Shown piece after piece: positions 1 to 64,000 of a stretch of DNA of 64,000 nucleotides. A program made the translations under genes and the position numbers. This stretch comes from Acidobacteriota bacterium (GTDB lineage: Bacteria > Acidobacteriota > Terriglobia > Versatilivoradales > Versatilivoraceae): positions 1-64,000 of the forward strand of contig JAJDUG010000005.1 of assembly GCA_022826755.1 (NCBI GenBank), written 5' to 3'. The notes beneath the pieces are model-generated. The model did no database searches. It was not told where the DNA came from and saw only the letters and a list, made by a program, of their open reading frames with translations. Position 1 is the first letter of the stretch. Every line of letters starts with the position of its first letter.

Positions 1-183
1 GATCTGATCGAGGCGGCGGCACAGCAGGGGCCATTGGTCACGGGGGATCGAGAAGTGGCGACCCAGGTTGAGAAGGGTCTGCTGTCGGACCTTGCCGGAG
101 ACGCGGTGGGTGCGGACGAGGCGATGGGTGAAGTAGGTCTGGCCGGAGGAAGAAGAGCGGGTCCGGGTGTGGCGGATGAACAT
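1..183 (-). CDS. IS1634-type transposase, N-terminal part (cut by window edge)
   Basis: An ATG at 183 opens a frame of 61 codons that runs off the left edge of the window. The peptide starts MFIRHTRTRS and contains GQTYFTHRLVRTHR and LLNLGRHFSIPRDQWP. This is the N-terminal pattern of IS1634-family (IS4-superfamily) DDE transposases, which begin with a reading of 'GKTYYTYRLVES...LLNLG'. The catalytic DDE domain lies outside the window. The gene lies at the distal end of the defence genes, as expected for an insertion sequence inside a genomic island. A short palindrome (CCATAAGATTATGG, about 227-240) just upstream could be part of the element's end, but I cannot fix the terminus. Whether the rest of the transposase is intact is not visible. 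Confidence 0.72.
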   Translation of the reverse strand, partial: MFIRHTRTRSSSSGQTYFTHRLVRTHRVSGKVRQQTLLNLGRHFSIPRDQWPLLCRRLDQI

Positions 184-547
184 GGGAGGGACCGTAACAG
201 AGGGAGGAGAGGGGGTCAAGCCCATCCCATAAGATTATGGCACTACATTAAGGTCACTCAACCAAGAATCAACAACTTACGGGTGGTTGTAGGCCAAAAT
301 AGGGGTAAAGTACCTCCAATCGCCCGTCCCTTTGTTAAAGATGAGATAAGGGGCCGGACCCATAGGATCGCTCCCACCTGTCCGGTTCGCCACGAAGTTG
401 GCGCACCGGAAGCGCTCCGCCACGCAGTTGTGCCTTACCGAACAATACCACTGCGGCTCAAAACGAGACGCCGTCCCGGAGCAGTGAAATGGTCTCGGAT
501 GTTTGGACAGTTCGAGGGCTTCGCAAAGGTGTAGTCCGGTCGCGCGG
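184..547. other. Intergenic stretch downstream of the helicase gene
   Basis: This is 364 bases between the transposase start and the stop of the helicase gene. I see no gene that I can support. A minus-strand frame (277-579) can be read across it and ends in a plausible-looking peptide (ANRTGGSDPMG), but its start overlaps the helicase gene and I recognise no family. A 38-codon frame starting at 551 with an ATGA overlap is also possible. The part nearest the transposase (about 184-250) probably belongs to the insertion sequence end. Confidence 0.4.
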
Positions 548-3500
548 TCATGCCTCACCTTCGATGATCGACCACACACGGTAATAGCTCGCCCCCTTTT
601 GACCCATAGCAGCCCTCCACGTGTCGACTCCCGCGGAACGAACCCTACCTCGTAATTGGTGCAACGACTCGGATGGTTTTACCCCGAGTTGACTTGTCAA
701 TGGCACTGCAGCCGTTCGCGGCACGCCCAGAATCCGAAGAGCTACGGCCTCATCGGAGTTCACACCGTAGTAGATTCGCGCGGGCAGGTTTCGCAGCGTC
801 TGCTGCTCGTTTGCAGACAACGATTCGAATGTGTCCCCGATAGTCAGGGCTTGGAGTGCAGCCACACCCCAAGAGGCCGTCTGCGTCAGCCTTCCAAATA
901 CCTTCGTACAACACTTCGTCATTGCCGCCACGTCGGCGTTGTAGCCATCTGCATCGTCACCTAACTGCCTCCCGAAATACTCGGTGGCCATCTCGGCGAG
1001 CGGGCGTCCTTGCACCCAATCGCAGATTATCCGAGAGAGCTTGTCCCCGTCAGCTTGTTGTCCACCTGTGACCTCCTTGAGTGATTCTCGAAGTTCCGGG
1101 ACCTGAAGAAGCACACCAAGCATCCGCCGTAGGTCGTCGCGCCGGCTCCCAAAGAGCTCTGGAGTCCACACCTCACTCGCCAATTGCGCATCACGCAGAC
1201 GAATCAACGTATTGCTCACCGACTCCCAGGAGAGTCCCGTTGCGTCCACAAGTTGAAGCGGCTTCCCCTTGATGCGCTCAGCATATCGGTATACGCCATT
1301 TACCAACTCATCCGCCCAGCCTTGGCGGCTCTTGCGTAGATCTTGGAAGCCGAGAGTGCCGCGAAGAACCTGCTCGATCTCAGCAGCGAACCGTTCGTGG
1401 CTACCGATTTGTCTGTACGTGTGAGCAAGGTATTGCAGAAACGCTGACCATTCAGGCTGCCAAGATAGTGTCTCGAGATTCAACAGGCTTCCCTCGGCGC
1501 GCACTTTCTGAATCATGTCGATCAGCGTCGAGTTCAATTCGCCCACGGATCGACTAATGAATTCCTCAATCTTCCTCACCTTGGCATCGTTGTGTCCCGC
1601 CAGCGCGACGATGCCAAGGTCTCCCTGATCGACACGGCCGGCCCGCCCTGCAATATTCCAGAAATCCTCGGGCGGCATGTCCTGTCCGTAGGGATACTGA
1701 TGACTTGCGAACACCACTCCCGAGACGGGGAAGTTGACACCCTGCGCAATGGTAGTCGTCGCGACCAGGACACGTAACAATTTCCTTTCCGTCAACCACT
1801 CGATAATGGTGCGAGTGTCCTCCGAGAGTCCCGAGTGGTGAACACCGACGCCATATTCGAGTAGCGACGTCAGGGGAAAATCGGACCCCATTTCATCTTC
1901 CAGGAAATTCCGGATATGCCTGAGGTCTTCGGTGTCGACACCTTTGCGGTTCGCGTCCACCTTGAACGCGTTCGCCACACTCCAGCTATTGTTCGGCTTA
2001 TCGACGAGCACAATCACAGTCCCACGGCGCTGAAGAATCTGTCCCGTCGCCGCCGCGAGTTTGCCGGGCGATCTTGAAACATCGGCCCACGACAAACCCA
2101 GAGGGCGTTGGGCGCCGATCGCCAATGCTTCGGGTATTTCGATTGTCTTCCGGGCCGTATGCTGGGTTATGAGTTCCACCCGAAAAGCGCCGCGCGCATG
2201 ACCTCTTAGTGGACGCGCTGTCGCGATGGCACGGTCGTTGGGCACCCAATCCAGTCCAAGCTCGATGCTCTTGTTGCTGTCGGGGGCCAACCATCGTGCG
2301 ATCTCCTCGGCATTATCGACGAATGGTGTGAGCAGCAGGAACTGCGCATATCGACACTCCCGATTCACGGTGGCAAGCAACAGTTCCAGCTTCAGGCCGC
2401 GTGCAGCGGACGCAATCCCATGAGCCTCATCCACAACGACAAGGGTCAAAGGTCTCCCTATTCTTTGCTCCCAACCGCTTCGGAGCATAAGATCGAGCTT
2501 CTCGGGAGTTGTAACGAGGATGCGAAACTGCTGGTCAACATCCCGATCGAGGAGCATGTCAGACTCCAAGCCGTCGATCTCCAGCGCAGGACTGACTTTT
2601 TCCACGTTGCAGTTGATTTCCGCGAAATCTCGTCGCAGGCGAATGGCCAATTGATTGACCAAAGCACGTGTCGGCGCAAGGTATGCCACCCAACCCTGTT
2701 CGTAATCGAACTGATTCAGCGCCTGTAGAATTCTGAACTCCGCAATAAATGTCTTGCCGCTTGATGTCGGTAGACTGACGACGACGGAGCGATGACCTGA
2801 TCCGAGCAATCCCTCCTCGCGAAGCGTTCGCCGTTGCGGAGGAAGCATTTCGAAGATCGGTCGGTGGCGGTGCCGCGAAATCATCGACTCCACGAATTTC
2901 GTGACCCGAGAATTGACAGCGCGTGTAACCGTCCAAATGCTGCTGTCGACAAGCGTCCGGGCGGCTCGAGCGAGTAGTCGCGTCAATGTCTCCCGTTCCA
3001 TCAGTTGTCCGCGACCGGCCGCGGCAATAGCTCGGTCGAATTGCGCTTCAAGTTGCTGCCGTATGTCGTAGCGCCCGTCAACCGACCCCTGGGCTTGGTA
3101 AACGCTTACAATCTCGGCGGCCCTGGCCAGGTGATATGCACTGACAAGCTCCCAAGCTGGTTGTGCGTTTCTCTGTTCTTCCGCCCGACTCAAGAATCCT
3201 GGCTCGAAACTTTTCTGGTCCGAGCGAAGACGTGTGACTCGCTCTTGAACGGCATCAAGGTCGTCCCAACCACCTTTGCGAAATAGGCGCAACCAAATGT
3301 CCAGAATAGTTGCCCATACGCGCAGACCCCAATCGGACGCATCAGTAGGCAGAGAGGGAATCCCCTTTTCGAAAAGGAGTCGACGGACATCGGCGCCACG
3401 GTCCCCCAGAATACCGAGGCATCCGAGTCGCACAAGTACTTGGGCGGCCTCCAAATCTGTATCGGGCCACGGCAGCACTCGTGCCACCTGAAAGACTTCC

Positions 3501-3718
3501 GCTGCCGCCGCAGTCAACTCATCGGAACCTTCACCTTCGAGCAGGTCGAATACACGGATCTCAAGACCGTTTGCAATGAACCGCAGTTGCTCGTCGGTAA
3601 GCTGACTGGATTCGGGGATTTCGAGCGCATCCCGGAGCCGGCGTCGGCTTGCCTCGGTAGTGGCATCGCGAATCTTCTCATCACCGATGGAATCGACGAT
3701 CCAGGAATCGGTGGTCAT
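548..3718 (-). CDS. hamB: Ski2-like DEAH helicase, HamB-like (Hachiman defence)
   Basis: A superfamily 2 helicase of 1056 residues. From the ATG at 3718 the motifs are Walker A PTSSGKT (about 317-323), DEAH (about 430-433), a Ski2-type HHSGL (about 627), motif V TTTIAQGVNFP (about 654) and motif VI GRAGR (about 691-695). About 300 residues precede the helicase core and about 350 follow it. The start is chosen because this ATG overlaps the stop of the upstream nuclease gene as ATGA, with GAGGCAGG ahead of it; a longer frame to 3748 exists but would overlap more. A COG1204-type helicase directly downstream of a small PD-(D/E)xK protein is the layout of Hachiman (HamA-HamB) and the related AbpAB anti-phage systems. 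In those, HamB is thought to sense and translocate on damaged or foreign DNA and to restrain or license the HamA nuclease. The family call is good; the exact system name is inferred from the pairing. Confidence 0.75.
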   Translation of the reverse strand: MTTDSWIVDSIGDEKIRDATTEASRRRLRDALEIPESSQLTDEQLRFIANGLEIRVFDLLEGEGSDELTAAAAEVFQVARVLPWPDTDLEAAQVLVRLGCLGILGDRGADVRRLLFEKGIPSLPTDASDWGLRVWATILDIWLRLFRKGGWDDLDAVQERVTRLRSDQKSFEPGFLSRAEEQRNAQPAWELVSAYHLARAAEIVSVYQAQGSVDGRYDIRQQLEAQFDRAIAAAGRGQLMERETLTRLLARAARTLVDSSIWTVTRAVNSRVTKFVESMISRHRHRPIFEMLPPQRRTLREEGLLGSGHRSVVVSLPTSSGKTFIAEFRILQALNQFDYEQGWVAYLAPTRALVNQLAIRLRRDFAEINCNVEKVSPALEIDGLESDMLLDRDVDQQFRILVTTPEKLDLMLRSGWEQRIGRPLTLVVVDEAHGIASAARGLKLELLLATVNRECRYAQFLLLTPFVDNAEEIARWLAPDSNKSIELGLDWVPNDRAIATARPLRGHARGAFRVELITQHTARKTIEIPEALAIGAQRPLGLSWADVSRSPGKLAAATGQILQRRGTVIVLVDKPNNSWSVANAFKVDANRKGVDTEDLRHIRNFLEDEMGSDFPLTSLLEYGVGVHHSGLSEDTRTIIEWLTERKLLRVLVATTTIAQGVNFPVSGVVFASHQYPYGQDMPPEDFWNIAGRAGRVDQGDLGIVALAGHNDAKVRKIEEFISRSVGELNSTLIDMIQKVRAEGSLLNLETLSWQPEWSAFLQYLAHTYRQIGSHERFAAEIEQVLRGTLGFQDLRKSRQGWADELVNGVYRYAERIKGKPLQLVDATGLSWESVSNTLIRLRDAQLASEVWTPELFGSRRDDLRRMLGVLLQVPELRESLKEVTGGQQADGDKLSRIICDWVQGRPLAEMATEYFGRQLGDDADGYNADVAAMTKCCTKVFGRLTQTASWGVAALQALTIGDTFESLSANEQQTLRNLPARIYYGVNSDEAVALRILGVPRTAAVPLTSQLGVKPSESLHQLRGRVRSAGVDTWRAAMGQKGASYYRVWSIIEGEA

Positions 3719-4512
3719 GAGCCTGCCTCCAGCAGCAATGCCGCCCAAGCAGAGATTGGCACGGGCAGATACCAGGCGAAGAGTTCAACACGAGTAGGTT
3801 GGAGCAGGCGAAGCGCCAAATTGCCGGCTCGGGATTTGAGGTCGAGTTCACTCGGCTCTGTATCTCGAATCAGGACACCGACGAGCAGCAATTCCTTGCC
3901 CCCCGAAGTGAGGTAGCGGCTGACTGCCTTCCGATAGAAATCGCAATAAGGCTCGGATCGGCATCGCGCATGCAGCCATTTCAACAGGGCATGCTGAATG
4001 TCAAGCCTCGTGGCACTTTCCTGAAGTTGCCACACCATTCCGCTCCCACCACTCATTACGCCGGGCGGTGTGCTGGTGTCAGAGGACGTCTTTACTTCGC
4101 CGAACAGCAGTAACACCTTTTCTTCCTCACGGCAGAAGCCAACGAGATCAGCGCCCGGCAGGCTCGCCCGTGGAGTTCGGCGATCACGTACAGTATTCCA
4201 AGGCCACACCACATTTCGGCCTGAATCGTCCCGTAGCGCACATTCTGCAAGCGCCTCACCGATTTCCCATCCTTCCGGATCGGGCACAGAGTTCAACAGA
4301 CGCTCAACGAACCTCGTCTCCATCCCGGTCGTGGCGAGACCGCGTAGTTCAGTAGCGAAGGAAGAGTCAGCGTCCGCGACGCGCGGGCGCACGACTTCGT
4401 GTAGGTAATTTGCGAATCGATCCGCACTTTCTACGACGCGTCCTTCCCAATGAACTGCTCCCTCATTCCCCGAGTACCTGACCTGAGAGTCGAGGGTTGG
4501 CATGTTCGTCAT
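3715..4512 (-). CDS. hamA: PD-(D/E)xK nuclease-like protein, HamA/DUF1837-like
   Basis: A 265-residue protein with the string PGADLVGF followed by LLLFGEVKTSSD. This gives D122 and E139-V-K141, the D...ExK core of a PD-(D/E)xK nuclease fold, preceded by a helix carrying GEALAECA. DUF1837 (HamA) proteins have this size and a similar GExK signature, and they sit just upstream of a helicase. The stop overlaps the helicase start by four bases (ATGA), so the two are probably made in fixed ratio as one complex. The start at 4512 is an ATG; a second ATG at 4503 is equally possible. There are 168 bases upstream without a gene, so the pair may have its own promoter or be the tail of the restriction operon. 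Similarity was judged by eye. An alternative is another nuclease-helicase defence pair that does not belong to the HamA family. Confidence 0.68.
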   Translation of the reverse strand: MTNMPTLDSQVRYSGNEGAVHWEGRVVESADRFANYLHEVVRPRVADADSSFATELRGLATTGMETRFVERLLNSVPDPEGWEIGEALAECALRDDSGRNVVWPWNTVRDRRTPRASLPGADLVGFCREEEKVLLLFGEVKTSSDTSTPPGVMSGGSGMVWQLQESATRLDIQHALLKWLHARCRSEPYCDFYRKAVSRYLTSGGKELLLVGVLIRDTEPSELDLKSRAGNLALRLLQPTRVELFAWYLPVPISAWAALLLEAGS

Positions 4513-4680
4513 GCTACGTGCTCACAAGGCAAACCCCGCGCCGTGGCACCTACAACGACGCATCGAATTTCGAACACGGTGCACACGGTGGCCCCGTCTC
4601 GCGGCGCATTCCCGCCGTTGCTATGAACGCCAGCGTCTCGGAATCGCCCGCTGCGGCCAGTGTCGCAATCTGTGCGAGCG

Positions 4681-5460
4681 TTATCGCCACGCTCCATCCT
4701 TAAGCGAACACTCCGGTTCGACGACGTTTGCAAGGTTCACGATAATCTGCGCGTGATGCCGGCTCAGCCACTGCTTGGCGCGTTCCATTTCGGGACAAAT
4801 GCTCTGCACGGTCAACCAGAACTTCGCTGAATGGTCTGGGACGACCAGATGCACGACCTCGTGCGCAACGAGATAGCGGAGCACGAAGTCAGGCGCGAGG
4901 ATAAGGCGCCAGTTGAAGGACAGGTTCCCGCGGGAGGAACAATTGCCCCACTTCGTGCGCTGCTCCATCACGTAGACCAGCCCAGGCTCCTGTCCCATGC
5001 GTGCCGTCACCTCCGGCAGGTAGTCCGCAATGGCCAAGCGCGCCTGTCTTCGCAGCCAGTTCTCGAGACCACGCGCGGCCGGCGTTTGCGTCTCGGACCC
5101 ACGGCGGACAACGATTTCCCCTTCGCACCACGCGACGCGGTTGCAGCGCGCACGCGTCTCCACGAACTCGATGCGCACCCGCGTCGGTGCGCCGCGATAC
5201 AGGATTTCGCCAGACTGCCGTCGCACCGGATGCCGCAGCTCGCGGAGACTCGCCATGCGGTTGATCTGGGCTACCACCCAGCCCTCGTTCCGGCGCAGGA
5301 AAGCCGACACGTCCTCGTCGCTCGCGCTCGCTGGACGTACGACCTCGACGCCATCTGGACCAACCCGAATGCGGGTCTGATGGGCGGCCCTGGAGACGAG
5401 GACGACATAGTCCACGCAGTTGCCACCTAGCATGATTCGCTGTTGCATCGCCGCCTTCAT
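4681..5460 (-). CDS. YgjP-like (DUF45/M48) zinc metallopeptidase coupled to hsdR
   Basis: A 259-residue protein of the YgjP/WLM clan. Near the C-terminus it reads RTKWGNCSSRGNLSFNW, then VAHEVVHLVVPDHSAKFW. HEVVH is the zinc-binding HExxH and the later His of DHSAKFW is the usual third ligand. The N-terminal half is a strand-rich region typical of the family. The start ATG overlaps the hsdR stop as ATGA, so translation is coupled to the restriction subunit. Metallopeptidases of this type often accompany type I restriction genes, but I know of no settled role. Turnover of the restriction complex and cleavage of an invader's proteins are both only ideas. The domain call is firm and the function is unknown. 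Confidence 0.85.
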   Translation of the reverse strand: MKAAMQQRIMLGGNCVDYVVLVSRAAHQTRIRVGPDGVEVVRPASASDEDVSAFLRRNEGWVVAQINRMASLRELRHPVRRQSGEILYRGAPTRVRIEFVETRARCNRVAWCEGEIVVRRGSETQTPAARGLENWLRRQARLAIADYLPEVTARMGQEPGLVYVMEQRTKWGNCSSRGNLSFNWRLILAPDFVLRYLVAHEVVHLVVPDHSAKFWLTVQSICPEMERAKQWLSRHHAQIIVNLANVVEPECSLKDGAWR

Positions 5461-8400
5461 CCGTCAGATACCTCGTCCGACTTGGCCAGCTCCTCCACCG
5501 TCGGTCTCAGGAACGGAGGATCTTCGGCGCCCGTATCGAACCCGAGCCCCTCGTAACGCGGATTCCACGACTCCGCCAAGAGCGACTGCTCCACGCGCAT
5601 GCGCCCACTGACCGAGTTGCTCCACCCCGTCACCAGGAGCTTGTGTTGCCGCAGATGGCCAACCATGTTACGGGAACACTCCGCGATGTAGGTCTCGTCG
5701 GTGGCGGAGGTATTGGCGCGCAGGACGGTGAACAATCCGTACTCGCCGGGTCGTGTGAGGCCCAACCGCTCCGGCTCCTGCTTGGTGGCGGAAGCCTCGT
5801 CTGCGATGGCTTCCAGTTCTCGCAGGCGTTTTACGGTGGCCTCGTCACCGGCCTCCTGTCGTTCCTTGATCTGCTGTAGCCTCTCGCCCAGTAGCCGATA
5901 GAGAAAGCCCGGATCGTCCTCCGTCAGTTCGGCAGTCAGCATCGCTTCGAGGGCGGCTGCCTTGTCGGCAGGCGTCGGGAGCTCGTCCAGCTTTCCCGCG
6001 TAGTCCTGGTCGATCTTGAGCACCGGCAGCGACTGCGCCATCTCGACGAAGGTCGTGTTTTCCTCGATCAGAGCCTTCGTCTTGGCGGACAGCTCTCCAT
6101 AGGTATTCTTACTTCCACGCTGCCTCCGCCGGTGCGCTACGTAGATTCCGCAAAGCCAGTTGTACTGTAGACGGTGCGGGTACAGGCACGTGTCAGGCGA
6201 CAAAGCTTCCCAGAGCCGTTCCAAGCTCATGAAGTTCTGCTCGAAGTTCTTCGCCATTTCGGCGTCGCGGAGCCGCCGCAGAGCGGACAGGAGACACTGG
6301 CGCGTGTCCTCGATGGCGATGCCCTCGAAGGTCTGAATGCACCGGGAGACCTCTCCCGGCACCGTCGCCCGCAACTTGTCCCAGTCGATCAGAGATTCTT
6401 CGCGGACGCTCTCGTCGAAGTTGAGCGCCTTCTCCAGGTCCGCGAAAACGCCGAAGTAGTCGACGACGATCCCCGTCCGTTTCTTCATCGACGGCAGGGG
6501 ACGGTTAGTTCGGGCAATTGCCTGAAGCAAGTTGTGGTCGCGCAGCGGCTTGTCGAGATACATCACCTGCTCCACCGGCGCATTGAACCCAGTGAGAAGG
6601 CGATCGCAGACGATGAGGATCTTGAGTGGCGGTCGCCATTGGCTCCGGTCGTCCCCATACCGCTCCCGGTTCCAGTCCTCCCACTGCGCCGGAGTCAGCT
6701 TGAAGTAGTCGATCATCTCGTCCTGCTTCACCTTGGCGTACTCGAAGCGCTGGACATCCGGCTCGCTGTTCTGCGCCGTCGAGATGATCACGTCCGATAT
6801 TTCCGGCGGGAGTCCCCGGTCGCGCAGCCTCCGGTCGAGAACGTCCTTGTAGACAGCGCACGCCTTTCGGTCCACGGCGACGAGTTGGGCCTTGAAGCCA
6901 CTCGGGTCGGGCTGCGCCAGAAAGTGGGTGACCATCTTGTCGAGCATGATGTCCACCCGGTCCGGATGCCGAGCAAGCTCCTTCCATCGGGACCGCTGGC
7001 GTTGGACGACGTCCTTAGCCTGCTCGTCTTCCAGCTCCATATCCTCGCAAATTCGCTCGAACCCGATGCTCAACGGCTCCTCGTCGACTTGGATGGGCAC
7101 GGCATCGCGAACGTAGTGCACCTCCAGCGTCGCCCCGTCCTGGATGGAGCGGCGTATGCCGTAGTAGCTCATGTAACGTTCCTGTTCGCCGTCCTTCCTT
7201 GGGCCGAAATCGCGGTGGGTGTTCTGCAGGGTGCGGTCGATGGGTGTCCCGGTGAAGCCGAACCGAAACCCGTTCTCAAGCTTGACGCGCATGGTAAGCG
7301 CGTGACTCTCGCGGCTGCCCCGGCCTGTGCCGGTCTGCGACCGATGGCACTCGTCGACCAGGCTCACGATGTTGTCGCGGCGCAGCGGATCGAGGTCGTC
7401 CATCTTCTGGAACGACTGAAGTGTCGTCACTAGCGTACCGCGCCAGTCGGTCCTCAGCCTCCGCTTGAGGTCTTGGACACCCAGCGCCTTCTCTACATTG
7501 GGATAGTCACAGGCGCCGAAGTCGTCCGAGAGTTGGGTTTTGAGATCGCGCCGATCGACAACGATGAGCACCGTGGGGTTGTCGAGGGCCGGATGCCTAC
7601 GTAGCTTCTGACCCGCGAACACCATGGTGAGCGACTTGCCGGAGCCCTGGGTGTGCCAGATGAGGCCCGTCCGGTCCTGGGGCGTGACCGGCCGACCCAC
7701 CTGCGCCACCGTGCGATCCACCAATTCGTTCACCGCCTCGAACTGGTGATAGCGGGCGATCTTCTTCGCGGTCGCGCCTCTAACGGTCTCGAAGACGACA
7801 AAGTGTTGCAGGAAGTCGAGCACGTGCGCCGGCTTAAGCCGCAGGAGACCCTTGACGGGCGTCTCCAGAGGATCGGCGGGGTCCGCGGCCCCGGGCTCGT
7901 TCCACCAACCATGACGCTCCGGATAGAGGCTGAGCCAGCGGCCCCACTGGTCGAGGTGGCGGTCGACGTCCTCCTTGCTCGCATCGTGAAACAGGACCGT
8001 CCCGTAACGGAACTCATCCTCGTCGGCGGCAACGCAGAAAACGTTGGGGACGAGCATCAAGGGCGCTTGGCGCTGGTAGCGGTGGAGCTGGCGCACTGCC
8101 TCGCGCCAGTCCTTGCCGCTGGTCAGGAAGCTCTTGTACTCGGCGACGACCAGGGGGATGCCGTTAACCAGCAGCACCGTGTCGTCGCGGCACTGCTTGA
8201 CGCCCTGCACGCGGTACTGATTGGTTGCGGTGAAGTCGTTCAGATGCTGACGTTCCGCCTCGAACGCGATGAACTGCACGGTTCGAGCGTCCTCGCCGGG
8301 ACGGAGCACGACCTTGGCGCCGTCGCGCATCAGGTCAAGAGTCGTGCGATTGGCGGTGAGCCGGTCCGGCTGCCCTATCGCCTTGCGTAGCGCCTCCACC

Positions 8401-8621
8401 GCCCGCCTCGCCTGCATCTCGGTTTCCACGTGCGAATTGATGCGTACGATGGCTTCCTTCAGCAGCGTCTCGACGAGTGGGTCTTCCAGGGGACGATCGA
8501 ACCCCGTCATCGCGGCTTCGTCCCGGTACGTCCACCCGAGCCCACCCACGCGATAGGTGGCTCTGGGCTCCCCGCAGAGCCAGTTCAGAATCGGCCTTTC
8601 GACGTAGCCGTACTCACTCAT
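5457..8621 (-). CDS. hsdR: Type I restriction enzyme, R subunit
   Basis: A 1054-residue motor and nuclease subunit. The N-terminal nuclease domain shows D147 followed by NGIPLVVAEYKS (E161-x-K163), the PD-(D/E)xK site that cuts DNA. A superfamily 2 translocase follows with Walker A QGSGKSLT, the box VDECHRSQTG (DECH in place of DEAH), and later LLTGFNAP and AIARTNR motifs. Length is normal for HsdR. It works as a complex with the M and S subunits: unmethylated DNA is reeled in by ATP hydrolysis and cut at a distance. The ATG overlaps the end of hsdS by eight bases (ATGAGTGA), and the stop overlaps the metallopeptidase start by four. All catalytic motifs look intact. Confidence 0.96.
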   Translation of the reverse strand: MSEYGYVERPILNWLCGEPRATYRVGGLGWTYRDEAAMTGFDRPLEDPLVETLLKEAIVRINSHVETEMQARRAVEALRKAIGQPDRLTANRTTLDLMRDGAKVVLRPGEDARTVQFIAFEAERQHLNDFTATNQYRVQGVKQCRDDTVLLVNGIPLVVAEYKSFLTSGKDWREAVRQLHRYQRQAPLMLVPNVFCVAADEDEFRYGTVLFHDASKEDVDRHLDQWGRWLSLYPERHGWWNEPGAADPADPLETPVKGLLRLKPAHVLDFLQHFVVFETVRGATAKKIARYHQFEAVNELVDRTVAQVGRPVTPQDRTGLIWHTQGSGKSLTMVFAGQKLRRHPALDNPTVLIVVDRRDLKTQLSDDFGACDYPNVEKALGVQDLKRRLRTDWRGTLVTTLQSFQKMDDLDPLRRDNIVSLVDECHRSQTGTGRGSRESHALTMRVKLENGFRFGFTGTPIDRTLQNTHRDFGPRKDGEQERYMSYYGIRRSIQDGATLEVHYVRDAVPIQVDEEPLSIGFERICEDMELEDEQAKDVVQRQRSRWKELARHPDRVDIMLDKMVTHFLAQPDPSGFKAQLVAVDRKACAVYKDVLDRRLRDRGLPPEISDVIISTAQNSEPDVQRFEYAKVKQDEMIDYFKLTPAQWEDWNRERYGDDRSQWRPPLKILIVCDRLLTGFNAPVEQVMYLDKPLRDHNLLQAIARTNRPLPSMKKRTGIVVDYFGVFADLEKALNFDESVREESLIDWDKLRATVPGEVSRCIQTFEGIAIEDTRQCLLSALRRLRDAEMAKNFEQNFMSLERLWEALSPDTCLYPHRLQYNWLCGIYVAHRRRQRGSKNTYGELSAKTKALIEENTTFVEMAQSLPVLKIDQDYAGKLDELPTPADKAAALEAMLTAELTEDDPGFLYRLLGERLQQIKERQEAGDEATVKRLRELEAIADEASATKQEPERLGLTRPGEYGLFTVLRANTSATDETYIAECSRNMVGHLRQHKLLVTGWSNSVSGRMRVEQSLLAESWNPRYEGLGFDTGAEDPPFLRPTVEELAKSDEVSDG

Positions 8622-9927
8622 GGAGCGGGGCCTCCGTCATGTCGCCGACTCGGACTTTGCCGTTGAGGAGGTCGTGCATGAGGGATTTCTTGAGGGATTG
8701 TAGCTTGTCCCGTTTCTGAAAGAGGGAGTCGCGAAACCGTTTACACTGCTTAACAATGGAGGTCATACCCATTTGTTCAGGCAGCGAGGGTACAGGTAGG
8801 GCAAGCTGCTTCAGCGTACGCTGGTTTATCGTGTGGAGGCCGGAGCTCGTTGCACAGCGTGCATTCCAGAACCGCTTGGCGTAGCTCGAGTTCAGCCACA
8901 TACAAGCGAAGCTAGCCGTTATCTCGCCTGCCTTGCGAAGGCGAAACAAATGGTTCTGAAACGTCATACCTGCCGCATCGCAAGTAACACGAGCGCAACG
9001 GCCAATCTCCATACTGTCCGCATGACCTTCCACAACAACCAAGTCTTCAGGAGCCAGGATTCGACGTACAAACTCGTCGTCCTTCGCTTCCAATTCCTGA
9101 ACATCCGACAAGTCGAGCGAATCGCGCTGGACATTTGCGACACGCAGATACCGACGTTTCTGGAAGCGTGGCCGGCGCTCACTGTTGAGAGTGAACCCGC
9201 TCTGCACATCGAACTCATCACCAACCGTGCTCAGCCGCCAGTCGTGCGGGAGTCTTCCGAGTGCGGTGACGGCATAGCCACCAGGATTTTCTCTTGGATA
9301 GCGCAATCCTCCATTCCCTCCTACCCCACAGGTAAGGAGATCTGCAATGACACTCGCGAGTAGATTCTGCGCCCGTTCAGCAGCCTCGCGAGTGCGTTCC
9401 AAAGCCGTGTCCACGGCGTCGAGAATGCGGGCAATGGCGGCTTGCTCCGTCGGTGGCGGCATGGGTACGAGCAGCCGATCAACAAACACCTCTTCCGGTA
9501 CTCTCTGCCTCCCAGTAGAGCCTTCCATCCTTGCGACGGCGCAACCCCGAACCGTGTGCGAGCACACAAGATGGTAGAGGAAACGCGAATCCGTTTCTGA
9601 GCGCGGAGACAGGACGATGAATTCCGTGGAGCCCAGACCAAGCGTGTCCGGTAGCTCGGACACGAAAGCAACTTTTCCGTTCTCGGGACATGGGGTGATC
9701 TTCGCGAACAGGGTATCGCCAGCCTTGAACCGTGCGAGGCCTGACCCTTCCAGTTTCCGCTGATCAACTCTCAAAATGCCCGCAAAGTCCTCTCCAACCG
9801 ATGCCATCTCGACAAAGGGGTAGTCGCGGCCCCTTACAACGGTGTATCGCGGATTGACCTTAGCCAACTTGCTGATCGGAACCTTTGGCCATTCTGCAAC
9901 CGTGTTCGGAAAGCAATCAGTTTGCAT
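8614..9927 (-). CDS. hsdS: Type I restriction enzyme, S (specificity) subunit
   Basis: The specificity subunit has two target-recognition domains separated by conserved helices. The first repeat includes PPPTEQAAIARILDAVDTAL and the second LPEQMGMTSIVKQCKRFRD, each ending in a coiled spacer. I place the start at the ATG at 9927 (MQTDCFPNT), which overlaps the hsdM stop by eleven bases (ATGCAAACTGA) and has GAGG seven bases upstream; the frame continues upstream to 9963 but would overlap more. This gives 437 residues, a normal length. The two recognition domains set the bipartite DNA target, which cannot be read from sequence alone. Confidence 0.94.
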   Translation of the reverse strand: MQTDCFPNTVAEWPKVPISKLAKVNPRYTVVRGRDYPFVEMASVGEDFAGILRVDQRKLEGSGLARFKAGDTLFAKITPCPENGKVAFVSELPDTLGLGSTEFIVLSPRSETDSRFLYHLVCSHTVRGCAVARMEGSTGRQRVPEEVFVDRLLVPMPPPTEQAAIARILDAVDTALERTREAAERAQNLLASVIADLLTCGVGGNGGLRYPRENPGGYAVTALGRLPHDWRLSTVGDEFDVQSGFTLNSERRPRFQKRRYLRVANVQRDSLDLSDVQELEAKDDEFVRRILAPEDLVVVEGHADSMEIGRCARVTCDAAGMTFQNHLFRLRKAGEITASFACMWLNSSYAKRFWNARCATSSGLHTINQRTLKQLALPVPSLPEQMGMTSIVKQCKRFRDSLFQKRDKLQSLKKSLMHDLLNGKVRVGDMTEAPLHE

Positions 9928-11953
9928 ATCCGGCCTCACCCAGCAGTCGTGAGAGACGGGCACCAGCTTCTTCCATTGCAGATTGTGCGTTTACCAACTG
10001 TCTCAGTGCATCCTGGACCTCAATCCTCGGCTCCGGCTCGAAGGTATTCACGTATCGCGGCACGTTGAGGTTGAACTCATTCTGCTCGACCTCGTCCATG
10101 TTGACGACACGGGCGTACTTGAGCAACTCGTCGGGATTAGCATATGTGGCGACCAGATCCTCGCCTACCGCGCTGACGTCGGCACGGTCACCATCGGCGT
10201 TGCGGCGCGCCTCGGCGATGCGTTCGTCGCGCTCCGCAATCTTCGCCGCGATCTTGTTGCGTTGCTTCTGGAGCTTCGTTAACGCTGACGCTGCTTTCAC
10301 CTTGTCGCGCTTCGTCGCGGCAGCACGCTGCTTCTCGCGGCCCTCCTCGAGCGCCGTATCCAGCGCGGCCAGCCGATCGGCTTGAGGCTGGAATTCGGCT
10401 TCGAGTCTGCCGACCTCGTCCGCCTCTCGACGGTCGATCTCGCGGTGAATTCTCTCGCTGTGCTCCTTCACGAGGCCGGGAGCCTTCGACGCATCGCCGT
10501 AGGCGTGATAGTGCACCAGCATCCGCATCACGTCCTGAGGGCGTAGCTCGTTCTGGGCAGAGAGCTCGCGGTAATGCCTGGCCGCGTAGATCAGCAGTAC
10601 CCGGTCCCGGCGCTCCACGGGGCGCTGCTTGCGGAGGATCAAAAGGCAGGCGGGAACGCCTGCGCCGTAGAAGACATTGAGCGGCAGCGAGACGACGGCG
10701 TCAATGAGTCGGGACTCGAGCAACGCCCGGCGGATGAGGTGCTCGTCGTCGGCCTTGCGTCGCCTCACCTTGGGATTCCCCTTGGCGTCAAAATCGCCGG
10801 TCTCTTCCTGGATTTCCGCCTGTCCGCGGAAAAGCACGCCCTGCGGGCAGACGATGCCGGCTCGACCGCCGTCGGAGAGCGAAGCGAGGATGTGCAGGAT
10901 GAACGCGTAGTCCCCGTAGGCGGGCGGCGGCGCTTGGAAGCCGGTGCCGCGGCCGAAACGGCCGAACGGGTCCTTGTAGCCCTCCTTGCCGAAGATCTCC
11001 TTCTTGAGGCGGGCCTTCCTGGTCTTGTCGTCTGTCTGCTGCTCCGGCTTCAGCCACCAGTAGTCGTCTGAGAACGGGAAATTGGCGAGGACCAGGGAGA
11101 ACCTGCGCACTTCTCCGTCGTCGAGAAACTGCGGGTCGGTGATGGTGCTGTTGCCGGCCCGAATGTCGGCTTCGAGGCCGTGGAGCACGGAGTTGATCTT
11201 GCCGATGGCGGCGTTGCCCCAGTTCATCTCCTGCGCGAAGTAGCGCGCATGGGTCGCGAGGTGTCCACGTTCGCGGAGGTAATCGGCGGCGTGCACGAGC
11301 ATCCCGCCGGAGCCGCCGGTCGGATCGTAGACGGTATCGCCGGGGCGCGGCTCCAGGATGCGAACCAGGGTGTCCACAACCTCCGGGGGCGTGAAGAACT
11401 CGCCCGCCTTGGCGCCGGCGTCGTCGGCGAACTTCTTGATGAGGTACTCGTAGGCCCGTCCCAGCACATCGGCCGGCACGCTGCGGTTCGACAGATCGTG
11501 CTCGTCGAAGTGCTGCACGAGCGCGTGGACGACTTCGTTGGCGATCAGCGGCTTGCCCGAGCCGTCGGGCGCCGGCTGGTTCCAGTCCACGGTGAACACG
11601 CCCCGCAACTCCTCGTTGGCGTCGGCCACGGCCCGCATCGCACGGGTCAGGGCCTCGCCGATGTTGACTGAGATTGCCTTGACGTCTCCCCACCGGGAGC
11701 CATTCGGGATGGCGTAGCGATGCTCGCCTCGCGCACGAAAGATGGCCTTCTGCGCTTCGGTGAACGCGCGGCCCTGCTGGCGTTCCAGCTCCGCGATGGC
11801 GTCGTCCGCCTCCCACTCCCACTGATCGCAGAGCCGTTTGTAGAACATCAGCGACAGGATGTAGTTCTTGTAGTCCTGTCCAGCGGTCTTGCCGCGGAGA
11901 ATGTTCGCAGCACCCCACAGATGGGCTTCGAGCTGTTGGAGGGTGAGTTTCAT
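9917..11953 (-). CDS. hsdM: Type I restriction enzyme, M (N6-adenine methyltransferase) subunit
   Basis: A 678-residue DNA methyltransferase that protects host DNA and forms the core of the type I complex. After an N-terminal helical domain (LTLQQLEAHLWGAANILRG) comes KAGEFFTPPEVVDTLV. The AdoMet motif I is DPTGGSGG (from D210), and the catalytic motif IV is NFPF (291-294), the accepted variant of NPPF in this group. The C-terminal part (about 500-600) is a charged helical region of the kind that contacts HsdS. It is larger than E. coli HsdM (529 residues), mainly through this tail. It lies 51 bases after the HTH gene and overlaps hsdS by eleven bases. Confidence 0.96.
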   Translation of the reverse strand: MKLTLQQLEAHLWGAANILRGKTAGQDYKNYILSLMFYKRLCDQWEWEADDAIAELERQQGRAFTEAQKAIFRARGEHRYAIPNGSRWGDVKAISVNIGEALTRAMRAVADANEELRGVFTVDWNQPAPDGSGKPLIANEVVHALVQHFDEHDLSNRSVPADVLGRAYEYLIKKFADDAGAKAGEFFTPPEVVDTLVRILEPRPGDTVYDPTGGSGGMLVHAADYLRERGHLATHARYFAQEMNWGNAAIGKINSVLHGLEADIRAGNSTITDPQFLDDGEVRRFSLVLANFPFSDDYWWLKPEQQTDDKTRKARLKKEIFGKEGYKDPFGRFGRGTGFQAPPPAYGDYAFILHILASLSDGGRAGIVCPQGVLFRGQAEIQEETGDFDAKGNPKVRRRKADDEHLIRRALLESRLIDAVVSLPLNVFYGAGVPACLLILRKQRPVERRDRVLLIYAARHYRELSAQNELRPQDVMRMLVHYHAYGDASKAPGLVKEHSERIHREIDRREADEVGRLEAEFQPQADRLAALDTALEEGREKQRAAATKRDKVKAASALTKLQKQRNKIAAKIAERDERIAEARRNADGDRADVSAVGEDLVATYANPDELLKYARVVNMDEVEQNEFNLNVPRYVNTFEPEPRIEVQDALRQLVNAQSAMEEAGARLSRLLGEAGYAN

Positions 11954-12004
11954 CCGGTGGCGCGCTCCTGTGCTCCGGCGACTCGTGTCGCCGCAAGGGA
12001 ATGC

Positions 12005-12247
12005 TCAACCATTCCTTGAATCGTCCCGCCCGCCGCCGTGCGGCCTGCTCGATGTGCGGCTTGCCGGCGTATTGCTGCCACCGCTCTGAACCCACTCGTC
12101 CACTTGCGAGAGCCTGAACCGAAACAGTCCTACTACCCTATGGGCCGGCAGTCCCTGCGTATCGATCCATCGGTAGATCGTGTCCTTGCCTACTCCCAAG
12201 TGCGCAGCTACAACCGCGATTCCTACCCAAGGTTCTTCAGTCGTCAT
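12005..12247 (-). CDS. Small excisionase/MerR-like HTH DNA-binding protein
   Basis: An 80-residue protein reading VGIAVVAAHLGVGKDTIYRW, then LPAHRVVGLFRFRLSQVDEW. This is the 'helix-turn-helix 17' winged-helix pattern seen in excisionases and in small regulators. It is the first gene of the restriction operon and lies behind a strong sigma-70-type promoter. A regulator in this place usually times expression so that methylation precedes restriction, or it may be a leftover recombination directionality factor of the island. A palindrome AGTTAACT (about 12273-12280) between promoter and start is a possible operator. The last 25 residues are polar and probably disordered. Confidence 0.8.
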   Translation of the reverse strand: MTTEEPWVGIAVVAAHLGVGKDTIYRWIDTQGLPAHRVVGLFRFRLSQVDEWVQSGGSNTPASRTSSRPHGGGRDDSRNG

Positions 12248-12294
12248 GGTTCAGCGAGTTCTCCTCGTAGAGAGTTAACTCATAACCACAGAAA

Positions 12295-12323
12295 TATATA
12301 TGAATCCCACTATATCCTGTCAA
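12295..12323 (-). promoter_or_regulatory. Sigma-70-like promoter of the HTH-hsdMSR operon
   Basis: Read on the minus strand: TTGACA (12323-12318), a 17-base spacer, then TATATA (12300-12295). Transcription would start near 12288, giving a leader of about 40 bases before the HTH start at 12247. Local sequence is distinctly AT-rich compared with its surroundings. Confidence 0.7.
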
Positions 12324-12460
12324 ATCCATTCACACCGTGATGGGAAACGGTGATGGGATTAGAGCGCCGGATGTGGCGCCTCCCGTGTATGCGTTGAGAC
12401 GCTACTCCGGCCAGTGGCGGGACACGATGCGGCGGTGTTTGATCCCCGTCGCCGCGATCG

Positions 12461-12790
12461 TTAGGTCCAAGCAGTTTCGCCGGCGCCACAAATGGCGACC
12501 GGTACGAGCACTTGGCGGTAGAAGCTGGCCTGCATCAGGTGGTTGTTGGCGCTCACCCTCTCGTCGCCGCGCATACGCCAGCGGGTGTGGCCGAGCATCA
12601 GCGTGTTGCGGTTGTCGATCCCAATCAGTACCTTTTGGAACGACTTGCCGGCAACAAAGCGGCTCGCGCGCACCAAGCGCCGGGCGGGAATCGCAAACCG
12701 GAGAAATGTGGCCGATGTGGGTCGGGCCGCAAGTCCTTGAAGCAGTGCGAGATACGACAAGGCCTCAGTGGGGTCTCCCGTTGTGGCCAT
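12461..12790 (-). pseudogene. Remnant resembling a class II glutamine amidotransferase
   Basis: A 109-codon minus-strand frame contains LMLGHTRWRMRGD followed by SANNHLMQ. This is close to the GHTRWATxGxPxxxNxHP signature of class II (N-terminal nucleophile) glutamine amidotransferases. The required N-terminal catalytic Cys and the following core are not present in the frame, and the C-terminal part drifts into unrelated sequence. I read it as a decayed fragment. It lies between tRNA-Asn and the restriction operon, where relics of past integrations often collect. Bases 12324-12460 hold nothing I recognise. Confidence 0.4.
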
Positions 12791-12829
12791 GCGTTAACTA
12801 CTGAGCCGCATGGGTTGGCAACGTGGAAG

Positions 12830-12906
<77 letters not shown>

Positions 12907-12932
12907 GTGACCGGCAGAATCCAAAGGGCGAC

Positions 12933-12960
12933 ATTATAGATCATTGGAAGGAGTTGTCAA
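12933..12960 (-). promoter_or_regulatory. Promoter of tRNA-Asn
   Basis: On the minus strand TTGACA (12960-12955) and TATAAT (12938-12933) are consensus hexamers separated by 16 bases, about 27 bases upstream of the tRNA 5' end. Confidence 0.75.
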
Positions 12961-13052
12961 CGCGGTACCGGGAGCGGGCCGGGGGCTCCCGGGCCGCCAT
13001 GATCCACGGCCCGCGCTGCGGCCTCATGACACCTGGCCGTCTCTGACAGGCT

Positions 13053-13934
13053 CTATCGCCGGGGTGTGGGCGGAAAGGGGAGACCGGGGCGGTTGCCCGG
13101 GTTGGGGGCGGGGCGATTCCCGGGGGCGACGCCCGGCCGGTTGCCGGGATTGACGCCGGGAGGCCGTCCGGATTGGCCGGGACGGCCGAATAGGGGGTTC
13201 TGCCCTTCGGGCCCGTCTCGACCCTGCCTTCCCTGGCCCGGCTGGTTGGGCTGGCCTGGTCTACCGCCGCCGGACCGCCCCCGCTGAGCCCGGGCGGCCA
13301 GCGCGGCGTAGTCGGTGAAGAACTCCCACTCGTTGTGCCTGTTGCGGCCGTTGTAGGTCTTGAGGGATTCCTCCTCGCTGGTGCTGGCGACCCCGGCGAT
13401 GCCTCCAATGGTGGGAGAATTCACCGATTGCGTCTTGAGGGTCTGTCCGTAGGCGGTCTGCCCGGCGGCGGCGGGCGCCCGCGGGCCCGATTCCCGGGAC
13501 TGGCCGGAACCGCCCGATCCGTAGGGGTTCCGGTCCCCTCCGGCGCCAGTCTCGACCGTGCCCGGCAAGGCCGTCAGCAGGGGCCGGCCGTTGGGACCCA
13601 CCTTGATGAAACGCCACTCCTCGTTGGTGACGGGATCGGTCCAGGGCTGGCGAAGAAACCGCTTGTTGTTGGTATTCAGCAGGGCTTCGACGGTGCTGGG
13701 ATAGGCCACCTGGGGCGTCCCCAGGGTCCGGCTCCAATGGGCATACCAGAGAATCAGGGCCCTCTGGTACTGCTCGCCCCGGAAAATCAACTCTTCCTCC
13801 CGTTCCCGCTTGACGGCCGTCTGCCAGTTGAGCGCCGCCTCCGAGAGAGCCACCAGCAGCACGCTGGCCATCACCATCACCAGGGCCAGGGTGTAGCCCG
13901 CCTCGCCACCATTCCCCTGCCGTTTGCAGACCAT
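13053..13934 (-). CDS. Pseudopilin-like protein with Pro/Gly-rich PGNRP tail
   Basis: The N-terminus GGEAGYTLALVMVMASVLLV resembles a type II secretion or type IV pilus minor pilin. A short basic leader ends in G before a hydrophobic helix, though the usual Phe at +1 and Glu at +5 of a class III signal are not clear. A globular part follows (EELIFRGEQYQRALILWY, then NNKRFLRQPWTDPVTNEEW), a layout common in acidobacterial 'type II secretion system protein' genes. The last 70 residues are low complexity with repeats of PGNRP. It is the last gene of the pil operon, 26 bases after the previous stop. The ATG at 13934 is preferred over a TTG six bases upstream. Confidence 0.72.
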   Translation of the reverse strand: MVCKRQGNGGEAGYTLALVMVMASVLLVALSEAALNWQTAVKREREEELIFRGEQYQRALILWYAHWSRTLGTPQVAYPSTVEALLNTNNKRFLRQPWTDPVTNEEWRFIKVGPNGRPLLTALPGTVETGAGGDRNPYGSGGSGQSRESGPRAPAAAGQTAYGQTLKTQSVNSPTIGGIAGVASTSEEESLKTYNGRNRHNEWEFFTDYAALAARAQRGRSGGGRPGQPNQPGQGRQGRDGPEGQNPLFGRPGQSGRPPGVNPGNRPGVAPGNRPAPNPGNRPGLPFPPTPRR

Positions 13935-13960
13935 GAGCAAGATCCCGTTCGTCGACCGGC

Positions 13961-14605
13961 CTATTCCGCGGGCATCTCCAGATTCAACCGCTTCCTGGTC
14001 CGGGAGGCCACTTCTTCGACTTCAGCCGCGGTGTCGGTAATGCGATGGATTCGAAAACGGTTGGCGACCAGATCTCCCTCCCAGGCCAGATACAGGTCAT
14101 CTCCATCGGCAAAGAAAGCCTGGCGCTTTTCCCCCTGCGGGTCCTTCCTGAAGCCGTAGTACTTCAGGGGGATGTCCACGGCCTTACGGCCCGACGAGGA
14201 GGCCCCACCAGGGACGAAGGGCCGGTTGCGTCCACCTGTGCGATCCGAGGATCGGGGGAGTCGGCGGGACGCCCCCCCATTGGGCTTCGAGGATGGAGGC
14301 GGGGTGTAGAAGGCGAACATGTTTCTCGCCAGGGAGGGCTCGATCTTCTCCATCCGCCCCAGCTTCTCGAAATCGATGCTGGAGTTGATCTGGGCCGCCG
14401 GAATTTCCCTTCCACTCCTGCGATCTCCCGGTTTGCCGGTCTTGAGGACAAAAGCTTCCAGGCCCCGCCAGGCCGCCGGAGCCCCACCCGAGATCGAGAG
14501 AGACGGCGAGGAACTCCGGCCCCAGGTCCAATAGAGCACCAGCAGCAGCACCACCACCAGGACGCCCAGCAGCTTCAGTTGTTTCTTCTGCTTGGGGTCA
14601 CTCAT
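13961..14605 (-). CDS. Membrane-anchored protein of the pilus operon, function unknown
   Basis: A 214-residue protein with a short basic cytoplasmic N-terminus, one transmembrane segment (LLGVLVVVLLLVLYWTWG, about 12-29) and a periplasmic domain. The domain contains IPLKYYGFRKDPQGEKRQAFF and GDLVANRFRIHRI, a short strand pattern reminiscent of the beta domains of PilP or GspC, but I see no firm match. It overlaps pilO by eight bases (ATGAGTGA) and so is co-translated with it. Position suggests it does the job of PilP, linking the PilMNO platform to the secretin. This is inference from position. Confidence 0.65.
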   Translation of the reverse strand: MSDPKQKKQLKLLGVLVVVLLLVLYWTWGRSSSPSLSISGGAPAAWRGLEAFVLKTGKPGDRRSGREIPAAQINSSIDFEKLGRMEKIEPSLARNMFAFYTPPPSSKPNGGASRRLPRSSDRTGGRNRPFVPGGASSSGRKAVDIPLKYYGFRKDPQGEKRQAFFADGDDLYLAWEGDLVANRFRIHRITDTAAEVEEVASRTRKRLNLEMPAE

Positions 14606-15179
14606 GACCGGCCCCGATGAGAGTGGACAACTGCAGGTCCATGCGAATGCTGCCCGATCCCTCTCGCGTATCCTCCAGGTTCAGCGAATCGACGATGATG
14701 AACTTGGAATGGTTTTCCAGAGCGTTCAGGAGCCTGCGGATATTGCCGTAGCTCCCCTCGATCGGCAACACCACGCTGAGTTTCCGGGTGCCGAATCGAG
14801 TGTCTCGATCGTATTGAAAAACTCCCCGGGTCCTGACCAGTCCGGCGTTGCGACAGGCCGTTTCCAGCTCCCTGAGCAGTTCCGAATTCCCTCGCTCCCT
14901 GGAGAAGAGGTTCCGTTGCTTGAACTCCTGGAACCGCGACTGGCTCTCCCGCATCCGGGTTTCGATCTGCCGGAGCTTGTCGCGAACGGTCCTTCTTTGC
15001 CTGAGCTGAAATTGCACTTCCCCGGCCCGGGCCGTGACGATCTGGTCGGCCAGGATCACCGGACGCACCAGCAGGAAGTAAACGGGCAGATTCAGCAGAC
15101 ACAGCCCCAGCAACGTCAACAGGACCAGCCGTTGCTTCCTGGGATCGGGTCTGCGAATTCTGAGGGCGCCGCCCGGCAT
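14598..15179 (-). CDS. pilO: Type IV pilus inner-membrane platform protein PilO
   Basis: A 193-residue bitopic protein with a transmembrane helix (LVLLTLLGLCLLNLPVYFLL, about 18-37), a coiled coil (about 45-90) and a ferredoxin-like periplasmic domain ending in a GSYGNIRRLLNALENH helix. This is the PilO/GspM plan. It pairs with PilN in the assembly platform. Its start abuts the pilN stop, and its stop overlaps the next gene by eight bases. Confidence 0.82.
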   Translation of the reverse strand: MPGGALRIRRPDPRKQRLVLLTLLGLCLLNLPVYFLLVRPVILADQIVTARAGEVQFQLRQRRTVRDKLRQIETRMRESQSRFQEFKQRNLFSRERGNSELLRELETACRNAGLVRTRGVFQYDRDTRFGTRKLSVVLPIEGSYGNIRRLLNALENHSKFIIVDSLNLEDTREGSGSIRMDLQLSTLIGAGHE

Positions 15180-15812
15180 TTAAGGAACGCTCCCTGGTGG
15201 ACTGTGGTCAAACGGCGGACCCCCGGCTTCGGCCCGCTCCCGCGGAGGTTGAGCGCGATACTTCACTTGCAGCCCGTAATGCTTTCCGACAAAGTTGGGG
15301 CTCTTCGACACATCCTCCGTCATCAGGTTGACCTGGTAGAAATCGGAGTCCGCCTCCAGCCGCGAGATGAACTCGATATAGTCGGCGCCGGAGCGGGCGT
15401 TGCATAAAATCTCCACCGCGATTTCGCTCTCGACGATCCTGGGCGTGATGGCCACGATCTGAACCTGGTGGGGGACCAGGTCCTCCAACTGGTTGAGGAA
15501 TCGAGTCCAGGAGAAGGTCCTCCGGGCGATCAGAGGATTGAGGTAGTCCACCAGGTTCAGAAAATCCTCGGTTTCCGGCCGTTGCAGCCGCGCCCAGATT
15601 TCCTGCTGCTCCTGCTCCAGCCTTCCGGCCTCGGCGGTCTGATCGGCCAGTTCCCTGTCCAGTCGAAGACTCTGGGAACGATGGGCCAGGTAGAGCAAGA
15701 GGTTGGCGGCCGAGAGACCGAAGAATACCAGGCCCAGCAGCAGCGATGCCGCATAGAACTTGCGGTTGTTGAAAAAGGGCTTGGAGGCAAGATTCAGGGG
15801 GACGTTCAGCAT
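15180..15812 (-). CDS. pilN: Type IV pilus inner-membrane platform protein PilN
   Basis: The frame runs further upstream, but the PilN signature begins at the ATG at 15812 (MLNVPLNLASKPFFNN), one base after the pilM stop, so I take that start (210 residues). The opening NLASKPF motif is the conserved segment that binds the cytoplasmic protein PilM. A transmembrane helix follows (about 20-40), then a coiled coil rich in Glu and Gln, and a periplasmic alpha/beta domain. PilN with PilO forms the platform that couples the motor to the pilus. The upstream 48 codons read inside pilM and are not convincing as protein. Confidence 0.86.
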   Translation of the reverse strand: MLNVPLNLASKPFFNNRKFYAASLLLGLVFFGLSAANLLLYLAHRSQSLRLDRELADQTAEAGRLEQEQQEIWARLQRPETEDFLNLVDYLNPLIARRTFSWTRFLNQLEDLVPHQVQIVAITPRIVESEIAVEILCNARSGADYIEFISRLEADSDFYQVNLMTEDVSKSPNFVGKHYGLQVKYRAQPPRERAEAGGPPFDHSPPGSVP

Positions 15813-15813
15813 T

Positions 15814-16833
15814 TCAGAATTTCCCCAAGGCCAATCCCAGCGCCGGGGACAGGATGTGGTGGACCAGGTTGGACGGCACGGTCTGTTTCCATTGAACCAT
15901 CCCCGAGGCGTCGAAGTTGGAGACCGAAGCCTGAGTACGCTCCGCCAGTGAGGCAAGCTCCGCCTCGGTAAAGTCCCGCGGGAACGAGAGGTAGATCTTG
16001 TCCACCCCCGCCGCCCCCAGCTTGTCCTGAAAGTACATCAGGCAAGGATGGATCTCTTCGTAGGGGTCTGCCGACCAATTCACCATCAGATCCATGGGAC
16101 TCTCGAAGTTGTAGTCGGTGTGGCGATAGAAAACCAGGGCCTCTTGCTGAATGATCAGCGAGGAGATGTTGGAGGAACGAACTCTCATGAACAGGACGGA
16201 TTCCCGAATCTCGTCCCGGTGTTGACGGGCCAGCAGCTCATAGGCGGCAAAGGTGGACAAGGTGACGAATCCCACGTGAATACCCAGAGATTCAAAAACC
16301 TCTTCGAACTGTGCCCGAACTTCCTTGTGGATGTTGGCCGTGATGACGTGGTTCTTGCCGGTTTCAGTCTTTTGCTCCGCAAAGCTCAGATGAGAGTCGT
16401 CGATATCGTAGGGGATCGTCTTCTTGAGCTTCCACTTGAGAAGCTCCGTTTTCTCCTCCCGTTTCGAGGGCAGGGTTTCAAGGGGATGAATGGCGACCCG
16501 GGCGCAGGCATCGGGAATAGCCAGGGAAATCCGGTTGGTGCCGACCCCGGCCTTGGTCAGCGTGGCCTGGATGATTTTTCCAAGCTCCTCGATGGATCTC
16601 ACGCAGGGTTCGGTCAAGGAAGGCTCGACCAGTCCCTGAGGGATATTCTCGACCGCAAAACCGTCAACCCGGTGGGAACGACGCGGGTCCAGCCGCGCCA
16701 CCGACACAAACTGGCGTGAGATCTCGCAGGCGGTTCCAGGCAATCGCGGCTCAAAGTAACCGCGCAGAGAAGAGGGAAACCGCCTCCGACCGGAATCTTT
16801 CCCTGATGAGCGACTCAAGCGAGACCATTTCAT
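15814..16833 (-). CDS. pilM: Type IV pilus actin-like ATPase PilM
   Basis: A 339-residue cytoplasmic protein of the actin-like fold that holds the N-terminus of PilN. Recognisable parts are RSIEELGKIIQATLTKAGVG, LKWKLKKTIPYDIDD and the C-terminal HILSPALGLALGKF. I use the ATG at 16833 (MKWSRLSR); the upstream 40 codons in frame have no PilM character. It follows pilB by 44 bases. The N-terminus is longer and more basic than in typical PilM, so a later start is possible. Confidence 0.82.
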   Translation of the reverse strand: MKWSRLSRSSGKDSGRRRFPSSLRGYFEPRLPGTACEISRQFVSVARLDPRRSHRVDGFAVENIPQGLVEPSLTEPCVRSIEELGKIIQATLTKAGVGTNRISLAIPDACARVAIHPLETLPSKREEKTELLKWKLKKTIPYDIDDSHLSFAEQKTETGKNHVITANIHKEVRAQFEEVFESLGIHVGFVTLSTFAAYELLARQHRDEIRESVLFMRVRSSNISSLIIQQEALVFYRHTDYNFESPMDLMVNWSADPYEEIHPCLMYFQDKLGAAGVDKIYLSFPRDFTEAELASLAERTQASVSNFDASGMVQWKQTVPSNLVHHILSPALGLALGKF

Positions 16834-16877
16834 AGCCGTTTCCGGATTTCCGGTTTCCGACGCCCTTTCGAACCGAT

Positions 16878-18512
16878 TCAGCCCTCGATAAAGGTGACCT
16901 TGTTGATCTCCCTCAAACTGGTCTCCCCGGAAAAAGCCTTTTGCAGGGCGCAATCCCGAAGCGAAGTCATTCCGTCATCCAGAGCGGCCTTCTTGATCTC
17001 CGAGGCCGGCCTGCGCTCCAGGATCATCTCCCGGATGCGGTCGGAAAGGTCCAGCAATTCGTGAATGGCCGTTCGCCCCCGATAGCCGGTCCCTCCGCAT
17101 TCCAGGCACCCGGCTCCCTCGTAGAAGATCTGCTGTCCGGCGACTTCCTCCGACAGCCCCGATTCGGCCAACAGGGTCGCCTCCGCCCGGAAGGGCCTCT
17201 TGCAGTGGTCGCAAATCACCCGAACCAGGCGCTGGGCCAGGATGCAGTTCAAGGCGGAGACGAAGTTGTAGGGCTCCACCCCCATGTTCATGAATCGACC
17301 CAGCACGTCCACCACGTTGTTGGCATGCACCGTGGTGAAGACCAGGTGGCCGGTAAGAGCCGACTGAATGGCGATCTGGGCCGTCTCCGAATCCCGGATC
17401 TCACCCACCATGATCTTGTCGGGATCGTGCCGCAGAATGGAGCGCAGTCCGCGGGCAAAGGTCAGCCCCTTCTTCTCATTCACCGGAATCTGCGTGATTC
17501 CCTTGAGCTGGTATTCGACGGGATCCTCGATGGTAATGATCTTGTCTTCTTCGGACTTGATCTCCGAAACCGCGGCATACAGGGTGGTCGTCTTGCCGCT
17601 GCCGGTGGGACCGGTGACCAGCACCATCCCGTAAGGCTCGCGGATGTAGCGGCGAAATTTCCACAGGTCGGACTGGTTGAATCCCACCACATCCAGGTTG
17701 AGCTGGCTGAACTTCTCGCTCATCGACTCCTTGTCCAGTACCCGCAGGACGGCATCCTCGCCGTGGATCGAAGGCATGATGGAGACGCGGAAGTCGATGC
17801 GGCGGCCCTTGTAACGGACCCGGAAGCGACCGTCCTGAGGGATGCGGCGTTCGGCGATGTCGAGTTCGGACATGACCTTGATCCGGGAGATGATGGTGGA
17901 GTGGTGCTCCTTGGCAATGGGCGCCATGGCCTGCTGGAGAACGCCGTCGATCCGGTACTTGATGTTGACGTCGTTGTCTTCGGTATGAATGTGGATGTCG
18001 CTGGCCCGGCGCTCCAGGGCGTTGAAGATGGTGGAGTCCACCAAGCGGATGATGGGGCTCTCCGCCTCATCGGTCAGCTTCTCAATCGAAATCTCCTCGC
18101 CGGTCTCGTCCTCCTTGATCAGGGTCAAGCCCTCGGTGGCTTCTTCCAGCACCCGCTGGGAAGACTCGCTCTTCTTGAGTATGTCGCCGATCTGGGAGGC
18201 GCGGGCGACCCTCACCACCAATCGCTTCCCCAACAGCGTGCCCAGCTCATCCTGCAGCATCAACTCGCTCGGGTCCGCAATGGCCACCATCAGGGCGCCG
18301 TTGACCATCTTGAGCGGGACGAAGTTGTAGCGGAACATCCACTCGGCCGGGATGTTGCGGAAGAGTTCCGGATCCATGGGGAAGTTCGCCAGGTCGACGA
18401 ATTCACAGCGGTACCTGTGGGCTAGGTGGCGGGCCTGCTGCTCCTCTTCCCCGGCGCCCAGGTTCCGGTCCACCGCTGCCGGGTCCTGCAGGGGTTGATT
18501 CCGCGAATTCAT
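16878..18512 (-). CDS. pilB: Pilus assembly / type II secretion ATPase PilB (GspE)
   Basis: The extension motor of the pilus, 544 residues. An N-terminal MshEN/GspE-N domain (about 20-150) is followed by the ATPase core with Walker A GPTGSGKTT, the Asp box (IIRLVDSTIFNALERRASDIH), Walker B IMVGEIRDSETA and the His box HLVFTTVHANN. A zinc-binding four-Cys motif is formed by CDHC and CLEC. The ATG at 18512 has GGGGAG seven bases upstream; a TTG at 18530 that overlaps pilC is a weaker choice. No pilT is seen in this window. Confidence 0.93.
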   Translation of the reverse strand: MNSRNQPLQDPAAVDRNLGAGEEEQQARHLAHRYRCEFVDLANFPMDPELFRNIPAEWMFRYNFVPLKMVNGALMVAIADPSELMLQDELGTLLGKRLVVRVARASQIGDILKKSESSQRVLEEATEGLTLIKEDETGEEISIEKLTDEAESPIIRLVDSTIFNALERRASDIHIHTEDNDVNIKYRIDGVLQQAMAPIAKEHHSTIISRIKVMSELDIAERRIPQDGRFRVRYKGRRIDFRVSIMPSIHGEDAVLRVLDKESMSEKFSQLNLDVVGFNQSDLWKFRRYIREPYGMVLVTGPTGSGKTTTLYAAVSEIKSEEDKIITIEDPVEYQLKGITQIPVNEKKGLTFARGLRSILRHDPDKIMVGEIRDSETAQIAIQSALTGHLVFTTVHANNVVDVLGRFMNMGVEPYNFVSALNCILAQRLVRVICDHCKRPFRAEATLLAESGLSEEVAGQQIFYEGAGCLECGGTGYRGRTAIHELLDLSDRIREMILERRPASEIKKAALDDGMTSLRDCALQKAFSGETSLREINKVTFIEG

Positions 18513-18526
18513 GAGGTCTCTCCCCT

Positions 18527-19741
18527 TCAAGCCACCAGACGGGACGACAGGCTGAAAATGGGAAGGTAGAGGGCAATCAGAACGAAGGCCACAATAATGG
18601 CCAGAATCATGAGAAGAATCGGCTCGATATAGGTAAAGAGCTGGTTCAAGCGGGTGTTGACTTCTTCGTCATAGAAGTCGGCCACGTGGCCGAGCATCTC
18701 GCTCAGGTTGCCGCTGGATTCGCCCACTTCAATCATCTCGATGGCCACTTCCGGCACCACGCCGCTGGGTTCCAGGCTCCTGGAGAGGGACTGGCCCTCC
18801 CTGACGGCGACCACGGCCCGGTTGAGGGCCTGGGTCACCACCCGGTTGCCGGTCGAATCGGCCACAATTTCCAGGGAACCGACCAGAGGCGTGCCCCCGG
18901 AGAGCAGGGTGGACAGCGTCCGGCTGAGCTGGGCAAAGAGAAACTTGCTCCACACTTCGCCGATGACCGGAAGCCGCAGCTTGAGTCTGTCGATCTGGGA
19001 CCGTCCCCGGATGCTGCGAGCCCACATGGTCAGGACAACCACCAAGGCCCCCGAGACCAGCATTCCGGCGATGAGATGCCCCCGAATGGCCTGCGAGATG
19101 TCGACCAGCAGCACCGTCATGGCCGGCAGAGCCGCATCCATCCCCGCGTAGAACTGGGCGAAGCGAGGAACCACCTCGGCCAGCAGGAAGGACACCAGGA
19201 CCACCAGCAGAACCGCCAAGATGGAAGGGTAGGTGAGCGCGGTCTTGATCTTGTTGCGAGTCGCGTTGACCGTCTTCTGGTATTGAATAAAACGGGCGAG
19301 GACTTCTTCCAGTCCCCCGCTCTTCTCCCCGGCGAACAGGGAGGCGGTATAGACCCTGGGAAACATTCCCTGGGCTTCAAAGGCTTCGGAAAGCAGGGCG
19401 CCGCCCTTGACCCGTTCGCCGATATCCAGAAGTATGGTCCGAAACTGCTCGTCCTTCTCCCGCTGGGTCAGCAGTTCCAGAGACTTCAGAATCGGCAGTC
19501 CCGCCTGAATCAAGGCCAGGAACTGCTGGTTGAAAATGACGAAATCCCGCGACTTGATCTTCCGGCGGCCTGCCGACAGCGGTAGCAGGGTGGAGAGACT
19601 CTTGCCCTTTTCCCGCACGGAATAGACAAAGAACCCCTGATCTTCCAGGCGCCGCCTCAGCTCCGATTCGGAGACGGAGTTGTAGCTGGCGTTAACGACT
19701 CTCCCGCTGGGATCGGCCAGGCGACAGAGAAACTCGGCCAA
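18527..19741 (-). CDS. pilC: Pilus assembly platform protein PilC (GspF)
   Basis: A 404-residue polytopic inner-membrane protein with two GspF domains: FNQQFLALIQAGLPILKSLE with FAGEKSGGLEEVLARF, and FAQLSRTLSTLLSGGTPLV with IEVGESSGNLSEML. Three transmembrane stretches are visible (about 170-195, 220-245, 370-398). It is first of the pil genes here, just upstream of pilB, and anchors the motor. Full length. Confidence 0.93.
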   Translation of the reverse strand: MAEFLCRLADPSGRVVNASYNSVSESELRRRLEDQGFFVYSVREKGKSLSTLLPLSAGRRKIKSRDFVIFNQQFLALIQAGLPILKSLELLTQREKDEQFRTILLDIGERVKGGALLSEAFEAQGMFPRVYTASLFAGEKSGGLEEVLARFIQYQKTVNATRNKIKTALTYPSILAVLLVVLVSFLLAEVVPRFAQFYAGMDAALPAMTVLLVDISQAIRGHLIAGMLVSGALVVVLTMWARSIRGRSQIDRLKLRLPVIGEVWSKFLFAQLSRTLSTLLSGGTPLVGSLEIVADSTGNRVVTQALNRAVVAVREGQSLSRSLEPSGVVPEVAIEMIEVGESSGNLSEMLGHVADFYDEEVNTRLNQLFTYIEPILLMILAIIVAFVLIALYLPIFSLSSRLVA

Positions 19742-19861
19742 CGTGGGTCACCTCGATGCCTTGGGGGTGGGAAGACCCCGGGCGGTTGCCGCGGGAGGGC
19801 ACGCCTTTCCCATGGGAGAGTTCTCCAGCCGGGTCGCCTCCATTGGAACGAACCCACCCCC

Positions 19862-20527
19862 TCAGGGGAGACCGACTGCTTCCGGATCCGCGGCCCCCCG
19901 GAACTCGAACAAGTTCTTGCTTACACCCGCATTCTCGCGAATGTTGGTGAAGATGAAGTCGTTCCTGGCGCCGCCCCGATCGATCAGAGCCACCCGCTGC
20001 AGCTGCATTTGACCCGGATCGTATTCCATCAGGACCTCCGCCAACGGGCCGGCGGCCTTGCCCGGGGTGGCGGCCAGGACCTTGTTGCCGGCAAAGAAGG
20101 GCTTTTCCCGGGCCCATTCGATCCTGGAAAAATCTCTCTTCAGGTCCCCCCGTCCCAGCAGGAACATAAAGGGCAGGCGCCGGTCCCGGCTGCGGCCGAC
20201 ACGACTTTTCTGAACCTGCTTCCGGTCGGGAAGATAAAAGTGAATGGTTTCACCGTCGGACAGGAACAACTTCTCCTCGGGTTCCCGATATTCCCAACGC
20301 ATCAAACCGGGGCGGCTCAGGAATACCTGGCCCGATTCCGTCCTGGGCTGACGTCCGGGCCAACCGTAACTCTGCACGAAGTTCATTTGGAGGTCTCGGA
20401 TCCCGGAATACTTCCGCTGCAGGGCGGCGACGTCGGCATCGATCCGAGGGTCCCCGGCCTCGAGCAGTCCCGGGAGGCAGGCCAGAATAAGCCCAACCGG
20501 AATCCACCCTATGATTTGCGGGCGCAT
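19862..20527 (-). CDS. lolA: LolA-like outer-membrane lipoprotein carrier
   Basis: A 221-residue protein with an N-terminal signal peptide (IGWIPVGLILACLPGLLEAG) and the LolA fold pattern: AALQRKYSGIRDLQMNFVQ, then SGQVFLSRPGLMRWEY and GETIHFYLPDRKQV. LolA shuttles lipoproteins through the periplasm to the outer membrane. A TATACT box (about 20549-20554) and AAGGAG lie upstream. It precedes the pil operon by 120 bases on the same strand but need not be functionally tied to it. Confidence 0.85.
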   Translation of the reverse strand: MRPQIIGWIPVGLILACLPGLLEAGDPRIDADVAALQRKYSGIRDLQMNFVQSYGWPGRQPRTESGQVFLSRPGLMRWEYREPEEKLFLSDGETIHFYLPDRKQVQKSRVGRSRDRRLPFMFLLGRGDLKRDFSRIEWAREKPFFAGNKVLAATPGKAAGPLAEVLMEYDPGQMQLQRVALIDRGGARNDFIFTNIRENAGVSKNLFEFRGAADPEAVGLP

Positions 20528-20656
20528 GGAGGCTCAATCTCCTTCGTAAAGTATACAGGCAAATGCGGCTTCCGGACCCCATTCTTGACCGGGGCGCGCC
20601 GGGGCCAGGCTCCCAACCGGCCTCGCCGCCACACCGGCAGGACAGGGGAATGGAGA

Positions 20657-21355
<699 letters not shown>

Positions 21356-21518
21356 CGGCGGTCTCCGCTGATTTTCCGAGGTCCCATTATAGGTTACTTC
21401 CGGAATGCTGGGTGGCGGTGCCATTTCCCACCCCCCGAATTCCCCTGCAAAGGGTCTTCCCGAATTATTCGATTTTCGCTAGAGTGCAGGCGGTAAGTGG
21501 AGGGATTCGGAGCGAACC

Positions 21519-22199
21519 GTGACGCGACGACTATTGGCAGAATGCTTCGGGACCTTCGCTCTGGTTTTTGCCGGAACCGGGGCAATCACCATCAACGAAG
21601 TGAGCGGGGGCGCGGTCTCCCACGTGGGCGTTTCCCTGACCTTCGGACTGGTGGTGCTGGCCACCATCTATGCCATCGGAAACGTCTCCGGCGCGCACAT
21701 CAATCCCGCGGTGACCCTGGGCTTCTGGTTTGCCGGGCGCCTGGAAAGAGGCTGGGTCTTGCCCTACATCCTGAGCCAGTGCCTGGGAGGGCTGCTGGCC
21801 AGCGGAATCCTGCGTCTGCTCTTCAGCGATTATCTCACCCTGGGCGCCACCCGGCCGTCGGGCCCCGCCTTCCAGTCCTTCGTTCTGGAGATCATCCTCA
21901 CCTGGTTCCTGATGTTCGTGATCCTGAGCGTGTCCTCGGGTTCCAAGGAAAAGGGACTCATGGCCGGCGTGGCCATCGGCTCGGTGATTGGCCTGGAAGC
22001 CCTGTTCGCCGGTCCGATTTCCGGAGCCTCCATGAATCCGGCCCGCTCCCTGGCTCCGGCTCTGGTGACCGGGCAGTTGGGCCATCTCTGGATCTACCTG
22101 ACGGCTCCGGTCCTGGGAGCTCTGGCGGCGGTCGGCGCCTGCCGTTGCGTACACGACGAGGGGTGCTGCGACCCCGCCCGAAAGGAGACGGTCTGCTGA
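21519..22199 (+). CDS. Aquaporin-family channel, AqpS-like
   Basis: A 226-residue MIP channel with six membrane helices and both selectivity loops: SGAHINPAVT in the first half and SGASMNPARS in the second (NPA boxes). The start is a GTG at 21519. The tail ends in a Cys-rich segment (CRCVHDEGCCD). It lies 26 bases before an arsenate reductase gene. In Sinorhizobium such a channel (AqpS) lets arsenite leave the cell after ArsC reduces arsenate, and the pairing suggests the same here. Family certain; substrate inferred from context. Confidence 0.9.
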   Translation: MTRRLLAECFGTFALVFAGTGAITINEVSGGAVSHVGVSLTFGLVVLATIYAIGNVSGAHINPAVTLGFWFAGRLERGWVLPYILSQCLGGLLASGILRLLFSDYLTLGATRPSGPAFQSFVLEIILTWFLMFVILSVSSGSKEKGLMAGVAIGSVIGLEALFAGPISGASMNPARSLAPALVTGQLGHLWIYLTAPVLGALAAVGACRCVHDEGCCDPARKETVC

Positions 22200-22225
22200 C
22201 GAGCGCCCAGCCATCGGGATCGGAT

Positions 22226-22612
22226 GTGAAGCGGATTCTATTCGTGTGCATCGAGAACTCCAACCGCAGCCAGATGGCCGAGGCCTTCGCCCGCATCCAC
22301 GGCCACGGCAGGGTCGAGGCCTACAGCGCCGGGTCGCGCCCCTCAGGCAGAATCAACCCCGCGGCCGTCCAATCCATGGCGGAGTTGGGGTATGACCTCA
22401 GCAGCCACCGTTCCCAGTCCCTGGATGAGATTCCTCCCATTGAATTCGCTGCCGCGGTGACCATGGGTTGCGGCGATTCCTGTCCGGCGGTAGCGGCCAG
22501 GCAGCGGGAGGACTGGGAAATTCCCGACCCGAAATCGATGCCACCCGCGCAATTCAGAGAGATTCGCGATCTCATCGAATCCCGGGTGCGAGACCTGTTG
22601 ACCCGACTCTAG
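22226..22612 (+). CDS. arsC: Arsenate reductase, low-molecular-weight phosphatase fold
   Basis: A 128-residue protein that starts at a GTG (22226) reading VKRILFVCIENSNRSQMAEA. The P-loop CIENSNRS fits the CxxNSxRS loop of thioredoxin-coupled ArsC and low-molecular-weight protein phosphatases. A second Cys region (MGCGDSCP) and DWEIPDPK are also typical of ArsC. It would reduce arsenate to arsenite, to be exported through the neighbouring channel. The frame has no stop upstream through the aquaporin gene, but that extension is a shadow. A protein tyrosine phosphatase is the alternative. Confidence 0.87.
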   Translation: MKRILFVCIENSNRSQMAEAFARIHGHGRVEAYSAGSRPSGRINPAAVQSMAELGYDLSSHRSQSLDEIPPIEFAAAVTMGCGDSCPAVAARQREDWEIPDPKSMPPAQFREIRDLIESRVRDLLTRL

Positions 22613-22628
22613 CCCGGCTTTCCATGCC

Positions 22629-23522
22629 ATGGTGGATGCGCCCCCCAACTCCCCGTCCCCTCTTCCGGAATCGGCCCCTGCGTCTGACCCGCCGGAAAGA
22701 AAACGCTCTTGGCTGCCCCCGACCCTGTTCGTTCTGACCCTGATCACTACCTCGGCGGTGGGCGCTCTTGAATATGGCCTTGCAGGAGGGATCCTCTATT
22801 CCGCCAGCCTGATTCTGATCCTTTTCTGTCACGAGATGGGTCACTACCTCACGGCCCGCCACTACGGCGTTCCGGCTTCGCTTCCCTATTTCATTCCCTC
22901 TCCGCTTCCTCCCTTCGGGACCTTTGGAGCCGTCATCAAGATGGGTGGACGCATCCCGAATCGCACGGCTCTCTTCGACATCGCCATCATGGGACCGGCC
23001 ATGGGACTGGTTCTGGCCCTGCCGGCCACGGTCCTGGGTATCGCCTGGTCCACCGTCGCTCCTCTCGATTCCATGCCTGCCGGCGAAACCCTGCTGGGCC
23101 CGTCGATTCTCTTTGCATTCCTGATCGAATGGATTCACGGACCGCTGGCCGGCGGCAACGGCCTCCAGCTTCATCCGGTGGCCACCGCCGGATGGGCAGG
23201 ACTGTTTGTCACCGCTCTCAACCTCCTGCCCATGGGTCAACTGGATGGCGGCCACATCATCTATTCCCTCTTTCACCGCGCAAGTTCCCTCATCTACCGG
23301 GTCGTCTTCTTCGCCTTCACCCTCTTTGCCCTCCTGGTCCAACCGGCCTGGCTTTTCTTTCTGGTCCTGGTCTACCTGGTCACCCGCCTTCGCCATCCAC
23401 CCACGCTGGATGACCACCTTCCCATCGGCTCCCGGCGCTTTGCATTGGGCCTGCTGGCCATCCTCTTCCTGATCCTCTCGTTTCCACCCGTCCCCATTTC
23501 CATGCTGGCGCCAACGCCCTGA
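22629..23522 (+). CDS. Site-2-protease-type membrane metalloprotease (M50)
   Basis: A 297-residue polytopic protein with HEMGH (68-72) in a membrane segment (LILILFCHEMGHYLTARHYG) and a second metal site NLLPMGQLDGGH (Asp about 206). This is the M50 intramembrane protease plan, in the soluble-domain-free subgroup found in cyanobacteria, plants and acidobacteria (EGY/S2P-like). It starts 17 bases after arsC. Substrate unknown. Confidence 0.9.
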   Translation: MVDAPPNSPSPLPESAPASDPPERKRSWLPPTLFVLTLITTSAVGALEYGLAGGILYSASLILILFCHEMGHYLTARHYGVPASLPYFIPSPLPPFGTFGAVIKMGGRIPNRTALFDIAIMGPAMGLVLALPATVLGIAWSTVAPLDSMPAGETLLGPSILFAFLIEWIHGPLAGGNGLQLHPVATAGWAGLFVTALNLLPMGQLDGGHIIYSLFHRASSLIYRVVFFAFTLFALLVQPAWLFFLVLVYLVTRLRHPPTLDDHLPIGSRRFALGLLAILFLILSFPPVPISMLAPTP

Positions 23523-23567
23523 TCACTCCCCCTTGAGCGGGAGTCGCAGAAGACAAGGGCGTAGCCC

Positions 23568-23640
23568 GCAGTCGAGCCGGTGGGGGGCCAACGCGGCCTC
23601 CCGTTGGTGGATCCCGCAGTCGAGGCGGTGAGGGTAAGCG
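23568..23640. repeat. Two direct copies of a GC-rich 20-base motif
   Basis: CCCGCAGTCGAGCCGGTGGG (23567-23586) is echoed by CCCGCAGTCGAGGCGGTGAG (23610-23629) between the convergent ends of the protease and propeller genes. It may be a short intergenic repeat or take part in bidirectional termination. Confidence 0.5.
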
Positions 23641-23647
23641 CCCCGCG

Positions 23648-25174
23648 TTACCATTCCTTGAAGGCGAACGAGTAGAGTTTGGCCCGGTCCAGCTCAAACT
23701 TCAGCGCCACCGACCGGCCCTCCAGATCGGCCAGGGAGCCGGGAGACTCGGCCGTCACTTCCGCGTCCGTCACCTCTCCCGTCAGGGGTTGCGCCTCTGC
23801 CAGAACCCCTCCCTGACCGTCCAGGACGGTCACCCGAACCGAACCGCCGTCAGCGTCCGCGGTCAGGTGCAAGCGGCCGCGCCAGGTCAGCGGGCTGGTG
23901 ACCAGCACTCCCTTCCGATCGGGGTCGACGGGCACGTAGCCGGCCCACCCGTCCGGCCGCAGGGTGGCCAGGCAGAGAAAACCGTCCCGCCAATAGCGAT
24001 GATGTCCGTTGGAACCGGCGTAGTAGATGCGGATACGGTCGTCCATCACCACGGGAGCGTCGGCGGCATAGACGCACCCCCAGTCGTACCGGCCCTTCAC
24101 CGTGGCATTGGGGATGAAGGGCGTTCCCGGGTCGATCCGCTCCCAACGGATGCTGTCGGGACTCCAGGCCAGTTCGCAATGGACCCGCTCCTCGCTCAAT
24201 CGAATAATCATGAGCAGGCCCAGATAAACATCCTCATAGCGAAAGAAGGGCATGGCATAGGTTTGATTCTCGGGATCGCCGCGCAGGACTTCCACCGCCT
24301 TGCTCCACTTCATGAAATCGGAGCTCTCGGTTCGGCCCACCACTCGCTGGCCAGAGGGGTGGCGGAAAAAGGGCTTGCCCCGGTGAATTCGGGTCATGGT
24401 GACGTACTTCTTCAGCTCGGGGACCCAACGGGTGCTGTTGTGGGTGTCGGCATGGGCCTCGATCTCGGGGACGGGAAAAGCCTCCCCCCATCGCAGGCCG
24501 TCCGGCGAGAACCGCACCGCCGGACGGGATTGCCATTCCTTGACCCACATTCCTCCCTCGAACATCTTGTAACGCCGCTCCGGCCGCGGATCGAGAGGGT
24601 CGATCAGTATGCCGCCGCCGTGCGACCCACGCAGCAGCAGGTTGTTGGCTTTGCTGCCCTGATACTCCACCAGGTTCAACTCGGGCTTGCTCCAGTTCAG
24701 TCCGTCCTCGCTGGTGGCGTAGCAGAGGCCGAACTCCCGATCATAGGGAAGGTAGGGCACCTTGCCCTGCCGGTCGGGGGAATCCTCGGGGGCAAACGGG
24801 TCCAGGTCCCTCCGCTCACGGGGGGTCCGGGCAACCAACGGGTCGGCGATGAAGGGGTTGTACCAGCAGCGGTAAAGCTTGCGGTCCCGATCATAGACGA
24901 TGTTGGGATAGAGGTTGTCGAAGCGGGGTTCCCAAGGCTTGTCCTCCTTCATCAGAGGATTGGCCTCATGCTTCTTGACCGCTCCGATCTCCAGGCGGAC
25001 GTTCCGCTCCTGCGCCACCACCCGGTCGTCCAGGAGCAGGTGGCGAGAATGCTCGCCGGCATCCTTGACCCGCAGGCAGGCAGAGAGCTGAGCCAGCAAT
25101 CCGGAAGTGACCAACAACCCTACGGCAATGGGAACTCGGTTTCGCAGAATGGCGGGGCTCATTTTGGACTCCAT
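23648..25174 (-). CDS. Lipoprotein with a five-bladed propeller (glycosidase-like), function unknown
   Basis: A 508-residue protein. The N-terminus has a hydrophobic signal ending LLAQLSAC, a lipobox, so it is probably a lipoprotein. The body contains repeated blade-like segments: YDRDRKLYRCWYNPF, YATSEDGLNWSKPEL, VRFSPDGLRWGEAF, LAWSPDSIRWERIDPGTPF and DDRIRIYYAGSNGHH. This pattern is shared by GH43/GH32-clan and sialidase-like propellers found in planctomycetes and acidobacteria. A beta-sandwich follows at the C-terminus (about 410-508). A carbohydrate substrate is likely, but no catalytic residues can be assigned with confidence. Confidence 0.75.
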   Translation of the reverse strand: MESKMSPAILRNRVPIAVGLLVTSGLLAQLSACLRVKDAGEHSRHLLLDDRVVAQERNVRLEIGAVKKHEANPLMKEDKPWEPRFDNLYPNIVYDRDRKLYRCWYNPFIADPLVARTPRERRDLDPFAPEDSPDRQGKVPYLPYDREFGLCYATSEDGLNWSKPELNLVEYQGSKANNLLLRGSHGGGILIDPLDPRPERRYKMFEGGMWVKEWQSRPAVRFSPDGLRWGEAFPVPEIEAHADTHNSTRWVPELKKYVTMTRIHRGKPFFRHPSGQRVVGRTESSDFMKWSKAVEVLRGDPENQTYAMPFFRYEDVYLGLLMIIRLSEERVHCELAWSPDSIRWERIDPGTPFIPNATVKGRYDWGCVYAADAPVVMDDRIRIYYAGSNGHHRYWRDGFLCLATLRPDGWAGYVPVDPDRKGVLVTSPLTWRGRLHLTADADGGSVRVTVLDGQGGVLAEAQPLTGEVTDAEVTAESPGSLADLEGRSVALKFELDRAKLYSFAFKEW

Positions 25175-25320
25175 GGCCGGGAATTTCCCTGGAGACGAAC
25201 GGGTATACAGCGTGGGAAAGGAACGCGACAGGCCGGAAGTTGAGGGAAAGCCTTCAAACGGGTGTTGCCGCTTGCATTGGGACGTGCCGGCCTTCCCAAG
25301 GGTGCTGCATGGATTCCGGG

Positions 25321-26397
25321 TCAGCTCCGACCCGGCCTCGATCTTGAAGGTGTTCGCTCCGCCGCGGCGGGCTGGCCGTTCCCGGTTGAGGAAACTGCCG
25401 GAATGTGCAGCGCCTGGCGGAGCGCCTCCTCAAGCTGGGTTCGCACCTCGCCGTGGTCCTGCAGGAACTGGCGCGCGTTGTCGCGGCCCTGGCCCATGCG
25501 TTCTCCCTGGATCGAGTACCAGGCGCCGCTTTTCTCGATGAGGCCCTGGTTCACGCCCAGGTCCAGCAGATCCCCCTCTTTGGATATACCCAGCCCGTAG
25601 ATGATGTCGAACTCGGCTTCCCGAAAGGGAGGAGCCACCTTGTTCTTGACGACTTTGACCTTGGTTCGGCTGCCCTTGACGGTGTCGCCGTCCCGAATGG
25701 CGCCAATCCGCCGCACATCCACCCGAACCGAGGCATAGAACTTCAGGGCTCTCCCGCCGGTGGTGGTTTCCGGATTGCCGAACATGACTCCGATCTTCTC
25801 ACGAATCTGGTTGATAAAAATGAGGCAGGTCTTGGACTTGGCGACGATTCCGGTCAGCTTGCGCAGTGCCTGGGACATGAGCCTGGCCTGCAGCCCCATG
25901 TGGGAGTCTCCCATTTCACCCGACAACTCGGCTCTGGGCACCAGGGCAGCCACCGAATCGACCACGCAAACATCCAGCCCACCGCTGCGCACCAGCATTT
26001 CAGCGATCTCGAGCGCCTGTTCCCCGGTATCCGGTTGGGAAACCAGCAGGTTCTCCACGTCCACGCCAAGCTTGCGAGAATAGGCGGCGTCCAGGGCGTG
26101 CTCGGCATCCACAAAAGCAGCCATGCCTCCACTCTTCTGAGCCTCGGCGATTACGTGAAGGGCCAGCGTTGTCTTGCCGCTGGATTCGGGACCGAAGATC
26201 TCAACCACCCGTCCCCGAGGCATGCCGCCGACGCCCAGTGCGGCGTCAAAGGACAAGGACCCGGTGGCGATCACGCCGATGTTGGCCACGGTTGCGCGGC
26301 TGCCCAGGCGCATGATCGATCCCTTGCCGAATTGCTTTTCGATCTGAGACAACGCCAGGTCGATGGCCTTGCTCCGCTCTCCGCTTACGTCACTCAT
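25321..26397 (-). CDS. recA: Recombinase RecA
   Basis: 358 residues from the ATG at 26397 ([20 protein letters not shown]), with AGGAGG seven bases ahead. Walker A is [34 protein letters not shown] and [20 protein letters not shown] are conserved RecA blocks. It forms filaments on single-stranded DNA, exchanges strands and triggers SOS. The basic Ser/Pro-rich C-terminus is divergent from the acidic tail of E. coli RecA. No clear LexA box is visible upstream. Confidence 0.97.
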
Positions 26398-26467
26398 GGA
26401 TTCCCTCCTGTTTGCCATTTTTATCCTTCCATATCAATGATTTAGATCCCGCAATGGCCGGGAGGGC

Positions 26468-27349
26468 TCACGAGTCCCCCGGGACTCGCCGGCCATAGCG
26501 ATAGAATCCCCGTCCCGTCTTGCGCCCCAGGTGTCCAGCAGTCACCATGCTTTTCAGCAATGGACAGGGTCGATACTTGGTGTCCCTGAAGCCGTCGTAG
26601 AGAGTTTCCATGATATCCAGACAAACATCAAGCCCAATCAGGTCGGCCAGAGCCAGCGGACCCATGGGATGGTTCATCCCCAACTTCATGATCGAATCCA
26701 CATTCTCCGCCGTCCCCACGCCCTCGTGGACACAGAAGACGGCTTCATTGATCATGGGCATCAGGACGCGATTGGAAACGAAGCCCGGAGAATCGTTCAC
26801 CTCTACCGGTGTCTTGCCCAGACCCTTGACGATTCGGTGGGCAGCCGAAAGCGTCTCCCTGGAAGTCTGCGGCCCGCGAACGACCTCCACCAGTTCCATC
26901 ACCGGCACGGGGTTCATGAAATGCATCCCCACGGTCTCTGCAGGGCGGCCGGAGGCGGCCGCCAACCGGGAGATGGAGATGGAAGAAGTATTGGAGGCCA
27001 GGATGACCCCGGAGCGACAGATCTCGTTGAGTTGGCCAAAGACCTCCTGCTTGACCGGGAGGCTCTCGCTGACGGCTTCAACCACCAGGTCCACCGAAGC
27101 CATCCGACCCAGTTCCGAGGACGGCTCAACCCTGCCGAGCGCCTCCGCCTTTTGGGCGTGCACCAGCCGGGCCTTTCCGACTTCTCGATCCAGCCCACGG
27201 GAGATCGCATCCAGGGCGGAGGACAACTGGGCCTGCACCGGGTCGCTCAGGACCACCTGCCAACCCCGTTGGGCAAAGACCTGGGCGATTCCCCGCCCCA
27301 TGGTTCCGGCTCCCGCAATTCCCACCCGGCGACAAGGCTGTGTTCCCAT
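26468..27349 (-). CDS. 3-hydroxyacyl-CoA (3-hydroxybutyryl-CoA) dehydrogenase
   Basis: 293 residues. The NAD-binding GxGxxG is GIAGAGTMGRGIA at the N-terminus, and the catalytic His is in VGMHFMNPVPVMELVEVVRG. NDSPGFVSNRVLMPMINEA begins the C-terminal dimerisation domain, and HLGRKTGRGFYRY closes it. It oxidises L-3-hydroxyacyl-CoA to the keto form in fatty-acid oxidation or butanoate metabolism. It lies 70 bases upstream of recA on the same strand and is divergent from the VWA gene. Confidence 0.93.
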   Translation of the reverse strand: MGTQPCRRVGIAGAGTMGRGIAQVFAQRGWQVVLSDPVQAQLSSALDAISRGLDREVGKARLVHAQKAEALGRVEPSSELGRMASVDLVVEAVSESLPVKQEVFGQLNEICRSGVILASNTSSISISRLAAASGRPAETVGMHFMNPVPVMELVEVVRGPQTSRETLSAAHRIVKGLGKTPVEVNDSPGFVSNRVLMPMINEAVFCVHEGVGTAENVDSIMKLGMNHPMGPLALADLIGLDVCLDIMETLYDGFRDTKYRPCPLLKSMVTAGHLGRKTGRGFYRYGRRVPGDS

Positions 27350-27471
27350 GGACGATTTCCTGGAAAGAGTTGGAGACGGAGATCACCGTCCTCGATGGAG
27401 AGCGTCCGATCCTCTGGCGCCCGCTCTCCGGGAGGACCGGCGGGACGGCGCCGCTGTTTCCGGCTTGCAAG

Positions 27472-27501
27472 TTTACCCTGGAGTCGGCTCTCCCCTATAA
27501 T
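27472..27501 (+). promoter_or_regulatory. Promoter of the first VWA gene, close to the start codon
   Basis: TTTACC (27472-27477), an 18-base spacer and a perfect TATAAT (27496-27501). Six bases later comes ATG at 27508, so transcription would begin at or next to that ATG. This geometry fits a leaderless message. If translation starts at the later ATG (27538), the leader is about 30 bases. Confidence 0.6.
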
Positions 27502-27507
27502 TCAGCC

Positions 27508-28470
27508 ATGAGGATACTGATTGATACCGGCAAAAAAATGAAACGGAAATCCCATCTGCACGCGATGGCAACAGTCCTGGGGCTGGCGTTGCTGTGGGCG
27601 CCGGCTTCTTCCAACCCGACGCCCGGTCCGCCGCAGGAACAGACCACGCTGCGAGTCGACGTGGACCTGGTCAACGTCCTGTGCACGGTTCAAACCAGGC
27701 AGGGCCAATTCGTGACCGACCTGAAGCGCCAGGATTTCAGGATCGAAGAAGATGGCGTGACTCAGTCGGTCACCCACTTTGCCAGGGAGGTCACCCTGCC
27801 CCTCACCCTGGGCATCCTCATCGACACCAGTCCCAGCGTCCAGGACATCCTGCCTCTGGAGCAGCGAGCGGCCATCGAGTTTCTGAGGACGGTCCTGAAA
27901 AAGAACGACCTGGCCATGATCATCAACTTCGACCGTAGCGTTTCCCTGATTCAGGACTTTACCAACAGCCTGGATCTGCTGGAAAAGGCCATCGGACTGC
28001 TGGACATCGGCGGGGGCACCTCCCTGCACGATGCCGTCTTTCTGGCCTGCGACGAGAAGCTGAGGCACGAGTCGGGCCGAAAAGCGATCGTGCTGATCAG
28101 CGACGGAGGAGACACCACCAGCAAGTTGAAGATCCGTGAGGCCATCGAGACCGCACAGCGGGCCGACACGGTAATCTACGCCATCTCCAACCGGATCGGA
28201 GGATTCTACAGGAGGGCCTACAGCAACTCCGGGGCCCTGAAAAAGTATGCCCGTGCGACCGGCGGAACGGCATTCTTCCCCAACAGGCCACAGAAGTTCA
28301 GAAGAGCCTTCGAGGCCATTGAGACAGAGTTGCGCAGCCAGTACCTGCTGAGCTATCAGTCTTCCAACGGCAAGCGCGATGGAGGCTATCGGACCATCAA
28401 GGTTAAACTTCAGAACAAGAGAGGCTTGAGGGTCAAGGCCAGAAAGGGTTACTATGCGCGGTCCAGCTAG
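27508..28470 (+). CDS. Secreted VWA protein, acidobacterial VWFA-related type (1)
   Basis: A 320-residue protein with a signal peptide (MKRKSHLHAMATVLGLALLW) beginning at a second ATG (27538), which is an alternative start. The first segment (LRVDVDLVNVLCTVQTRQG, then LKRQDFRIEEDGV) is the conserved entry of this family. The VWA fold has an intact metal site: DTSPS (DxSxS), a Thr in GGGTSLHDA and a late Asp in LISDGGD. The C-terminal SQYLLSYQ and LRVKARKGYYA segments are the family closing motifs. Dozens of paralogues are usual in Acidobacteriota and their function is not known. It has no operon partner. Confidence 0.86.
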   Translation: MRILIDTGKKMKRKSHLHAMATVLGLALLWAPASSNPTPGPPQEQTTLRVDVDLVNVLCTVQTRQGQFVTDLKRQDFRIEEDGVTQSVTHFAREVTLPLTLGILIDTSPSVQDILPLEQRAAIEFLRTVLKKNDLAMIINFDRSVSLIQDFTNSLDLLEKAIGLLDIGGGTSLHDAVFLACDEKLRHESGRKAIVLISDGGDTTSKLKIREAIETAQRADTVIYAISNRIGGFYRRAYSNSGALKKYARATGGTAFFPNRPQKFRRAFEAIETELRSQYLLSYQSSNGKRDGGYRTIKVKLQNKRGLRVKARKGYYARSS

Positions 28471-28544
28471 TTCCGGCCCCTCCCGACCTGCCGCCGCCTT
28501 GCCGGAAACAACCCCGTTTGGCGGTGCATGCGACGGGGTGAAAA

Positions 28545-28690
28545 GAGTTATCCACGAAGGCACACGAAGGACGACCAAGACACACGAAGTGGGACGCCGA
28601 GGGGAACCGGAACCTTTCCGTGCTCCCGATAGGCCATCCAGGTCCCCTGTTTCTCTCTCGAATGATCCCTCCCGTCCTGGGGGGCGGGGG
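28545..28690. repeat. Dispersed repeat cluster (TTATCCACGAAGG and CTCGAATGATCC motifs)
   Basis: GAGTTATCCACGAAGG (28545-28560) is followed by spaced ACACGAAG units, and CTCGAATGATCC by a G-rich hairpin (28657-28690). Both motifs recur in the same order of elements at 48.2, 57.7-58.0 and 62.3-62.7 kb. The upstream frame of the next gene reads through this block, which is why I start that gene after it. Confidence 0.75.
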
Positions 28691-28696
28691 CTCGGC

Positions 28697-29542
28697 TTGC
28701 CCGAAAAACCGGACTCGCCCGGACCACTCCGGTCCCAAGTCCTGCCCGCGCTTCTGATCGGCTTGATTCTGGTCGCTACCTCTCCTCTTCAGCCAAGAGA
28801 TCTCTCAGCCGACGACGGCGACAAGACGGCGCCGGCGGTCAGCCCGGGCCAGGCCCTGGTGGAAAGATCCCTGCGGGCCTACGGTGGTGAAGCCAGGGTT
28901 CTTTCTCTCAACTCTTTCGTCTTCGCATACCGCATACAGTCCCTCTCCCGGCCGGACTCCAAACCTCTCTCCGCCAAAGTCTATTTCAACGATTCCGACC
29001 GGTTCCGATCCGAGGTCCAGGACGGCGACCGGAAGGTGGTCACGGTCCTCAGCGGGGACCGAGGTTGGGTCGAAGTGGCCGGAACCACGCTGTCCCGACC
29101 CGCCAAGCAGTTGTCGCCTCTCAGGAACGAGACCCTCTCCCTGCTGCGCCCCGATTTGCTGCTGCTGATCTTCTCGAGGTACCGCTACAGCACTCGCATC
29201 ACGGAGGAGGGACAGCCCCTGGAACAACTGGAAGTCACCGGATTGGTGGACGGCGAGTACATTCGGGGCAGACTCTCCATCAACCTGGATACAGGGCTGA
29301 TCGATAAGTACCAGTACGAGATTGAGCGGGCCACCAGGAGCGGCACGGGGATCTTCCGGGGAGAAGTGCGCTACCTGGAATACGCCGAGATCCATGGACT
29401 CCAGTCCCCCAGGAGGGTCCTTTCCCGAAAGACGGGAGCCACCTCGCAAATCACTGTCACGGGCGCCAGCCTGGGGAAGCCCATAGACCCGGACCTCTTC
29501 CGAGAAAGAAAGAGCCCTTCCGCGCCGGCAGGGCAGCCATAG
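28697..29542 (+). CDS. Secreted LolA/LolB-like fold protein, function unknown
   Basis: A frame open from 28454, but its first 80 codons lie in repeat DNA. A TTG at 28697 behind a G-rich stretch, or a codon near the hydrophobic segment LPALLIGLILVATS, is a more likely start; I give 28697 (281 residues). A signal segment is followed by VERSLRAYGGEARVLSLNSF, KVYFNDSDRFRSEV, GWVEVAGTTL and GRLSINLDTGLIDKYQYEI. The repeated strand pattern resembles lipoprotein-carrier-like (LolA/MucB-type) beta sheets. I do not recognise a named family. Start uncertain. Confidence 0.6.
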   Translation: MPEKPDSPGPLRSQVLPALLIGLILVATSPLQPRDLSADDGDKTAPAVSPGQALVERSLRAYGGEARVLSLNSFVFAYRIQSLSRPDSKPLSAKVYFNDSDRFRSEVQDGDRKVVTVLSGDRGWVEVAGTTLSRPAKQLSPLRNETLSLLRPDLLLLIFSRYRYSTRITEEGQPLEQLEVTGLVDGEYIRGRLSINLDTGLIDKYQYEIERATRSGTGIFRGEVRYLEYAEIHGLQSPRRVLSRKTGATSQITVTGASLGKPIDPDLFRERKSPSAPAGQP

Positions 29543-29573
29543 CCCGAATCGGACCGGCTCGGGAGAGTGAAGA

Positions 29574-30353
29574 GTGGAGACACAAGTGTTCCAGACAAAA
29601 CGATTGCAATCGGCTCCGGCCGAGGTAGGCGTTGGCCTGGTATTCCTGTGGGTATTGACGGTCTCGGCCTGGCTGGCTCCCCGAGAGCCTTCCGAAGCCG
29701 CCCGGGCCCAGTCGGTGGCCTTGCAGATCCTGCTCGTAGCCGGGACGCCGCTGCTGTTCGCACGGCTGGCCGGTTTCCGCTTGGACGCCCTCTTCAAGCT
29801 GAGGCCGGTATCCCCGAACCAGGCAGGGCTCGCCATTCTGCTGGGACTGTGCCTGGTGCCGTGGCTGGAAGCGGTTCACTATTTCCAGGGGCAGCTGGGC
29901 GGCGAGACGGCGCAACTCCAGCAGAGGGCTCAAAGCTGGCTACAGGGCTCGCACCCGGCCTGGATTCTGCTGACGATGGCCCTGGTTCCGGCCGTTTGCG
30001 AGGAGCTGCTCTTTCGCGGGTTCGTTCTCAATCGACTCCTCGGACCCGGAACCCGCGCAAGGGCGATTCTGGTCTCGGCGGTGTTGTTCGGCATTTTTCA
30101 CCGGCATCTGCTCCTGATCCTGCCGGCCGGCCTGGCGGGCATCCTGTTCGCGGTCATGGTCCAGCGCAGCCGGAGCCTGGCGCCGGCCATCCTGGCTCAT
30201 TTCACCGTCAACGCCTGCGGGGTGGCTCTGTCCAACTGGCAAGTCGCCGCCTCGGTGCCGTGGCTGGTCGGAAAGGGACCCGTTCCGGCGGCGGTGCTGG
30301 CGGCCTCGGGGATCGGATTGATTGTCTTCGGAAAAATGCTGAGGAAACGGTAG
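29574..30353 (+). CDS. CPBP-type intramembrane glutamic protease
   Basis: A 259-residue polytopic protein with the three signatures of the CAAX/bacteriocin-processing (Rce1) family: CEELLFRGFV (EExxxR), FGIFHRH (FxxxH) and LAHFTVNA (HxxxN). About seven membrane helices. The start is a GTG at 29574, 31 bases after the previous gene, so the two may be co-transcribed. Substrate unknown; relatives process lipoproteins, peptides or act in immunity and signalling. Confidence 0.88.
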   Translation: METQVFQTKRLQSAPAEVGVGLVFLWVLTVSAWLAPREPSEAARAQSVALQILLVAGTPLLFARLAGFRLDALFKLRPVSPNQAGLAILLGLCLVPWLEAVHYFQGQLGGETAQLQQRAQSWLQGSHPAWILLTMALVPAVCEELLFRGFVLNRLLGPGTRARAILVSAVLFGIFHRHLLLILPAGLAGILFAVMVQRSRSLAPAILAHFTVNACGVALSNWQVAASVPWLVGKGPVPAAVLAASGIGLIVFGKMLRKR

Positions 30354-30364
30354 GACTGACCTGA

Positions 30365-31711
30365 TCAGCGCAGAGAAAAATTGACCTCGATATTCAAGGC
30401 CACGTCGACCGGCTTTCCGCCCTTCATCCCGGGGCGGAATCTCCACGCCTTGAGAGCCCGGATGGCATTCTCGTCCAAGCCTAGGCCCAGACTGCGAATC
30501 ACCTTCAGGATCTCGATGCTTCCGTCCTTGCGAACGATGGCCGACAGAACCACCACGCCCTGGTACTTGGCCTTTCTGGCCTCTTCGGAGTAGACGGGCT
30601 CGATTCGGCTCAGCACGGTCGGAGGCGTTACACCGCCGCCCACCCGGTAGACGCCACCGCCGATACCGCCGCCTTTGCCCGGTCCCACTCCGGCGCCCTC
30701 TCCCGGTCCGACACCCGTCCCCGTACCGGTGCCGATGCCGCCGCCGCTTCCCGGTCCCGGCGAAGGCGGACCCGGAATGCCCAGGGGGTCTCCGTAGTCA
30801 GGCAGGTTGATGGCCGGCAACTGGGCCAGTTGAGGAACGATAACGGTCGGTTCCACCGGCAACAGGGGCCTCGGATTGCGAACCTTGGGCGTCGGCGGAG
30901 TCAACTGCTTGTTGGACGGCTTGGGAAGCCGCCCCTTGGAAGGAGGCTTGGGGGCCTTCAACCCACCTCCGCCTCCACCGCCGGAGGGCCCAAGCCTCGG
31001 GGCGATCAGCCTGGTGGTGGACATGAAGTAAAGCTCGGTCTCGTTGGCTGTCAAGGGAGCATCCTTGATCAGCAGGAGCGGCACGAAAAGGATGGCCGCC
31101 ACGAAGAGACACTGCACCGCAACCGAAAGCACAAACGAGGTGGAGCGGATCTTGTAGTCTTGAAAGAGCTCCTGAACCTCGACCGGCTGGGCGGTCACCT
31201 CGATCTCCGGCCGCTCCTCCTTGACGAATATTCCCTTGACTCCCGAAAAAATGGCGCGGTACCAGGGAACTTCCTCTACCAGGAGGTGGGTGGCCACCGG
31301 CTGCGCCGTGATGCGGTAGTCCTTTTCATCCCTGCCGAAATAGGTCTTGAGGTTGGACCAGAAACCGGAAAGCGGGGCCCGGTCTTCGACCATCAGGTTG
31401 GCTTCCACCGGGCGGGCGGTGATGTCGTACTGCTTTTCCTCACGCACAAACAGGGAAGCCAGATTGCTGAAAAAGGTCCGGTACCCGGGCTGCAGGGTTG
31501 TCGCCACCTTGAAGGGAACCGCCGCAGCCGGCGTACGCCTCTCCGAACCCGCACTCGTGGACGACAGGCGCGACACATCCCTTCGGGCCTGGGCCAATTC
31601 AGCTTCCAGGCGCTGGATCTGCTGTGGGTCAAGGGGCGATTGCCCCCTGGCCTCCTCCAAGGCGGCTTCCAGAAACTCGACCAGGCCCTTTTGTTCCTCG
31701 AGTGGATTCAT
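30365..31711 (-). CDS. tonB: TonB-family energy transducer with triple N-terminal repeat
   Basis: 448 residues from the ATG at 31711. A coiled coil (1-45) is followed by three related modules (about 77-110, 117-147, 150-185). Each carries an aromatic/NLxxxF segment, a charged (R/K)EEK-type turn and ITAQPV or a close variant, then a hydrophobic end. One transmembrane helix (about 190-215) comes next, then a Pro/Lys and Gly-rich periplasmic linker, and the TonB domain (PVYSEEARKAKYQGVVVLSA to the C-terminus). It couples the inner-membrane proton motive force to outer-membrane receptors. No exbB or exbD gene is adjacent. It converges with the protease gene at its 3' end. Confidence 0.88.
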   Translation of the reverse strand: MNPLEEQKGLVEFLEAALEEARGQSPLDPQQIQRLEAELAQARRDVSRLSSTSAGSERRTPAAAVPFKVATTLQPGYRTFFSNLASLFVREEKQYDITARPVEANLMVEDRAPLSGFWSNLKTYFGRDEKDYRITAQPVATHLLVEEVPWYRAIFSGVKGIFVKEERPEIEVTAQPVEVQELFQDYKIRSTSFVLSVAVQCLFVAAILFVPLLLIKDAPLTANETELYFMSTTRLIAPRLGPSGGGGGGGLKAPKPPSKGRLPKPSNKQLTPPTPKVRNPRPLLPVEPTVIVPQLAQLPAINLPDYGDPLGIPGPPSPGPGSGGGIGTGTGTGVGPGEGAGVGPGKGGGIGGGVYRVGGGVTPPTVLSRIEPVYSEEARKAKYQGVVVLSAIVRKDGSIEILKVIRSLGLGLDENAIRALKAWRFRPGMKGGKPVDVALNIEVNFSLR

Positions 31712-31957
31712 GGTTGCTCTTTCATTCCTGGCGGACGGATCTTCGCCACCCCTTGTCCGACGAAGCGAAGGAGCGAGATCCGCATTCGGCGGTCCCAACG
31801 CGCTTGCTATGGCCCAATCCCGGTTCCCGGGGGCGTCTCCGGCGGCAAGCCCTCAGAAAAATAGTACCATAAACCCTGTTCCAGTCACGCCAAATTTGAC
31901 CGCTCGCCGATGGCTGGGGCCGTTTCTCCCCTCCCGCGCCACCTCGGTCCGGTTCCA

Positions 31958-31987
31958 TGGACAAAGGCGGGAGAATTTGTCTATAAT
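31958..31987 (+). promoter_or_regulatory. Promoter upstream of ileS
   Basis: TGGACA (31958-31963), an 18-base spacer and TATAAT (31982-31987). Start of transcription near 31994 would give ileS a leader of about 300 bases that contains the inverted-repeat element described next. No T-box signature (AGGGTGG type) is visible in the leader. Confidence 0.55.
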
Positions 31988-32009
31988 TCCGCGTTTTTGT
32001 TGGCATTAG

Positions 32010-32253
32010 CCCGCACTTCTCACCAGGTCGCTGGTCGCATGACGAGAGGTAGTTTATCCTTCAGTACCTTGATTGGCTCCATGTAAAGGGCTTGCAGGTA
32101 ACAGACGGCGCTGGGCATGCCCTGGCTTGTCCTTTTCCCTTCAGCGCGCACATGCTCCCTCGACCGTAGTGACCGCTACGCTCTTCGGTCGCGAGCACGC
32201 GCTGAAGGGAAAATTCCTGCGCCATGATCATGCCCCCTGGTAAGAAATGCGGG
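32010..32253. repeat. Miniature inverted-repeat element with internal 16-bp hairpin
   Basis: The ends are CCCGCACTTCTCACCA (32010-32025) and, inverted, TGGTAAGAAATGCGGG (32238-32253), matching at 14 of 16 positions. A single copy of the same end (CCCGCATTTCTCACCA) occurs at 62264-62279. Inside, TTTTCCCTTCAGCGCG (32133-32148) pairs perfectly with its inverse at 32198-32213. The loop holds a further CGACCG/CGGTCG stem. It lies in the leader of ileS and could fold in the message. The remaining bases 31712-31957 hold nothing I recognise. Confidence 0.65.
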
Positions 32254-32297
32254 CTGCCGAGCCCCGCCCCAGGAGTCCCCCCTCCGGATTCATCGCC

Positions 32298-35141
32298 ATG
32301 AAAATGAAGGACACCCTCAATCTGCCCCGCACCAGTTTTCCCATGAAGGCCAGCCTTCCGACCCTGGAGCCTCGTATCCTCGAACGCTGGGACCGACTCC
32401 AACTCTACCGGAAAATCCGTGACCTCAGGGCCGACAGTCCGGTGTTCCTCTTGCACGACGGGCCTCCTTACGCCAACGGCAACATCCATATCGGCCACGC
32501 CGAGAACAAGATTCTCAAGGACTTCATCGTCAAGTCCAAGTCCATGGCAGGCTTCAACGCGCCCTATATCCCCGGATGGGACTGCCACGGACTGCCGATC
32601 GAGATCAAGGTCGACCAGATGCTCGGCCGGAAGAAGGCCGGCATGACCCGTGTCCAGATCCGCCGGGAATGCCGGCAGTACGCCGCCAGGTTCGTGGAGT
32701 TGCAGAGAAGGGAGTTCGTTCGGCTGGGCATCCTCGGGGATTGGAACTCACCCTATCTCACCATGAGCCACCGCTACGAGGCTGCCATCGCCCGCACTTT
32801 CGGCCAATTCGTGAAAGGGGGATATGTCTACAAGGGACTGAAGCCCGTCCACTGGTGCTGCCCCTGCCGCACGGCTCTGGCCGAAGCCGAGGTCGAATAC
32901 GAGGACCACCCCAGCCCCTCCATCTACGTCAAGTTTCCCTTGAAGTCGGATCCCTCCCTGCTGGACCCGGCTCTGAGAGGCAGGAAGGTGTCGGTGGTGA
33001 TCTGGACGACCACTCCCTGGACTCTGCCGGCCAACCTGGCCATCGCCTTCAATCCCAACCTGGAGTATTCGGCCGTGGAGGTGGGAGACGAGGTCTTTCT
33101 GATCGCCTCCGAGCTGGTGGCATCCACGGCCGCGAGCTGCGGATTCAAGCCCGGGCGGATCCTGGCCACCATGGATGGCAGTCGGCTGACCGCCCTCCAG
33201 ACCCGCCATCCCTTCCTGGACCGGCTTTCCCCGGGTCTGCCGGGCGAACACGTGACTCTGGATCAGGGAACCGGCTGCGTGCACACGGCTCCCGGCCACG
33301 GCCATGAAGACTATGCCTTGGGGAAAGCCCACGGTCTGGACATCTACTGCCCGGTCGACGGCGGAGGTCGGTTCGTGGCCGGCACTCCCCACGTCGAGGG
33401 GATGCGTGTCTTCGATGCCAATGGGACGGTCCTGCAACTGCTGGGCGATCGAGGGGCTTTGCTGGCGGCCGAGACCATCTCTCACTCCTATCCGTACTGC
33501 TGGCGCTGCCACAAGCCCGTCATCTTCCGCGCCACACCCCAATGGTTCATCTCCATGGAACACCGCGACCTCAGGGGGAAAGCCCTGGAGGCGATCCAGG
33601 GCGTTCGCTGGCTTCCGGAATGGGGGCGGGAGCGCATTTCGGGCATGATCGCCAACCGTCCCGACTGGTGCGTGTCCCGGCAGCGGGTCTGGGGAGTTCC
33701 CATTACCGCCTTCTACTGTGAAACCTGCCAGGAGCCGCTGCTGGATCCGAAGATCATTGACCACGTGGTCGCCATTTTCGAGGAGGAAGGGGCGGATGCC
33801 TGGTTCAGCCGTCCCGTTGACGCCCTCTTGCCCCCTGGCACCCGTTGCCCTAGATGCGGGGGGGACCGGTTTCTCAAGGAATCCGACATTCTGGACGTCT
33901 GGTTCGACTCCGGGGCCAGCCAGGCGGCAGTGTTGGGCCACCACGCCGATGTCCCCTGGCCGGCCGACATGTACCTGGAAGGAAGCGACCAGTACCGGGG
34001 CTGGTTCCACAGCTCCCTGCTGGTCGGCGTGGCTACCAGGCAGGGAGCTCCCTACCGGCAGGTCCTCACCCACGGATGGACGCTGGATGCCGAGGGACAC
34101 GCTATGTCCAAATCGCGGGGCAACGTGATCGAGCCGCAAAAGATCGCCAGGAAGGACGGCGCCGAGATCTTGCGGCTGTGGGTGGCGGCCAGCGACTGCA
34201 GGGAGGACATTCGCATCTCTCCCGACCAGATTCGCCGCCTTTCCGACGGTTACCGCAAGTTCCGCAACACGGCTCGTTACATGCTGGGCAACCTCTCGGA
34301 TTTCTCTCCCGGGGAGCATTCGGTGGCGCTGCCGGACCTGGAGGAATTGGACCAGTGGGCCCTGGTGCGCACCAGCCAGCTTCTGGAGAAGGTTTACGGT
34401 TGGTACGAAGCTTACGAATTCCATCGGATCTACCACCGGGTCTACGATTTCCTGACGGTCGAGCTAAGCTCCTTCTACTTCGACGTCCTCAAGGATCGAC
34501 TCTATACGGCGGCGCCCGATTCGCATCCTCGACGATCGGCGCAGACGGGCCTCTACCTCATCCTGGAATCGTTGACCCGGGCACTGGCCCCCATCTACAG
34601 CTTTACCTGCGAGGAAATCTGGGAGCACCTCTCAGCCATGGCTGAGACACCGGAAAGCGTGCATTTGGCGCGCTTTGTCCCCGCCAACAGCCTGATCGAA
34701 GGACTGTCCTCCCAAACGCTGAAACGGTTGGACAACTGGCAGGTGCTCATCCGGGTTCGCTCCACCGTGCTGAAGGTCCTGGAGGAAGCCCGTCAGGCCA
34801 AGTTCATCGGAAATTCCCTGGAAGCCAAGGTCACCTTGTCCGGAGAAGACGGCTACGCTCCGGTCCTGAAGCGTTACCAATCCATGCTGCCGGCGCTGTT
34901 CATCGTGTCTCAGGTGGAGTTGGGCGCTCCATCCGGAGAGGCACCTTTTTTCGGGGAAGCGGATGGACTGCGGGCTTCGGTGGGCCGTGCCGAGGGGAGA
35001 AAGTGCGAGCGCTGCTGGGCCTACTCCGCCGGAGTTGGAAGCGATCCCGATTTCCCGGCGCTCTGCCCCAGGTGTTCCTCCACACTCAAGGAACTCGGTG
35101 TGACGCCCGACCAGCTCGACCCGAGCAGGGCAACTCGCTGA
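32298..35141 (+). CDS. ileS: Isoleucyl-tRNA synthetase
   Basis: 947 residues from the ATG at 32298 (MKMKDTLNLPRTSFPMKASL). The class I signatures are GNIHIGH (HIGH) and AMSKSRGNVIEP (KMSKS). The GWDCHGLPIE block, the editing domain (VVIWTTTPWTLPANLA) and a C-terminal zinc ribbon (CERCW ... CPRC) are present. It charges tRNA-Ile with isoleucine and clears misactivated valine. It is followed 65 bases later by lspA, a classic bacterial neighbour. The frame is open further upstream to 32247 but without support. Confidence 0.97.
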   Translation: MKMKDTLNLPRTSFPMKASLPTLEPRILERWDRLQLYRKIRDLRADSPVFLLHDGPPYANGNIHIGHAENKILKDFIVKSKSMAGFNAPYIPGWDCHGLPIEIKVDQMLGRKKAGMTRVQIRRECRQYAARFVELQRREFVRLGILGDWNSPYLTMSHRYEAAIARTFGQFVKGGYVYKGLKPVHWCCPCRTALAEAEVEYEDHPSPSIYVKFPLKSDPSLLDPALRGRKVSVVIWTTTPWTLPANLAIAFNPNLEYSAVEVGDEVFLIASELVASTAASCGFKPGRILATMDGSRLTALQTRHPFLDRLSPGLPGEHVTLDQGTGCVHTAPGHGHEDYALGKAHGLDIYCPVDGGGRFVAGTPHVEGMRVFDANGTVLQLLGDRGALLAAETISHSYPYCWRCHKPVIFRATPQWFISMEHRDLRGKALEAIQGVRWLPEWGRERISGMIANRPDWCVSRQRVWGVPITAFYCETCQEPLLDPKIIDHVVAIFEEEGADAWFSRPVDALLPPGTRCPRCGGDRFLKESDILDVWFDSGASQAAVLGHHADVPWPADMYLEGSDQYRGWFHSSLLVGVATRQGAPYRQVLTHGWTLDAEGHAMSKSRGNVIEPQKIARKDGAEILRLWVAASDCREDIRISPDQIRRLSDGYRKFRNTARYMLGNLSDFSPGEHSVALPDLEELDQWALVRTSQLLEKVYGWYEAYEFHRIYHRVYDFLTVELSSFYFDVLKDRLYTAAPDSHPRRSAQTGLYLILESLTRALAPIYSFTCEEIWEHLSAMAETPESVHLARFVPANSLIEGLSSQTLKRLDNWQVLIRVRSTVLKVLEEARQAKFIGNSLEAKVTLSGEDGYAPVLKRYQSMLPALFIVSQVELGAPSGEAPFFGEADGLRASVGRAEGRKCERCWAYSAGVGSDPDFPALCPRCSSTLKELGVTPDQLDPSRATR

Positions 35142-35206
35142 CCGACCGCCGCCGGCCAAACCGGGTCAACTCATCTCGACCACGACTCCAACGGTGCCCC
35201 CGCCCC

Positions 35207-35710
35207 ATGAAACGGTTTCTTTACTTTCTGATTGCCCTCGGCGTGTTTTTGAGCGACCGCTTGACCAAGCGGCTGATTGAAGAGGATCTGGGGCTCTATG
35301 AGTTCAAAACCGTCATTCCCGGTTTTTTCGAACTCACCCACACTCGAAACACGGGCATGGCCTTTGGCATTCTCAGCGACTCGGCTTTGCCCTGGGTGCC
35401 CCTGGCGCTGGCAACCGTCTCAACTTTGGCCTTCCTCCTCATCCTGGGATTCGCCCTGCGCAACCCGGTCAGTCGAGCGCGGCTGCAGTGGGGGCTGATG
35501 CTGATTCTGGGCGGCGCCGCCGGCAACCTCCATGACCGTCTCACCTACGGCTACGTGACCGACTTTATCGATGTGTTCTACGGGAGCTATCACTGGCCGA
35601 CCTTCAACCTGGCCGATTCCGCCATCACCATCGGGATCGGTCTGTTCCTGATTGAGATTCTGACCCAGCAACCCGACCAGGACACCCATGCGCCCCGGGC
35701 GGAATCCTGA
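35207..35710 (+). CDS. lspA: Lipoprotein signal peptidase (signal peptidase II)
   Basis: A 167-residue four-helix membrane protein. The catalytic Asp pair is in GGAAGNLHDRLTYGYVTDFID and FNLADSAITIG, and the TRNTGMAFG block is conserved. It removes signal peptides from prolipoproteins after Lgt has added diacylglycerol. It sits between ileS and lgt, so both lipoprotein-maturation steps are co-transcribed. The ATG at 35207 begins MKRFLYFLIALGVF. Confidence 0.95.
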   Translation: MKRFLYFLIALGVFLSDRLTKRLIEEDLGLYEFKTVIPGFFELTHTRNTGMAFGILSDSALPWVPLALATVSTLAFLLILGFALRNPVSRARLQWGLMLILGGAAGNLHDRLTYGYVTDFIDVFYGSYHWPTFNLADSAITIGIGLFLIEILTQQPDQDTHAPRAES

Positions 35711-35721
35711 GAGGACCTCCA

Positions 35722-36537
35722 TTGTTTCCCATTCTGCTGGACTTCGGGCACTTTCCGCTCCACACCTATGGATTCCTGCTGGCATTGGCCTTCCTGTCCG
35801 CGCTTTGGTTCACCGCCCGCGCCGCGGGACGGGAAGGCATCGACAAAGCGGCCGTCTACGATCTTGGGGTCTATATCGCCGTCTCTGCGCTGCTTGGAGC
35901 CAAGCTCCTCTTCCTGGTTACCGAGTTTCGTTACTACGCCGCCCATCCCGGCGAAATCCTCTCTCTGGCCACGCTTCGTTCCGGAGGGGTCTACTACGGG
36001 GGGTTCATCCTGGCGGCCATCGCGGGTATCTGGATGAGTTGGCGAAAGGGTCTGCCGGTCTGGAAGGTGGCCGACCTCTGCGCACCCGGCATCGCCTTGG
36101 GCCAGGCCATGGGGCGACTCGGGTGTTTCTCGGCGGGGTGCTGCTACGGCGAGCCCACCTCCCAGCCCTGGGGAGTCGTCTTCAGCGATCCCTACAGCCA
36201 CCAGGTGGTTGGGGTTCCCCTGGGCGTCCCGCTGCACCCAGCCCAGCTCTACCAGGCCGCCGCCAACCTGGCGCTGTTCGGCCTGCTGTGGTTCGGCCTG
36301 AGCAGAAAGCGATTCGACGGCCAGGTGTTCATCCTCTACCTGGTGGGATACGCGGCGTCCCGCTTTCTGATCGAGTTCTTCCGAGGAGACGCCGGCCGTG
36401 GCTTCGTATTCGGCGGGGTGCTGTCCACCTCCCAGTTCATCGGTCTGCTCCTGTTCCCTACTGCTGCTCTTCTCTTTCTGCTGCTGAGGCAGCGGCCTCG
36501 CGCAGCATCGGACGGTCAACCCGCCTCCAGCCGGTGA
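35722..36537 (+). CDS. lgt: Prolipoprotein diacylglyceryl transferase
   Basis: 271 residues with seven predicted membrane helices. Conserved blocks are PLHTYGFLLALAF, GGVYYGGFI and the Lgt signature GRLGCFSAGCCYG. It transfers diacylglycerol from phosphatidylglycerol to the lipobox Cys. The start is TTG at 35722 with GAGAGGA about eight bases upstream, 11 bases after lspA. Confidence 0.95.
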   Translation: MFPILLDFGHFPLHTYGFLLALAFLSALWFTARAAGREGIDKAAVYDLGVYIAVSALLGAKLLFLVTEFRYYAAHPGEILSLATLRSGGVYYGGFILAAIAGIWMSWRKGLPVWKVADLCAPGIALGQAMGRLGCFSAGCCYGEPTSQPWGVVFSDPYSHQVVGVPLGVPLHPAQLYQAAANLALFGLLWFGLSRKRFDGQVFILYLVGYAASRFLIEFFRGDAGRGFVFGGVLSTSQFIGLLLFPTAALLFLLLRQRPRAASDGQPASSR

Positions 36538-36547
36538 GGCAAACCGA

Positions 36548-37510
36548 ATGAGCGGCCCAAACCCTTCCAGCCCGGAGCTGAAACTGCTCCCCCGGGCTGA
36601 CGACCGCGGAAAGCGCCTGGATCGACTCCTGCAGGATCATCTTCCCGACCGGAGCCGGGCCCGGATTCAGGCACTGATTCAAGCCGGCCACGTCCGGATC
36701 GACGGGAGCGCCTGCAAGGCCGGTTACCGAATCAAGGGTGGAGAGGAGATTCGCGTTCGCCCGGTTTCCCCCGTTCCCACCGAATTGGAGGCGGAGCCCA
36801 TTCCGCTGGAGGTCGTCTACCAGGACGATGACCTGGCCGTGGTCGACAAGCGGGCCGGCATGGTCGTCCACCAGGGAGCCGGCGTGCGGACCGGCACGCT
36901 GGTCAACGCCCTGCTCCACCGGTTTCGCACTCTCTCCGAGGCGGGAGGCGGCGAACGGCCCGGCATCGTGCACCGTCTCGACAAGCAGACCTCGGGGCTG
37001 ATCGTGATCGCCAGAAATGATTTCAGCCACCACCGTCTGGCCCGGCAGTTTCAGAACCGACAGGTGACCAAGAAATACATCGCCCTGGTGCACGGCCTGG
37101 TCCAAAGGGAAACGGGCGAGATCCGGAGCGCCATCGGCCGGGACCGGGTCCGCCGCACCAGGATGACTACCCGGACCAGGCAGGCCCGTCCGGCCCACAC
37201 CTCCTATCGAGTGCTGGAGAGATTTCCCCATCTCACCCTGCTGGAGTTGAACCTCAAGACCGGCCGCACTCACCAGATCCGGGTCCATCTCAGCTCGGAA
37301 AAGCACCCCGTGGTCGGGGACACCCTTTACGGGGCCCCTGCCCGTGTTCCCGCCGGTGGACCGGATCGCCCCCTGCCCCGGTTGGGGCGGAACTTCCTGC
37401 ACGCCGCCTTCCTGAAATTCAACCACCCCCGGCACCTGGCCCCCCTGGAGTTTTCCTCCCCTCTGCCCGAGGAACTGCAAAGCTTCCTGGAGCAACTGCG
37501 GGCCGGTTGA
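36548..37510 (+). CDS. rluD: Ribosomal large subunit pseudouridine synthase, RluD type
   Basis: 320 residues. An N-terminal S4 RNA-binding domain (GKRLDRLLQDHLPDRSRARI) precedes the catalytic domain with PGIVHRLDKQTSGLIVIAR, the conserved HRLDxxTSG loop carrying the catalytic Asp. LKTGRTHQIRVHL is also diagnostic. It is 10 bases after lgt. The exact 23S rRNA target (RluD versus RluC type) is assumed from domain order. Confidence 0.92.
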   Translation: MSGPNPSSPELKLLPRADDRGKRLDRLLQDHLPDRSRARIQALIQAGHVRIDGSACKAGYRIKGGEEIRVRPVSPVPTELEAEPIPLEVVYQDDDLAVVDKRAGMVVHQGAGVRTGTLVNALLHRFRTLSEAGGGERPGIVHRLDKQTSGLIVIARNDFSHHRLARQFQNRQVTKKYIALVHGLVQRETGEIRSAIGRDRVRRTRMTTRTRQARPAHTSYRVLERFPHLTLLELNLKTGRTHQIRVHLSSEKHPVVGDTLYGAPARVPAGGPDRPLPRLGRNFLHAAFLKFNHPRHLAPLEFSSPLPEELQSFLEQLRAG

Positions 37511-37535
37511 CGGCCGCAAACCACCCCTCTATACT
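37507..37535 (+). promoter_or_regulatory. Promoter of the second VWA gene, close to the start codon
   Basis: TTGACG (37507-37512), a 17-base spacer and TATACT (37530-37535). The ATG at 37542 follows after six bases, the same geometry as at the first VWA gene, implying a leaderless transcript. The -35 box overlaps the rluD stop codon. Confidence 0.65.
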
Positions 37536-37541
37536 TTTCCC

Positions 37542-38525
37542 ATGAACGGTCTGCGCCATGGACGCCGGCGATTCCTGCGGAGGACAGTCCTGGCCGGCTT
37601 GATCCTGCCGGGCGGGCTGGCGGTCCTCTGTTCCCCGGTGCTGGCCCAAAGCGGAAGCAGCGGCGGCGTGGGAGCCTCCGCGGGCCCCAAGGAAAGGATT
37701 CAGGTCGACGTTCACCTCGTCAACGTCCTCTTCACCGCCCGGGACAAGAAAGGGAACCTGGTTCCAAACCTGACTCGAGACCGTGTCAGGGTCTTCGAAG
37801 ACGGCCGGCTGCAGACCATCACCAACTTTTCCCGGGAGTCGAATCAGCCTCTGGCTGTCGTCCTGCTGATGGATAGCAGCTCCAGCGCCAGGGCCAGCCT
37901 CAAAGTACAGCAGGAAGCCGCCATCGACTTCTTCCACAACACCATCAAGCGCAAACGGGACAAAGGCCTGCTGATGACCTTTGACTCCACCATCGACGTG
38001 CTGCAGGAATTCGTGGACGATCCCGACAGACTGTCCAAGGCTGTCAAGTCGGTGAGAATCGGCGGCGGGACCAAGATGTACGACGCCATTCAGGTCGCCT
38101 GTCAGGAGAAACTGGCGGGGCTGACCGGACCGAGACGCATCCTGGTCCTCATCGGCGACGGCGACGACAATATGAGCTATGAAACGTTGGACTCGGCCAT
38201 TGCCGTAGCTCAGCGATCCGAAGTATCCATTTACGCCATCAGCACCAACAACAGCGGATTCTTCGGGATGGCGCAGCCCAAGCAGGACAAGCTCCTGAAG
38301 CGTCTGGCCGAGACCACCGGAGGCAGAGCCTACTTCCCGCCCAAGATCGACGACCTGGCCATGAGCTTCTTTCGAATTTCAGAGGAACTGCGCAGCCAGT
38401 ACTCGGTGGCCTACCGCTCCACCAACTCCAGCCGCGATGGCGCCTTCCGCCGAATCAAGATCAACGTAAAGGGCAAAAAGGTCAAGCTGCAGTACAGGAA
38501 GGGATACTACGCGCCCACCAGTTAA
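37542..38525 (+). CDS. Exported VWA protein, acidobacterial VWFA-related type (2)
   Basis: 327 residues. The N-terminus GRRRFLRRTVLAG with a hydrophobic stretch and CSPVLAQ looks like a twin-arginine (Tat) signal. Then come IQVDVHLVNVLFTARDKKG and LTRDRVRVFEDG, the family entry segments, and a VWA domain with DSSSS (MIDAS DxSxS), GGGTKMYDA and LIGDGDDN. It ends SQYSVAYR and LQYRKGYYAPTS. It is 13 bases upstream of a third family member, likely one transcript. Confidence 0.86.
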   Translation: MNGLRHGRRRFLRRTVLAGLILPGGLAVLCSPVLAQSGSSGGVGASAGPKERIQVDVHLVNVLFTARDKKGNLVPNLTRDRVRVFEDGRLQTITNFSRESNQPLAVVLLMDSSSSARASLKVQQEAAIDFFHNTIKRKRDKGLLMTFDSTIDVLQEFVDDPDRLSKAVKSVRIGGGTKMYDAIQVACQEKLAGLTGPRRILVLIGDGDDNMSYETLDSAIAVAQRSEVSIYAISTNNSGFFGMAQPKQDKLLKRLAETTGGRAYFPPKIDDLAMSFFRISEELRSQYSVAYRSTNSSRDGAFRRIKINVKGKKVKLQYRKGYYAPTS

Positions 38526-38538
38526 GGCGCTTGCCCCC

Positions 38539-39588
38539 ATGCTAAAGCCGCAATCCCATTCACCAGGACTTGTCGTTTTCAGTTGCCTGATCGCCCTCTG
38601 CCTGTCAACGGGTCCGCAACTGCTGGGCCAGTCCCCCGCGGGCGGCGGGACAGGGGAGGACTCCTTCACCCTGAAAATCCCGGTCAACCTGGTGCTGGTG
38701 CCGGTTTCCGTTCGAGACAGCAACGATCAACCGCTCTACGGCCTGGGGAGGGAGGACTTCAGAGTCTTTGAGGAGGACGTGCTGCAGAGACTCACCTATT
38801 TCTCTTCGGACCCGCTGCCACTGTCGGCCGTGCTGCTGATCGACCGCACGCTCAATGCCCAGGCCCAGTCGAGGCTGGAGGCCACGCTACTGGCCCTGAT
38901 CGAGTCTTTCAGCGCCTTTGACGAAATAGCCGTTATCAAGTTCGACCACACCCCCAATCAACTCCTGGACTTCACCCTGGACAAGAGGAAGGTTCTGGAG
39001 GCCTTGAGAAACAGAATCAACTGGGAGCCCCATTCACCGGCAATGACCAGTGGCCCCTTCTCCCGGAGAACGACCCTGGGAGGCATCGAGCTGGAAAACG
39101 CTCGGGGCACGGTGCAACCGCCCAAGACCTGGAACACCCACATTCACGACGCCGTGTTTGCGGCGGTCCAGGCCTTGCGCCGGCGGCGGTCGCGTGAACG
39201 GCGAAAGATGATCCTCATTATCTCGGAGGGCCGAAACGCCCCCGGCAACCGCAACTCCTACGAGGACACCCTGGAGGCGCTGTTGAGGGCCGAAATCGCG
39301 GTCTACGGAATTACCCCGGTGAGATCGGTTCTCACGGGAGGGGCCGTCGCCAAGTATGCCAACGCCACCGGGGGAGAGATGCTGTTTCCGTTCAAGGCCG
39401 AACGCCTGGCCAGGACCTATCCGATCATCACCCGGTCCGCCAGGAACCAGTACGTGTTGGGTTACATCCCCAATACCTTGCCCGATACGGTCTCCTTCCG
39501 CAGGATCCGGGTATACGTGGAGAGCAATCGAATCAAGAACCTCACGGTGAAGAGCCGCAAGGGCTACTATGCCGTCCCCTCCTTCTAA
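38539..39588 (+). CDS. Secreted VWA protein, VWFA-related type (3), degenerate metal site
   Basis: 349 residues with a signal peptide (LVVFSCLIALCLSTGPQLLG). Family segments NLVLVPVSVRDSND and LGREDFRVFEED are present, and it ends YVLGYIP and LTVKSRKGYYAVPSF. The first metal-site motif reads DRTLN in place of DxSxS, and the late acidic site reads SEGRN, so metal binding is probably lost or altered. An insert (about 165-195) with RTTLGGIELENARG is absent from the two relatives. The stop overlaps the convergent queE stop by four bases. Confidence 0.82.
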   Translation: MLKPQSHSPGLVVFSCLIALCLSTGPQLLGQSPAGGGTGEDSFTLKIPVNLVLVPVSVRDSNDQPLYGLGREDFRVFEEDVLQRLTYFSSDPLPLSAVLLIDRTLNAQAQSRLEATLLALIESFSAFDEIAVIKFDHTPNQLLDFTLDKRKVLEALRNRINWEPHSPAMTSGPFSRRTTLGGIELENARGTVQPPKTWNTHIHDAVFAAVQALRRRRSRERRKMILIISEGRNAPGNRNSYEDTLEALLRAEIAVYGITPVRSVLTGGAVAKYANATGGEMLFPFKAERLARTYPIITRSARNQYVLGYIPNTLPDTVSFRRIRVYVESNRIKNLTVKSRKGYYAVPSF

Positions 39589-40220
39589 ACCCCTCTGACC
39601 TCCGCGCCCCAGATGTACTTGTGCATCTGCAGTTGCAGGCGCACCTTCAGGTTGTCCTCCAGGAGCCATTCCGCCAGTTGTCGGGGGGGCAGCTTCTCGA
39701 ACACGGTCGAGAAAAGGACCGAACAGCGGTCGGTGAGTTGGTGCTCCTGCAGGGCGTTTCTGGCCCACAGGTAGTCGCTTCGATCGCCGATCACGAACTT
39801 CACTTCGTCCCGGGATTGAAGCTTGGCCAGATTGCCGTAAAGGTTGCGCTGCGATTCTCCGCTCCCGGGGCACTTCAAATCCAGAATCTTGATGACGCCG
39901 GGATTGACCTGGCCGACATCCAGGCTGCCGCCGGTCTCCAACAGGACCGTGTAACCGCTGCCGACCAGCTCGTCCATGAGCGGAAAGACCTCCTCCTGCA
40001 GCAGGGGTTCTCCCCCGGTGAGTTCGACCAGGGGACAGTCAAACGACGCTACCTCCCGCAAGACCTCCTCAACGGTGTAGTCCTTGCCCTCGTAAAACGC
40101 GTACTCGGTGTCGCACCAGGAACACCGCAGATTGCAGTAGGTCAACCTCACGAAAACGCAGGGCAGCCCGGCATGGGAGGACTCTCCCTGGATGCTGCGA
40201 TAGATCTCGTTGACTTTCAT
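39585..40220 (-). CDS. queE: 7-carboxy-7-deazaguanine synthase (radical SAM)
   Basis: 211 residues. The radical SAM cluster is C29-x3-C33-x2-C36 in TYCNLRCSWCDTE, preceded by IYRSIQGESSHAGLPCVFVR, the QueE-specific opening. VELTGGEPLLQ binds SAM. It makes CDG from carboxy-tetrahydropterin for queuosine or other 7-deazaguanines. No queC, queD or queF is visible here. It lies 68 bases after era on the same strand. Confidence 0.94.
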   Translation of the reverse strand: MKVNEIYRSIQGESSHAGLPCVFVRLTYCNLRCSWCDTEYAFYEGKDYTVEEVLREVASFDCPLVELTGGEPLLQEEVFPLMDELVGSGYTVLLETGGSLDVGQVNPGVIKILDLKCPGSGESQRNLYGNLAKLQSRDEVKFVIGDRSDYLWARNALQEHQLTDRCSVLFSTVFEKLPPRQLAEWLLEDNLKVRLQLQMHKYIWGAEVRGV

Positions 40221-40288
40221 TCGGGGCGGATCATGAATTGACGGGGTGAACCCGCCGGCGGGAATTGGACAGCATGGGGGAATGACCT

Positions 40289-41248
40289 CTAACGAACCTC
40301 CAGCTCGCTGTCCAGAAACCGAGGGTCGTCACGCCACTTGGCTCTCACCTTGACGAACAGATCCAGATACACCGGCTTCCCCAGCAGCCGTTCAATGTCT
40401 TTGCGGGCCGCGACGCCGATGGTCTTCAGCTTCTGTCCCTGACGTCCGATGACGATCTTCCTTTGGGATTCTCTCTCCACGCAGATGTCGCAATAGATCC
40501 GAACCCTGGACGCCTCTTCGTCCTCCTCGAATCGCTTCAGGACGACGATGGTGGAGTAGGGGAGTTCCTGCTCGGTATGCCTGACCACCTTCTCTCGAAC
40601 CATTTCGGCCGCCAGAAACCGCTCCGGAGAATCGGTAAACTGGGAGTCGGGGAAATAGGCCGGCCCCTTCGGCAGGTACTTCAGTATCTGTTCCAGCAGC
40701 AGGTCCAGGTTGTCCCCCTTCAGGGCGGACACGGGGATAATCTCGGCGAATTGGAACTGCCGGGAATAGAAATCGATGAGGGGAAGCAGCCTGGCCTTGG
40801 CCAGCAGGTCGATCTTGTTGAGCAGCATCAGTGTCGGCAGCCCCCGCCTCTTGATCAACTCCAGGAGGTAGCGGTCGCCGGAACCGAAGGCCGCGGTGGC
40901 GTCCACCATGGCCAGCAGCAAATCGATCCCCTCCAGGGCATCGTACACCGCCCGCATCATTCGCCGGTTCAATTCATATCCGGGCTTGTGAACTCCCGGA
41001 GTATCGGCAAAGACGATTTGTCCTTCCGCCTGGGTGTGTATTCCCAGAATTTTGTGCCGGGTGGTTTGAGGCTTGTCCGACACGATGGATACCTTCTCCC
41101 CCAAGAGGTGGTTGAGCAAGGTGGACTTTCCGGAATTGGGGCGGCCGATCAGGGTGACGAACCCCGATTTGAAGGCGGCATTTCCCGTCTCGGCGAGCGA
41201 ATCCCCCGGAGATAGCACTTGAACCGGGACGTTTTCCCTGGCTGTCAT
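40289..41248 (-). CDS. era: GTPase Era, 16S rRNA maturation
   Basis: 319 residues with G1 GRPNSGKST, G3 DTPG and G4 NKID, then a KH domain (RIYCDICVERESQRKIVIG, KTIGVAARKDIERLL). The tail DLFVKVRAKWRDDPRFL is typical. It binds the 3' end of 16S rRNA and checks small-subunit assembly. It ends the phoH-ybeY-corC-era operon, nine bases after the preceding gene. It has an N-terminal extension of about 25 residues, so a start nearer the GTPase domain is possible. Confidence 0.96.
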   Translation of the reverse strand: MTARENVPVQVLSPGDSLAETGNAAFKSGFVTLIGRPNSGKSTLLNHLLGEKVSIVSDKPQTTRHKILGIHTQAEGQIVFADTPGVHKPGYELNRRMMRAVYDALEGIDLLLAMVDATAAFGSGDRYLLELIKRRGLPTLMLLNKIDLLAKARLLPLIDFYSRQFQFAEIIPVSALKGDNLDLLLEQILKYLPKGPAYFPDSQFTDSPERFLAAEMVREKVVRHTEQELPYSTIVVLKRFEEDEEASRVRIYCDICVERESQRKIVIGRQGQKLKTIGVAARKDIERLLGKPVYLDLFVKVRAKWRDDPRFLDSELEVR

Positions 41249-41257
41249 GGACTCTCC

Positions 41258-42538
41258 TCACCGCCCGAGTTGCGGCGGGACGGTTTGCCGCGCAATCAAC
41301 TTGCTGATCCTGCGGTGATCGGCCTCCTGGACCTCGAACCGAACCCCCTGGGTATCATACTTCTCACCTGTGCGGGGGACCCTGCCGAACACCGAGGTGA
41401 GAAATCCGGCCACGGTGGTGGTCTCCTCGCTGTGCAGCCTGATGCGGAACAGGTCCTCAACCTCCTCGATTGCCGTATTCCCCGGAATCAGGTAGGAACC
41501 GTTGGCGTCCCTGGCCAGTGGCGAATTCTCCGCGACCTCGTCTTCGTCATGGATCTCGCCTGCGATCTCCTCCAGGATATCCTCGATGGTCACCAATCCG
41601 GCCACTCCTCCATGCTCGTCAACCACAATGGCCATGTGGGAGGACTGTCGTTGCAATTCCGCCAGCAACTCGGCAACCCGCTTGGTCTCGGGAACGAATT
41701 GGATGGGCCGCACCAGGCTCTCGAGGTTGTCGAGGGTCACCGGGGTATCCCAGATGTCGATCAGGTCTTTCAGATAGACGAATCCCTCGATGTTCTCCAC
41801 GTGATCCCGGTACACCGGAACCCGGGAGTGCTTGGTGGAGGTGATCAGTTGCTTGAGCATTCCGGGGGTGGCATTGACGTTGATGGACACCATATGGGTT
41901 CGGGGAACCATGATGTCCCCGGCCACGGTCTCGCCGAATTCGACCACCGACTGTATGAGGTCCTCTTCTCCCTTCTTGAGGATTCCCTCTTCCTGGCCCA
42001 CGTCGATAAAGGCCTGAATTTCCTCTTCAATATGCTGCTCCGTCTTTTCCTCCTCGGCCTCGGGAGCATTGAACCGCCGAAACAGCCGCAAGCTGGACGC
42101 CAGCGGATAGGCCAGCACCTTCAAGACCGGGCGTAGCAACCGATAGCTGGGCAGCAGGGTGAGGACCGCCCTTTCGGGCTTGTGGAAGGTGCAGATCCTG
42201 GGGATCAACTGCCTGAAGATCACCACCACCAGAAACATGAGACCCAATGCTGCCGGCAGGGTGGTGAGGTAGCTGTCGAATTGTGAGTGCAGGTATCCCG
42301 TCAGGGCGATGGCAATGGAAACGCTGCAGACCTGGATCCCCACGTAGAGGTCAACCTGGCTTTCCAGGCGGCTGTCCATCAACTGCTTGATCTGTTCGGC
42401 GGCCTCCGGCGACAGTTTTTCCACCATTCGCCGCATGGCCACTTTGTTGGTGCGGCTCAGACTCATTTCAAAGATCGACAGCAGCGTCAAAACCAGCAGA
42501 AAGAGGAGGGCTGCCACCAGCACCCCAGCCGTGATCAT
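41258..42538 (-). CDS. CNNM/CBS-domain protein (hemolysin family, CorC-like)
   Basis: 426 residues: an N-terminal CNNM transmembrane domain (about 1-190, beginning LVAALLFLLVLTLLSIFEMS), two CBS domains (about 205-330, with DIMVPRTHMVSINVN and MAIVVDEHGGVAGLVTIED) and a CorC/HlyC domain at the C-terminus (TVAGFLTSVFGRVPRTGE). Relatives act in magnesium or cobalt transport. It overlaps ybeY by four bases (ATGA), and its place between ybeY and era is standard. Confidence 0.92.
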   Translation of the reverse strand: MITAGVLVAALLFLLVLTLLSIFEMSLSRTNKVAMRRMVEKLSPEAAEQIKQLMDSRLESQVDLYVGIQVCSVSIAIALTGYLHSQFDSYLTTLPAALGLMFLVVVIFRQLIPRICTFHKPERAVLTLLPSYRLLRPVLKVLAYPLASSLRLFRRFNAPEAEEEKTEQHIEEEIQAFIDVGQEEGILKKGEEDLIQSVVEFGETVAGDIMVPRTHMVSINVNATPGMLKQLITSTKHSRVPVYRDHVENIEGFVYLKDLIDIWDTPVTLDNLESLVRPIQFVPETKRVAELLAELQRQSSHMAIVVDEHGGVAGLVTIEDILEEIAGEIHDEDEVAENSPLARDANGSYLIPGNTAIEEVEDLFRIRLHSEETTTVAGFLTSVFGRVPRTGEKYDTQGVRFEVQEADHRRISKLIARQTVPPQLGR

Positions 42539-43019
42539 AGAAGTTCTCTCTGTAACCTCAGCTCCTTGCGGCGCATCTGTCCCTGGTCGAGCTCATGGTC
42601 GAAGCCCAGCAGGTGGAGCCAGCCATGAATCATGAGCGTACAGATTTCCCGCTCCAGGGAGTGATTGCGCTTGAGGGCTTGTCGATAGGCGGTTTCAACG
42701 GAAATCATCATATCACCCAGGTAGGGATTGTCAACGCCGGCCGGGTGGGAATCCTGCGCCGGGAAAGACAGGACGTCGGTGGGTTCGTCCTTGTCCCGAA
42801 ACAGGCGGTTGGTGCGGCGAATGGTCCGGTCAGTGGTCAGAACAACGCTGAAGTCGACGGCGTCCGCCCTGGCCCGACCGGCAAGCCCCAGAGCGAACCG
42901 GCGGAGGCGTTTCAACGGGACCGCATGCCGGCGCTGGCGGTTGAGAACAAGGACCTCGGGCATCAATGGCGGCCTGGGGAAGCCATCGGAGATGGCAATC
43001 CTGTTTCTGAGACAGGACA

Positions 43020-43020
<1 letters not shown>
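42535..43020 (-). CDS. ybeY: Endoribonuclease YbeY
   Basis: 161 residues. The zinc motif is HGWLHLLGFDHE, near the C-terminus, preceded by EPTDVLSFPAQD and LGDMMIS. YbeY takes part in 16S rRNA 3'-end maturation and ribosome quality control. Its ATG shares one base with the phoH stop (TGATG) and has AGGA just upstream; an ATG at 42963 is an alternative start closer to the usual family length. Confidence 0.93.
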
Positions 43021-44042
<1,022 letters not shown>

Positions 44043-44274
44043 GCCGGGTGGATTGGTCTCCTCCTCAGGTGACGGGGTTCGGAAAAGTGTGACACAGCCG
44101 GACCTTGGCGGTCAAGGAGGGGAAACCGTGTCTGAAACACTCCGGTTTCGCCCTGTATGTTCCGCCCAGTCGTGTGGGGTGGTGGCTGGACCGAGTAAAG
44201 AGTGGATTGCGGTCAATGGCCCGGCGCCCTACCGTGCGGATCGTTCGCTTGAAATCGGCCGATCTTTAACAAAA

Positions 44275-44462
44275 GACGAACCACGAATGGACACGAATTC
44301 AGATGGAACGAATTCAATGGCAAGCGATACCAAAATGCTTCTGCAACTCTGTTGCCTCGGTATAACTTCGTGTCCTTCGTAGAAAATCCCTCGATATTGG
44401 TTGTCACACTCCCCAATCAACGACTCATCAATCAGATTATTGGTGTCCATTCGTGGTTCGCC
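44275..44462. repeat. Dispersed element A, copy 1 (188 bp with terminal inverted repeats)
   Basis: The left end is GACGAACCACGAATGGACAC and the right end its near-perfect inverse (ending at 44462; 22 of 24 positions match). A second copy lies inverted at 62419-62624, and an isolated right end at about 57960-57999. The interior is shared with the 62-kb copy (for example ATGCTTCTGCAA, CTTCGTGTCCTTCGTAGA, CAACGACTCATCA) but is not coding. The remaining intergenic bases 44043-44274 and 44463-44510 hold no gene that I see. Confidence 0.8.
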
Positions 44463-44510
44463 GTTTTGCTTTGAGAAGAACTCTAATCGGTCCTTCGCGT
44501 CCTTCGTGGT

Positions 44511-48010
<3,500 letters not shown>

Positions 48011-48216
48011 GAGATTGGCCTCCTCGAGGGCGAGGGCTCCGGCCCGAGTTGGCGTGGTCGTTCGGATTCTTGTCTTGAGGAGAGCTTCCGGGGAAGCCTC
48101 ACTAATGAATGATGGCCTGCTCGGACCCAGACTTGTCTTGGGGCACGGGGCACCAAAGTCTAAACGGGGCGTAGCTGCCGGAGTCTCGCTGGGGGCCTAT
48201 TCTTTCACATTGATCC
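48011..48216 (-). ncRNA. Candidate bridge RNA of the IS110 element
   Basis: Non-coding DNA between the element's left end and the transposase start, the place from which IS110-group elements express their bridge RNA. On the minus strand several hairpins can be drawn: AGACTT (48160-48155) pairing with AAGTCT (48133-48128) around an inner GGTGC/GCACC stem, and GCTTCC/GGAAGC near 48090. The length fits known bridge RNAs (about 180 bases). Assignment of donor and target loops was not possible by eye. Call based on position and fold only. Confidence 0.45.
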
Positions 48217-48218
48217 GT

Positions 48219-48358
48219 TGTTTCACCCTCGAATGATCCGCCCCGTCGTGGGGGGCGGGGGCGCGGCTGGTCTGAAACAAACCGGTTTCGCGCTGCATGC
48301 GACGGGGCAAAAAGAGTCATCCACGAAGGGGCACGAAGGACCACGAAGACACACGAAG
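48219..48358. repeat. Dispersed repeat cluster next to the IS110 element
   Basis: CTCGAATGATCCGCCCCGTC with a G-rich palindromic follow-up (48229-48262), then GTCTGAAACAAACCGG, then GAGTCATCCACGAAGG (48314-48329) with spaced CACGAAG units to 48358. This is the fullest copy of the composite seen in parts at 28.5, 57.7-58.0 and 62.3-62.7 kb. Confidence 0.75.
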
Positions 48359-48480
48359 CGAGACGCCGAGGGGAACCGGTTGAGGGGTATTCCACGACGG
48401 ACACGAAGCTACACCCTATAATTCCCGGCGTTCAGTCTCGGCTCCGCACATCAATCAACCCCTGATTCAACTGCATATTT

Positions 48481-48689
48481 AACATGGATGGACAGGATAT
48501 ACAGGATTAATTGATGGAAGTCTCCACCGCCTTGAGTTCAACTGTCGCCCATGCTTCAACCAGGATTCCAAGCCCCGCTTCCAACCTCATGGAGCACCTC
48601 AGAACAGGTACCCGATTATTGAGCGAGTCCGCTTCCTGGGCGGCGGCCTCTCGTCCTGTTGATCCTGTGCATCCTGTTAATCGATGTTC
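48481..48689. repeat. Dispersed element D (209 bp) with TCCTGT-type inverted ends
   Basis: The left end AACATGGATGGACAGGATAT continues ACAGGATTAAT; the right end (48654-48689) is its inverse, with the form TCCTGTTGATCCTGTGCATC. A lone copy of the right end lies at 57848-57884. The core has no open frame of note. Bases 48690-48777 hold only short TCTCCAC repeats. Confidence 0.7.
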
Positions 48690-48777
48690 CCAAATTCAAC
48701 ATTCCGGTAAAGCGGGACATGTCCTTACTCCCGCCCCCCCTACCAACTACTCTCCACTCTCCACTCTCCACTGATTG

Positions 48778-49935
48778 TCAAATCACGGCGGCATCGAACT
48801 CCAATCCCTGGCGAACGGCGCCCATCACCTGGCTGTAGTACTCCTCGTAGAGTGGAATGATCTTGGTGGAACAGAATTTCTCCATGGCGAATTCGCGGGC
48901 GTTCCGACCCATGGTGCGGTGCCTTCCAGGATCCGTCAACAGCTCGATCGCCCTGGAAGCCATGGTAGCCACATCTCCCGGAGTCACCAGAAATCCGTCC
49001 CGCTCATCCCGGACCACTTCGGGAAGGCCTCCCACCCTGGAGGCGATCACCGGCACCTCGCAGGCCATGGCCTCCAGCGCCACCAGGCCGAAGGACTCGG
49101 TATCGCTGGGGAGCAGCAGAAGATCCGCCACACCCAGCAACTCGGCGATGGAGTCCTGCTTGCCCAGAAAAACAGCTCGATTTTCCAGTCCCTTGGTGTG
49201 AGCCAGCCACTCGGCGTTGGAGCGCTCCGGACCGTCGCCGACCATCAGGAGCCTGGCCGGGACTTGACGCTGAACCCGGTCGAAGATCTCGACCACGTGG
49301 TTGACTCTCTTGACCGGGCGGAAGTTGGAAATGTGAACCAGGATCTTTTCGCCGGGGAGGGCGTACTTCCCCCTGAGGATTTCATCCCGGGACCGCTGGA
49401 AGACGTCGCAATTGACGAAATTGGGAATGACGGTGATGGGACTGTCCATTTCGAACTCCCGCCGGGTCAGTTCTCGCAGAAATTCGGACACCGCCGTCAC
49501 CCCGTCGCTCTTTTCGATCGAGAGGCGGGTAATGGGCAGATAGGATCGATCGTTGCCCACCAGGGTGATGTCGGTTCCGTGCAAGGTGGTGATTACGGGA
49601 AGCCGCTTGGGCTTGAGCATCTCCTTGGCCAGGAAGGCGCTCACCGAATGGGGAATGGCGTAATGGACATGCAGCAGGTCCAGATCCTGGTGGATGGCGA
49701 CATCGGCCATCTTTGTGGCCAGAGCCAGGGCATAGGGAGGATGCTCGAACAGGGGGTAGTTCATCATTTCCACTTCATGGAAGTGAATTCGATCGCTGGT
49801 GGCATCCAGCTTGATCGGGATCGCATAGGTGATGAAATGGATCTCATGCCCCCGTTCGGCCAGTTCCTTGCCGATTTCCGTGGCCACCACGCCGCTTCCG
49901 CCGTAGCTGGGATAACAGGTAATTCCGATTCTCAT
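48778..49935 (-). CDS. bshA: Bacillithiol synthesis glycosyltransferase BshA
   Basis: 385 residues, a GT4/GT-B glycosyltransferase that joins N-acetylglucosamine to L-malate. The BshA opening IGITCYPSYGGSGVVATEIG and the segments DLLHVHYAIPHS, TTLHGTDITLVG, VVHVSNFRPVKR-like LVHISNFRPVKRV and ESFGLVALEAMACEVPVIAS are diagnostic. It overlaps bshB1 by four bases (ATGA). With BshB1 it makes glucosaminyl-malate; no BshC gene is visible in the window. Confidence 0.93.
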   Translation of the reverse strand: MRIGITCYPSYGGSGVVATEIGKELAERGHEIHFITYAIPIKLDATSDRIHFHEVEMMNYPLFEHPPYALALATKMADVAIHQDLDLLHVHYAIPHSVSAFLAKEMLKPKRLPVITTLHGTDITLVGNDRSYLPITRLSIEKSDGVTAVSEFLRELTRREFEMDSPITVIPNFVNCDVFQRSRDEILRGKYALPGEKILVHISNFRPVKRVNHVVEIFDRVQRQVPARLLMVGDGPERSNAEWLAHTKGLENRAVFLGKQDSIAELLGVADLLLLPSDTESFGLVALEAMACEVPVIASRVGGLPEVVRDERDGFLVTPGDVATMASRAIELLTDPGRHRTMGRNAREFAMEKFCSTKIIPLYEEYYSQVMGAVRQGLEFDAAVI

Positions 49936-50660
49936 GGCGACGCCGCCTTTCGGGACGAGGCGAAAAAGGCCACCGGGTCCCCCACGGCCAATGCCTCTCG
50001 CGTATGGAAGGCTTCCGCATAGCTGGTCTGGATGAGGGAGCCGTAATACCGGTTGAGTGTCTCCAGCGCTGGAAGGAACTCGGGAACGCTCAGATAGGTT
50101 TGGGACTCATCCGACCCGGGATCGTGCAATTGGGAAGCGAAACAGCCGATGGCTCGCATCTTTTGCTCAAAGAAGGCGCTGATGTCCACCAGGAAAGAGG
50201 GCGGCAGGAAACTGGATTGCCGGAAGTAGACAATGCGATCGGGCCGAAACCGCTGCCGGCCCGTCGTAATCTTCTTCAGGCCGGAAAGGTAGCAGGCAGC
50301 CGTCACGATCCGGCTGGTGGCCACGTGGTCGGGATGGGGATCCTCCCAGTGGTGAGTGAACACCAGACCAGGACGGAACTCCCGCAACCGCTCCACGACC
50401 TTGAGGCGGGCTGCCGAGGTGTCCTGCAGGTGGGCGTCCCGAAGTCCAAGGTTGACTCTCGTCTTCAATTCCAGGACCTCGGCCGCGGCCTGGGCTTCTC
50501 GGGACCGGATTCGGGAGGTCCCCCGGGTCCCCAACTCACCCCGGGTCATGTCCGCGATACCGGTCCGATGACCCAGTCTGGCCAACTTGGCCAGAGTTCC
50601 GCCCACCGACAACTCGACGTCATCGGGATGGGCCCCGAAGGCCAGCACGTCCAGCTTCAT
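49932..50660 (-). CDS. bshB1: Bacillithiol synthesis deacetylase BshB1 (PIG-L family)
   Basis: 242 residues from the ATG at 50660 (MKLDVLAFGAHPDDVE). The zinc motif is AHPDD with a later His pair in HHWEDPHPDHVATSR. It removes the acetyl group from N-acetylglucosaminyl-malate. MTRGELGTRGT is typical of BshB1. It overlaps tsaE by about 40 bases and bshA by four, so the genes form one run. Confidence 0.92.
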   Translation of the reverse strand: MKLDVLAFGAHPDDVELSVGGTLAKLARLGHRTGIADMTRGELGTRGTSRIRSREAQAAAEVLELKTRVNLGLRDAHLQDTSAARLKVVERLREFRPGLVFTHHWEDPHPDHVATSRIVTAACYLSGLKKITTGRQRFRPDRIVYFRQSSFLPPSFLVDISAFFEQKMRAIGCFASQLHDPGSDESQTYLSVPEFLPALETLNRYYGSLIQTSYAEAFHTREALAVGDPVAFFASSRKAASP

Positions 50661-51114
50661 GAAACCATCCACTTCCCTGTCCGGAATTCACTGCCGTTTC
50701 CACTTCGATGCGCCGGCTCTCCCCGCCCAGATCCACGAAACCCACCCGCGTGGCGCCCTGGCGATCCTTCTCTCTCAGCTTTTCCGGCCACTCCACCAGG
50801 ATCACCGCCTCCCGGTCCAGGACTTCCTCCAGGCCCAGAGTCTCCAGATCCGGCCCCGGCTCGACGCGATACAAGTCCAGGTGGAACACGGGGAGCCGCG
50901 CCCCGTACTCGTTGATCAGGGTGAAGGACGGACTGGTGACCTCGTCAGGATCCTCCAGCCCCAGTCCACAGACCATCCCCTTGCAAAACACGGTCTTGCC
51001 GACTCCCAGGGGGCCGTCCAGCAGAAACATGCGGGGCCGCTCCAGCGTTTGCCCCATGGCGAACGCCGCCTGGAAGGTTTGCCGCGCGGAATGACTGAAG
51101 ATGTTCAGGGTCAT
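50620..51114 (-). CDS. tsaE: tRNA threonylcarbamoyladenosine ATPase TsaE
   Basis: 164 residues from the ATG at 51114, which overlaps the nnr stop as ATGA. Walker A is LLDGPLGVGKTVF, followed by SPSFTLINEY and FHLDLYRVE, and VILVEWPEKL ends the core. TsaE helps TsaB/TsaD make t6A in tRNAs. The last about 30 residues overlap the bshB1 start in another frame. Confidence 0.93.
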   Translation of the reverse strand: MTLNIFSHSARQTFQAAFAMGQTLERPRMFLLDGPLGVGKTVFCKGMVCGLGLEDPDEVTSPSFTLINEYGARLPVFHLDLYRVEPGPDLETLGLEEVLDREAVILVEWPEKLREKDRQGATRVGFVDLGGESRRIEVETAVNSGQGSGWFHEAGRAGLRGPSR

Positions 51115-52790
51115 CGGGTTGGGGCCGTCTGGGGAGGCCGGCTGCAGGAGGCGCGGCCGGCGCCGAACCCGGGGGAGGCCTCCCGGATTCTCCGCAGGGC
51201 CTCGGCCGTGAAGCCGGTCAGATCGGAGGCCATCACCGATTGGTCTCCGCGGATCTCTTGCGCCAGATCGCCGGCCAGACCATGAATGAAAACCGCCAGG
51301 GTGATGACGGATTCCAGATCGTCGGTCCCGCGGCGGTCCCTGGTGGCCGGCATGGAAAACCATTGGGCCATGAGTCCGGCCACGATTCCGGTCAGGACGT
51401 CTCCCGAACCACCCTTGGCCATGGCCGGGTTCCCGCTTGAATTAAGGTAGACCTGACCGGAGGGCGAGGCCAGCAGGGTCTGGTGTCCCTTCAGGACCAG
51501 GTACAGCCCCCGTTCCATGGCAAAGTCCCTGGCCAGCTCGATTCGCTTCTCCTGCAGATCCCGGGTCGAGATCCCCAGAAGCCGCGCGAATTCCCCCGGA
51601 TGCGGGGTCAGCACCAGGATCTGCTCCTTGCGCCCCAGCAAATCCAGGGCGCCCCGGCAGGCGTTGATACCGTCTGCGTCCAGGACCACCGGCAGCGGGC
51701 AGTCGTCGAGAAAGCGCCTGGCGAACTGGACAGTCTCGCTCTCGCGCCCCAGGCCCGGACCCAAAACGACCACGGTCTTGCCCTGCAGCAGGTTCTCGAC
51801 CCTCGAGTAGTCGAATGCCTTGGTGGAGAATGCCCCGCCGGGGGTGGCTGCCAGCGGCTCCGTCATGACCTCCAGGAGTTGGCCGGCCACAACCGGCTGG
51901 CAAGGGGCGGGCACCGCCAGGGTCACCAGCCCGCCGCCACAGGCAAGAGCCGCCTGAGCCGCCATGGCGGCGGCCCCGGTCTTGCCCGTCGAACCGGCGA
52001 CCGCCAGCACGTGGCCGAAATGTCCCTTGTGAGCTTCCGGCTCTCTCGCAAAGGACTGCAGGGTGGCCGCGGCCTCGGCCGGGGTGACCTGGTGGAGCCG
52101 CGACCCCGACTCCCCCACCAGCTCGGGAGGGCTGCCGATGGGAACCACCACCCAGTTTCCGGAGAACCGGGCCGCAGGCGCAAAAACGTGGGCCGGCTTG
52201 GGCGCGGTGAAGGTCACCGTCAGTTCCGACACCGGGGCTGACATATCGCCCGGAGGATTCCCCAGGCAATCGCAGTCCAGGCCGGAGGGAAGATCAACGG
52301 CCACCACGCGGGGAAAGCGCCTCAGGCGTGCGACGACCTCCGCCATGAAACCCTTCAGTGGAAGCCTGACTCCGGTGCCCAAAAGGGCGTCCACCAGGAT
52401 GTCGGTCCGGGCAGGGTCGAGACGGGACTGCAGTCTGTCGGACCAATCGCCTTCCTCGACGATCCACTCAATGGGAACTCCCATCTTTCGGGCCACTTCC
52501 AGGTTGGCCCCGGCGTCACCCTTCAAGGACTCCGGTCGGGCGGTCAGCACCACTTGCGTGGCCACGCCTCCCAGGTGAAGGTGTCGGGCCACCACCAGGC
52601 CGTCTCCTCCGTTGTTCCCCTTGCCGCAGACCACCAGCACCCTCGAGCCCTGGAGCCCGCCAAAGTGCCGCTCCATCTCGCGCACGACTCCGCTGCCGGC
52701 GTTCTCCATGAGCAGCAGGCTGGGGAGACCGTATCGGGAGGTGGTCTCCCGATCCACCCAGCTCATCTGACCGCTTGACAGGATCCTCAT
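51111..52790 (-). CDS. nnr: Bifunctional NAD(P)HX epimerase/dehydratase
   Basis: 559 residues. The N-terminal YjeF-N epimerase (RVLVVCGKGNNGGDGLVVAR) is joined to the ADP-dependent dehydratase (VLTPHPGEFARLLG and AKGGSGDVLTGIVAGL). It repairs damaged nicotinamide cofactors. It starts the nnr-tsaE-bshB1-bshA run, a pairing with tsaE that is common in bacteria. Confidence 0.95.
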   Translation of the reverse strand: MRILSSGQMSWVDRETTSRYGLPSLLLMENAGSGVVREMERHFGGLQGSRVLVVCGKGNNGGDGLVVARHLHLGGVATQVVLTARPESLKGDAGANLEVARKMGVPIEWIVEEGDWSDRLQSRLDPARTDILVDALLGTGVRLPLKGFMAEVVARLRRFPRVVAVDLPSGLDCDCLGNPPGDMSAPVSELTVTFTAPKPAHVFAPAARFSGNWVVVPIGSPPELVGESGSRLHQVTPAEAAATLQSFAREPEAHKGHFGHVLAVAGSTGKTGAAAMAAQAALACGGGLVTLAVPAPCQPVVAGQLLEVMTEPLAATPGGAFSTKAFDYSRVENLLQGKTVVVLGPGLGRESETVQFARRFLDDCPLPVVLDADGINACRGALDLLGRKEQILVLTPHPGEFARLLGISTRDLQEKRIELARDFAMERGLYLVLKGHQTLLASPSGQVYLNSSGNPAMAKGGSGDVLTGIVAGLMAQWFSMPATRDRRGTDDLESVITLAVFIHGLAGDLAQEIRGDQSVMASDLTGFTAEALRRIREASPGFGAGRASCSRPPQTAPTR

Positions 52791-52919
52791 ATCGCCTCTG
52801 GCCGGCAGGTTCGCCCGTATTCCCTCAGCTCAATCTAAGCGGTTGAGAAAGTGCAAGTCAAGATCAAAACCGGCGTTTCGGGAGGGGTGGATTCCGAGGG
52901 GGAGGACCTCAACCGGCGC

Positions 52920-52946
52920 TCACCCGGGAGCGCCGCCCCCGGGTGA
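52920..52946. repeat. GC-rich perfect hairpin
   Basis: TCACCCGGG (52920-52928) and CCCGGGTGA (52938-52946) form a nine-base stem with a nine-base loop, upstream of nnr. No T-run follows, so it is not an obvious intrinsic terminator. The rest of 52791-53081 shows no gene. Confidence 0.5.
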
Positions 52947-53081
52947 GAAACGCGGCCAACTGCAGGCCGCGGGCCGGTTGACAATCTCGGGGCCGGGACC
53001 TAGAGTTGTGGTTGAAAGCGCCGGTTGCACCACCATCTAGTGTGCATGGCTCGCCCCGGGCCTTTCGGCGGGTTACAGATC

Positions 53082-53333
53082 ATGACTCACTTCTATCTCT
53101 ACCTGTCCATCATCCTGTTGGCCCAGGCGCTCGCCCTGACCCTGCTGGCGTTGATCCGACAGCGGCACGGGGAGGACCGCACGGATTGCGGTGTGCGCGA
53201 CACTCCCGCGCGTTTGGAGCTCTTCACCTGCCTTGAGGCCGACCTGAAAGAGGTCAACGAGGGAGTGTATCTGTGCCAAATGCGGTTTGCCAACCAGGGA
53301 AGGTTGAAGTTTGAAGTAAGAAGTTTGAAGTAA
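53082..53333 (+). CDS. Small membrane protein, hypothetical
   Basis: An 83-codon frame with one membrane segment (FYLYLSIILLAQALALTLLA) followed by a polar part. The last eight codons (KFEVRSLK) are read from a TTTGAAG repeat array, which truncates or extends whatever was there. No family recognised and no clear ribosome-binding site. May not be a real gene. Confidence 0.3.
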   Translation: MTHFYLYLSIILLAQALALTLLALIRQRHGEDRTDCGVRDTPARLELFTCLEADLKEVNEGVYLCQMRFANQGRLKFEVRSLK

Positions 53334-53348
53334 GAAGTTTGAAAGGGG
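53304..53348. repeat. Heptanucleotide array 1 (TTTGAAG orientation)
   Basis: Tandem variants of GAAGTTT and AAGTAAG, the inverse of the CTTCAAA unit of the arrays at 53.76 and 54.05 kb. It lies just beyond the 3' end of the broken four-helix-bundle gene, so that gene is bracketed by inverted arrays. Confidence 0.75.
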
Positions 53349-53372
53349 AAGGGCAGTGTGAGAGGGTTGGAG

Positions 53373-53729
53373 TCATTGCTGTCTGTTCTTCATTTTCTTG
53401 ATGATACTGGTCAAAATGGCAATCAATTCGTCACATTCGATTTCCAGTTCAACCAAACTATCCGGCGGAAGGATTTCGGAGGCTGCCAGAAGGCGGAGCC
53501 AGTAATGCGTTTCGCGGGCTTCCTTGCAGGCGGTGCTGTACTTGTTGACGAAGTCGGCTTCACTTTGCGCTGCTTTGCCTTCTTCTACATTGGCCCCGAT
53601 CGAAGTTCCAGACCGAAGCAACTGGTTCCCCAGAGTCCGCGAAACCCCTGGTTTCTCGTCCAGAAACCGGCATTACATGACCACCCGCCGGGCAAACTCA
53701 AACGTCCTCTCCGGCAAATTCGACTTCAT
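53373..53729 (-). pseudogene. Four-helix-bundle (S23/IVP-like) gene broken by one stop codon
   Basis: From an ATG at 53729 the frame reads MKSNLPERTFEFARRVVM, then a TAA (53675-53673), then CRFLDEKPGVSRTLGNQLLR and on through SGTSIGANVEEG to 53373 without a shift. This is the standard layout of the TIGR02436 family of about 120 residues; the stop replaces a residue in the conserved VVKLCRFL-like segment. The C-terminal 82 codons could be made from an internal TTG, but the first helix would be lost. A single base change or a sequencing error would explain it. The family occurs as free-standing genes and in 23S rRNA intervening sequences; its function is poorly known. Confidence 0.8.
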
Positions 53730-53758
53730 CCTTCCTCTTTCCCACTTCCCCCTTCACA

Positions 53759-53807
53759 CTTCAAACTTCAAACTTCAAACTTCAAACTTCAAACTTCAAA
53801 CTTCAAA
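53759..53807. repeat. Heptanucleotide array 2, seven units of CTTCAAA
   Basis: Seven perfect tandem copies of CTTCAAA. It runs directly into the A-tract of the terminator hairpin of tRNA-Gly. No spacers are present, so this is a microsatellite-like array and not CRISPR. Confidence 0.9.
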
Positions 53808-53866
53808 AAAAGGCTATCGATCGGGAGGTGCGCAATGCGACCGCTTTCCGATCGATAGCCTTTTTG
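53804..53866 (-). terminator. Intrinsic terminator of tRNA-Gly (bidirectional)
   Basis: GGCTATCGATCGG (53812-53824) pairs perfectly with CCGATCGATAGCC (53848-53860). On the minus strand the stem is followed by TTTTTTT, just after the tRNA-Gly 3' end; the T-run on the other side would serve the plus strand as well. Confidence 0.85.
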
Positions 53867-53871
53867 AATTC

Positions 53872-53947
<76 letters not shown>

Positions 53948-53958
53948 AGTGCTCCAAA

Positions 53959-53987
53959 CCTTAAGAGGCTTCCCCTCGAAAGTCAAT
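53959..53987 (-). promoter_or_regulatory. Putative promoter of tRNA-Gly
   Basis: On the minus strand TTGACT (53987-53982), a 17-base spacer and TAAGGT (53964-53959). The -10 is weak, but spacing and distance to the tRNA (12 bases) are right. Confidence 0.5.
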
Positions 53988-54050
53988 CCGTTTTTAGGTG
54001 CCGGAATCTCTCCGCCCAACCCGGTTGGCGCTTCTCACCCTGCCCTTCCC

Positions 54051-54112
54051 CTTTCAAACTTCCTACTTCAAACCTCCCGCTTCAAACTTCAAACTTCTTA
54101 CTTCAAACTTCG
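54051..54112. repeat. Heptanucleotide array 3 overlapping the hemDE 3' end
   Basis: Variants of CTTCAAA and CTTCTTA/CTTCCTA. The last codons of hemDE (SLK and the TAA stop at 54100-54098) lie inside it. Confidence 0.8.
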
Positions 54113-56059
54113 CTCGTGAACGGCATCCACCAGCCTGAGCACGCGATCCACCGGGGTCTGGGGCAGAATGCCGTGGCCCAGATTGAAAATGTGGCCCGGC
54201 CGCCCTCCAACCCGGTCCAGGATTTTCCCGGCTTCCTCCGCGATGCTGTCCGGGTCTCCCAGCAGCACCAGGGGATCCAGATTGCCCTGTATCGCTTGAG
54301 CCTCGCCGATCTTGGCCCAGGCCTGGGCCAGATCGATGCGCCAGTCCACCCCGATGACGTCGGCTCCGGTCGCTCCGACCAGTTCCAGGTATCCGCCGGT
54401 GCCCGTCGAGAAGTAGATGACCGGAACCCGCGGCCTGATGTTTTCGATCACCTGGATGGTATAGGGCAGCACCGAGCGCCGGTAGTCCTCGGGGCCGAGG
54501 CAACCGGCCCAACTGTCGAAGAGCTGAACGGCCTGAGCCCCGGCCCGAATCTGCCCGTTGAGGTACCCGGTTACGCCCCGGGAAATCAACTGCATCATGC
54601 TGTCCCAGGCTCCGGGATGGCGGTACATCAGCTCCTTGGTGTGGACGTAGTTCTTGGACCCGCCCCCCTCGGTGATGTAGGAGGCCAAGGTAAAGGGAGC
54701 CCCGGCAAAGCCGATCAGCGGCAGGTCGGACCGCAGGCCTGCCCGAGCCTTGCGCACGGCGTCGAACACGAAGGACAGCGTTTCCTCCGGGTTGACCTCC
54801 GAGAGCCGGTCCACCTCCGCCTGTGAACGGATCACCCCCTGGATGCTTGGACCACCCCCGCCCTCGAAGGTGAGACCCAGGCCCATCGGCTCCACGATCA
54901 GAAGGATATCGGCAAAGATGATGGCGGCATCCACCCCGAGACGATGGGCCGCGGTCACGGTGACCTCGGCTGCCAGGTCCGAGTTCTTGCACAAGCCGAG
55001 AAATGAAGTCCTGGAGCGTATCTCCCGGTACTCGGCCATGTAGCGCCCGGCCTGGCGCATGAGCCAAATGGGCGTGTATTCGGTGGCCTGGCGGCGGCAG
55101 GCCCGCATGAAGACCCTGTCGTCCAGCCGGCTGTAGGTCCGAGGGACCGGCGTTTCGGACTCGACCTCCACCGAAACGGCCGTCCGGGAAGACGGCGGAA
55201 CTCCCTCGTCCTGCGGCCGGGCGGCGGCCTTCCTGGCGACCTCCTCCACCAGGCGGGCCATGTTGGGCTGGCCGGCTTCCAGGTCTACCTGGACGAACTC
55301 GCGCCGCAGCGCCTGGCTGCAATTGGGACCGATGGAAGCGGTCACCGCATGATTCAAGGCGCGGCGGAGGGCATCGGCCCTTTGCTGCTGGCTTGCCAGT
55401 TGGAAGAGGTGGGACACCTGCATGGAATTGGTAAACAGCGCCACCTGGCAGGTTCCCTCGATCAGGGCATCGATGGCCCGGCAAAGGGGACCGGTGTCGG
55501 AGGGCAGGGTCCATCGATAGACGGGAACCTGCAGGACCTCGGCTCCCCGTTTCCTGAGTTCTTCCAGAAACAGCCGATTGGGCGTCCCATACTCCTGAAC
55601 GGCCACTGTCAATCCGGAGAGGTTGGGGCAACCCTCACTGGTATCCATCACCTCCAGAACTTCCCGCCAGGTATTGGGTTCGGGAACGGGAACGACCGTG
55701 GACAGACCCAGCTCCCTCAGGGCTGCAATGGGCTTGGGGCCTCGTGCTATCAGCGTGGTTCCGGCCAGCGCTTCCAGCAGGTCCCGTTGCCGGTAGCGGG
55801 TCTGCAGCACCTCCATCAGGGTACGGGTCCCCACGCCGGTCATGAAGACGGCTACCGAGACCTCACCCTGCAGGAGCCTTTCCCCGAATCGGATGGCGCT
55901 GACGTTCTGTTCCAGCGGGGCCTCCGCCAGGGCCGGAGCCAGTTGAGCCACGCCCCGATGTCTGGAGATTAACGCGGCCATTTCCTCCGCGAAGCGGCTT
56001 TCGAAGGCAACCACCCGTTGACCCTGAAACCCTGCTGGCATTGGAGCGACAGCACCCAT
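54098..56059 (-). CDS. hemDE: Fused uroporphyrinogen-III synthase / uroporphyrinogen decarboxylase
   Basis: About 653 residues from the ATG at 56059 (another ATG at 56041; the frame runs to 56182). The N-terminal half (about 1-290) is a HemD-type synthase: VVAFESRFAEEMAALI, FMTGVGTRTLMEVLQ, LFTNSMQVSHLFQLA and TASIGPNCSQALR. A variable linker (about 290-320) leads into a complete HemE decarboxylase: PIWLMRQAGRYMAEYREIRS, FADILLIVEPMGLGL, GFAGAPFTLASYITEGGG and FNLGHGILPQTPVDRV. It would convert hydroxymethylbilane in two steps to coproporphyrinogen III. The usual RYLPEY reads RYMAEY. The last three residues and stop come from a heptad repeat array. Confidence 0.9.
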   Translation of the reverse strand: MGAVAPMPAGFQGQRVVAFESRFAEEMAALISRHRGVAQLAPALAEAPLEQNVSAIRFGERLLQGEVSVAVFMTGVGTRTLMEVLQTRYRQRDLLEALAGTTLIARGPKPIAALRELGLSTVVPVPEPNTWREVLEVMDTSEGCPNLSGLTVAVQEYGTPNRLFLEELRKRGAEVLQVPVYRWTLPSDTGPLCRAIDALIEGTCQVALFTNSMQVSHLFQLASQQQRADALRRALNHAVTASIGPNCSQALRREFVQVDLEAGQPNMARLVEEVARKAAARPQDEGVPPSSRTAVSVEVESETPVPRTYSRLDDRVFMRACRRQATEYTPIWLMRQAGRYMAEYREIRSRTSFLGLCKNSDLAAEVTVTAAHRLGVDAAIIFADILLIVEPMGLGLTFEGGGGPSIQGVIRSQAEVDRLSEVNPEETLSFVFDAVRKARAGLRSDLPLIGFAGAPFTLASYITEGGGSKNYVHTKELMYRHPGAWDSMMQLISRGVTGYLNGQIRAGAQAVQLFDSWAGCLGPEDYRRSVLPYTIQVIENIRPRVPVIYFSTGTGGYLELVGATGADVIGVDWRIDLAQAWAKIGEAQAIQGNLDPLVLLGDPDSIAEEAGKILDRVGGRPGHIFNLGHGILPQTPVDRVLRLVDAVHERSLK

Positions 56060-56357
56060 GGACTGAATCGACCGGAGAGGAACCCGCCTTATGCCCTGCC
56101 CCCCGGGCCCCCGTTCCCATCGGGGTGCCAAGCGGAAAGGACGACCGACGACTATGGTATCATGCACCCTTTCGTTCGACATGGCCCCGCGACAGGCGGC
56201 GCCGCAACCAACGACAATTCCCGGTGCGCCATTGATGCAAGGGTAACCGTCAGGAACCCAAGAAGGCAGAGTTGGCGGCCACGCCGGGAGATTGGCGGCG
56301 GAACAGCGCCTTCAGGAGCGGGAGGGCAAGAGGCCCGCACTCCCGAACCGAACGGCC

Positions 56358-56393
56358 TCATTCATCACTCATCATTCGTCATTCATCATTCCC
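56358..56393. repeat. Short ATTCATCA-type repeat before the DUF1080 gene
   Basis: TCATTCATCACTCATCATTC and following variants, a degenerate tandem of ATTCATC/CATC. It is immediately upstream of the ribosome-binding site of the next gene. The remaining bases 56060-56357, between divergent genes, show no gene. Confidence 0.5.
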
Positions 56394-56408
56394 GACTGGA
56401 GGTCCATC

Positions 56409-57674
56409 TTGAACCATCCGCTTGCAAACACTCGACAGACAGGTTCCCGGATGGGCGCCGTGTGCCTGATCTTCTGCTTGCTGTTCCTGCTTGCTTGCGA
56501 GTCCCGGGACGCTTCCGCTCCCCCCTCCGACTCCGGAGCGGAAACCGCCGCTCCGCCCAACACCCTGACCCCCGAGGAGGTCAGCCAAGGCTGGATTCTT
56601 CTTTGGGACGGAGAGACCACCTTCGGCTGGCAGTCGTTGGGAGGGGCTGAATGGCAGATCGGGAACGGGGTCCTCTCCGCCGCCGCCGGCAACTCCGGGT
56701 GGTTGGCCACCAATGCCCAATTCGCCGACTATCTGCTGAAACTGGAATATCGCACCGCCGCCGCCGGCAACAGCGGAGTTTTCTTGCGGTCCCTCAAGGA
56801 GGGAGAACCCCACCGAACCGGATACGAACTCCAGATTTGCGATTCGCACGACAGCTACACCACCGGCAGCCTGGTCAACCACATCGAGGCCAAACCGGTA
56901 ACCACCGACCCCGACCGCTGGCAGAGCTATGAAATCTCGGTTCAAGGCGACCATTTCCTGGTGCGGCTCAATGGCGAGCCGATTCTGGATGTCCGGAACG
57001 AAGCCCACCGAACGGGGCATATCGGCCTGCAGTACAACCAGGACAAGAAAATCGAGTTTCGCAACATCAAGCTGAAACCCTTGGGGCTGAAACCGCTATT
57101 TGACGGCGAGAGCCTGAAGGGCTGGCGCAAGGTGGACCGGCCCAACAAGCCGATGCCGCACGAATGGTCGGTGAGAGAGGGAACGATTCACGTGGAAAAG
57201 GGAGCGGGCCATCTCGAATCGGAAAAGACGTTCAAGGACTTCCTGTTCCAGCTCGACATCCGGACCAACGCCCCGGACGCCGAGACCCATCCCAACAGCG
57301 GTGTCTTCTTCCGCGGTGACTCCGGGGGATTCTGGACAGGCTACGAATCCCAGATCCGCAACCAGTTCGAGGAGGGCGATCGTACCAGGCCGGTGGACTT
57401 CGGCACGGGCGGTCTCTATTTCTACCATCCCGCCCGGCGAGTTGTTCCCAGTGACGGTGAGTTCTTCACCAAGACCATCACCGCCAAGGGGCGCCACATC
57501 GCGGTCTGGGTAAACGGCTATCCGGTCACCGACTTCGTGGACCGCCGCCCCGAAGGAAACAATGCCAGGAAGGAAGCCCGTCTGGAGGGAGGCACCTTCA
57601 GCCTGCAAGCCCACGATCCCACGACCAACCTGGACTTTCGAAACCTGAGAGCGGTGGAGCTGCCCGAGCGATGA
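56409..57674 (+). CDS. Lipoprotein with two DUF1080 (3-keto-disaccharide hydrolase-like) domains
   Basis: 421 residues. I choose the TTG at 56409 because GGAGG stands six bases upstream and the next residues lead into a signal (AVCLIFCLLFLLAC) with a lipobox Cys; the frame opens earlier (56292) in repeat-like DNA. Two laminin-G-like DUF1080 domains follow: SQGWILLWDGETTFGWQSLG to about residue 225, and LKPLFDGESLKGWRKVDRP to the end. Each has the NSGVF(L/F)R motif. Related domains bind or hydrolyse 3-keto-glycosides. It should depend on Lgt/LspA for anchoring. Confidence 0.85.
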   Translation: MNHPLANTRQTGSRMGAVCLIFCLLFLLACESRDASAPPSDSGAETAAPPNTLTPEEVSQGWILLWDGETTFGWQSLGGAEWQIGNGVLSAAAGNSGWLATNAQFADYLLKLEYRTAAAGNSGVFLRSLKEGEPHRTGYELQICDSHDSYTTGSLVNHIEAKPVTTDPDRWQSYEISVQGDHFLVRLNGEPILDVRNEAHRTGHIGLQYNQDKKIEFRNIKLKPLGLKPLFDGESLKGWRKVDRPNKPMPHEWSVREGTIHVEKGAGHLESEKTFKDFLFQLDIRTNAPDAETHPNSGVFFRGDSGGFWTGYESQIRNQFEEGDRTRPVDFGTGGLYFYHPARRVVPSDGEFFTKTITAKGRHIAVWVNGYPVTDFVDRRPEGNNARKEARLEGGTFSLQAHDPTTNLDFRNLRAVELPER

Positions 57675-58063
57675 CCCGCGTTTCTTGTCCCTGAAACAAC
57701 CGAAAAAAAGAGTTATCCACGAAGACACACGAAGGACGACGAAGACACACGAAGAAAGACAATGTTCTTGACCCACTCGAAGGGAACGCCCCTTGGGTTC
57801 GGGTGAGGGAACACGCAGCCAGTTCGCTTCCCGTGCAACTGCCTCCCGTCCTGTTAATCCTGTGCATCCTGTCTATCCATGTTCAATAGGTAGATAACCG
57901 GATCAACGGGACCGGGTCCTTGCTGTCGATAGGCCACGAAGCAAAACGGAAAGTGATCCATTCGTATTCGTGCCCATTCGTGTTCATTCGTGGTTCGTCT
58001 TTATTAACGCCCCCCTGTTTCACTCTCGAATGATCCGCCTCGTTGTGGGGAGCGGGGTTGGGC
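57675..58063. repeat. Intergenic repeat block (four repeat motifs)
   Basis: In order: CTGAAACAACCG, then AGAGTTATCCACGAAGACAC with spaced ACGAAG units (57710-57755); the TCCTGTTAATCCTGTGCATC end of element D (57848-57884); the right end of element A (about 57960-57999); and CTCGAATGATCCGCCTCG with a G-rich palindrome (58027-58062). No gene visible. The block is built from pieces that occur separately elsewhere in the window. Confidence 0.8.
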
Positions 58064-59227
58064 TTATTTTTTTTTGAAGGTGATTCCCGGCTTGATCATC
58101 TCGGCCGCGGTCATGCCCACCAGGCCCGAGATGGGCTCATCCACCATCACCCCGAACGATTGGGCGTGGACCGGATTCAGCCAGAGCTTCCAGGGAGGAT
58201 TGAGGGTAGGCGGGATGGATTCGTCTGAATCGGCGCTCAGGTAGAACCAGGCCAGCAGGGTGGCGACACTGGTGGTGACCCTTTTCTCGGGCCCTTCGCC
58301 CCACAATCCCTGCTCGCTGCGAACCCTCAGCAGCCAGCGGATGGTGAGATCCAGTTCCACCAGCATCCAACCGGTCAGGTCCTTATCGTCCAAGAGATAG
58401 TAGGCGGCTTGAACCGCCTCGGCCCAATAGGGGATGACGCCCAGCGAGCCCTGCAAAGAGATGTTTCCGTCGACGATGGAGGGGATCTGTCCATTGGGCC
58501 TCCGGCTCCGGACCAGCCAACGCACCCCATCCGCCGCCAGCCGCCGATATTCCGGATTCTCGGTGAGCGCATAGAGCTGAGAAAAAAACAGGCTGCCGGC
58601 CGCGGTGGAAGCCGTGGAAGGTCCGACCGAGGCCTGGCCGCCGACAACTCCCATGGCGATGGCGCCTGCGTCCTCGCCTTGGGTGACAACCCAGCCACTC
58701 GACCCTTTCCAACCCTTCCTCGACCCGTCCCCCTGGTAGCCCTCCACCAGGACCCGGGCGTATCGTTCCAAAGCCTGGCGATAGGCTCGCTTGCGGGCTT
58801 TGTCCGCATAGACATGGCTCCGGGCCAGGGCAGCCGCGGCCAGGCTGGAATCCACCGAGTTCAAGGGCAGGCCCTCGTTGCCGTCGACCCACAGTGCACC
58901 CGGGTTGCCGGCTGCTGTCGGCACCGGGTGCTGCTGCGCAATCAGCCGATCGCCCCAGGCCAGGGCTGCACTCAGGAAGTGTTTGTGCTTACCCGCCAAA
59001 TCGTAGCCTGCCAGGAGGGCTCGAATCGACGCTCCTGAAGTTCGGGCGGCGGACTCGGACTCCTCCTCGGCTTGGGATTCAATCCAATCGCAAACCTCCA
59101 CCAGGTAGTGCTTCAACTGCTTCTTGGCCGCTTTTCGGAAGAGCTTCCTGGCTTGAAGCTGAACCGGCATGGCTACGGCCAGCAACAGAACAAGCAGAAG
59201 CACCCTCCCGGCGGAGAAACGTTTCAT
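58064..59227 (-). CDS. Secreted alpha/alpha-toroid protein, function unknown
   Basis: 387 residues with a signal peptide (VLLLVLLLAVAMPVQLQA). The mature part is built of paired helices with small-residue turns: HYLVEVCDWIESQ, LNSVDSSLAAAALARSH, GEDAGAIAMGVVG, GSLFFSQLYALTENPEYRRL and PYWAEAVQAAYYLL. This is the spacing of six-hairpin (alpha/alpha)6 enzymes such as glycoside hydrolases or lyases. I cannot name a family or catalytic residues. The C-terminus KKK lies against a dispersed repeat. Confidence 0.6.
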   Translation of the reverse strand: MKRFSAGRVLLLVLLLAVAMPVQLQARKLFRKAAKKQLKHYLVEVCDWIESQAEEESESAARTSGASIRALLAGYDLAGKHKHFLSAALAWGDRLIAQQHPVPTAAGNPGALWVDGNEGLPLNSVDSSLAAAALARSHVYADKARKRAYRQALERYARVLVEGYQGDGSRKGWKGSSGWVVTQGEDAGAIAMGVVGGQASVGPSTASTAAGSLFFSQLYALTENPEYRRLAADGVRWLVRSRRPNGQIPSIVDGNISLQGSLGVIPYWAEAVQAAYYLLDDKDLTGWMLVELDLTIRWLLRVRSEQGLWGEGPEKRVTTSVATLLAWFYLSADSDESIPPTLNPPWKLWLNPVHAQSFGVMVDEPISGLVGMTAAEMIKPGITFKKK

Positions 59228-59540
59228 GGGAATACTCGAGTGCCCGCCGTCGATTTACAGCGGAAGGCCGGCGGGGCAAGACGGCATCCGGGCTCAAACC
59301 GGCAGGCGGCCCGGCCGCGCCCCCGCCCTGCCGTGTGGATCATGCGCGGCAAGACCGGGGTGATCAGGCAAGCGTCTCTGTGGAAAGGCAGGGCGTTTCG
59401 GGTGGGCGCTGCTCACCCGCCGCCCGAGTGGCGGCGAGAGGTGGCGGATACAATGACCCCGGGCTCACGCCCGAGGCTGGAGCCGGACCGCCAAGCCGCC
59501 CGTCGGAGAGCAACGGCAGCCGGCGGCTCTCCCCTCCGTT
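59228..59540. other. GC-rich intergenic stretch
   Basis: 313 bases with several inverted pieces, for example GGGTGGGCGCTGCTCACCC near 59400, but no open frame that I can support and no recognisable promoter. Codons read across it are rich in Arg, Pro and Gly, as expected from GC-rich non-coding DNA. Confidence 0.5.
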
Positions 59541-60158
59541 TCACTTCTCCAGAACGAACTTGGTCATCAGGTACTTGAATCGAGCCTGCTCCTCGGGTCC
59601 GATCTCCTTGTCGACCATCCGGGCCGTGGCCACCTCTCCTCGAACGACCACCTGCTCTGCGCGATAGACGTCCTTGGTGGCGGGTTCGCCTTCCAGCACA
59701 TATCCCAGGTCGCCAAAACCGCTCTTGGTGATGTGCTCGACGGTGTCTCCCGCGGGCGACCTGGTATCGATGCCGATCTGCCGATTCCAGTAGTCCTTGT
59801 TGTTAAGGGACCAGTTGTAGTAGGTAATGACCACCTCCACATCCTGGCTGACCTGGTCGATCTCGAACTGGTCCTTGAAGCTGGCCGTCTGCAGCTCGGC
59901 TTCGTCCATCTTCTGGTAGACCTGAACGGTAAAGTCATTCTGAGGCGGCTTGGGCACTTTGGCCTGCTCCACCGCCGGCTCGGGCGCAACCTCTTCCACA
60001 GGCTGTCCCCTTTTCTTGCCCTTCTTCTTGGACTTCTTCTGACTGGCGGAAAGCGGCGAGTAAGGCCCCTCCACCAGGCTGCCCACCAGCAGACACAGAC
60101 CAGCCGCCAGAACCAGGCGGCCGCAGAACCGACAGAGGCCCGAGAGTGAACGTCTCAT
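59541..60158 (-). CDS. Secreted protein with Lys-rich linker, function unknown
   Basis: 205 residues. A signal peptide (LVLAAGLCLLVGSLVEG) is followed by a basic stretch (KKSKKKGKKRGQ), an acidic Pro/Glu linker (VEEVAPEPAVEQAKVP) and a folded part with DVEVVITYYNWSLNNKDYW and VVVRGEVATARMVDKEIG. I recognise no family. It is on the same strand as the BFN gene, 108 bases after it. Confidence 0.6.
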   Translation of the reverse strand: MRRSLSGLCRFCGRLVLAAGLCLLVGSLVEGPYSPLSASQKKSKKKGKKRGQPVEEVAPEPAVEQAKVPKPPQNDFTVQVYQKMDEAELQTASFKDQFEIDQVSQDVEVVITYYNWSLNNKDYWNRQIGIDTRSPAGDTVEHITKSGFGDLGYVLEGEPATKDVYRAEQVVVRGEVATARMVDKEIGPEEQARFKYLMTKFVLEK

Positions 60159-60266
60159 GGCTTCCTCCTCAATAACCCCGGCGCGGGTTGGCGCCGGATC
60201 GGTCGGGATTCGTTTGGGAAACGCCCTCCATTATAGTCCTGACACCGCCCAGCGCAAGAAAAAGGG

Positions 60267-60752
60267 CTACATCTTGTACTTGCCCAGGTCCTCGTCATTC
60301 AGATTCTCCAGCCAGCGCTTCAGTTCCTCGTCGCCCGATTTTTCCTTGTCGGCCGAGGCTGCCTTGGAAGTCTTGATCACCTCTTCCTCCACGAAGATAG
60401 GAGAATCCGTACGCAGCGCCAGAGCCAGTGCGTCGCTGGGGCGGGAGTCGATCGAGATCAGGCGGCCCTCCCGTTCCAACCAGATGACGGCGTAAAAGGT
60501 ATCGTCCTTGAGCTGGTTCACCACCACCTTCATCACCGAACAGCTCAATCCGTTCAGGACGTTTCTCAGCAGATCGTGGGTCATGGGGCGCGGGCTGGAG
60601 ATCTTTTCGATTTCCAGGGCGATGGCATTGGCCTCGTAAACGCCAACCCAAATGGGCAGCAGGGCGTTGCCCTCAGCCCCCTTCAAGATCACGATGGGCA
60701 CATTGGTGACCGGATCCATCATCAAGCCGCGAATCTTCATTTCAATCTGCAT
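60267..60752 (-). CDS. Bifunctional-nuclease-domain (BFN/DUF151) protein
   Basis: 161 residues from the ATG at 60752 with GAGGAG upstream. The BFN block is present: MKIRGLMMDPVTNVPIVIL, LPIWVGVYEANAIALEIE, MTHDLLRNVLNGL, TFYAVIWL and IDSRPSDALALALR. Relatives have been described as DNase/RNase in plants and as regulators near miaB in bacteria. It is 49 bases downstream of miaB on the same strand, a common pairing. Confidence 0.93.
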   Translation of the reverse strand: MQIEMKIRGLMMDPVTNVPIVILKGAEGNALLPIWVGVYEANAIALEIEKISSPRPMTHDLLRNVLNGLSCSVMKVVVNQLKDDTFYAVIWLEREGRLISIDSRPSDALALALRTDSPIFVEEEVIKTSKAASADKEKSGDEELKRWLENLNDEDLGKYKM

Positions 60753-60801
60753 TCTCGAACTCCTCGGTCCCCAGGGTCCCACGGCACCCACCGGATTCAG
60801 T

Positions 60802-62127
60802 CTAGCACCCAACCAATTCTCCCCGCAAACTGTTGGGGGCGTAATCGGTCACTCTCACCGGCACGAACCGGCCCAGCAATTCGGGAGGACCGCTGAAGTT
60901 GACGATCTTGTTTTGAGTCGTTCGTCCCGCCAGCACCCGGCTGTCCCTTCGGCTGCTGCCATCGACCAGGACTTCGAACTCCTTTCCCACCAGGCGGGCG
61001 TGTCTTTCGAGTTGTATCTTGCGTTGAAATTGCTGGAGAACCTGGAGCCGGCGGCTCTTCTCCTCCTCGGGAATCACATCCTGGAATGCAAAGGCCTCGG
61101 TGCCCGGACGGGGAGAGAACTTGAAGGAAAACATGGAGTCGTATCCGACATTCTCCACCATGGAGAGCGTCTCCTCGAACTGCTGCTGGGTCTCTCCGGG
61201 GAATCCCACGATGATGTCGGTGGAGAGGGCGATTTCCCTCTTGGAGCGCTTCAGGAAGGCGACCTTTTCCAGGTATTGCTCGCGGGTGTAATCCCGCTTC
61301 ATCCGCTGCAGGACGGCCGTGGACCCCGACTGCAAGGGCAAATGGATCTGGTTGCAGACCTCGGGGACCGTTTCGATCACATCCACGATGTCGGGCTGAA
61401 AGTCGCTCGGATGGGGGGAGGTGAAGCGAATGCGTCGGATTCCTTCAATCCTCGCCACACGACGCAGCAGGTCGGTAAAGGAGGCAATCTCACCCAGAGG
61501 GTCCCGCCAGGAGTTGACTGTCTGCCCAAGCAGGGTGACTTCCCGAAAACCCCGGGAGGACAGGCTCTCCACTTCGGACAGAACGTGCCGGCCGGGGCGG
61601 CTGCGCTCGGGCCCCCGGGTGTAGGGAACGACGCAGAAGGAGCAGAAGCGGTTGCACCCCTCCATTATGGTGACGAAGGCCTTGTAGGGGCTCTCCCTGG
61701 TGCCGGCCTCGGTCTCGAACAAGCGGTCGCTGTCCTGGGAAACATCGATCACCTGCCGCTCTCCCTGCTCCAGCCTGGAAACCAGCTCCGGCAGGAAGGA
61801 GTAACTGCTGGACCCGACGACAAGGTCTACCTTGGGAGCTTTCTTGAAGATCGCGGGCCCCTCCATCTGGGCCATACAACCGAGCAGGCCGATCCTGGCG
61901 GTGGGCTTGGCCCCATAGGTCCGACGCACGGCTCCCAGGCGCGAGAACACCTTCTGGTTGGCTTTCTCCCGGATATTGCAGGTGTTGAGCAGCAGAAGAT
62001 CGGCCTCGGAGGCGTTGGAGGTAGGCGCGTATCCCATCTTCACGAGGGTGCCGGCCACCTTTTCGGAGTCGTGATGATTCATCTGACAACCGAAAGTCTC
62101 GATAAAGAATTTCTTGCCTTGGGTCAT
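60802..62127 (-). CDS. miaB: tRNA methylthiotransferase MiaB
   Basis: 441 residues. The N-terminal UPF0004 cluster uses C14, C50 and C84; the radical SAM cluster uses C158, C162 and C165 (GCNRFCSFCVVPYTRG). A TRAM domain closes the protein (ARLVGKEFEVLVDGSS ... VRVTDYAPNSLRG). It adds the methylthio group of ms2i6A at position 37 of tRNAs. The start MTQGKKFFIETFGCQMN is canonical. Confidence 0.96.
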   Translation of the reverse strand: MTQGKKFFIETFGCQMNHHDSEKVAGTLVKMGYAPTSNASEADLLLLNTCNIREKANQKVFSRLGAVRRTYGAKPTARIGLLGCMAQMEGPAIFKKAPKVDLVVGSSSYSFLPELVSRLEQGERQVIDVSQDSDRLFETEAGTRESPYKAFVTIMEGCNRFCSFCVVPYTRGPERSRPGRHVLSEVESLSSRGFREVTLLGQTVNSWRDPLGEIASFTDLLRRVARIEGIRRIRFTSPHPSDFQPDIVDVIETVPEVCNQIHLPLQSGSTAVLQRMKRDYTREQYLEKVAFLKRSKREIALSTDIIVGFPGETQQQFEETLSMVENVGYDSMFSFKFSPRPGTEAFAFQDVIPEEEKSRRLQVLQQFQRKIQLERHARLVGKEFEVLVDGSSRRDSRVLAGRTTQNKIVNFSGPPELLGRFVPVRVTDYAPNSLRGELVGC

Positions 62128-62263
62128 GGTTGACAGTCAATGAAAGCCGATCATGCCGGCCGGATCCAAGGAAGCCGATGGCAGCAACAATCATCGGCTC
62201 AAGGGGAAACCCTATGAAGCTCCAGGTAGAATGCAGGAACCTGATGCCAAAGTCGAGCCTTAA

Positions 62264-62355
62264 CCCGCATTTCTCACCAACGGCAGGAAACGTGGGTTCT
62301 CAAGAAGAATTATCCACGAAGGGACACGAAGGACGACGAAGGGCCACGAAGGCGC
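62264..62355. repeat. Repeat pieces upstream of miaB
   Basis: CCCGCATTTCTCACCA (62264-62279) matches the ends of the 32.0-kb element. AATTATCCACGAAGGGACAC with spaced ACGAAGG units (62308-62355) matches the copies at 28.5, 48.3 and 57.7 kb. No gene. Confidence 0.75.
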
Positions 62356-62418
62356 CGAGGACAACCGTGACGGGATCGCAAGGTGACGAAGGCATGAAAG
62401 ATATCCACCAAGGAAAAC

Positions 62419-62624
62419 GACGAACCACCAATGGACACGAATGAACACCAATGAACGGCATGATGAGTCGTTCATTGGGAGGGACAACCGATATCGAGGA
62501 GGTTGTCTACGAAGGACACGAAGGGATTCCAAAGCAACAAGATTGCAGAAGCATCCCGGTGTCGCTTGTCGTTGAGGACAGTCCCTCCGAATTCGTGTCT
62601 ATTCGTGTTCATTCGTGGTTCGTC
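62419..62624. repeat. Dispersed element A, copy 2 (206 bp, inverted relative to copy 1)
   Basis: The ends are GACGAACCACCAATGGACAC and the inverse CATTCGTGGTTCGTC (ending 62624). Read in reverse it aligns with 44275-44462 through most of its length, with substitutions scattered throughout, so the two copies are old. No protein-coding capacity is evident. Confidence 0.8.
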
Positions 62625-62637
62625 TTTATTGACAGCC

Positions 62638-62687
62638 ACTTGTTTGTCGTCCGAATGATCCGTCCCGTCGTGGGCGGCGGGGCCGCC
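62638..62687. repeat. CGAATGATCCG repeat with G-rich palindrome after recN
   Basis: Contains CCGAATGATCCGTCCCGTCG and GGGCGGCGGGG, directly after the recN stop. The equivalent copy at 58027-58062 lies directly after the stop of the 58.06-kb gene, so this repeat may serve as a transcription end. Confidence 0.65.
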
Positions 62688-64000
62688 TCAGGTCGAGGCG
62701 CTTTGGAGAAGTTCGGCGGCATGCTTGAGGACATTGTCGGTCACCCGCTCCCCGCTGATCATGCGGGCGATTTCGCGAATGCGGCTCTCCCGGTCCAGCC
62801 GGTCGACCCGGGTCACCGTGCGGTCGTTCTCCACCCTTTTCCGGATATGAAAATGGTTGTCGGCATAGGAGGCGATCTGCGGAAGGTGAGTCACGCACAA
62901 CACCTGGTTGGCCCTGGAAAGAACCTTGAGTTTCCGCCCCACCACGTCGGCTGCCCGTCCACCGATGCCGCTATCGACTTCGTCGAAGATCAGCGTTTTC
63001 CCCTCGTCATCGATGGAACGAATGGTTTTCAAGGCCAACATGATCCTCGAGACCTCCCCGCCGGAAGCGATCTTGGCCAAGGGCTTCAGGTCTTCACCCG
63101 GATTGGGGCTGATCAGGAAGTCGATCACGTCGGTCCCGTTCGCGCTGCCGGACACCCCGTGTCCGGACGAAGCCTGTCCACCACTGCCGGGAGCGGAAGA
63201 GAAGGCCACCCGGAACCGGGTTTTTTCCATGGCCAGTTGGCCCAACTCTCCACCCATGGAGCACTCGAGTCTCTCGGCGGCCGTTTTTCGCTGGAGGCTG
63301 AGTGACCCTGCCCGACTCAGATAGTCGCTCTCCAGAACCTGCAACTCCTTCTCGATCGACTCGACCCTGCGGTCGGCTTCCTGCAGTTCCTCCAGTTCTC
63401 CTTCGATCCGCCGGCCATGGGCCATGACCGCCTCAACCGATTCCCCGTACTTTCGCTTGAGACGGTCGATTTCGACCAGCCGCCCCTCGATCCGATCCAG
63501 CCGTGACGGATTCACCTCGACCCCGGAGGCATATTCCCTCAATGCCAGCGAGACGTCCTCGATGCTGATGCAGGCCGATTGAAACTGGTCCTGAAGGCCC
63601 CGGCAGCGGGGGTCCAGAGATCCCAACTCCTCCAGCAGCCGGCCGGTCTGCCTGAGCCGGGCTCCAATCGAATCTTCCGATTCGTAGAGGCGGACATGGG
63701 CCTGGTGAGCGGCCTGGAAAAGACGGTCCGCGTTGGAGAGCAGGCGGCGCTCCTCCAGGAGTTGAGATTCCTCATCGGGGGAGGACAAGCCCGCCTTGCG
63801 GATCTCATCGACTTGAAAGGAAAGCAGATCGATAGCCCGCAGCCTCTCCTGCTCGCTCAATTTCAAGCGCCGAACCTGCTCCCACGCTCCCTCCAGCCTG
63901 CTGTAGAGCCCTTCGACTTCAGCCAGGGTGACCTGATGGCCGCCGTAGAGGTCGAGCCACCGCAACTGGGAATCGCGACTGAAGAGCGACTGTTGGTCGC
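62688..64000 (-). CDS. recN: DNA repair ATPase RecN, C-terminal part (cut by window edge)
   Basis: The frame is open through the right edge; the first visible residues read DQQSLFSRDSQLRWLDLYGG, which corresponds to the RecN 'HxxxLL...LDxF' region after the first ATPase half, so about 120 N-terminal residues are outside. A long coiled coil (SMC-like) follows. The ABC signature is LAKIASGGEVSRIMLALK, Walker B TLIFDEVDSGIGG, and the His loop VLCVTHLPQIASYAD. RecN acts in double-strand break repair. Confidence 0.95.
   Translation of the reverse strand, partial: DQQSLFSRDSQLRWLDLYGGHQVTLAEVEGLYSRLEGAWEQVRRLKLSEQERLRAIDLLSFQVDEIRKAGLSSPDEESQLLEERRLLSNADRLFQAAHQAHVRLYESEDSIGARLRQTGRLLEELGSLDPRCRGLQDQFQSACISIEDVSLALREYASGVEVNPSRLDRIEGRLVEIDRLKRKYGESVEAVMAHGRRIEGELEELQEADRRVESIEKELQVLESDYLSRAGSLSLQRKTAAERLECSMGGELGQLAMEKTRFRVAFSSAPGSGGQASSGHGVSGSANGTDVIDFLISPNPGEDLKPLAKIASGGEVSRIMLALKTIRSIDDEGKTLIFDEVDSGIGGRAADVVGRKLKVLSRANQVLCVTHLPQIASYADNHFHIRKRVENDRTVTRVDRLDRESRIREIARMISGERVTDNVLKHAAELLQSAST

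Follow-up and report, generated by a model that had tools for sequence, protein, structure and literature searches.

Hachiman, as known from Escherichia coli ECOR31 (PDB 8VX9), pairs a DUF1837 nuclease, HamA, with a helicase, HamB, that surveys DNA while holding HamA, until DNA ends or damage, together with ATP, bring about the release of HamA and DNA is degraded (PMC12278908). HamA is bound by an N-terminal helical bundle of HamB that other Ski2 helicases lack, and its contacts with HamB lie in residues 30-63, 102-117, and 159-199 (PMC12278908). The nearest structure to HamA is that of a type IIS nuclease from Paucibacter aquatile (Tuck et al.). Two further described systems resemble the locus studied here in their genomic organization. 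TgvAB of Vibrio cholerae is a two-gene, GmrSD-like system that targets modified cytosine and is embedded in a type I restriction-modification (RM) operon, where it does not need the restriction activity of HsdR (PMC11411939), while in the methylation-associated defence system (MADS) a MAD1-like HTH protein heads an operon that combines an RM core with extra genes. Additionally, a guilt-by-embedding survey has yielded the PADLOC candidate families termed PDCs, for which experiments are mostly lacking (PMC12988326).

Here, we describe a gene pair, A and B, that already belongs to one of these listed but unexplained candidates, PDC-M23, and that, as judged from predicted structures, is a divergent Hachiman-type pair. 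This assignment follows from the match of the modeled A and B to HamA and HamB, the alignment and invariance of the catalytic triad, and the placement of B among HamB lineages.

Results

A coupled gene pair in a type I RM operon

The window, that is, the whole stretch of DNA analyzed, covers 64 kb from the start of a contig of 147,491 bases, which belongs to a 4.6-Mb genome. Gene A (3715..4512, minus strand) starts with ATG and encodes a 265-aa protein identified from its ORF, PADLOC matches, alignment, and structure as a HamA-like PD-(D/E)xK nuclease with the predicted catalytic residues D122, E139, and K141. Gene B (548..3718, minus strand) encodes a HamB-like SF2 (Ski2-type) helicase, assigned from its ORF, its overlap with A, PADLOC matches, structure, and tree position; it is 1056 aa long when read from the ATG at 3718, whereas the listed ORF begins upstream at a TTG and gives 1066 aa. 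At the junction, ...TCATGACC..., the stop codon of A and the start codon of B have four bases, ATGA, in common (3715..3718, minus strand). The two proteins, their lengths, and the four-base overlap had all been predicted from the sequence alone, and each was recovered. The tandem A-B arrangement was also present in 38 of 38 other loci, namely 37 from a genome scan and L009.

Upstream of A, and on the same strand, the order was HTH-hsdM-hsdS-hsdR-YgjP-A-B. The operon is headed by a gene for a small MAD1-like HTH protein (12005..12247; NF047737 at 3.8e-14, which is below the cut-off, and PADLOC mad1 at 1.6e-9), followed by hsdM for an N6-adenine methyltransferase (9917..11953; PF02384, 2.2e-72), hsdS for the specificity subunit (8614..9963; PF01420 and PADLOC Specificity_I), and hsdR for the type I restriction subunit (5457..8621; TIGR00348, 4e-137, with HSDR_N and SWI2_SNF2). 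Between hsdR and A was a gene for a YgjP-like metallopeptidase (4681..5460; PF01863, 1.1e-47) that overlaps hsdR by 4 bases and occupies the same position in L029 (6650-7597), where the order of the window was kept from hsdM onward. The head gene and the added genes recall MADS, but the MAD1-like match falls short of its cut-off and hsdM and hsdS fit ordinary type I models better.

Synteny with five congeners ended at the 3′ end of a tRNA-Asn gene (12831..12906, minus strand), exactly at 12831 in four of them and 84 bases further in the fifth, so the variable stretch that carries the RM genes and A-B (1-12830) begins at this tRNA. This strain-variable stretch and the upstream RM operon bear out the proposal that the pair lies in a defence island. 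The contig edge lies 547 bases past B and cuts off that side of the variable stretch; a search of the part within the window for a direct repeat of at least 12 bases matching the tRNA 3′ end gave none, the far end being off the contig. Among seven genomes of the genus, two had M23B, and the second copy (L028, in genome G797) belonged to a distant M23 clade and was located elsewhere in the chromosome.

Membership in PDC-M23

The adjacent genes matched the two PDC-M23 models of PADLOC over their full length (A, PDC-M23A, 1.3e-89; B, PDC-M23B, E=0), placing the pair in this family. The next best PADLOC models for B were those of HamB (8.9e-57), which scored above Hel308, and profile matches characterized its helicase core as Ski2/Hel308-like. 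For A, there was no match at E up to 1 among Pfam, NCBIfam, and the PADLOC HamA/DUF1837 (PF08878) models, the PADLOC HamA models detecting a control HamA at 6.6e-139. Nor did A have a match in sequence searches of the PDB or in plasmids, phages, and viral contigs, and two of its relatives had none in plasmids. AbpA was absent from the matches of A and AbpB from the best 25 of 39 PADLOC matches of B, and the Pfam search revealed no modified-base reader domain in either protein.

The PADLOC listing, which also covers the E. coli relatives described below, comes with no function, link to HamA, or mechanism, and the literature searched contained no mention of PDC-M23. The original prediction that the pair is not a close copy of studied systems proved right, in that A-B forms a separate clade, although the family had already been listed. 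Its proposed HamA-HamB kinship was likewise upheld, by profile-profile comparison and above all by structure. What had been missed was that PDC-M23 is already listed, that the pair is linked to type I RM and BREX loci, and that helicase motif III is altered.

A has the fold and active site of HamA

From 84,980 species genomes we collected 37 loci and built alignments of 35 proteins each for A and B. D122, G138-E139-V140-K141, and Q162 were invariant in A (35/35); the invariance of D122, E139, and K141 indicates that the nuclease core read from the single sequence was no chance match. In a single profile-profile comparison of the A family with ten DUF1837 HamA proteins (E 7e-5, probability 63%), D122, E139, and K141 fell on the D, E, and K of HamA. 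The spacing of invariant residues was also alike, with GE86-D122-E139-K141 in A and GE84-D118-E136-K138 in L059.

Modeled at pLDDT 85.5, A aligned to HamA (8VX9_A) with Z 17.1 and 3.4 Å over 226 residues, the next unrelated fold being PaqCI at Z 6.5, and Foldseek returned 8VXY_A at 9.5e-6. PaqCI is presumably the P. aquatile type IIS nuclease mentioned above. Thus A has a HamA fold and the D-GExK nuclease motif but lacks a DUF1837 HMM match. A lack of DUF1837 similarity had been named as a refutation of the original call; it held for single-sequence and HMM searches but was overturned by profile-profile and, above all, structural comparison. In the model, helices 30-60, loop 103-120, and helices 159-183 correspond, in residue numbering, to the three regions through which HamA contacts HamB, and the alignment showed R109-x-x-R/K112 to be conserved in the loop, which is compatible with the published HamA-HamB interface motif.

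Two other HamA-like proteins came to light. A 219-aa protein in L052 (1441-2097) carries FGEVKSS and has a Pfam match, was missed by the PADLOC HamA models, and possibly forms, with the helicase in L092 (10902-12839), another divergent Hachiman lineage. In the DUF1837 protein of L068 (1342-2226), GExK is replaced by LGRTYF, and the nuclease is therefore probably dead, judging from this substitution.

B groups with HamB and has an altered motif III

The predicted structure of B (pLDDT 83.9) comprises an N-terminal helical bundle (~1-280), a helicase core (~285-720), and a helical C-terminus. Alignments to HamB reached Z 23.9-25.7 over 936-956 residues and started from residue 1 or 2 of B, with the best (Z 25.7, 936 residues) spanning residues 1-1056, whereas those to Hel308, PolQ, and Brr2 began only at ~250-310 and omitted the N-terminal bundle. 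Structural alignment therefore identifies a HamB-type bundle in B. The alignment stops at residue ~1090 of 1174 in HamB, where the OB-like barrel of the ECOR31 protein starts; B, with its helical C-terminus, seems to have no counterpart to this C-terminal element, which is not known to be universal among HamB proteins. Across the structural alignments, identity to the ECOR31 proteins was ~11% for HamA and ~17% for HamB. Gene order, full-length folds, D-GExK, and the N-terminal bundle are common to both systems.

In the helicase-core tree, the M23B sequences formed one clade (support 99) among HamB lineages, apart from Lhr-type helicases, with its sister branch weakly supported (85) and several long branches present. 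The Lhr-type helicases served as the outgroup because a search for Hel308 (NF040935) yielded no loci in the relatives. Together with the bundle, this placement sets B apart from housekeeping helicases, the grouping that had been named as a possible refutation of the original call. Hel308-like bacterial helicases from L100, L101, L103, and L104 formed their own group beside HamB.

The helicase had been described as having all motifs intact, which does not hold for motif III. It read [T/M]P[F/Y] in 35/35 M23B sequences, and LL(T/M)P(F/Y) in nearly all, instead of the Ski2-type SA(T/V). Control HamB proteins mostly had LSA(V/I/M), and two had SP, so that SA-x is a common HamB trait and no strict criterion. 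In SF2 helicases, motif III links the hydrolysis of ATP to unwinding. Given its replacement, B may not unwind DNA in the way that HamB does.

Recurrent placement in restriction and BREX operons

Same-strand hsd-type genes within 6 kb accompanied 23 of the 39 M23 loci, compared with 1 of 19 loci for DUF1837-Hachiman (p 6e-5), as counted by a single HMM procedure for all loci and with a small control drawn from two phyla. With two false hsd calls dropped, the counts were 21/39 and 1/19 (Fisher p 4e-4), the methylase match at L017 and PglX at L019 being left out as non-hsd, and with near-copies collapsed by hand they were 12/28 and 1/19 (p 0.007). Many A-B pairs were without nearby restriction genes. 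PDC-M23 differs from Hachiman in how often it is placed in type I RM operons.

Within these operons the position of A-B varied. L024 and L035 had hsdM-hsdS-A-B-hsdR, in which hsdS and A overlap by a 4-base ATGA and, in L035, 2 bases separate B from hsdR, while the Vibrio, Marinobacter, and Tolumonas loci had hsdR-hsdM-hsdS-A-B. L019 (1526-17618) is a BREX locus in which the pair had PglX on one side and PglZ on the other. Arrangement changed at least 10 times on the M23B tree, HsdR families differed between loci, and hsdR was present and intact in most hsd operons bearing A-B. A-B occurred in 5 of 5426 complete E. coli genomes, with 95-97% identity to the Vibrio ordalii copy. Both E. coli loci that we examined had the operon mad1-hsdR-hsdM-hsdS-A-B, with A-B last and overlapping ends, by yicC and with an integrase nearby; A is annotated there as 'hypothetical protein'.

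Other genes were also embedded in RM operons with A-B, specifically an AAA-ATPase with a PDDEXK_9 nuclease in L013 (15796-17715) and a HEC-01A protein in L022 (13327-14688). A was split by a frameshift in L022 (8072-9057), and the hsdR beside B was in pieces in L048 (4810-5498); decay or assembly error could explain either.

Discussion

We consider the best explanation, with a probability of roughly 0.8, to be that A-B is a divergent Hachiman-type anti-phage complex in which a DNA-sensing B releases the nuclease A, as a second layer to restriction. B would act as an ATP-driven sensor that binds DNA and keeps A attached to its N-terminal helical bundle. When B encounters DNA ends, or DNA that is damaged or single-stranded, arising from phage replication or from restriction cuts, ATP turnover would free A, which would then degrade DNA without sequence specificity, stopping the phage and probably the cell too. 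Positioned in or near type I RM operons, and once in BREX, the pair would provide a second layer against phages that escape methylation-based restriction. Counting against this reading are the missing DUF1837 HMM match of A, the replaced motif III, the apparent lack of the OB-like barrel, and the many members with no restriction genes close by.

A tentative and rather unlikely elaboration, built on the change in motif III, is that B has lost productive unwinding and responds to stalled complexes or DNA ends generated by the type I or BREX system of its own operon, switching on A as a fail-safe when restriction fires without finishing the phage. The tight packing in some operons, with the hsdS/A overlap and 2-base B-hsdR gap of L035, the overlapping ends in E. 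coli, and the insertion within BREX in L019, could be taken to mean that A and B function as components of the host's restriction machine, binding HsdM-HsdS (or BREX) and cleaving DNA that is unmethylated; defence would then depend on the methylation state that the operon sets. We think this unlikely, because an intact hsdR remains in most such operons, the arrangement is repeatedly altered and combined with different HsdR families, many pairs have no hsd gene at all, and TgvAB occupies this kind of position without needing HsdR restriction activity (PMC11411939). Independent cargo, as for TgvAB, or a layered fail-safe is favored over direct cooperation as the account of A-B placement in restriction operons.

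The parallel with TgvAB in genomic position (PMC11411939), and the combination of a nuclease with an NTPase, also raise the idea of a type IV-like nuclease system directed, as TgvAB is, at modified phage DNA that is immune to type I restriction. This appears improbable, since the folds are those of full-length HamA and HamB and neither protein shows a modified-base reader domain. The DUF262-family TgvAB proteins are unrelated to A-B. Finally, the Ski2/Hel308-like core of B could suggest a housekeeping helicase-nuclease that serves DNA repair, as in the Hel308/Lhr group. We rejected this very improbable reading on the basis of the N-terminal bundle matched only by HamB, the tree position of B, and the patchy presence of the pair among congeners and E. 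coli genomes, and the higher PADLOC scores for HamB than for Hel308 and the linkage to defence operons speak against it as well.

The divergent Hachiman-type reading ties PDC-M23, an unexplained and so far unnamed candidate family, to the solved mechanism of Hachiman and opens it to direct testing. It further indicates that Hachiman-type modules can reside in restriction and BREX operons, and with the compact E. coli version, whether restriction cooperates with a DNA-integrity sensor becomes testable gene by gene.
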